Below the pieces are notes generated by a model. That model ran no database searches. It saw nothing but the letters and a program-made list of their open reading frames with translations, and was not told the DNA's origin. A DNA stretch of 28,668 bases from Alphaproteobacteria bacterium (GTDB lineage Bacteria > Pseudomonadota > Alphaproteobacteria > RF32 > UBA3637), in contig JAFQJY010000122.1 in assembly GCA_017414845.1 (NCBI GenBank), positions 1 through 28,668 on the forward strand, in the 5' to 3' direction. Positions within the stretch are counted from its first letter, which is position 1. Each line of letters opens with the position of its first letter. A program made the translations under genes and the position numbers. Shown here one piece after another: positions 1-28,668 of this stretch.

Positions 1-1315
1 GCTCTTCTATCGTCTTGACAGCATGCATGACCGTTGTATGATCCCGCCCGAAGCCAAGTCCGATGTCCGGCAGAGATTTCGTCGTCATTGTTTTGGCCAA
101 ATACATGGCAACCTGTCTCGGACGAGCAATCTTTCTGTCCCTGCGCACGGATTTTAAATCCGATAAGTTGATGTTAAAATAATCAGCCGTGTGTTTTTGT
201 ATTTCGGCCATTGTTACCTCTTTTTGATACGACTCCATTAAATCTCTCAGAATCATTTGCGTCGTAGAAAGTGTAATCGGCGTTCCGAGAAGTTGTGCCG
301 ACGCAACAACCTTACGTAAAGCCCCTTCCAATTCACGTACGTTCGTCGTAATTTTTTCAGATAAAAATTCAATCACGTCAAACGGAACCTGAACGCCCAT
401 TTGCTGTGCTTTAACTTCCAAAATTCCTAAACGCATCTCATAGGTCGTCGGTAAAATATCAACCACAAGCCCCTGTGCGATTCGGCTTCTCAGCCTCTCT
501 TCAAGCCCCTGTAAAGCCAACGGCGTTGAATCCGAACACATAATAATCTGCTTACCTTGTTCAATCAGTGCATTAAACGTATGGAAAAATTCTTCCTGCG
601 TTCCGTGCTTTCCGCAAATAAACTGAACGTCATCAATAATTAAAACATCTACATTCCTGAATAATTCACGAAAAGAAATCGTATCATCTTTTTTAAGTGA
701 CTGTACAAACTGATACATGAATTTTTCGGCAGAAACATACAGAATCCTCTTTTCCGGAAAATTCTTCCTGATATCCCATGCCATCGCATGCATCAGGTGT
801 GTTTTCCCCTGCCCGACGGAACTGTACACATAAAGCGGATTGAGACTCCCGTCTAACATACCGGAGACACGTTTGGCAACGGCAACGGCAAACTCGTTGG
901 ATTTACCCACAATATAATTATCAAACGTAAAATCAGGATCTAACCCCGTTTCCGATAAATCATAAGAAACGGCAGGCGTTTCATTTAAATTGACGGACGA
1001 CTTAAATGTATCCGCTTTTTCATCCGCACTGCACACAGGATCCGTTACAGGTGTTTTTGTCCGTATCAAAACTTTTTCCAACTGAGGATTTTCATTTTGC
1101 CATAACGAACAAATAAGCCTGTCATAAGATTTTGCTTGAATCCACTCCTGCATAAAACGAGTCGGCACAGATAAACAAACCTCTCCCTCAGAGGTCATCT
1201 GAGGCGTAATCTCCGACAACCAGCCGTTAAGAACGGTATCCGATGACTCATCCATAATTTTGCGACAGACATTCTGCCACTGAGCCACTAAAGACGTATT
1301 TATTTCATTGCTCAT
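1..1315 (-). CDS. dnaA: Chromosomal replication initiator DnaA (3' end outside window)
   Basis: DnaA is the AAA+ initiator that binds DnaA boxes at oriC, melts the duplex and recruits helicase. The translation starts MSNEINTSLVAQW at 1315, with no clear Shine-Dalgarno apart from a weak AAAGGGAA. About 438 codons are in the window and only the last few residues are missing. Visible are the N-terminal helicase-interaction domain, a variable linker, Walker A SSVGQGKTHLMHA (about residues 164-177), Walker B VLIIDDVQF (about 223-231), and the domain IV signature GFGRDHTTVMHAV near the C-terminus. The first Walker A glycine is replaced: SSVGQGKT instead of the usual GGVGLGKT. The gene is divided from rpsT, also on the minus strand, by 852 bases holding a GANTC cluster. 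Identity is secure from the sequence. Confidence 0.97.
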   Translation of the reverse strand, partial: MSNEINTSLVAQWQNVCRKIMDESSDTVLNGWLSEITPQMTSEGEVCLSVPTRFMQEWIQAKSYDRLICSLWQNENPQLEKVLIRTKTPVTDPVCSADEKADTFKSSVNLNETPAVSYDLSETGLDPDFTFDNYIVGKSNEFAVAVAKRVSGMLDGSLNPLYVYSSVGQGKTHLMHAMAWDIRKNFPEKRILYVSAEKFMYQFVQSLKKDDTISFRELFRNVDVLIIDDVQFICGKHGTQEEFFHTFNALIEQGKQIIMCSDSTPLALQGLEERLRSRIAQGLVVDILPTTYEMRLGILEVKAQQMGVQVPFDVIEFLSEKITTNVRELEGALRKVVASAQLLGTPITLSTTQMILRDLMESYQKEVTMAEIQKHTADYFNINLSDLKSVRRDRKIARPRQVAMYLAKTMTTKSLPDIGLGFGRDHTTVMHAVKTIEE

Positions 1316-1740
1316 TTATAATTCCCTTTAAAAGTAATAAGATCCGTTCAAAAACACTTTTTACGAGTCGGCGACTCCATCTCGAACTGAACTCATTGTA
1401 TAAAAAAACACTCCTTAAAAACAAGGATTCTTTTTGCCGATTTTGTAATTAAATTGCTTGACCCAAGATATAGAAAAGTGAATCTATATCTTGTAAAAAC
1501 AGTTTTAATTACTTGAAAAATAACAATAAATAAAATGATATGAAAAAAAATTCATCTGACCTGACGACTCGGTGCGACTCCACTGATTCCCTTGATGGAA
1601 TCGTTTAAAAAGTTATTGAAGGAGTCTTTAAAAAAAATACTTTTTTTCATTCGTTTTATTTTTTATTTTTCCCTTATCATAACGTGTAAAAAGAACCGTC
1701 ATGATAAAAAAAAGACCCGTCTGCGTGAACAGAACGAGTC
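1316..1740. promoter_or_regulatory. dnaA upstream region with ten GANTC sites
   Basis: GANTC occurs at 1365, 1373, 1426, 1480, 1566, 1576, 1585, 1598, 1622 and 1736, ten times in about 375 bases. One or two would be expected in DNA this AT-rich, and none is seen from 1741 to 2160. Two of the sites form the near-palindrome GAGTCG-G-CGACTC at 1365-1377. GANTC is the target of the alphaproteobacterial cell-cycle methylase CcrM, which is known to affect dnaA transcription in Caulobacter; whether this organism has CcrM cannot be seen here. A weak candidate dnaA promoter is TTGTTT, 18-base spacer, TACAAT (minus strand; -10 at 1395-1400). No gene is evident in this stretch. Confidence 0.6.
1464..1493. 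repeat. Perfect 11-bp inverted repeat upstream of dnaA
   Basis: CAAGATATAGA at 1464-1474 and its exact reverse complement TCTATATCTTG at 1483-1493 flank an 8-base loop, AAAGTGAA. A GANTC site at 1480-1484 straddles the loop and the second arm. The arms are AT-rich and no T-run follows, so it looks more like a protein-binding operator than a terminator. It lies about 150 bases upstream of the dnaA start codon. Confidence 0.6.
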
Positions 1741-1749
1741 GTTTTTTTT
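1714..1749 (+). terminator. Intrinsic terminator, probably bidirectional
   Basis: An imperfect stem starting GACCCGTCTG (1714-1723) pairs with CAGAACGAGTC (1730-1740), with one bulge and one mismatch. It is followed by T8 on the plus strand and preceded by A8, which gives a T-run on the minus strand. It may insulate dnaA from rpsT read-through. No convincing plus-strand gene lies in front of it. Confidence 0.6.
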
Positions 1750-1800
1750 AATTTCCAAATGTCCGTTTTTCTCTCTTTCTTTTTAATCACTATTTTAATG

Positions 1801-1900
1801 GCTCACACTTTTTTCAAACAAGTTTGTTCGGCGCACAACCTTGCGAACCTGTCGGTTGAGCCGAATTATTTACATCTGCCTGCTCACGCAGGTGGTTTTA
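1801..1900 (+). repeat. Dispersed intergenic repeat, copy A
   Basis: About 100 bases match a second copy at 23207-23307. Shared blocks include CAAACAAGTTTG (itself a 5-bp inverted repeat), the TCGGTTGA segment and CCTGCTCACGC. The GCTCAC motif occurs at both ends, 81 bases apart here and 82 in copy B. Several changes between copies keep a possible fold: CGGTTGAACCG in B is CGGTTGAGCCG here. Downstream to about 2035 follow more small palindromes: ACGGG/ACCCGT-type at about 1920-1933, CTATT/AATAG at about 1939-1951, and GGTAT/ATACC at about 1979-1994. No open frame is conserved between the copies. Confidence 0.7.
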
Positions 1901-2043
1901 CATTCCATATACAGATATCCACGGGTGAACCCGTAGTTCTATTAAGAATAGTTTGACCACACTCGTTGGCGTGAATACGGTATCTGATAATACCTTTGCA
2001 TTCTGCCCTGAGTAAACTCGGAGTTTTCTGTAAAGCATATAAT

Positions 2044-2069
2044 AAAAAAAGAGGATAAAAATCCTCTTT
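2044..2069 (-). terminator. Second terminator downstream of rpsT
   Basis: The perfect 8-bp stem AAAGAGGA (2048-2055) / TCCTCTTT (2062-2069) has a 6-base loop. On the minus strand the stem continues into a T7 run. It probably backs up the terminator at 2092-2123. Confidence 0.7.
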
Positions 2070-2091
2070 AATTCTAAAAATAACGACACAT

Positions 2092-2123
2092 AAAAAAAGA
2101 AGGAACAGATTTCTCCGTTCCTT
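2092..2123 (-). terminator. rpsT terminator
   Basis: The stem AAGGAAC (2100-2106) / GTTCCTT (2117-2123) is followed on the minus strand by a T-run (A-run 2092-2098 on plus). T8 on the other side means it can also work in plus orientation. Another hairpin, CGGTGT/ACACCG at 2144-2160, sits just after the rpsT stop. Confidence 0.75.
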
Positions 2124-2167
2124 CCTTTTTTTTATAAAAGTATCGGTGTAGCACACACCGCTCCCCG

Positions 2168-2431
2168 TTACGCCATTGCTTTAATCCGCGCAGACAAACG
2201 AGAAGTCTTCCGAGAAGCCGTTCCACTTTTCATAACGCCTTTGCCGGCAGCTTTTGCCAAAGCCGACTCAGCCATTTTAAACTCAGCCTGTGCACAAGCC
2301 TTGTCCCCTGTGGCGACAGCCTTCTCAACTTTTTTCACCTGTGTCCGAACACTGTTTAAATAAGAAGCGTTGAACGCAGCTGCTTTTTCATTTCTTTTAA
2401 TTCTTGTTTTTGCCGAAATATGATTGGCCAT
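2168..2431 (-). CDS. rpsT: 30S ribosomal protein S20
   Basis: S20 is a small basic protein that binds 16S rRNA early in 30S assembly. The 87-aa product begins MANHISAKTRIKRNEKAA and is rich in Lys, Arg and Ala along its length, as expected for the helical S20 fold; length matches the family. Start at 2431 is supported by AAGGAA seven bases upstream. It has its own promoter (2483-2511) and tandem terminators, so it is probably monocistronic. rpsT beside dnaA is a common alphaproteobacterial arrangement. Confidence 0.97.
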   Translation of the reverse strand: MANHISAKTRIKRNEKAAAFNASYLNSVRTQVKKVEKAVATGDKACAQAEFKMAESALAKAAGKGVMKSGTASRKTSRLSARIKAMA

Positions 2432-2482
2432 TTTACATTCCTTATATCAATTAGTTATAGTTATCCCCGTTGACTGACGAAT

Positions 2483-2511
2483 CTTATACACCAAAAAAAG
2501 AAAAAAGTCAA
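2483..2511 (-). promoter_or_regulatory. rpsT promoter
   Basis: On the minus strand TTGACT (2506-2511), a 17-base spacer and TATAAG (2483-2488) make a good housekeeping promoter. Predicted start of transcription is near 2476, giving a leader of about 45 nt. On the plus strand TTATACACC at 2484-2492 overlaps the -10 and is one base from the DnaA-box consensus TTATNCACA. A GANTC site lies at 2479-2483. Confidence 0.75.
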
Positions 2512-2545
2512 GCGTTTTTTTATAAAAAATTATTTTTTTTACATT

Positions 2546-2887
2546 TTAATTGGATTTGAGTTCAAAACGAACCGTTGTTTTCCCTTTTAAGGTATGTGTT
2601 TCTATGGATAAAGTTTCATTTTCACGAACAAATTCTTTGCCGGTACATTTCCATCCCAACTGAGGGAGCGAATCGGCATAAAACTGTTTAACTTCTTTCG
2701 GAGAAAGTGTCTCAGCATAGGCTGTTGTCTGGACGATTCGCCCTTCCGGCGCATCAAAGGTCATATCCATATCAGGCAGATGAACCAATCCTTCCATCAA
2801 AGGAACATCTTCCGAGCCGGCAACATAAACCGTCTGAGCAGAAACGGAAAAAATCCAGAAACTTAAAATAAATATCAGTTTTTTCAT
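2546..2887 (-). CDS. Small exported protein of unknown function
   Basis: 113 aa with a signal peptide (residues 1-17, cleavage likely after VSA). The mature part holds MEGLVHLPDMDMTFDAPEGR and later FYADSLPQLGW. From memory this pattern (target of about 100 residues with FD.P.GRI and FY...LPQLGW) recurs in small periplasmic alphaproteobacterial proteins coded near the mutM/rpsT region, but I cannot confirm a family. It overlaps the end of the upstream gene by 4 bases, so the two are translationally coupled and probably act together at the cell envelope. No catalytic motif is visible. Confidence 0.75.
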   Translation of the reverse strand: MKKLIFILSFWIFSVSAQTVYVAGSEDVPLMEGLVHLPDMDMTFDAPEGRIVQTTAYAETLSPKEVKQFYADSLPQLGWKCTGKEFVRENETLSIETHTLKGKTTVRFELKSN

Positions 2888-3630
2888 TTGGATGGCATCG
2901 GTGCTTCTTCTAAATCAGACTCGGAAAAAATAGGCTCATTTTTACCGGCACGGGTTGTCCTGTGTCCCGTTTTATGAAGTGTTGCCGAATTTTTAGCCGT
3001 TGTTTCCGGAGTCGCCACGACAGGTTGTTCGCTCGGCATTTCACCCTCCACAGGCGTTTCTCCGTCCATACGAATTTCTCCATAGAGTGTCAAATCCAAA
3101 ATTTCTTTACGAAGTCTTGTAATTTCAGCCTCTGCATTTCTGATTTTTTCATCATCTTCGGCAGACTGTTTTTCACTCATCTGATTGAACATTTGGATTG
3201 TTTCATTGAGGAATGCCGTAGATTTATCCATATCTTCCACCGTTAAAAACTGCTCAATGTTCACAGCCAATTCATCGGCCTCCTGATGCCCTTTCAGAGC
3301 GGCAAGAGATGCCCATTTATAGGCGGCTAAATCACTTTTGGGAAGTCCGATTCCCCGATGATACATCCATGCAACACGATACTGTGCATCCACATTTCCG
3401 AGAAATGCCGACGCCATCATACAATACCCTGCACCTTGCTGAATATAGCCCGTTTCATTCAAAAAACGCATACCGAGGTCATACAGTTCATCCGGATCAA
3501 ATGTCGAATCGCATTCCGTCGGTACGAACATTTCTTTTCCCGTATCGTCAAAGCCCCAAAAAACCTCTTGCGCCCGAGCAGAAAAACTCACACACAAAGC
3601 CAGTAAGCAGAAAATTATTTTTTTAAGCAT
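2884..3630 (-). CDS. Exported Sel1-repeat-like protein
   Basis: 248 aa starting MLKKIIFCLL. A signal peptide covers residues 1-20 (cleavage after ARA). Residues about 45-120 resemble Sel1/TPR-like repeats: YDLGMRFLNE, then AQYRVAWMYHRGIGLPKSDL and AAYKWASLAALKGHQEA. A charged probable coiled coil follows at about 155-180, then a low-complexity Pro/Glu/Thr tail. Sel1 proteins usually scaffold other proteins; the partner is unknown. I chose ATG at 3630 over GTG at 3636 because GAGG lies five bases before the ATG but overlaps the GTG. The stop overlaps the next gene. Divergent from glgP. Confidence 0.8.
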   Translation of the reverse strand: MLKKIIFCLLALCVSFSARAQEVFWGFDDTGKEMFVPTECDSTFDPDELYDLGMRFLNETGYIQQGAGYCMMASAFLGNVDAQYRVAWMYHRGIGLPKSDLAAYKWASLAALKGHQEADELAVNIEQFLTVEDMDKSTAFLNETIQMFNQMSEKQSAEDDEKIRNAEAEITRLRKEILDLTLYGEIRMDGETPVEGEMPSEQPVVATPETTAKNSATLHKTGHRTTRAGKNEPIFSESDLEEAPMPSK

Positions 3631-3767
3631 GGTCACCTCAAACTTTTTTCTTGTATAGAATAGACTATTTCTTTATAAATTAAAAGATAATCCATTTACT
3701 TTTAACATAAAGTTAATTTTTGTTGAAAATAATGTAATGAGTTTGAAACAGTCAAGGGAATATAAAA

Positions 3768-6218
3768 ATGAAGAAAAAAGCGCTTTTCAAAAAACCGACC
3801 GCCGATGAAATGGCAGCCATGATTGAATGGCATATGAAATATACTTTGTGCAAGCAAATGTCCGAGGCGTCCAAGGAACACCTTTTCACGGCATTAGCAC
3901 TTGCTGTCAGGGATTTATGTGTCAATCAGATGTTTTCTACGGCAGAAAGGCATTCCAAAAAAGACCCCAAACGTGTCTACTATCTCTCTTTGGAGTACCT
4001 TATCGGACGGCTTTTGGAAAACAATCTTCACAATTTCGGATTATATGAACTTATCGGAAAAATTAAATTGGATAATCCGATTCCCTTGAAAGACGTGATT
4101 GATTCCGAATATGATCCGGCACTCGGTAACGGTGGTCTCGGTCGTTTGGCAGCCTGTTTTTTAGATTCTATTGCAACACTCGGACTGCCGGGATACGGTT
4201 ATGGTATCAACTATTCTTTCGGACTGTTCCGTCAACGTTTTGAAAACGGCTATCAGAAAGAAAGCGCCGATTCGTGGTTGGAAAGAGCCTCTCCGTGGTT
4301 GATTGAACGCTCGGACAGAGCCTGTTACGTCCCGATGCGTGGGCGTATTGTTTGGGATGACAAAGACGGTGTCAGCACACCTCGTTGGGTGGATATCAGT
4401 CATATTATGGGGATTCCCAGTGATATGCCGATTGTCGGGTTTAAAGGAGAAACCGTCAACTATCTGCGTCTGTTCTCTGCCCGTTCAACGACAACATTGG
4501 ATTTACAGACATTTAATTCCGGCGGTTATATTGATGCCGTGGAACAAAACATTCGTATTGAAACGATTTCAAAGGTACTTTATCCCTCCGACTCGTTTGA
4601 AGCCGGTCGTGAACTCCGTTTAATACAACAGTATTTCTTTGTTGCCTGTGCCATCAACGATATTTTAAGACGATTCTCGGAAGATCACGAAGATTTAAGA
4701 GAACTGCCCGAAAAAGTCGTTATTCAACTCAATGACACCCATCCGACTTTGGCAATCGCCGAATTGATGCGTATTTTAATAGATGTTCACGGTTTTGATT
4801 TTGAAGAAGCTTTTGATATTACGTCCAGAACAATGGCTTACACCAATCACACTTTGTTGCCGGAAGCGTTGGAAAAATGGCCTGTTTCTTTGTTTGAAAA
4901 AGATTTACCCCGTCATTTGCTGATTATCTATGACATCAATGAATGGCTGATGAAAAAAGTCAGAGAACGTTTCCCCGGTGATGTCGGCAAACTCAATCGG
5001 ATGAGTATTATTGAAGAAGATTACGAGAAAAAAGTCCGTATGGCAAATTTAGCCATTACCGGTTGTTTTTCCGTCAACGGTGTGGCAGCACTTCACTCTG
5101 AACTGATAAAAACCAATTTAGTTCCTGATTTTTATGAAATGTGGCCGGAAAGATTTAACAATAAAACAAACGGTGTCACACCCAGACGTTGGCTTTTGGA
5201 TTGTAATACGGAACTGGCCAATCTGATTTCGTCCCGAATCGGTGATGACTGGTTGACGGATTTGACACATTTAAGAAAACTGGAAGCCTTTGTGGATGAT
5301 AAAAATTTCCTCAATGATTTTATGACCGTAAAGAAAATGGCAAAACAGCGTCTGTCTGATTTCATCTTGAAAACAACAGGCGTTGTTACGGATCCGACCT
5401 CTCTTTTTGATGTGCAGGTCAAACGTATTCACGAGTATAAACGGCAACTTTTAAATGCGCTTCATATCATTTACGAATACTTACGTATTACGGAAGACGG
5501 TTATGTTCTGCCGACAAAGAAAACCTATATTTTCGGCGGAAAAGCAGCGCCTGAGTACACAACGGCAAAATTGATTATTAAACTGATCAATAATATCGCT
5601 CGTGTTGTCAATCATGACCCGAGAGCCGCCGAGCAAATGCGTGTTGTCTTTATTCCTGATTACAAAGTATCCGTCGCAGAAATGATATTCCCGGGTTCTG
5701 ATGTATCGGAGCAAATTTCTACGGCCGGTTTTGAAGCCTCCGGAACAGGCAATATGAAGTTTATGATGAACGGTGCTTTAACACTCGGAACACTGGACGG
5801 CGCCAACGTGGAAATCAGGCAGGAAGTCGGTGAAGAAAACTTCTATCTGTTCGGGCTGACGGCCGATGAAGTTCACACACGTCATCGGGACGGTTCGCAT
5901 AAGCCGTGGGATTACTATAATAACGACAGTCGTATCAAACGGGTTATGGATGCCTTGACATCCAGTCTGTTCTGTGATGATGTGCCAGGACTGTTTAATC
6001 CTTTGTTCCAGAATATTATGTTTAATGACTTCTATATGGTTTTGGCAGACTTTGACAGTTATGTCAAAACACAGGAACAAATTGCAAAAGACTATACAAA
6101 TCCGATGGCATGGGCCAGAAAAGCGCTTTTAAATGTTGCCAGAAGCGGTAAATTTTCTTCTGACAGAACCATCACCGAGTATGCAAACGACATTTGGCAT
6201 GTCAAACCGACACTTTAA
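3768..6218 (+). CDS. glgP: Glycogen/starch alpha-glucan phosphorylase
   Basis: The enzyme uses phosphate to cleave alpha-1,4 glucans, releasing glucose-1-phosphate in the cytoplasm. The 816-aa product has full family length. It carries YYLSLEYLIGRLLENNLHN near the N-terminus, NDTHPTLAIAELMR in the middle and the pyridoxal phosphate signature EASGTGNMKFMMNG, with the cofactor lysine at about residue 664. GGGAA precedes the ATG. No other glycogen gene is nearby. It is followed after only 9 bases by trmB, so they are probably co-transcribed. The 137-base divergent spacer upstream gave no convincing promoter by eye. Confidence 0.97.
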   Translation: MKKKALFKKPTADEMAAMIEWHMKYTLCKQMSEASKEHLFTALALAVRDLCVNQMFSTAERHSKKDPKRVYYLSLEYLIGRLLENNLHNFGLYELIGKIKLDNPIPLKDVIDSEYDPALGNGGLGRLAACFLDSIATLGLPGYGYGINYSFGLFRQRFENGYQKESADSWLERASPWLIERSDRACYVPMRGRIVWDDKDGVSTPRWVDISHIMGIPSDMPIVGFKGETVNYLRLFSARSTTTLDLQTFNSGGYIDAVEQNIRIETISKVLYPSDSFEAGRELRLIQQYFFVACAINDILRRFSEDHEDLRELPEKVVIQLNDTHPTLAIAELMRILIDVHGFDFEEAFDITSRTMAYTNHTLLPEALEKWPVSLFEKDLPRHLLIIYDINEWLMKKVRERFPGDVGKLNRMSIIEEDYEKKVRMANLAITGCFSVNGVAALHSELIKTNLVPDFYEMWPERFNNKTNGVTPRRWLLDCNTELANLISSRIGDDWLTDLTHLRKLEAFVDDKNFLNDFMTVKKMAKQRLSDFILKTTGVVTDPTSLFDVQVKRIHEYKRQLLNALHIIYEYLRITEDGYVLPTKKTYIFGGKAAPEYTTAKLIIKLINNIARVVNHDPRAAEQMRVVFIPDYKVSVAEMIFPGSDVSEQISTAGFEASGTGNMKFMMNGALTLGTLDGANVEIRQEVGEENFYLFGLTADEVHTRHRDGSHKPWDYYNNDSRIKRVMDALTSSLFCDDVPGLFNPLFQNIMFNDFYMVLADFDSYVKTQEQIAKDYTNPMAWARKALLNVARSGKFSSDRTITEYANDIWHVKPTL

Positions 6219-6227
6219 GGGAAAAAG

Positions 6228-6962
6228 ATGGAAAAAGAAATTTTACGTTTTTACGGTCGCAGGCACGGTAAAAGTTTAAAACCGTCTCGGGTGTTTTTGA
6301 TGGAGAATCTGCTTCCTGAAATTGCCGTTTCAAAACCGACAACGGAAAACTTTGATTTTGAAACACTCTTTGATTTTAAACCGAAAGAGGTATGGCTTGA
6401 AGTCGGTTTCGGCGGTGGAGAACACTTGGCTGAACAGGCACTTCGTCATCCGGATATTGCTTTTGTCGGTGCAGAGCCTTTTATGAACGGCGTTGCTTCT
6501 CTTTTAACACATATCAACGGTTCTCATGATGTTCCTTTCAAAGAGGAAAACCCGCTGATAGAAGAAAGGCGTGCCGATAATGTCCGTATTTGGCCGGAAG
6601 ATATCCGACAACTTTTTCCGCTGACGAAAGAGAAAAGTTTTGACCGAATTTTTGTTCTTTATCCTGACCCATGGCCGAAAAGCCGTCATGAGAATCGCCG
6701 TTTTTTAGTCAAAGAAAACCTGAAAGAATTGTACAGGCTTTTAAAAGATGACGGGCAGTTGCGTGTAGCAACAGATGTGGAAGGTTATGCCTTGTGGGCG
6801 ATGGAAGAAATTGAAGGAAGCGGTTTATTTCATCAGACGAATCCGGACTTGCATAAAGCCCCTGACGATTGGGTGCCGACTCGTTATGAACAAAAGGGAT
6901 TAAAAGCAGGTCGTACACCCTTCTATCTTTCGTACAGAAAGAACCTTGACGAAAAGAGATAA
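6228..6962 (+). CDS. trmB: tRNA (guanine-N7-)-methyltransferase
   Basis: TrmB makes m7G46 in the tRNA variable loop using S-adenosylmethionine. The 244-aa product shows FYGRRHGK (residues 8-15), the SAM-binding loop EVGFGGGEH (58-66), the catalytic YPDPWPKSRH (145-154) and PTRYEQKG (217-224), all in family order. Compared with usual TrmB there seems to be an extra 12-15 residues at about 99-117, between the second SAM strand and NVRI. A GGGAA Shine-Dalgarno sits in the 9-base gap after glgP. Its last codons contain the promoter of the next operon. Confidence 0.96.
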   Translation: MEKEILRFYGRRHGKSLKPSRVFLMENLLPEIAVSKPTTENFDFETLFDFKPKEVWLEVGFGGGEHLAEQALRHPDIAFVGAEPFMNGVASLLTHINGSHDVPFKEENPLIEERRADNVRIWPEDIRQLFPLTKEKSFDRIFVLYPDPWPKSRHENRRFLVKENLKELYRLLKDDGQLRVATDVEGYALWAMEEIEGSGLFHQTNPDLHKAPDDWVPTRYEQKGLKAGRTPFYLSYRKNLDEKR

Positions 6963-6974
6963 AAAGGTTATATT
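6946..6974 (+). promoter_or_regulatory. Promoter of the STAS-hprK-EIIA-HPr operon
   Basis: TTGACG (6946-6951), a 17-base spacer and TATATT (6969-6974) lie across the end of trmB. Transcription would begin near 6981, just ahead of a strong AGGAAGGAG Shine-Dalgarno at 6984-6992. Confidence 0.7.
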
Positions 6975-6998
6975 GTTTTCATAGGAAGGAGACCTTTT

Positions 6999-7304
6999 AT
7001 GGAATATCAGGTTCAACAAGAAGCCACCGGTCCCGTCATTCAGATGAAAGGACCTTTTACAATCAGAGATCACGATCGTTTTTTTGAAATTGTTTCTTTG
7101 ATTAAAACGGCGACAGATAAAAAAATCACATTTGATTTAAGCGGATGTACGATGATTGACAGTGCGGCACTGGGTATGTTTGTCATTGCCAGTGATGAAG
7201 CCTCTGTCAAAGACATATCCCTTTTTATAAGAGGGGCTTACGGCAAAGTTAAAGATATTATGCTGTCTGTTTTATTTGATAATTTTTATACCTTTGAGGA
7301 CTGA
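6999..7304 (+). CDS. STAS-domain protein (anti-sigma factor antagonist type)
   Basis: The 101-aa product is a single STAS domain. DLSGCTMIDSAALGMFVIAS matches the core of SpoIIAA/RsbV-type antagonists, with Ser55 at the place normally phosphorylated by a partner kinase (usual form IDSSGLG). Such proteins switch partners with an anti-sigma/serine kinase. Here the stop codon overlaps the hprK start by one base, which is unusual because HprK is itself a serine kinase. No anti-sigma kinase of the RsbW type is in the window. Start supported by a strong AGGAAGGAG. Confidence 0.85.
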   Translation: MEYQVQQEATGPVIQMKGPFTIRDHDRFFEIVSLIKTATDKKITFDLSGCTMIDSAALGMFVIASDEASVKDISLFIRGAYGKVKDIMLSVLFDNFYTFED

Positions 7305-7741
7305 TGAACGTTCACGCCAGTTGTATTGCCATTGACGGTCAGGGAGTTCTTCTGTGGGGAGAATGTGGCGTCGGGAAAAGCGACCTTGCGCTTCGGATGA
7401 TAGAAAAAGGCGCAATTCTTGTTGCTGACGATTATCCTGTACTGGAAGAAAAAGACGGTATTCTTTATGCCTCTTGTCCCGAAAGTATTCAGGGAAAACT
7501 GGAAATCAGAGGACTGGGCATTTTTGAATTTCCGTTTATGGAAAAAGTTCCTGTTCGGCTGTTAGTGGATTTATCTCCCGAAAAAGAAATTGAACGTTTT
7601 CCTCTTGAAAAAACACCTCTGCCGGAAGAGTTTCCTTTTGATGTAGCATGTGTTCGTTTACGTTCTTTTGAAGCCTCTACACCGATGAAAATTAAAACTT
7701 ACCTTGCTTTTTTACTTGAAAAAAATAAAAAAACAGAATAA
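7304..7741 (+). CDS. hprK: HPr kinase/phosphorylase, short alphaproteobacterial form
   Basis: HprK phosphorylates or dephosphorylates a serine on HPr. This 145-aa version has only the catalytic domain: Walker A GECGVGKS (residues 19-26), VADDYPVL (40-47) and the signature EIRGLGI (67-73). Alphaproteobacterial HprK proteins characteristically lack the N-terminal domain of the Firmicute enzyme, so this is not a truncation. Start overlaps the STAS stop (TGATG). EIIA and HPr follow. In many alphaproteobacteria the chvG-chvI two-component system precedes hprK; here the STAS gene takes that place. Confidence 0.93.
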   Translation: MNVHASCIAIDGQGVLLWGECGVGKSDLALRMIEKGAILVADDYPVLEEKDGILYASCPESIQGKLEIRGLGIFEFPFMEKVPVRLLVDLSPEKEIERFPLEKTPLPEEFPFDVACVRLRSFEASTPMKIKTYLAFLLEKNKKTE

Positions 7742-7767
7742 AACTAATACAACAGAGGTTAAAAATT

Positions 7768-8160
7768 ATGATTGGAATTGTGGTTGTTACCCACGGAAAT
7801 ATTGCTGACGAAATGATAAAAGCGATGGAACATATCGTCGGTACACAACAGCAGGTTGCCGGTGTCAGTATGTCAACTTGCGACGATATGGAATTAAAAA
7901 GACAGGAAATTGCCGACAAAGTCAAAGAAACAAACTCCGGTGACGGTGTTGTTATTGTTACGGATATGTTTGGCGGGACACCGTCTAATTTAGCGATTTC
8001 CGTTATGGAACAGGCGCCTGTGGAAGTCATTGCCGGTCTTAATCTCCCTCTTTTAGTCAAATTGACACGAGAAAGATACAAACCTCTTAAAGAGGCTGTT
8101 GCCGAAGCCGCCGAAGCCGGAAGAAAATATATCAACATTGCATCGGAGTTACTTTTATAA
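7768..8160 (+). CDS. PTS mannose-family EIIA component
   Basis: A 130-aa single-domain EIIA of the mannose family, accepting phosphate from HPr. The phosphorylatable His9 is in VVTHGN, and VTDMFGGTPSN is the conserved active-site loop. No EIIB, EIIC or EIID gene follows, so a regulatory rather than a transport role is likely, as known for the alphaproteobacterial HprK-EIIA-HPr systems. The stop codon TAA overlaps the HPr start (TAATG). Confidence 0.93.
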   Translation: MIGIVVVTHGNIADEMIKAMEHIVGTQQQVAGVSMSTCDDMELKRQEIADKVKETNSGDGVVIVTDMFGGTPSNLAISVMEQAPVEVIAGLNLPLLVKLTRERYKPLKEAVAEAAEAGRKYINIASELLL

Positions 8161-8441
8161 TGTGTACGAACAGTTTAACTTTTACACTGACTATTCAAAA
8201 TAAAAAAGGCTTACATGCCCGTGCCGCTTCTCTTTTTGTCAAAGAGGCAGATAAGTTTCTTTCTACCGTTTGGGTGGAAAAAGATAAACAGAAAGTATCC
8301 GGTCGTTCCATTATGGGTCTGATGATGTTGGCTGCCTCCAAAGGAACTGAAATCACCGTAACCGTAGAGGGTACGGATGCGCCTCGTATGAAACAGGCTT
8401 TGACAAATCTCGTAGACGATAAATTTTACGAAAAAGAATAA
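8160..8441 (+). CDS. ptsH: Phosphocarrier protein HPr
   Basis: The 93-aa HPr carries GLHARAA with the EI-phosphorylated His19, and GRSIMGLMML with Ser50, the site HprK would modify. Its start overlaps the EIIA stop, so it is the last gene of the STAS-hprK-EIIA-HPr unit. Enzyme I is not in the window. The presence of both phosphorylation sites and of hprK suggests the serine switch is functional. Confidence 0.95.
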   Translation: MCTNSLTFTLTIQNKKGLHARAASLFVKEADKFLSTVWVEKDKQKVSGRSIMGLMMLAASKGTEITVTVEGTDAPRMKQALTNLVDDKFYEKE

Positions 8442-8448
8442 AAAAATC

Positions 8449-8477
8449 TTTTCAAAATCTTTTTAAAAACCTATATT
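8449..8477 (+). promoter_or_regulatory. Possible promoter of the bat operon
   Basis: TTTTCA (8449-8454), a 17-base spacer and TATATT (8472-8477) lie between ptsH and batA, ahead of the AGAGGAAA Shine-Dalgarno. The -35 is weak. No terminator hairpin separates ptsH from batA, so read-through from the PTS operon is also possible. Confidence 0.45.
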
Positions 8478-8494
8478 GATACAAGAGGAAAGAA

Positions 8495-9475
8495 ATGCTG
8501 ACTTTTGTATGGTCTTTTATTGCTGTTTTGTTACCGATACCTTTTGCGTTGTTTTTGATGAAGAAAAAATCAACGGAGCCGAAGGTAGCGACGGCTCTTT
8601 ATGTCCCTTTCTTTAAAGAATTAAAAAAAGAATGCCAAACAATTCAAAGTCATATTTCTTTTTGGAGTGCCCTTTTTTTCTTTTTAAGTTGGATAGCCTT
8701 ATGTCTTTCCGGTATGCGTCCTGTTTTTATCGGAGAACCTGTTTCTACGCAGGCACGACAAAGACAACTGATGCTTGTTCTTGATGTATCCGGTTCTATG
8801 GAAGAAGATGATTTTCTTTTAAAAAACAGACGTATTTCAAGAATGAATATGGTCAAACTTCTCTCAGATGATTTCCTAAAAAAAAGAAAAGGCGATGCTG
8901 TCGGTTTAACTCTTTTCGGCAGTGAACCTTATGTTTATATTCCTCTGACGGCAGATGTGGATACAGCCTCTCAAATGCTTTCGGAACTGGATGTCGGTAT
9001 GGCAGGCGACCAAACGGCTATCGGCGACGCATTAGGACTTGCCGTTCAGACAATGAAAAACATTAAAAATGAGTCAAAAGTCATTGTTTTTATGTCTGAC
9101 GGAAATGCCAACGCCGGCGGACTTTCTCCTGAACAAAGTCTTGAAATGGCTAAAAAAGACGGTATCAGGGTTTATACAATCGGTATCGGCAGTCTTCCCT
9201 ATACCGTCAATACTTTTTTCGGAAGAAGACAAGTCAATCCCGCATCCGGACTTGATGAAAAAACACTCCGAAAAATTGCCGAATATACAGGTGGGAAGTA
9301 TTTTAGAGCAACAACGACTGCCGATATGCAGAAAATTTATGACGAAATTGATAAACTTGAACCGATAGATACGGAAACAAATATCATCTATCCGACGAAA
9401 GAACTTTATTATTACCCGCTTTTACTGGCTTTAATTTTAGGATTTATCGGTTTTTACATAAGGGAGGAAGTATGA
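8495..9475 (+). CDS. batA: Membrane VWA-domain protein, BatA-like
   Basis: 326 aa. Membrane segments at about residues 5-21 and 55-75 precede a von Willebrand A domain with an intact metal site: DVSGSM (97-102), then a GDQTAIGDALG loop and VFMSDGNANAGG. A C-terminal membrane helix lies at about 305-323. This is the BatA layout, anchored with the VWA domain outside the membrane. Bat (aerotolerance) operons normally begin with a MoxR ATPase and a DUF58 protein; neither is here, so they must be elsewhere or absent. The stop overlaps the next gene by 4 bases. Confidence 0.9.
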   Translation: MLTFVWSFIAVLLPIPFALFLMKKKSTEPKVATALYVPFFKELKKECQTIQSHISFWSALFFFLSWIALCLSGMRPVFIGEPVSTQARQRQLMLVLDVSGSMEEDDFLLKNRRISRMNMVKLLSDDFLKKRKGDAVGLTLFGSEPYVYIPLTADVDTASQMLSELDVGMAGDQTAIGDALGLAVQTMKNIKNESKVIVFMSDGNANAGGLSPEQSLEMAKKDGIRVYTIGIGSLPYTVNTFFGRRQVNPASGLDEKTLRKIAEYTGGKYFRATTTADMQKIYDEIDKLEPIDTETNIIYPTKELYYYPLLLALILGFIGFYIREEV

Positions 9476-11106
9476 TTTTTCTACGTCCGTGGTATCTTCT
9501 TTTTCTGCTGGTACCTGTTTTTTTCTTTTTCATATCAGGAAAAAGAGAAGGCGTTTCTTCTGGCTGGAAAAAGGCGTGCGACCCTGACTTACTGCCTTAT
9601 CTTTTGAAAAATATAGAGGGAAGTGAAAACCGTTTTTTAAAAAAATACCTTGCCCTTTTATGGTGTGTTTTAAGTATAGCCATGGCAGGACCGACACTCC
9701 CCAAAATGCCCGTTAAAACGGCAACGCCGTCACAAGGTATTGTCGTTGTTTTGGATATGTCTCCGGCAATGGATAAACAAATGCTTTTTCAGACAACACT
9801 TAAATTGAAAGACCTTTTAAAACAAAATAAAGATCCTGTCGGATTTGTTTTGACGGACGAAAAGGCTTATACCGTCGTACCGGTTGCCAAAGATAATAAA
9901 ATTATGGAGAACACATTAAATGAACTTTCCGAAAAAGTAATGCCTTCCGTTGGCAGTGCTCCTGAGAAAGGTATTTTAAAAGCACAGGAACTTTTAAAAA
10001 ACGCCGATTATGCACAAGGAAAAATTTTACTAATAACCGGTGGTGTCAGTGAAAACTTTAAAATGCCTGAAACAGAATATCCCGTTTGGGTTTTAGGTAT
10101 AGGACAAAACGAGGCTCATCCTGTCCTGTTACCGAACGGTCAATTTTGGTTAAAAGCAGATAAAAAACCGTTACAATTTTCCTTAAATCCGAATAAGTTT
10201 AAAGGAAAGGCAACTTATCTCTATCCGACTTTGGATGATAATGATATTCAAAGTTTTTTAAAAACGCCCGTTTACGGAGAAATATCTGCCGAAGAACAGG
10301 AAATTGACACTTCTTTTGATTTTGGCGGTATTATTGTGGCCTTATGTCTGCCTTTTTTCATTCCTCTGTTCAGACGAGGTGTTCTTATCGGATTATTTTT
10401 ACTTCTTTTTATTCCTCATTCTGCAGAGGCTATTCCTTTTAAAAGGGGAGAACAACTCTTTTTTGAAAAAAATAATCAGGCTGAACAGGCTTTTGAAAAA
10501 GGCGACTATAAAACAGCCGAAAAATTATTTCGTGAAACACAAAATTACTATAATCTCGGTAATACGTTGGCACATTTGGGACGATATGAAGAAGCTATTC
10601 AATCTTATGAAAAAGCCCTGTCGGAAAATCCTGAAAATCAAGATGCTCAATTTAATCTCAACTATCTGAAAGAGGCCCTGAAACAGCAACAAAACCAAGA
10701 AAAACATCACGAAAAAGAACAACAGAAACAAGAGCAACAGGAACAAAATCAGCAAAACGACGAGCAACAATCTCCTCAGGAAAATGAGCAGAATTCTCAG
10801 GAAGAAAATCAAAAAGAAAACGAACAACAGGAACAACAAGAACGGCAAGAACAAAACGACGAACGGCAAAAAGATACTCACTCGGAAGAAACCGACCTTC
10901 AAAATTCATCCGAAAAACAAATTGAAGAACAGGAAACAGAACATCAAGAAACCACAAACGATAAAGAACTTTCTGCTGAAAATATGGAAGATGAAACAGA
11001 GGGTGAACCTCTTTCTGCCGAGGAAAAATGGCTTAAAAAAATTCAAAAAAACAACGGACGTATTTTAAAATATCGTCTTAAAAAACAATATATGGAGCAA
11101 CAATGA
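9472..11106 (+). CDS. BatB-BatC fusion: degenerate VWA, TPR and Gln/Glu-rich tail
   Basis: 544 aa. Membrane segments at about 5-21 and 57-72 are followed by a VWA domain (about 88-275) whose metal site is degraded: LDMSPAM replaces DxSxS (Ser to Ala99), and the later loop is TGG instead of DG. Two hydrophobic stretches (284-300 and 303-318) end in HSAEA, which looks like an internal signal peptidase site. Two TPR-like repeats follow (about 325-405, including YNLGNTLAHLGRYEEAIQSY), then a highly charged Gln/Glu/Asn-rich tail of about 120 residues. BatB and BatC are usually separate genes, so this appears to be a fusion. Overlaps batA and batD. Confidence 0.85.
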   Translation: MIFLRPWYLLFLLVPVFFFFISGKREGVSSGWKKACDPDLLPYLLKNIEGSENRFLKKYLALLWCVLSIAMAGPTLPKMPVKTATPSQGIVVVLDMSPAMDKQMLFQTTLKLKDLLKQNKDPVGFVLTDEKAYTVVPVAKDNKIMENTLNELSEKVMPSVGSAPEKGILKAQELLKNADYAQGKILLITGGVSENFKMPETEYPVWVLGIGQNEAHPVLLPNGQFWLKADKKPLQFSLNPNKFKGKATYLYPTLDDNDIQSFLKTPVYGEISAEEQEIDTSFDFGGIIVALCLPFFIPLFRRGVLIGLFLLLFIPHSAEAIPFKRGEQLFFEKNNQAEQAFEKGDYKTAEKLFRETQNYYNLGNTLAHLGRYEEAIQSYEKALSENPENQDAQFNLNYLKEALKQQQNQEKHHEKEQQKQEQQEQNQQNDEQQSPQENEQNSQEENQKENEQQEQQERQEQNDERQKDTHSEETDLQNSSEKQIEEQETEHQETTNDKELSAENMEDETEGEPLSAEEKWLKKIQKNNGRILKYRLKKQYMEQQ

Positions 11107-12530
11107 TGAAAAAATTATGTATTCTTTTTTGTTTTCTTTTTTCAATATCCGCCAACGCAAAACTGACGGCAGAATTATCACCGAAAGCCATCACGGAGGG
11201 ACAAAGTGTTGACCTGATTTTATCGTCGGATGAACCTCTGGCAGGCAGTCCTGATTTTTCTCCTCTGACGGCAGATTTTTCACTCGGGGCACAAGGACAA
11301 ATTCAACGAATGGCTATTCGTAACGGAAAAAGAACAAGTCTTTATCAGTATTCTGTTTCTTTATCGCCTCTTAAAACAGGAACAATTGAAATTCCTTCCA
11401 TTACTTGGGATACGGAAAGTAGCGAGCCTTTGACACTCGTTATTACCGAAGCCGGAAGTGCTTTAACCGAAACAGAAGGAAATCTGTTTTTAAAAGCGAC
11501 TGTTTCAAGTGAAAAAGTCTATCCGAAACAACAGATTATTTATACGGCTTCCGTTTATGACCGTGTCGGTTTGGTAGACGGTGAATTTATTCCTCCGTCT
11601 GCACCGGATACGGAAGTCGGAAAACTCGGAGAGCCTCGTCTTTACACAAAAGAAATAGAAGGTAAAATGTATCAGGTTTACGAGCAAAAATTTATTGTCA
11701 TTTCTGATAAAACAGGTCCGCTCAATTTAACGCCTGCCGTTTTCAAGGGATATGTTTATACAAACGAAGCACCTTCCAGACGTTCTTCATTTTTCGGCAT
11801 GCACGAAGAATTTTTATTCGGAACGCCCAGAAATCAAAAAGAGGTTATTTTAAAAGCCGAAAATATAACCTTTGATATTCTGGATAAACCTGAAACAGCC
11901 AAAGGAAAACCGTGGTTTCCAAGTACAGAGGTTTATACAGAGCAAAAATGGACCCCCGAAGAAAATACACTTAAACAAGGAGATACTCTGACCCGTACCG
12001 TCAAAATCCAAGCACGAGGTGTCCTGCCGAATACAATTCCTGATTTAACGATGAAAGACGGTGTCGGATATAAGGTTTATCCTGCCGAAGCAAAAACTTC
12101 TTTGGGATATGATTCTTTCGGATTGATTTCCGTTTGGGAAAAAGATTTTGTCATTATTCCGACAGAAAGCGGAGAAGTACAGATACAGGATCTTTCTTTT
12201 TCTTGGTTTAATACAACAAAAAACGAAGAAACGATGACTTTTATCCCCGGTAAAATTTTAAATGTGGAAGAAAATCCTATTTTTTCAAAAGAAAATCCGG
12301 TCCCTCAGACAGAAGTTCCCGAAAAGGAAAAAACACCACCTCAAACAGATGCTGTTTCTGAAACACTCTGTACACCTGTCGGTGAGAAAAATTTTTTTGA
12401 AAGAGAAAATAACTTTCTTTTCTTCATCAGTGGATTATTTTTCGGTTGGATAACCGTTTTGCTGAGTATTTTTATTGTTTATCTTATCAAAAGAAGAAAG
12501 AAAAAACTGCCGGATTTGTATCCTTACTGA
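11103..12530 (+). CDS. batD: BatD-like exported membrane-anchored protein
   Basis: 475 aa with a signal peptide (1-19, cleavage after ANA), a long beta-rich periplasmic part and a single C-terminal membrane helix at about 437-461 followed by RRKKK. The order of this gene after batA and batB-batC and its architecture (immunoglobulin-like, oxygen tolerance family) support BatD. Early part contains ITEGQSVDLIL; a later segment has LKQGDTLTRTVKIQARG. It overlaps the previous gene by 4 bases and its 3' end overlaps the convergent transglycosylase gene by 7 bases. Confidence 0.85.
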   Translation: MMKKLCILFCFLFSISANAKLTAELSPKAITEGQSVDLILSSDEPLAGSPDFSPLTADFSLGAQGQIQRMAIRNGKRTSLYQYSVSLSPLKTGTIEIPSITWDTESSEPLTLVITEAGSALTETEGNLFLKATVSSEKVYPKQQIIYTASVYDRVGLVDGEFIPPSAPDTEVGKLGEPRLYTKEIEGKMYQVYEQKFIVISDKTGPLNLTPAVFKGYVYTNEAPSRRSSFFGMHEEFLFGTPRNQKEVILKAENITFDILDKPETAKGKPWFPSTEVYTEQKWTPEENTLKQGDTLTRTVKIQARGVLPNTIPDLTMKDGVGYKVYPAEAKTSLGYDSFGLISVWEKDFVIIPTESGEVQIQDLSFSWFNTTKNEETMTFIPGKILNVEENPIFSKENPVPQTEVPEKEKTPPQTDAVSETLCTPVGEKNFFERENNFLFFISGLFFGWITVLLSIFIVYLIKRRKKKLPDLYPY

Positions 12531-14242
12531 TTATTCTGTTCGGATTTATTTGTTTCGTCTTGCGGAATATAAACAGGCCACTTACCTTCTATAAGTGCAT
12601 CCATAGAAAATAAATCCTGTTTCATCAGGTTCCTGTAAATCCAGTAGTTAGCCATAATTCTTTCAACAAAGGTTCGTGTTTCTCTGAACGGAATACTTTC
12701 CATAAAGAGAAGAGGATCTTCAGAAAATGTTTTTCTTTTTTTAAGTTTTATTAAATTGCCCGGACCACTGTTATAAGCGGCAGCCGTAAATAAAAGATTA
12801 TACTGAATGTTTTTATCTTTCATCAGGAAAAGAAGATATTCTTGTCCGAGTGCTAAATTATACTCAGGTTCTTGTAACCTTTCTTTTTCCCATTTAATTT
12901 TACGGATTTTGGTTAAATGTCTTGCACTGGCAGGCATCAGTTGCATCAATCCGACAGCACCGACTTTACTTTTAGCGCCGGCATTAAAACAAGATTCCTG
13001 TTTTACAAAAGCAAAAACAAGGGCTTTATCCACAATCCAACCGTTATCGGGTTTCCATTCGGGTGCAGGAAAACGTCCGAGCGAGGTATCCTCTTTAATT
13101 TCACCGGAAACACGTGATAAATCAGAGGCTAAACCGTTTTTTTCAGCAACAACAGACAGAAGTGCCTGTGTTTGTTTATCTGCCTTTAAGAAAAGATTAG
13201 ATAATTCCTGCCTTGCCAAAGTTTCCTGTCCGATTTGTTTCAAAGCCAAAACACGTTCAAAAGCCGGATGAGAAAATTCCTCTGTAATTTCATCCTCAGG
13301 TAAAACAGGCTTATCCCATGTATGATTTAAATCACGTCCGAGTGCCCGAGTTGCCAAAAGTCCGTAAAAAGTACGAGGATTTTCGGCAGCCGTTTCAAGA
13401 TAAGTATTCACAACGGCAAAATTACCGAGTTTCAGGTTAGCCCTGCTCGCCCAATAAGCACCGGCAGATTTTAAAAGAGGATTACTCTTTTCGTGCAGAG
13501 CCACTTTGTCAAAATGATAGGCTGCTTTTTCCACATCATTCATTCGCCAATATGAAAGACCGAGTGTCCAATGTCCCAAAGGAAAAAAACGACCGGAACG
13601 TTTAACGGGTTTATCTATTGTCTGAACAACCAAATCATCACGACCGTCTAAAAAATAAGAAAACGCAAGAGCAATTCTCGCCCCGTCGTGATCCGTTGCA
13701 TTAAAAAGTATTTTTGCGTCTTTTCCTTCTATCAGTTGACGGGCGTTTAAGGTTCTTCCTGCCTGTAAATATTTGGAAATCTGACGCATAATCCGAACGG
13801 CTTTTTTTCTTTGTTCTCCTTTTAAATAAGAAAAAGAAAGTCCCGTAATGGAATCTATCGGTTCAGAGCGATATACAACAGAACAGGTTCCACTTCTTCC
13901 GCCATAAATCGGTTTCGGTTTTTTAGGCGGTAAATTTGCTTTTTTCTTTTGCCCCAAAGCATACATTCTGACGGCTTCGGGATGGTCAGCATATTTTTGA
14001 AACCAAGCCTCTATTTCTTTGGCTTTCGTACGCCATGTTTTGGAAAAATAGCGCTGTGCCAAAATATGTCCCATTAAACTTTTGTCTTTCAAACGGGCAA
14101 TGGCTTTATCAGCCGTTTGCCAATTTTCTTTTTCCTGATATTTAAAGATAAGTCTGTAATTCTCGGCATCTTTTTCAGAAAGTTCTGCTATGGCAGGAAA
14201 AGAAAACAGAACACTTAAAAAAAACAACACTATCTTTTTCAT
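12524..14242 (-). CDS. Soluble lytic murein transglycosylase
   Basis: A periplasmic enzyme that cleaves the MurNAc-GlcNAc bond leaving 1,6-anhydroMurNAc. 572 aa: signal peptide 1-19, a helical superhelix region (about 25-395) and a C-terminal SLT domain (about 400-545). Catalytic Glu416 is in FVKQESCFN, followed by GAVGLMQLMPASA (428-440) and TAAAYNSGPG (486-495), the three classic SLT motifs. GAGGAA precedes the ATG. It is divergent from the Mur ligase/carboxypeptidase gene, 71 bases away, consistent with linked peptidoglycan turnover. Slt70-like; E. coli Slt is somewhat longer. Confidence 0.93.
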   Translation of the reverse strand: MKKIVLFFLSVLFSFPAIAELSEKDAENYRLIFKYQEKENWQTADKAIARLKDKSLMGHILAQRYFSKTWRTKAKEIEAWFQKYADHPEAVRMYALGQKKKANLPPKKPKPIYGGRSGTCSVVYRSEPIDSITGLSFSYLKGEQRKKAVRIMRQISKYLQAGRTLNARQLIEGKDAKILFNATDHDGARIALAFSYFLDGRDDLVVQTIDKPVKRSGRFFPLGHWTLGLSYWRMNDVEKAAYHFDKVALHEKSNPLLKSAGAYWASRANLKLGNFAVVNTYLETAAENPRTFYGLLATRALGRDLNHTWDKPVLPEDEITEEFSHPAFERVLALKQIGQETLARQELSNLFLKADKQTQALLSVVAEKNGLASDLSRVSGEIKEDTSLGRFPAPEWKPDNGWIVDKALVFAFVKQESCFNAGAKSKVGAVGLMQLMPASARHLTKIRKIKWEKERLQEPEYNLALGQEYLLFLMKDKNIQYNLLFTAAAYNSGPGNLIKLKKRKTFSEDPLLFMESIPFRETRTFVERIMANYWIYRNLMKQDLFSMDALIEGKWPVYIPQDETNKSEQNNQ

Positions 14243-14313
14243 AAAATAATTCCTCTTTTAAACATTTTCGGTTATGATAAAGAAATTAAAATAAAAAGTA
14301 AAGGAAAACAAAA

Positions 14314-16548
14314 ATGAAGTATTTTTTCTGTGGTATCGGTGGTATCGGAATGAGTGCCGTTGCGCTTGCTCTAAAATCAAAAGGACATTCTGTATCAGGC
14401 TCTGACCGTTCTTTTGATAAAAATGAAAATCAAAAAATGCGCAAACGTCTTGAAAATAAAGGTATTGTTATTTTTCCCCAAGACGGAAGCGGTGTTGATA
14501 AAAATACTGATTTTTTAGTTGTTTCTTCTGCTGTTGAAGAACATATTCCCGATGTTCAAAAAGCCCGTTCTCTTAAAATAAAAATCAAAAAAAGAGCCCA
14601 AATTCTCGCTGATTTTATCAACAAAAATCAAGGTATCGCTATTGCAGGTACATCCGGAAAAACAACCATAACAGCCATGACGGCACATATTTTACACACA
14701 CTCGGAAAAAATCCGACAATGATAAACGGCGGTATTTCCGTCAATACATATAACAATGAAGGAAATTCTAATCTGATAGAGGGTACAAGTCCTCTTTACG
14801 TTGCCGAAACAGATGAATCTGACGGAACCATAGAACTCTATAAACCTTACATCAGCGTTGTTTCCAATATTTCTCTTGATCATAAACCGTTAGAAGAACT
14901 GCGCCCTTTATTTGAAAACTTTATTAAAAGAACAAAACACTGTGCTATTTTAAATGCCGATTGTCCGGAAACGCAAAAACTCAAAATAAAAAAAGAAAAA
15001 ATAAAAACGTTCTCTTTTTCAGATAAAACGGCAGATTTTTATGTATCCGATATTCATTCAAATCAAAACGGCAGTGTTTTTAAAATCAACGGCGAATGGG
15101 GATTTTTATCCGTTTTAGGAAAACACAATATTGCTAATGCCGTCGCATCTGTTGCTGTTTGTACTCTTTTAGGCATAGAAATCAGAGATGCTCTTTATGC
15201 GCTTTTTTCCTTTAAAGGAACAGAACGCAGAATGCAAAAAACCGGTCATTTTGTTTTTGATGATTATGCACATAATCCCGAAAAAATTTCAGCCTCTATA
15301 TCTACACTGACAGACGATAATCAAGGACGGCTTTTCATCATCTTTCAACCGCACGGATTTGCACCGACAAAATTGATGAAAGACAATTTAATTCAGGTTT
15401 TTAAAGAAAAAGTACGAAAACAGGATTTTATTTTACTTCCGGAAATATTCTATGCCGGCGGAACGGTAGAAAAAACAATTTCATCCAAAGATTTAACAGA
15501 CGCCTTACCCCCCGAAAAACAGGCTTTCTTTTTTGAAAAAAGAGAAGATATCATTCCGTTTATTACTTCCCGTTTTAAATCCGGAGATAGCGTTTTAGTT
15601 ATGGGCGCAAGAGACACAACTCTGCCGTTATTTTCAAAAGAAATTGCCGATAATCTTCCTAAGGGAACGCCACCGAAACAGGAATTTTTTGTTTTGGGTG
15701 ATGTGATGGATAAAAATGTGGCTTTAATTACACCTTCAAGTCCTTTAACACCTCCCCTTTATTTGAGAACGGTACAAAAATATTTCAACAAAAGAAAAAC
15801 AGGCGTTTTTGTCCTTCCGTCTTTCTTTTCACAGGACAGATTTTGTGCAGGAACAGACGAAGAACGAGCCTTTGAAATCAATATGGCTTTCTCTCATCCT
15901 TTGATTACGACGGTTATGGCTTTTAAAGGCGGATATGGTTCTATACGCATACTGGATAAAATTGATTACTCACTGATAAAGAAAAACAAAAAAGAATTTT
16001 ACGGTTTCAGTGATACAACAGCACTTCAATTAGCCCTTTATAAAAAAGCAGGTCTTTCATCCGTCACCGGTTTTTATCCAAAACAGGATATTCCGAATAA
16101 AGAAACAACCGTTCCTTGTCAATGGTCTGTTGAAACGAATATATCTGATAAAAAAGAGGTTAAAGGAACACTTATCGGCGGTTGTTTAAGTTTGATAACT
16201 TCACTTATAGGAACACCTTATATGCCTGATTTAAAGAACTGTATTTTGTTTATAGAAGACGTCAGAGAAGAACCTTATAAAATAGACAAGATGCTTTCAC
16301 AACTTTATTTAGCAGGACATTTAAGTCATCTGAAAGCCCTTGTATTCGGAAAATTTGAAAAATGCGAAGCAAAAGACAAAAACGACGGAACAATAAAGGA
16401 CGTTATCAAAGAATGGCAAAAAAAATTATCGCCCGTTCCTGTTGTTTGGGGCTTAAATTACGGACATACAATGCAGACAAGCCTGCTTCCTATCGGTAAA
16501 AAGGCCGTCCTTTCTTTCAAAGAAAAAAAGTTATCCACAGAATCATAA
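14314..16548 (+). CDS. Fused MurC/Mpl-type ligase and LD-carboxypeptidase (LdcA, S66)
   Basis: 744 aa, two enzymes in one chain. Residues 1-450 are a Mur ligase: GIGGIGMS (7-14), ATP loop AGTSGKTT (111-118), AETDESDGT (164-172), FKGTERRM (300-307) and DDYAHNP (316-322). Overall it is closer to MurC than to typical Mpl by eye. Residues about 457-744 are a serine peptidase of family S66: KGGYGSIR (538-545), nucleophile Ser566 in GFSDTT, Glu648 in FIEDVREEP, and His718 in GLNYGHTMQT. LdcA removes the terminal D-Ala of tetrapeptides, and Mpl attaches the resulting tripeptide to UDP-MurNAc. The fusion would therefore join two successive recycling steps, if the ligase has Mpl specificity. Its last codons contain a perfect DnaA box. 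Confidence 0.9.
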   Translation: MKYFFCGIGGIGMSAVALALKSKGHSVSGSDRSFDKNENQKMRKRLENKGIVIFPQDGSGVDKNTDFLVVSSAVEEHIPDVQKARSLKIKIKKRAQILADFINKNQGIAIAGTSGKTTITAMTAHILHTLGKNPTMINGGISVNTYNNEGNSNLIEGTSPLYVAETDESDGTIELYKPYISVVSNISLDHKPLEELRPLFENFIKRTKHCAILNADCPETQKLKIKKEKIKTFSFSDKTADFYVSDIHSNQNGSVFKINGEWGFLSVLGKHNIANAVASVAVCTLLGIEIRDALYALFSFKGTERRMQKTGHFVFDDYAHNPEKISASISTLTDDNQGRLFIIFQPHGFAPTKLMKDNLIQVFKEKVRKQDFILLPEIFYAGGTVEKTISSKDLTDALPPEKQAFFFEKREDIIPFITSRFKSGDSVLVMGARDTTLPLFSKEIADNLPKGTPPKQEFFVLGDVMDKNVALITPSSPLTPPLYLRTVQKYFNKRKTGVFVLPSFFSQDRFCAGTDEERAFEINMAFSHPLITTVMAFKGGYGSIRILDKIDYSLIKKNKKEFYGFSDTTALQLALYKKAGLSSVTGFYPKQDIPNKETTVPCQWSVETNISDKKEVKGTLIGGCLSLITSLIGTPYMPDLKNCILFIEDVREEPYKIDKMLSQLYLAGHLSHLKALVFGKFEKCEAKDKNDGTIKDVIKEWQKKLSPVPVVWGLNYGHTMQTSLLPIGKKAVLSFKEKKLSTES

Positions 16549-16925
16549 TATCTTGTGCATAACTTTTTAAACATGAAAACAAAAAGAAAGTTATCCTTTT
16601 TCACAGACATATATTCCTATGTTTTATAAACAGGTGGATAACTTATCTTTATCAAAATCGGATAATGTGGATAACTGAAAAACCCATAAATAAAACAAAA
16701 ACTTACTTGTTTGAATACTTGTGTAAAAAAAGGAGGATAAAAAAAGGATAACCACTTATCCACAAAATTCATCGGTTATACTATAAGAACTGTTTTTTTT
16801 ATATATAAATGATAAGGGAAAGAAAATGTGGATAAAAACGCTTGACAAATCCTTAAAATTGTGCTATACTGCACAGCATCAATAATCCAAACAAATATCC
16901 ATACTTTTTTAATAGGAATAAAATC
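16531..16925. other. Probable chromosomal replication origin (oriC)
   Basis: Perfect DnaA boxes TTATCCACA are at 16531-16539 (+), 16666-16674 (-), 16756-16764 (+) and 16827-16835 (-). TTATGCACA is at 16554-16562 (-) and TTATCCACC at 16633-16641 (-). That is six boxes in about 305 bases of very AT-rich DNA with no gene. The AT-rich part at 16681-16825 is a candidate unwinding element. A GANTC site sits at 16540, right after the first box. In several alphaproteobacteria oriC lies close to rho-mnmE-mnmG, as here. The last box ends seven bases before the -35 of rho. Confidence 0.85.
16842..16870 (+). promoter_or_regulatory. rho promoter
   Basis: Near-consensus promoter: TTGACA (16842-16847), exactly 17 bases, TATACT (16865-16870). 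Transcription should start near 16877, with a leader of about 48 nt. A DnaA box (16827-16835) lies immediately upstream of the -35, so DnaA binding at the origin could affect rho-mnmE transcription. Confidence 0.85.
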
Positions 16926-18191
16926 ATGCATTTGAACGAATTGAAATCAAAGACGCCTGCTGAATTATTGGCTTATGCGGAAGAACTCGGTGTTGAAAAC
17001 GTCGCAACACTGAAAACACAAGATTTGATGTTTTCAATCTTAAAACAGATATCTGCAACGGAAACTGTTTTAAAGGGGGAAGGCGTTTTAGAGGTTTTTC
17101 AAGACGGATTTGGTTTTTTACGTTCGGCTGAGGCTAATTATTTAGCCGGTCCTGATGATATATATGTCTCACCTGCACCGATTAAAAAATTCGGTTTGAG
17201 AACAGGCGATACGATTGAATGTGAAATCAGAGCGCCTAAGGAAGGGGAACGTTACTTTTCTTTAAGTAAAATTGAAAAAGTCAATGGAGAAGAGCCGGAA
17301 ACATTACGTTATCGTGTCAATTTTGATAATTTGACACCGTTTTATCCGAAAGAAAAACTGAAAATGGAAGCCGATATTCCTTTAACAGGAGAGAAAAAAG
17401 ATTATACGGCCCGAATTATTGATTTGATTTGTCCTCAGGGTAAGGGACAAAGAAGTTTGATTGTAGCACCGCCCAGAACCGGTAAAACGGTTATGCTTCA
17501 AAATATTGCCCATGCTATTACGACAAATCATCCGGAAGTTCATTTAATTATGCTTTTGATTGATGAACGTCCCGAAGAAGTGACGGATATGATACGTTCC
17601 GTTAAAGGTGAAGTCATATCTTCTACCTTTGATGAACCTGCTTCTCGTCATGTTCAGGTGGCTGAAATGGTGATTGAAAAGGCTAAAAGATTAGTTGAAC
17701 ATAAAAAAGATGTTGTGATTTTACTTGACTCTATTACACGTTTGGCACGTGCTTATAATACGGTTATTCCGTCATCCGGTAAAGTTTTAACCGGTGGTGT
17801 TGATGCGAATGCTCTTCAAAAACCGAAACGGTTTTTCGGTGCGGCAAGAAATATTGAAGAAGGCGGTTCTTTGACTATTTTCGGAACGGCCTTGATAGAT
17901 ACGGGGTCCCGTATGGATGAAGTTATTTTTGAAGAATTTAAAGGAACAGGTAACTCTGAAATTATTTTGGATAGAAAAGTTTCTGATAAACGTATATTCC
18001 CGGCTATTGACATTACTAAATCAGGGACACGTAAAGAAGAATTACTGGTGGATAAAAATATTTTACCGAAAATGTGGTTACTTCGTCGTGTTTTGATGCC
18101 GATGGGACCTGCAGAAGCGATGGAATTTTTAATTGAGAAATTAAGAATATCTAAGAATAATAATGATTTTTTTGAGTCCATGAACAGTTGA
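16926..18191 (+). CDS. rho: Transcription termination factor Rho
   Basis: Hexameric RNA-dependent ATPase that releases untranslated transcripts. 421 aa, the usual length. N-terminal Rho_N helices (1-45, starting [20 protein letters not shown]), an RNA-binding cold-shock-like domain (about 50-120, with [16 protein letters not shown]), Walker A APPRTGKT (181-188), [13 protein letters not shown] and the C-terminal [20 protein letters not shown] region. The Shine-Dalgarno is weak (AGGAA nine bases upstream). mnmE follows after one base. Confidence 0.97.
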
Positions 18192-18192
18192 T

Positions 18193-19503
18193 ATGTCAAA
18201 AACAATATTTGCGCTTTCTACGGCCAGTGGTTTTTCAGGTGTTGCCGTTATCAGAATTTCAGGAAAAAAGGCACTGAATTGTCTTGAAAAACTATGCCAT
18301 TTTAAAAATCCGGAACCGAGAAAGGCTTATTTAAGGGCTGTTTATAAGGACGGCAAAAAAATAGATGAGGCACTTGTTCTTTATTTTAAAGCCCCTTACA
18401 GTTTTACGGGAGAGGATTGTGTTGAAATTCAATGTCATGGTTCTCGTGCCGTTATCAAACAAATTTTGGATATTTTAGGGACACTTGAAGATGTCCGTAT
18501 GGCTGAAAAAGGAGAGTTTACACGTCAGGCTCTTTTTAACGGTAAAATGGATTTGACGTCAGCAGAGGGATTGATAGACTTAATTCATTCCGAAACAGAG
18601 GCTCAGGCTTCTTGGGCTGTTCGTCAAATGGGAGGGGAACTTAAAAAAATATATGATGCATGGCGGGACGAATTAAAGTACGCTTTGGCGTATATAGAAG
18701 CCTATATTGACTTTCCGGAAGAGGAAATACCGGAAGATGAACTGGAAAAAGTCAATAAAAAGATATACAATGTAATTACATTGATAGAGGAACATTTAAA
18801 AAACTCTAAGCGAGGTAAAGCACTGAAAGAAGGACTTTTATTCGCAATTGTTGGTGCGCCGAATGTCGGAAAATCAAGTCTTTTAAATGCGTTGGCTCAA
18901 AAAGATGTTGCTATTGTCAACCAAAAAGCAGGAACAACTCGGGACATTTTAGAAACTTATCTCAATATAGAAGGATATCCCGTTATTTTAGCCGATACGG
19001 CCGGATTACGTGAAACGGAAGAAGAAATTGAAAAGGAAGGTATTGAAAGGGCTTTAAGAAAGGCTGATGAGGCTGATTTTGTTTTAGTTGTAGAGGATGG
19101 TGAACTTTATCCTAAAACACAGTCTGAAATTTATATTAAAGATATTGACGAAAACAAAATTATACGTATTTGGAATAAAAAAGATAAAATGCCCTCCTCG
19201 GCTGATGTTTTTAAAGTCAGTGCCAAAACGGGAGACGGATTAGATGACCTTTTTAAAATTTTATCTGAAAAAACTGTTGATTTTATGGGAAACGGCGAAG
19301 ACGTGATGCTGACAAGGGAAAGATACAAAGAATCACTTCAAAATTGTCGTTTGTTTTTAAAGGAAAGTTTGATTGAAACGGAATCGGAATTAAAAGCAGA
19401 ATCTTTAAGATTAGCCTGTAAAGAACTCGGAAAAATAACCGGACAAATTCAGATAAATGAATTATTAGATGTTATTTTCAGTGAATTTTGTATTGGAAAA
19501 TAA
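18193..19503 (+). CDS. mnmE: tRNA uridine-5-carboxymethylaminomethyl modification GTPase MnmE
   Basis: With MnmG it modifies U34 of certain tRNAs. 436 aa: the N-terminal folate-binding domain contains FTGEDCVEIQCHG (71-83), and the G domain has GAPNVGKSS (221-229), GTTRD (247-251), DTAGLRE (268-274) and NKKD. The protein ends in FCIGK, the invariant catalytic Cys motif (Cys433). The ATG is one base after the rho stop and has no clear Shine-Dalgarno, so translation probably depends on rho. A strong terminator follows. Confidence 0.97.
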   Translation: MSKTIFALSTASGFSGVAVIRISGKKALNCLEKLCHFKNPEPRKAYLRAVYKDGKKIDEALVLYFKAPYSFTGEDCVEIQCHGSRAVIKQILDILGTLEDVRMAEKGEFTRQALFNGKMDLTSAEGLIDLIHSETEAQASWAVRQMGGELKKIYDAWRDELKYALAYIEAYIDFPEEEIPEDELEKVNKKIYNVITLIEEHLKNSKRGKALKEGLLFAIVGAPNVGKSSLLNALAQKDVAIVNQKAGTTRDILETYLNIEGYPVILADTAGLRETEEEIEKEGIERALRKADEADFVLVVEDGELYPKTQSEIYIKDIDENKIIRIWNKKDKMPSSADVFKVSAKTGDGLDDLFKILSEKTVDFMGNGEDVMLTRERYKESLQNCRLFLKESLIETESELKAESLRLACKELGKITGQIQINELLDVIFSEFCIGK

Positions 19504-19537
19504 ATTTTATTAAATTTCTTTATTTTAAGTATCTAAG

Positions 19538-19583
19538 AAGATAAAATGTATTTACAAAGTAAATACTTATCTTTTCTTTTTTT
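19538..19583 (+). terminator. rho-mnmE operon terminator
   Basis: Long hairpin: AAGATAA (19538-19544) with TTATCTT (19567-19573), and GTATTTAC (19548-19555) with GTAAATAC (19559-19566), three-base loop AAA and an AAT bulge. A T-rich tail follows to 19583. Confidence 0.85.
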
Positions 19584-19656
19584 ATGTTTTAATAATTTTG
19601 TATTGAATTTTGTCTATGTTTGTGATATTCTTTTTTATAATTGATGGGGAATATCA

Positions 19657-20466
19657 ATGGCTGATTTAGATGAGATAAAAGAAAATTTACTGAAAAAAGG
19701 TTCCGAACGATTTTTAGCCGTTTCGGATAATTTCCTTTCGGCGTTGGATGTTATATCTGAAACACCGACGGGAAAAAGACTTATTCGGCAGATTTCTCCG
19801 TTTGAAATTATTTTAAATGACAGCCCTATTCCCTATATCAGTTTAATGAGTGAGAATGTGATTTTTTTTCCGTCTGATTATTCCGTTGACGGGACACCTG
19901 ATTTTTATATTCGTTCGCTCAGTCATGAGATGAAACATTTGGTACAGAAAAATAATAATCTTTTACCGTTGGCACATACAAAAAAAGGCTCTCTCAGAGA
20001 ATTTTTTATTGAGGAAAAGTTAGCAGAGGCCAGTGCTGAAACAACATCTGATTTGATTTTTTATGAAAGTTTGGGAAAACCTAAGGGAAAAACGGAAAAG
20101 CAGAAATATATGTCTATGGGCAAAAGTGCTTATTTTAGGAAAAAAAGCGCTGATATGATAAGAGGATTACTCAGTCCTTTTTCCGGTAATTGGGAAACCG
20201 TTTACAGAAAACAAGCCCTTCAACATGTTTCTCATATAGCCCTTTGTTCTCCTGAACGTCTTGTTAAAGAAGGACGTGAAAAACGACATAAGGCTGTTTT
20301 AGAAAAGTACGCAAAAGAATACACGCCTTTTTTATCGGCTGATGATTTGGATATTATGACGCCTGATGATAAAAAGTCATTGAAAAAACTTGAAAAAATA
20401 TGTTCATCAGGCAAAAAATTGCTTATTCGGAAATTTATATTGGATGTACAAAATGAACGCATTTGA
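19657..20466 (+). CDS. Putative HExxH metallopeptidase-like protein, first of a tandem pair
   Basis: 269 aa, no signal peptide or membrane segment. SHEMKHLVQ (89-97) contains HExxH (His90, Glu91, His94). About 34 residues on, FIEEKLAEASAE has Glu124, a plausible third zinc ligand as in gluzincin-type peptidases. The C-terminal half has NWETVYRKQALQHVSHIAL and ends in a Lys-rich helix. The next gene is a clear paralogue with the same motif spacing. I do not know the family; an uncharacterised putative-metallopeptidase family is likely. Rapid start at GGGGAATATCAATG. A possible promoter is TTGAAT (19603), 17 bases, TATTCT (19626). Confidence 0.75.
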   Translation: MADLDEIKENLLKKGSERFLAVSDNFLSALDVISETPTGKRLIRQISPFEIILNDSPIPYISLMSENVIFFPSDYSVDGTPDFYIRSLSHEMKHLVQKNNNLLPLAHTKKGSLREFFIEEKLAEASAETTSDLIFYESLGKPKGKTEKQKYMSMGKSAYFRKKSADMIRGLLSPFSGNWETVYRKQALQHVSHIALCSPERLVKEGREKRHKAVLEKYAKEYTPFLSADDLDIMTPDDKKSLKKLEKICSSGKKLLIRKFILDVQNERI

Positions 20467-21280
20467 GAAGAAAATAAAAAGAATAAAGGATAATTTTTTA
20501 AGAGCATTAGGACGGAAAAAAGCAGAATTATGTGTCAATGCCGTTGAAGAAATTATAACGACACAGGCAGGATATCAGTTATATGAAGAAGTTCCTGTTT
20601 TTAAAGTGGAAGAAAAAAAAGGTTCAATCGGTTCTGCCAATGAAACAGGTATTAAAATACCTGAAAGAGTTCTTAATGCCTATCATTACAGCGAACTGAG
20701 AAAATTTTTAGTCCATGAACCTGAGCATGTGCGTCAACTTCATTTAGGATATTTGGACGGAGAAAAAGAAGGGGGCAGTTTTGAAGAACTTTTTATTCAA
20801 AATAAAGCAACGGAAGCAAAAGCAAAAGCCGTTGAAGATATTGTTTCTCTTGAACTTGAATATTATTCTGACAGAAAAAAGTTTAGATTTTTGGATGAGT
20901 TAAAACAAGAAGGTGAAGATACTTTTTTTAAAAAATCCGGTGCCGGTATATTATCTTCTTTAATGAGCAGAGATTGTCCTTACCGTGAATGGCGCTCTTT
21001 TTACAGTAATCAGGCTTTCTTTAACGTCGGTTTAACGGCTTTGGAAAATCCCGAAAAAATAACAAAAAAAGGAAACAGAAAACTTCATGAAATGATTATT
21101 CAGAAATATGTTTGTTATTCTAACGGTTTTTTACAGGCAGAGAATATTGATAAAACAGGATTTAATACGCAGGAACAAGAAACGGCAGAAGAATTAAAGT
21201 TTGCCGTTCGTCAGTTGAAAAAGCATAATAATGCCGTTCCTTTAATTTCTATGCTCCGACAACTGCAAAGACGAAGATAA
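20453..21280 (+). CDS. Putative HExxH metallopeptidase-like protein, second of a tandem pair
   Basis: 275 aa from the ATG at 20453, which overlaps the upstream gene by 14 bases and has GGA a few bases before it; an in-frame ATG at 20390 lies deep in the previous gene and is unlikely. FLVHEPEHVRQLHLGYL contains HExxH (His88, Glu89, His92), and NKATEAKAKAVEDI gives Glu121, 33 residues later. Paralogy with the previous protein is visible over the motif region (VHE..H..Q, GSFEELFI..K..EA.A) and the segment REWRSFYSNQAFFNVGLTAL. Cytoplasmic by sequence. Function unknown. Confidence 0.75.
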   Translation: MNAFEKKIKRIKDNFLRALGRKKAELCVNAVEEIITTQAGYQLYEEVPVFKVEEKKGSIGSANETGIKIPERVLNAYHYSELRKFLVHEPEHVRQLHLGYLDGEKEGGSFEELFIQNKATEAKAKAVEDIVSLELEYYSDRKKFRFLDELKQEGEDTFFKKSGAGILSSLMSRDCPYREWRSFYSNQAFFNVGLTALENPEKITKKGNRKLHEMIIQKYVCYSNGFLQAENIDKTGFNTQEQETAEELKFAVRQLKKHNNAVPLISMLRQLQRRR

Positions 21281-21283
21281 AAA

Positions 21284-21312
21284 TTGAAAAATAAAAAAAA
21301 GTCTGATATACC
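21284..21312 (+). promoter_or_regulatory. Possible mnmG promoter
   Basis: TTGAAA (21284-21289), 17 bases, TATACC (21307-21312) in the 52-base gap before mnmG. This would let mnmG be expressed apart from the HExxH genes. Confidence 0.45.
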
Positions 21313-21332
21313 ACTATAAAAAGGAAGTAAAA

Positions 21333-23186
21333 ATGTTTGAAGTTATAGTTATCGGCGGTGGTCATGCCGGATGTGAAGCCTGTACGGCATCTGCAAGAAT
21401 GGGAGCAAAAACGGCTCTGATTACACATAAAATTTCAAGTATCGGGGATATGTCATGTAATCCCGCTATCGGAGGCCTCGGAAAAGGAACGGTCGTTCGT
21501 GAAATAGATGCCTTAGATGGTGTTATGGCTCATGTTATTGATAAAGCCGGTTTGCAGTTTCGGATTTTAAATTTATCCAAAGGGCCTGCCGTACAAGGAC
21601 CGAGAGCACAGGCTGATAAGGAACTTTATCAAAAAGTAATGCAGGAAACACTCCTTTCTTATGAAAATTTAACCGTTGTAGAAAATGCTGTAGAGGGTAT
21701 TTTGTTTAATCCTGAAAAATCAGAGGTTTATGGTGTAAAATGTGCTGATGGAACAGTATATGAATGTAAATCCGTTGTAATTACAACAGGTACATTTTTA
21801 AACGGTTTGATGCATCAGGGCGAGAAAAAAACAATCGGTGGTCGTTTCGGAGATATATCATGTCAGGGAATTACACCTGATTTAGAAAAAATGGGTCTTA
21901 AAATCGGTCGTTTAAAAACAGGTACGCCTGCTCGTCTTAAAAAATCTTCCATTGATTGGTCCAAAACAACGGAGCAAAAAGGGGATGTTTTTCCAAAGCC
22001 TTTTTCTTATTTATCTAAAGAAATTGAACAGAAACAGATTTCTTGTCATCTGACACATACGACACCTGAGACACATAAAATTATTGAGGCGAATATTCAT
22101 AGAGCGCCGATGTATTCCGGACAGATTAAATCTATCGGTCCGAGATATTGTCCGAGTATTGAGGATAAATTGGTTCGTTTCAAAGGAAGAGAGGCACATC
22201 ATATTTTTCTTGAACCGGAAACACGAGACGGCGAGTCGGTTTATCCGAACGGTATTTCAACTTCCTTGCCGATAGATGTTCAAGATGCTTTTTTACGAAC
22301 AATTCCCGGACTTGAGAATGTAGAAGTTATCCGTTATGCCTATGCGATTGAATACGATTTTGTTGATCCGAGAGAACTTAAAAAAACATTGGAAACAAAA
22401 AAAGTTAAAAATCTGTTTTTAGCCGGACAAATCAATGGCACGACAGGTTATGAAGAAGCAGGCGGACAAGGGCTTATTGCCGGTGTCAATGCTGCACTGA
22501 GGGCAAAAAATGATGAAAGAACTTTTGTTTTGGACAGAACAAACAGTTATATCGGTGTGATGATAGATGATATTACGACTTTTGGCGTAGATGAACCCTA
22601 TCGCTTATTCACGTCAAGAGCAGAATATCGCCTCAGCATCAGAGCAGATAATGCAGACAGACGTTTAACACCGAAAGGAATTGAAATCGGTTGTGTCGGT
22701 GAGAAAAGAAAGGCTTTTTTTGAAAAGAAAGAGGCTCTTTATCATGAAACAAAAAGAAAAATTGAAGAAAAATCTTTTTCTCCTAAGGAATTGATGTCGT
22801 TCGGATTTCCTTTTCAGTCTATGAGCGGGGAAAGAAGAACCTTAATGGATGTAATGAATATGGACGATATTTCTTGGGATATGTTTGTTCGGGCGATGCC
22901 GTCACTTGAAAATGTCCGTATGGATGTGGCAGAACAGATTATGATAGAGGGAAAATATAAAGGATATTTAGCCCGTCAATCAGCAGATATTTTAGATGCC
23001 GTAAAAGAAGAGGCTCTCAAAATTCCCGAAGATATTGATTATGGTAAAATCGGCGGATTATCTATTGAGATGCAAATGCGCCTCAATAAAGCCAGACCGG
23101 AAACAATCGGACAGGCTGAAAAAATTCCTGCCGTGACACCTGCTGCTATTACAGCCATATTAGCCTACTTAAAAAGCAGTAAATAA
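21333..23186 (+). CDS. mnmG: tRNA uridine-5-carboxymethylaminomethyl modification enzyme MnmG
   Basis: FAD-dependent partner of MnmE (GidA). 617 aa, normal length. FAD loop [11 protein letters not shown] (6-16), then [43 protein letters not shown] and [20 protein letters not shown], all typical. AAGGAAG lies nine bases before ATG. In many alphaproteobacteria rsmG-parA-parB follow directly; here an intergenic repeat and the convergent cysS follow. Confidence 0.97.
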
Positions 23187-23199
23187 AATTTCATAAAAC

Positions 23200-23311
23200 T
23201 CTACCTGCTCACGCTTTTTCCAAACAAGTTTGTCCAGCCCTATAACTCAGTAAGCCTATCGGTTGAACCGGATTACCTACATCTACCTGCTCACGCCGAT
23301 AGTTTTATGTT
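23200..23311 (+). repeat. Dispersed intergenic repeat, copy B
   Basis: Counterpart of copy A at 1801-1900, lying between mnmG and its terminator. The 15-mer TCTACCTGCTCACGC occurs exactly twice, at 23200-23214 and 23282-23296, 82 bases apart. Between them CAAACAAGTTTG, CGGTTGAACCG (perfect small inverted repeats) and a possible long pairing CTATCGG/CCGATAG enclose the unit. In copy A the same long pairing survives mainly through G-T wobbles. It may be transcribed as the mnmG 3' untranslated region. Confidence 0.7.
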
Positions 23312-23321
23312 TGATGTATGA

Positions 23322-23350
23322 AAAAGCCCTCATTTTATATGAAGGCTTTT
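23322..23350. terminator. Bidirectional terminator between mnmG and cysS
   Basis: Stem AAAAGCC (23322-23328) / GGCTTTT (23344-23350), extended by TCAT/ATGA inside a C-A mismatch. It gives T-runs on both strands and so serves both convergent genes. Confidence 0.75.
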
Positions 23351-23364
23351 GATTTTAAAGAGAG

Positions 23365-24759
23365 TTAAATAAACTTCCAAACAGGACCGTTCGGTGTGTC
23401 TTTGACTTCTATACCCATATCCAGCAACTGCTTTTTTAAAGCGTCGGCATTTGCCCAATCTTTTGCAAGGCGATATTCCTGTCTTTTAGCAATCAAGGCT
23501 TCCTGCTCTGCTGAAAGTGTTTTTTCTTCTTCTTGTTTTAAAAGTCCTAAAACACTGTCAAAAGAAAGCATTTGCATTTTGATTTTTTCGGCATCAGACT
23601 TACTGATTTTATCAAAGTTCTTGTTGATTTCGTTCATAAAATCAAATACGGACGCTAACGCAACAGGCGTATTTAAGTCATTATCCATACCATCTTCAAA
23701 AGATTTTTTGGCATTTTCAATTACTGTATTCAGTTCGGCATAATCCGTTGAAGAACAGGCTTGTTCCAATCTTTCCATAAAGTTCATCAGACGATCAATA
23801 ACGGTTTTATTGCCCTCCATATTTTTCTCATTAAAGTCCATTGTCTGACGATAATGGGATTTAATCAGTTCATAACGAATGGCTCTGGCATCATATCCCT
23901 TAGCGAGTAAATCAGGTAAAGTATAAAAATTACCGAGAGACTTAGACATTTTTTTACCATTGACCATTAAATGGGCATTATGAATCCAAAAATTGACGAA
24001 CTGACAACCGTAAGCACATTCAGACTGTGCAATTTCGTTTGTGTGATGAGGGAAAATTAAATCCACACCACCCACATGAATATCAAAAGGCTGACCTAAG
24101 TATTTGTGGCTCATTGTAGAACATTCAATATGCCACCCCGGACGTCCTTTTCCGATAGGTGTATCCCAGAAAACCTCGCCATCATCCGGTGTCCATGCTT
24201 TCCAAAGAGCAAAATCCTGCGCATCTTCTTTGTCATAATCATCTGCTAAGCGACCGTCAGCGTTGGCTCTGAGTTTAGAGGCATCAATGTTTGCCATTTG
24301 TCCGTATTCCGGAAAGGAGGATATTTTAAAGAAAATGTCTCCGCTAGGCGCTTTATAGGCGTGTCCTTTATCCATTAAAATTTGAATTGTTTCTACCATA
24401 GCGTCAATTTCATCCGTTGCCCGAATGACAATATCGGGTTTAGCGATATTGAGCGTTTCACAATCCTTAAAAAACAAATCGGCATAATAAGTCGTATAAT
24501 CACGCAGACTTTTGCCCTTTTCCCGTGAGGAACGAATGGTTTTGTCATCCACATCCGTCAGGTTCATGGCAAACAAAACATCATATCCCTTATAAAGCAG
24601 ATAACGGCGAAGCAAGTTGTAGAAAATATAGGCTCTTAAATTACCGATATGAGCATAATTATAAACCGTCGGACCACAACCGTACATACGTACCTGATTT
24701 CCTTTAAGGGGTTTAAATTCTTCTAATTTTTTTGTTCTTGTATTGTAAAACTGCAACAT
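23365..24759 (-). CDS. cysS: Cysteinyl-tRNA synthetase
   Basis: Charges tRNA-Cys. 464 aa from the ATG at 24759; an in-frame ATG at 24825 would add 22 residues but lies upstream of the promoter -10, and AAGGAG sits eight bases before 24759. HIGN (37-40) is the HIGH motif and KMSKS is at 270-274. Zinc ligands are Cys28, Cys213 (WHIECSTM), His238 and Glu242. Full family length, standard class I enzyme. Confidence 0.97.
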   Translation of the reverse strand: MLQFYNTRTKKLEEFKPLKGNQVRMYGCGPTVYNYAHIGNLRAYIFYNLLRRYLLYKGYDVLFAMNLTDVDDKTIRSSREKGKSLRDYTTYYADLFFKDCETLNIAKPDIVIRATDEIDAMVETIQILMDKGHAYKAPSGDIFFKISSFPEYGQMANIDASKLRANADGRLADDYDKEDAQDFALWKAWTPDDGEVFWDTPIGKGRPGWHIECSTMSHKYLGQPFDIHVGGVDLIFPHHTNEIAQSECAYGCQFVNFWIHNAHLMVNGKKMSKSLGNFYTLPDLLAKGYDARAIRYELIKSHYRQTMDFNEKNMEGNKTVIDRLMNFMERLEQACSSTDYAELNTVIENAKKSFEDGMDNDLNTPVALASVFDFMNEINKNFDKISKSDAEKIKMQMLSFDSVLGLLKQEEEKTLSAEQEALIAKRQEYRLAKDWANADALKKQLLDMGIEVKDTPNGPVWKFI

Positions 24760-24787
24760 AAAAAGTCTCCTTTGTTTGAATGAGGCA

Positions 24788-24816
24788 AGTATATCCGAAA
24801 TAAAACAGAAAATCAA
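24788..24816 (-). promoter_or_regulatory. cysS promoter
   Basis: On the minus strand TTGATT (24811-24816), a 17-base spacer and TATACT (24788-24793). Transcription begins near 24781, giving a leader of about 22 nt, which confirms the start at 24759. Confidence 0.8.
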
Positions 24817-24872
24817 GAGTTTCAAATTTTCTTTACTTTTTTTTGATTTTGGGGTAAAGTGAAAAGGTTCTT

Positions 24873-25030
24873 TGTAAATAACAAGGAATGAGATCCGACA
24901 AATCTCTTAAATAGGTGCATCCCCCCGTTGGGGGGAGTGTTCGAATATATGGAATAAGAACGCCGATACACCTATTTCGGTTTTGTTGGACTCCCCCCGC
25001 TTTTGTGGTAAAAGCGGGGAATGTTTTTTT
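24873..25030 (+). ncRNA. Structured RNA with mutually exclusive pairings, riboswitch- or attenuator-like
   Basis: Several helices can be drawn. A small hairpin GAGAT (24890-24894) / ATCTC (24902-24906) has loop CCGACAA, which is complementary to TTGTTGG at 24983-24989, either as a pseudoknot or as an alternative closing stem. AAATAGGTG (24909-24917) pairs perfectly with CACCTATTT (24969-24977). Inside that, C6/G6 (24921-24926 with 24930-24935) and GTGTTC (24937) / GAACGC (24958-24963) form two arms. GGGGGGAGT (24930-24938) is also a perfect match to ACTCCCCCC (24990-24998), whose last four C are in the terminator stem. A weak promoter (TTTACT at 24832, 17 bases, TAAAGT at 24855) precedes it. 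I do not recognise a known class; it could be a free small RNA or a leader of the HTH gene. Confidence 0.7.
24995..25030 (+). terminator. Strong terminator ending the structured RNA
   Basis: Perfect 10-bp stem CCCCGCTTTT (24995-25004) / AAAAGCGGGG (25010-25019), loop GTGGT, followed by AATG and T7 (25024-25030). It lies just 16 bases before the HTH gene start, so read-through would be needed to express that gene from the same promoter. Confidence 0.9.
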
Positions 25031-25046
25031 AATAAAGGAGTATATG

Positions 25047-25277
25047 ATGAGCATCCAATCAAAAGTGATGAATAGATTTATTCGGGAGAAACTTGCACGG
25101 CAAATTCTTTCAGGATGTCGTGAAAAAAAATGGTATCCTGAGGATTTAGCCCGTCATTCGGGAGAAGATTTAGGACGTATCAACAAAGTTCTTTTCAAAC
25201 AAACGGATATAACGTTGACATTTTTAATCAACATCAGTATTGCTTTGAATAAAAAATTGAATATAGATATATTTTGA
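25047..25277 (+). CDS. Small HTH (XRE/Cro-like) protein
   Basis: 76 aa from the second of two adjacent ATG codons (25044 and 25047); AAAGGAG at 25035-25041 is better spaced for 25047. LARQILSGCREKKWYPEDLA, then GRINKVLFKQTDITLTFLIN and IALNKKLNIDIF, follow the pattern of Cro/C1-type helix-turn-helix proteins (helix with E.L, recognition helix with I...L, then T...L..IA.AL...L.I). It lacks any partner toxin nearby. It lies 16 bases after the terminator of the structured RNA and is convergent with the next gene, with only two bases between their stops. Confidence 0.65.
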   Translation: MSIQSKVMNRFIREKLARQILSGCREKKWYPEDLARHSGEDLGRINKVLFKQTDITLTFLINISIALNKKLNIDIF

Positions 25278-25279
25278 TT

Positions 25280-25951
25280 TTAACGGCCGTATTTTTTATA
25301 AAAAGAGGTAAGGCGAGAAATCCCAGCCTGTTTTTCGGATTCTTTTTTAAGGGCGGGTTCTATATGTGTTATTGTCGGGCATATTTTTGTTTTAAGGGCA
25401 TACAGTCCTTTGTCCGAATCCGTTTCTTCGCCGTTGGCTGTCTTTTGAAGAAGTTCATCATAAAGACTTTTAAAGTTCGGTCGGGTTTGATAAAGAAAAT
25501 CCGCTATTTTTTCCGTCAATCCGGATTCGTTTCCCGTCAGTTTTTTATACTTATGAAAAGAAGTCCCCTTTTCAATGTTTAAAGATAAGCCGTTAGAGGA
25601 CATTTTTATATCATCAAAAATAACAGGGTTGTGATGTGTTTCTTTCTTAAAAATACTGAAAAAAGTATCAGCAAATGCTTCCGTATCCAATTTCCAGTTC
25701 GGATAACGTATTTCCGATAAATCTATTTCTGCATGAACGATATAACGGCATTTATCCCGTTCAGGCGTGTCATAGTCAAAGGCAAACTCCTTTTGTGCTT
25801 CAATTCCTTCCTTTGTCGTAAAAAAGAAAAAGCCCTTTTCCTGCCCGCCTAAACATTCTTTCGGAGCAGACAGGTGTTGTTCCTGTCTGATTTTTCCGAT
25901 TTGTTCCTCTGAAAGAGGTGCCGTCAAATGTCTTAAAAGAATTTTTGTCAT
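25280..25951 (-). CDS. Protein of unknown function, possibly leaderless
   Basis: 223 aa, not recognised. Soluble, mixed composition. N-terminus MTKILLRHLTAPLSEEQIGK; then GGQEKGFFFFTTKEGIEAQ (35-53), YIVHAEIDLSEIRYPNWKLD (about 70-89), and a Lys-rich C-terminus ending RLTSFYKKYGR. No signal peptide, membrane helix or clear catalytic motif. There is no Shine-Dalgarno: the ATG follows CTTTTCCT directly. A promoter at 25958-25986 would start transcription at or within a few bases of the ATG. A viable gene by length and codon use, but function is open. Confidence 0.65.
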   Translation of the reverse strand: MTKILLRHLTAPLSEEQIGKIRQEQHLSAPKECLGGQEKGFFFFTTKEGIEAQKEFAFDYDTPERDKCRYIVHAEIDLSEIRYPNWKLDTEAFADTFFSIFKKETHHNPVIFDDIKMSSNGLSLNIEKGTSFHKYKKLTGNESGLTEKIADFLYQTRPNFKSLYDELLQKTANGEETDSDKGLYALKTKICPTITHIEPALKKESEKQAGISRLTSFYKKYGR

Positions 25952-25957
25952 AGGAAA

Positions 25958-25986
25958 AGTCTATAATAAAATGCTTGTAAAGTCAA
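25958..25986 (-). promoter_or_regulatory. Promoter for the 223-aa gene
   Basis: TTGACT (25981-25986 on the minus strand), 17 bases, TAGACT (25958-25963). A second reading is TATAGA (25960-25965) at 15 bases. The ATG starts at 25951, six bases after TAGACT, so the transcript would have almost no 5' leader. Confidence 0.5.
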
Positions 25987-26047
25987 GGTTTGCTTATCGG
26001 CAGTACATAACAGACGCTTAAATAATTAAAAATTTCTTAAAATCCTA

Positions 26048-26075
26048 TTGACTCTTTTTTTTATTCTCTTATAAT
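26048..26075 (+). promoter_or_regulatory. Promoter of the leader region before the HAD phosphatase gene
   Basis: TTGACT (26048-26053), 16-base spacer, TATAAT (26070-26075). Transcription should start near 26082. AAGGAGG at 26097-26103 and ATG at 26112 follow. The part of the gene-free stretch from 25987 to 26047 holds nothing else I can identify. Confidence 0.8.
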
Positions 26076-26111
26076 GGAGTTGTGCTTTGAAAATTTAAGG
26101 AGGCACATAAA

Positions 26112-26366
26112 ATGTCAACATTGACAAACGATAAAATAACTGTTTGGTTGTTCTCTAAGGGGCTTATTGGTACTTGGACGAAACGCAGATTGTTGACGAT
26201 GACTTTGATTCCACAGTTTCTGTGGAATTTTTTTTATTCTGTTTTACAGATAAAGCAACGAAAACCGATAAGTATAAGTATTATTATAAAACGTGTATTT
26301 ATTTGTTTTCTTTTAGGACTCCGAGAATATCGGGGTCTTTTTTTTATAAGGAGAAAAAATGTCTGA
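26112..26366 (+). CDS. Candidate translated leader frame spanning two terminators
   Basis: An open frame of 84 codons begins with an excellent AAGGAGG eight bases before ATG and ends in a TGA that overlaps the start of the HAD gene (26359). The peptide starts MSTLTNDKITVWLFSKG and turns hydrophobic and basic; it resembles nothing I know. Both intrinsic terminators (26208-26235 and 26317-26345) lie inside it. Either it is a regulatory leader whose translation decides read-through, or it is chance openness in AT-rich DNA; another frame (from about 26159) is also open over much of the stretch. A decayed gene is a third option. Confidence 0.4.
   Translation: MSTLTNDKITVWLFSKGLIGTWTKRRLLTMTLIPQFLWNFFYSVLQIKQRKPISISIIIKRVFICFLLGLREYRGLFFIRRKNV
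26208..26235 (+). terminator. Intrinsic terminator inside the leader, first
   Basis: Perfect 9-bp stem ATTCCACAG (26208-26216) / CTGTGGAAT (26220-26228), loop TTT, then T8 through 26235. From the promoter at 26048 this would give a transcript of about 150 nt. Confidence 0.85.
26317..26345 (+). terminator. Intrinsic terminator inside the leader, second
   Basis: GACTCCGA (26317-26324) pairs with TCGGGGTC (26330-26337), one T-G wobble, five-base loop, then T8 (26338-26345). It ends only a few bases before the AAGGAG Shine-Dalgarno of the phosphatase gene. Confidence 0.8.
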
Positions 26367-27042
26367 TGACAATAAGAAGGTCCTGTTTCTTGATAGAGAC
26401 GGACCTATAAATCTGGTAGGGCCTGATTGTTTTGTGCCTAATCCGAAATTTTTCCATTTTACGGATGGTATTAAAGAGGTTTGTAAAGAGGCTCAGGATA
26501 AGGGCTATAAAATCGCCATTATCACGAACCAAACGGGCGTAGGTAAAGGCGATTATACGCTGTCGGATATGATGCGTGTTCATACGCATATGTTGGAGGG
26601 TTTTGATGAAGCCGGCGTTAAAATTGACGATATTTTATATACTTTACAACCGGAAGAACCTCATCGTAAGCCGAGTCCCGGTATGTTTAATCTCGTCAAG
26701 GAAAAATGGGGTCTGACAGACGAGGATATGCGCAACAGTGTTGCGATTGGGGATAGAGGTAAAGATGCACAAGCGGCACTTCTCGCCGGTGTCGGAAATG
26801 TGTTGTGGTATCTGACGGAAAATTGTTTGGATAAAAACTATAATCCGGGCAAACGAGAAATGCCTAATCCGGAAAAAGATTTGGCAAAAATGAAAAAGGT
26901 TGTTCAGACATTTCAGATTCTCGGCGAATTGTTTGATTTAAATAAGGAACGGGAACAGCCGAAAATCATTACGGCACACAGACCGCCTGTTCAACGAATA
27001 GCGTTCTTTACACATATGAAACAATTGGAAGGACGACTTTAA
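26359..27042 (+). CDS. HAD-IIIA family phosphatase (histidinol-phosphatase/GmhB-like)
   Basis: 227 aa. Motif I FLDRDGPIN with nucleophile Asp12 and Asp14; motif II IITNQTGVGKG (54-64); motif III RKPSPGM (103-109); motif IV IGDRGKDAQAA (130-140). This is the pattern of D,D-heptose bisphosphate phosphatase and histidinol phosphatase relatives. The Cys/His zinc loop normally found between motifs II and III is missing (YTLQPEEPHRKP), so the substrate may differ. A tail of about 50 residues after the core is unusual. Preceded by AAGGAG and by two terminators. Ends in a shared terminator. Confidence 0.85.
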   Translation: MSDDNKKVLFLDRDGPINLVGPDCFVPNPKFFHFTDGIKEVCKEAQDKGYKIAIITNQTGVGKGDYTLSDMMRVHTHMLEGFDEAGVKIDDILYTLQPEEPHRKPSPGMFNLVKEKWGLTDEDMRNSVAIGDRGKDAQAALLAGVGNVLWYLTENCLDKNYNPGKREMPNPEKDLAKMKKVVQTFQILGELFDLNKEREQPKIITAHRPPVQRIAFFTHMKQLEGRL

Positions 27043-27062
27043 TTTGTTTTTATAAAAAAAAG

Positions 27063-27090
27063 GCGTCTGTCACTTGGCAGACGCTTTTTT
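27063..27090. terminator. Bidirectional terminator between the phosphatase and P-type ATPase genes
   Basis: Perfect 7-bp stem GCGTCTG (27063-27069) / CAGACGC (27078-27084), with T6 after it on plus and a long A-run before it, which serves the minus-strand gene. Confidence 0.85.
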
Positions 27091-27091
27091 C

Positions 27092-28668
27092 TTAAGACTT
27101 TCTTTTTTCCAGTTGTCTGACAACAAACTTTTCCGTTTCCGTCATAAGACCGACCAGTCCTGCACAGGCTAAAATCAATCCCCACTCACGCAGAGTAATA
27201 GGCCCCGTTTTAAAGGCAATATGGAAGATTTTGGTATGTGTGAATAAAACTTGGAGTAATGCCATTAAAAGACCGCCCCAAATCATCCAGCGATTACTTA
27301 AAATGCCTGTTTTAAACATAGACTTGTCAAACGACTTACAGCAGAACATAAACATAATGCCGGAGAATACCAGAATATTGACAACAACGGCACGTCCGAC
27401 TTCAACGGAATTTTGTTCACTGCGTAGCAAATGGAACGCCCAGAAACTTAAAACCGTAAACAAGGACATTGTACTGATAATCCGATATAAAACTGCTTTT
27501 GTCAAAATCGGTGCATCAGGACTTCTCGGTTTTCTGTTCATAATGCCTTTTTCAATCGGTTCAAACGAGAACGTGACACCTAGTAGAATAGTTGTCACCA
27601 TATTGATCCACAAGATTTGTACAGGAGAAATCGGCGAAGTCAGATTAAAGAAAATGGCAATCATAACGATAAGCGCTTCTGCAAAACTGATCGGTAATGT
27701 CCATAGGATGAATTTAACCAAATTATCAAAAACGCCCCTGCCCTCTTCTACGGCAGATTCTATCGTTGCAAAATTATCATCCATCAAAATAATATCAGAG
27801 GCATCTTTGGCAACATCCGTTCCGTTTTGTCCCATGGCAATACCGATATTAGCCTGTTTCAGTGCCGGAGCATCATTGACGCCGTCGCCTGTCATAGCAA
27901 CAATACAGTTGTGTTTTTGAAGGGCTTTAACAAGGCGCAATTTATCCTCAGGTGCAACACGGGCAAAAACATCTATATCCATAACGCAGTCAAAAAGCGT
28001 TTCATCAGAAAGTTTTGTAATTTCTGCACCGTTCATCACAACAGGCTCTTTCTCATCACCGTGACCATGCAGGTTCATTTGAGAAGCAATCGCTCTTGCC
28101 GTTACGGCGTGGTCGCCCGTAATCATTTTGATGGTAATACCGGCCGTATGGCATGTCTTGATGGCACGAATAGCCTCTTTTCTCGGGGGATCTATCATGG
28201 CTTGAAGTCCGACGAAGACTAAACTTTCCTGAATATCCGTATGTTCTAAAATGTCTGTCGGATGATTAAATTTAACGGCACATAAAAGAACACGCAGACC
28301 TTGTCGTGCCAATTCTTCCATTTTTTCGGCAACAGCCTTTCTGTCAACGGGTATCAATTCGCCGTTATCATTCATTTGATGTGTACAGAACGGCAAAAGA
28401 ACTTCCGTCGCTCCTTTGACATAAATCGTTTTGTCGGCACATAAACAAGCCATATACTGATAAGCGGCTTCAAACGGAATTGTGGCCGTAACAGGTGTTT
28501 CTTTTTGAAGTTTCCGGTAATCCATTCCGATTTTAAAGGCAGATACAAGCAAAGCAATTTCCGTCGGATCGCCTAAAATCTCTTTGTTTTCAGGATTAAA
28601 ACCGGCCGTATTGCATAAAGCACCGGTTTTTAAACAGGTTGTTAAAGCCTTATCGGGTGTATCGGTAA
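27092..28668 (-). CDS. Cation-transporting P-type ATPase, P2-like (N-terminal part outside window)
   Basis: The reading frame runs through the window edge, so the true start lies beyond 28668; the ATG near 28552 is internal. About 525 codons are visible. Seen in order are GALCNTAGFN, GDPTEIALL, YVKGATEVLLPFC (nucleotide-binding lysine), MITGDHAVTARAIA, MTGDGVNDAPALKQ, and then the C-terminal membrane helices with LWINMVTTILLGVTFSFEP. This is the SERCA/PMR-like group of P2 ATPases. The DKTGT phosphorylation site and membrane helices M1-M4 are out of view, so the transported ion cannot be judged. Terminates at the shared hairpin at 27063-27090. Confidence 0.92.
   Translation of the reverse strand, partial: TDTPDKALTTCLKTGALCNTAGFNPENKEILGDPTEIALLVSAFKIGMDYRKLQKETPVTATIPFEAAYQYMACLCADKTIYVKGATEVLLPFCTHQMNDNGELIPVDRKAVAEKMEELARQGLRVLLCAVKFNHPTDILEHTDIQESLVFVGLQAMIDPPRKEAIRAIKTCHTAGITIKMITGDHAVTARAIASQMNLHGHGDEKEPVVMNGAEITKLSDETLFDCVMDIDVFARVAPEDKLRLVKALQKHNCIVAMTGDGVNDAPALKQANIGIAMGQNGTDVAKDASDIILMDDNFATIESAVEEGRGVFDNLVKFILWTLPISFAEALIVMIAIFFNLTSPISPVQILWINMVTTILLGVTFSFEPIEKGIMNRKPRSPDAPILTKAVLYRIISTMSLFTVLSFWAFHLLRSEQNSVEVGRAVVVNILVFSGIMFMFCCKSFDKSMFKTGILSNRWMIWGGLLMALLQVLFTHTKIFHIAFKTGPITLREWGLILACAGLVGLMTETEKFVVRQLEKRKS

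Follow-up and report, generated by a model that had tools for sequence, protein, structure and literature searches.

Among the systems described in the literature that we searched, IsrK of Gifsy-1 appears to offer the closest worked-out mechanism; it is a leader RNA with a terminator and a read-through mRNA, it adopts two conformers, and a short RNA derived from it acts in trans (PMC4825925). The c4 antisense RNA of P1 and P7 presents its antisense in a loop against the start region of an antirepressor mRNA, with a specificity set by sequence (PMC12197685). A third RNA, sRNA-Xcc1 (Rfam RF02221), is documented in several papers: it was detected as a discrete 88 nt RNA by Northern analysis and end mapping (PMC2996969), lies upstream of symE in Xanthomonas cassettes (PMC12444791), occurs in seven copies (five of them clustered) in one Xylella strain while being listed beside C4 and isrK matches in another strain (PMC12189769), and reaches 15 copies in one Aeromonas genome (PMC8780938). 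Its Rfam structure occupies a table row in PMC11701678, and PMC6557892, PMC8876359 and PMC4909258 mention it by citation of Chen 2011 only. Within the literature collection searched we found no paper that brings sRNA-Xcc1 together with the term 'antirepressor'.

The RNA described here resembles each of these in part. For IsrK the proposed likeness lies in a leader with a terminator, a read-through mRNA, two conformers and a self-derived short RNA acting on a longer transcript; IsrK, however, switches translation of orf45. With c4 it shares loop-presented antisense segments and specificity by sequence, but its family lacks the match between loop and gene start region (P=0.13, n=20). Neither the c4 nor the IsrK Rfam model is among the 10 matches to the window at E≤10. 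The likeness to sRNA-Xcc1 is taken up below.

A structured RNA between cysS and an HTH-like gene

The DNA analysed, which we refer to as the window, is a stretch of 28,668 nt from an alphaproteobacterium. A structured RNA lies at 24868-25030 between cysS and a gene for a 77-aa HTH-like protein, and it is a real, conserved, multicopy RNA, whose parts are listed in Table 1. A sequence-only reading of the window had drawn attention to a set of helices from 24873 onwards, some of them mutually exclusive, ahead of the HTH gene. The helices that it named are indeed present, and the stretch folds at -60.9 kcal/mol (z -4.85), with none of 200 shuffles as low; the stretch without its terminator is weaker (z -2.64), again with none of 200 shuffles as low. 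To these helices we add the 5' hairpin Ha, which begins just 5' of 24873. The choice of partners proposed for 24930-24938 also holds, since this strand can enter a hairpin with the C-run (24921-24935) or pair over 9 bp with 24990-24998, the latter overlapping the terminator stem, and the loop CCGACAA is complementary to the downstream UUGUUGG as it had claimed. The unconstrained minimum-energy fold of the window copy consists of a rod and the full terminator, and there the CCGACAA/UUGUUGG pairing is part of a longer 5'/3' helix, in which the 5' strand and loop of Hb find an alternative partner at 24983-24993.

Table 1. Positions of the RNA elements and flanking genes in the window
Feature	Position	Strand	Remarks
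cysS	23365-24759	minus	
5' hairpin Ha (UUCUUUGU/ACAAGGAA)	24868-24888	plus	Aligned columns paired in 70.6% of cells; change on both sides at 8/8 pairs
Hairpin Hb (GAGAU/AUCUC)	24890-24906	plus	Loop CCGACAA at 24895-24901; 91.3% of cells paired
Upstream address segment Hc5' (AAAUAGGUG)	24909-24917	plus	Complementary to Hf loop; copy-specific
GC hairpin Hd (CCCCCC GUU GGGGGG)	24921-24935	plus	Weak in alignment, 59.4% of cells
AT5' strand (GGGGGGAGU)	24930-24938	plus	Partner Hd5' or AT3'; weak RF02221 match starts at 24930
Hairpin P4/He	24938-24962	plus	Conserved loop GAAUAUAUGGAAUAA at 24943-24957; AATA on both sides in 21/23 copies, against 87/2290 segments of the window
Hairpin Hf (CCGA/UCGG)	24963-24980	plus	Loop region with address partner Hc3' (CACCUAUUU, 24969-24977); absent from the sequence-only reading
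Rod partner of Hb loop (UUGUUGG)	24983-24989	plus	Loop and partner co-evolve
AT3' strand (ACUCCCCCC)	24990-24998	plus	4 nt (24995-24998) common to terminator stem
Terminator-like hairpin	24995-25019	plus	First seven pairs formed in 94.4% of cells
Terminator U-run	25024-25030	plus	Begins 4 nt 3' of stem
Shine-Dalgarno-like AAAGGAG	25034-25040	plus	From sequence
77-aa HTH-like gene (P0001)	25044-25277	plus	HTH_37 19.9 bits, below cut-off of 27; start may be ATG 25047

The terminator pattern is not significant in the window sequence alone (one found; shuffles 0.5±0.8), while at least six U residues occur in the 10 nt 3' of the aligned last stem in all 23 aligned copies, the window among them. The same strand upstream of the RNA showed no sigma-70-like site. 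The start of the HTH gene may be read at either of two codons; in its homologues P0002 and P0003 the second Met is the start.

In the window RNA every Rfam family, riboswitch classes included, stays below its cut-off, and 6S RNA (RF00013) gives no match in the window. The earlier statement that the RNA falls in no known class therefore stands at the Rfam cut-offs, although the alternative fold proves to be a distant relative of RF02221. Several other candidates were set aside. The PyrR binding site (RF00515) scores 24.5 bits against a cut-off of 54, and by eye is a gapped match resting on terminator stem pairs. Attenuation through a leader peptide was considered for ATG 24888, which opens MRSDKSLK followed by a stop, but by eye G037 has no start codon there and the frames differ. 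Readings as a boxA/nut-like element, a tRNA T-loop, an integron attC site and a type III toxin-antitoxin RNA were dropped by eye.

Relatives of the RNA and of the HTH protein

The family used for comparison consists of 43 small alphaproteobacterial genomes reached through CysS ('Alphaproteobacteria bacterium SIG52', 71% identity; up to 74%). R1, a covariance model with the window RNA as its only sequence, matched five places in four of these genomes at E≤1, with 62.2 (E 2.4e-10), 41.8, 37.0, 25.1 and 17.6 bits, and a loop near GAAUAUAUUGAAUAA is common to all five. A five-sequence model (R2) then matched 22 of the other 39 genomes at E≤1, and 24 places in nine of them at E≤0.001, with up to six in a single genome. 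In the retrieved stretches 46 matches were found at E≤0.1, and 31 of them reach 29 bits; these 31 copies come from 13 genomes and the window, the window's own being counted and the five sequences used to train R2 being among them. Eighteen R2 matches at E 0.1-1 (including L152-L154) were left out as members, as were L142-L144 and L155. By DNA similarity the window RNA has no match among plasmids or phages, and a 15-base pattern search of viral contigs returned 16 places. In the 43 family genomes blastn turned up 12 short stretches, spread over 10 genomes at E 0.006-0.1; when read, they looked like chance matches.

The HTH protein is a near-orphan. In a set of 5.8 billion proteins only P0002 and P0003 were found besides P0001, and no orthologue was seen in genome contigs or viral contigs, in the 43 family genomes at E≤0.001 (P0001 as query), or in 385 genomes of the class at E≤1e-6 (alignment A3 as query). 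At E≤0.1 A3 matched five of the 43 family genomes, the best at 0.002, and one of these matches (G007:C68) is a small gene behind the RNA copy L129. Upstream regions of homologous HTH genes could thus not be aligned, and the RNA model was used in their place. Among the relatives read, other genes occupy the region upstream of cysS.

Covariation of two exclusive folds

Of the 31 copies, 23 were aligned with MAFFT without reference to structure, column pairs being taken from one copy, L149; two copies of G008 and L132, L134, L135, L136, L137 and L138 were left out as more divergent. Fold B comprises the rod, Hc, Hd, P4 and the terminator, and fold A comprises Hb, the AT helix enclosing P4 and Hf, and a shortened terminator, with Ha included in both. 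Fold B is paired in 76.3% of cells (shuffled 66.0), with 128 cells changed on both sides (shuffled 55.5±5.5) and a score of 0.328 (shuffled 0.171; best slid version 0.214); fold A is paired in 86.9% of cells (shuffled 78.1), with 82 changed on both sides (shuffled 31.7±4.8) and a score of 0.330 (shuffled 0.179; best slid version 0.156). These comparisons are to be read with the caveat that related rows can beat shuffles without structure, which the slid controls and the address test described below answer in part, and the two folds have Ha, P4 and part of the terminator in common, which raises both scores. Both folds covary across the 23 copies. The AT helix is paired in 96.6% of cells and is hardly copy-specific (own -14.58, others -12.91 kcal/mol).

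The two folds are not of equal energy. With the rod outer pairs and the terminator imposed, the structure is lower in energy than with AT and Hb imposed in all 23 copies, and the rod-constrained structure is the minimum-energy one in 12 of 23, the constraints following alignment columns and misplacing pairs in some rows, including the window's. The RNA should therefore end at the terminator by default (OFF). Fold A, with AT and Hb enforced, lies 7.7-25.2 kcal/mol above the minimum in all 23 copies, the 25.2 of the window being the largest, and would thus need kinetic trapping, a bound factor or an RNA shortened at its 5' end. The AT helix and the terminator overlap by only 2-4 nt in the copies read by eye, so that fold A need not abolish the terminator.

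Private addresses

The best-supported signal in the family is a variable self-complementarity. Taking the region between Hb and AT5' as the 5' segment and the Hf loop as the 3' segment, we found that Hc5' and the Hf loop of the same copy bind with a mean of -8.22 kcal/mol, and foreign combinations with -1.97; none of 20,000 permutations reached the mean of the true partners. Of the 23 rows, 19 have the copy's own partner in first place, as do 18 of the 23 columns; in the rest it is second or third. Within genomes the own partner is best in 16 of 16 rows (16 copies from the four genomes that contribute more than one to the alignment). The Hb loop likewise co-varies with its rod partner (own -5.07, others -1.67), apart from L117 and L124, two clear exceptions in which the pairing is poor; the copies of G008 by eye lack the pairing between Hb loop and 3' side. 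In L122 tandem copies (3001-3134 and 3203-3337, minus strand) precede one small gene, and their addresses differ.

This signal bears on the suggestion, made from the sequence, that the RNA follows the logic of a riboswitch or an attenuator. A leader that senses a metabolite or protein, with the P4 motif (AAUA..GAAUAA) as its aptamer, would account for the P4 loop being the longest conserved sequence stretch (21/23), for a similar loop in six phage-type RNAs, and for two exclusive folds combined with a terminator. We nevertheless regard it as improbable: the window holds no riboswitch class at cut-off, and a riboswitch in the metabolite sense is unsupported because the genes behind the RNA are varied in kind and the strongest signal comes from self-complementarity between RNA segments. 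The attenuator half of the suggestion fares better, and is plausible: a terminator and a competing helix, both conserved, stand before a gene. If a factor binds the RNA, the conserved P4 loop is the likeliest site.

Position before genes

For the 28 copies followed by at least 60 nt of contig on the 3' side, we looked within 45 nt for an ATG that has an SD-like motif and opens a frame of 50 codons or more. Such a gene follows 24 of the 28, compared with 194 of 6000 random places and strands in the same loci. One of the four misses is the upstream copy in L122, which is followed by the second RNA copy. Together with the covariation of both folds, these nearby start codons support the earlier proposal that the competing helices form a switch ahead of a gene. 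They also weigh against a stand-alone sRNA with its own terminator and an unrelated gene downstream, an explanation that would fit the U-run after the last hairpin in 23/23 copies and the filing of RF02221 in Rfam as an sRNA gene, and that we consider very improbable given that the genes concerned lie directly behind the RNA on the same strand.

The proteins encoded downstream include small HTH-like proteins, proteins with a GRSxxEMLG prepilin-like start, lectin-like secreted proteins and an ASCH-domain protein. Of seven small proteins that appear HTH-like by eye, two exceed a Pfam HTH cut-off, three match below it and two match none. In L116-L126 and L136-L139 the downstream genes include several with the GRSxxEMLG prepilin-like N-terminus, as well as secreted lectin-like proteins; two prepilin-/lectin-like examples scanned gave no Pfam match, and those labels represent our reading of the sequences.

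Kinship with sRNA-Xcc1 and phage-type loci

RF02221 matches the window at 24930-25006 over the full model (17.6 bits, E 0.89), and in four of 10 family loci it matches the RNA at five places with 32.0-32.9 bits, all below the cut-off of 53; the other six loci have no match at E≤0.5. The architecture resembles that of RF02221, with an outer AT helix enclosing two hairpins, the first with an AAUA/GAAUAA loop and the second with a presented loop, and CCACC starting the 3' hairpin. The form found in the window and its relatives, here called gut-type, differs in adding, as modelled, a 5' half (Ha, Hb, Hc5' and Hd) and a hairpin with a U-run. In the reverse direction R2 found three (L188, L173 and L187) of 36 RF02221-type loci at E≤0.1, missing 33, among them all six of the phage, E. 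coli and plasmid loci discussed below. Since R2 misses so many and RF02221 is silent in six of 10 family loci, the kinship is distant; the RF02221 matches are weak singly, but together, with their exact placement and full-model extent, they point to common descent or at least to the same fold. A second RF02221-like match lies beside the R2 match in L131 (3216-3297, minus strand), where there is possibly a tandem pair.

RF02221 itself is widespread in the class, matching 47 of 385 genomes at E≤0.001 (above the cut-off in seven) and none of 14 control genomes, which suggests that the family is larger than its cut-off shows. By blastn its consensus matches one plasmid record, 82 of 5426 E. coli genomes and 15 phage records. 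In the six of these records that were opened (phages Aaphi23, 4316, Pmp3 and Mcat15, E. coli EC2 and a P. aeruginosa plasmid), some of whose matches span the consensus incompletely, every match is followed on the same strand by the start of a gene, 39-70 nt from its 3' end; these genes are annotated as Ant (two), KilA-N, BRO, ORF6N and hypothetical. The order of elements in these leaders equals that of the gut-type RNA by eye, a loop similar to that of P4 is seen, and the presented loop is complementary to an upstream segment (P=0.01). Unlike the gut-type RNAs they have, by eye, no U-run after the last hairpin, some having an upstream hairpin with a U-run, and their loop also pairs with the next gene's start region: across the six loci (L156-L161), with loops delimited by hand, it matches the 40 nt before the gene start at -9.4 for own and -4.7 for other combinations (P=0.002). 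For the 30 RF02221 loci returned in the class, 26 have an open frame starting within 140 nt (the start being chosen mechanically); there the mechanically cut loop shows only a slight preference for its own start region over those of other loci (P=0.02), and a clear match to its upstream region (0 of 20,000). The Hf loop of the gut-type family, by contrast with the phage-type loci, does not match the start region of its own gene, with -5.05 for own and -4.66 for other combinations (P=0.13) over 20 copies, the remaining three of the 23 having been dropped at contig ends; in place of such a match there is a hairpin with a U-run.

Our best reading is that the gut-type RNA is a divergent relative of sRNA-Xcc1 in a new arrangement, in which a terminator replaces start-region masking and the self-address is striking. 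Judged by the model boundaries, the published 88 nt sRNA-Xcc1 appears to represent no more than the 3' half, a fragment that could form no rod. The complementarity between loop and start region in the phage-type loci offers a ready hypothesis for what sRNA-Xcc1 does, and so suggests a testable function for a family filed in Rfam as an sRNA, for which we found no mechanism in the literature examined.

These comparisons bring forward a trans-acting autoregulatory antisense RNA on the logic of c4 and IsrK. The element would then chiefly yield a small RNA, whose displayed Hf loop and rod partner would pair, on other transcripts from the same locus, with the cognate 5' target or with the start region, and the rod in cis would be no more than a stored form. 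Its attractions are that RF02221 covers the 3' half alone, which amounts to fold A with its loop displayed; that sRNA-Xcc1 was found as a discrete RNA (PMC2996969); that the phage-type loops match the next gene's start region; and that the addresses are private to each copy. Pairing in cis is, however, enough to explain the co-evolution, and the gut-type loop lacks a start-region match, so that we hold this explanation to be rather unlikely for the RNA of the window.

A model for the leader

We favour, with moderate confidence, the reading that the window RNA serves the HTH gene as its 5' leader: a bistable and self-addressed leader or attenuator belonging to an enlarged sRNA-Xcc1-like superfamily. 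Structure, covariation of both folds, copy-specific self-complementarity and position before genes all speak for it; the 4 nt offset of the U-run in the window and the lack of a promoter-like site upstream on the strand count against it. In fold B two 5' segments, the Hb loop and Hc5', would pair within one molecule with two 3' segments, the rod partner and the Hf loop; with the full terminator also formed, transcription would mostly end there, giving an RNA of roughly 145-165 nt (OFF). In fold A, 24930-24938 would pair with 24990-24998, enclosing the conserved P4 and Hf hairpins; this would display the Hf loop and take the first 4 nt of the terminator stem, a state expected to promote read-through into the HTH gene (ON). 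A private address would be formed by Hc5' together with the Hf loop, and each leader would thus answer only to itself; the action would be in cis, with trans action by its own terminated or processed RNA a further possibility, as in IsrK. We infer the transcription of the leader, its termination and read-through, the direction of the switch and any action in trans from these features.

More tentatively, and as a possibility to which we give somewhat less than even weight, the gut-type and phage-type RNAs may make up one large family of RNA switches, each with its own address. The variable loop of a leader and the upstream segment matching it would have diverged in concert, to the point where sister copies of a genome are mutually orthogonal. 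The orphan Rfam family sRNA-Xcc1 would on this view represent the phage form by its 3' half and act as a c4-like immunity RNA for antirepressor genes; the gut-type form would have exchanged start-region masking for a terminator. If so, small HTH-like regulators, prepilin-like genes and lectin-like genes could each have their own RNA control without cross-talk. Multicopy leaders with private RNA addresses are found here inside one genome, and if the switch works as proposed they would constitute a naturally multiplexed, orthogonal riboregulator.

Other observations

In the 43 family genomes no 6S RNA exceeds the RF00013 cut-off and one match lies below it at E 0.03, while five of 14 control genomes match; 6S RNA may be lost or very divergent in this group. 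Tail to tail with the HTH gene of the window lies a gene for a 223-aa protein (25280-25951, minus strand), which has no Pfam or NCBIfam match and only a weak PHROG match. Further downstream, an 84-aa frame (26112-26366) follows a strong SD and has no PHROG or NCBIfam match; it spans two stretches that by eye consist of a hairpin plus a T-run, near 26206-26235 and 26315-26345, and is possibly another leader or attenuator, before the gene at 26359. The window also encodes, at 14314-16548, a 744-aa protein with Mur ligase domains and an LD-carboxypeptidase (peptidase S66) domain, which looks like a fusion of two peptidoglycan-related functions.
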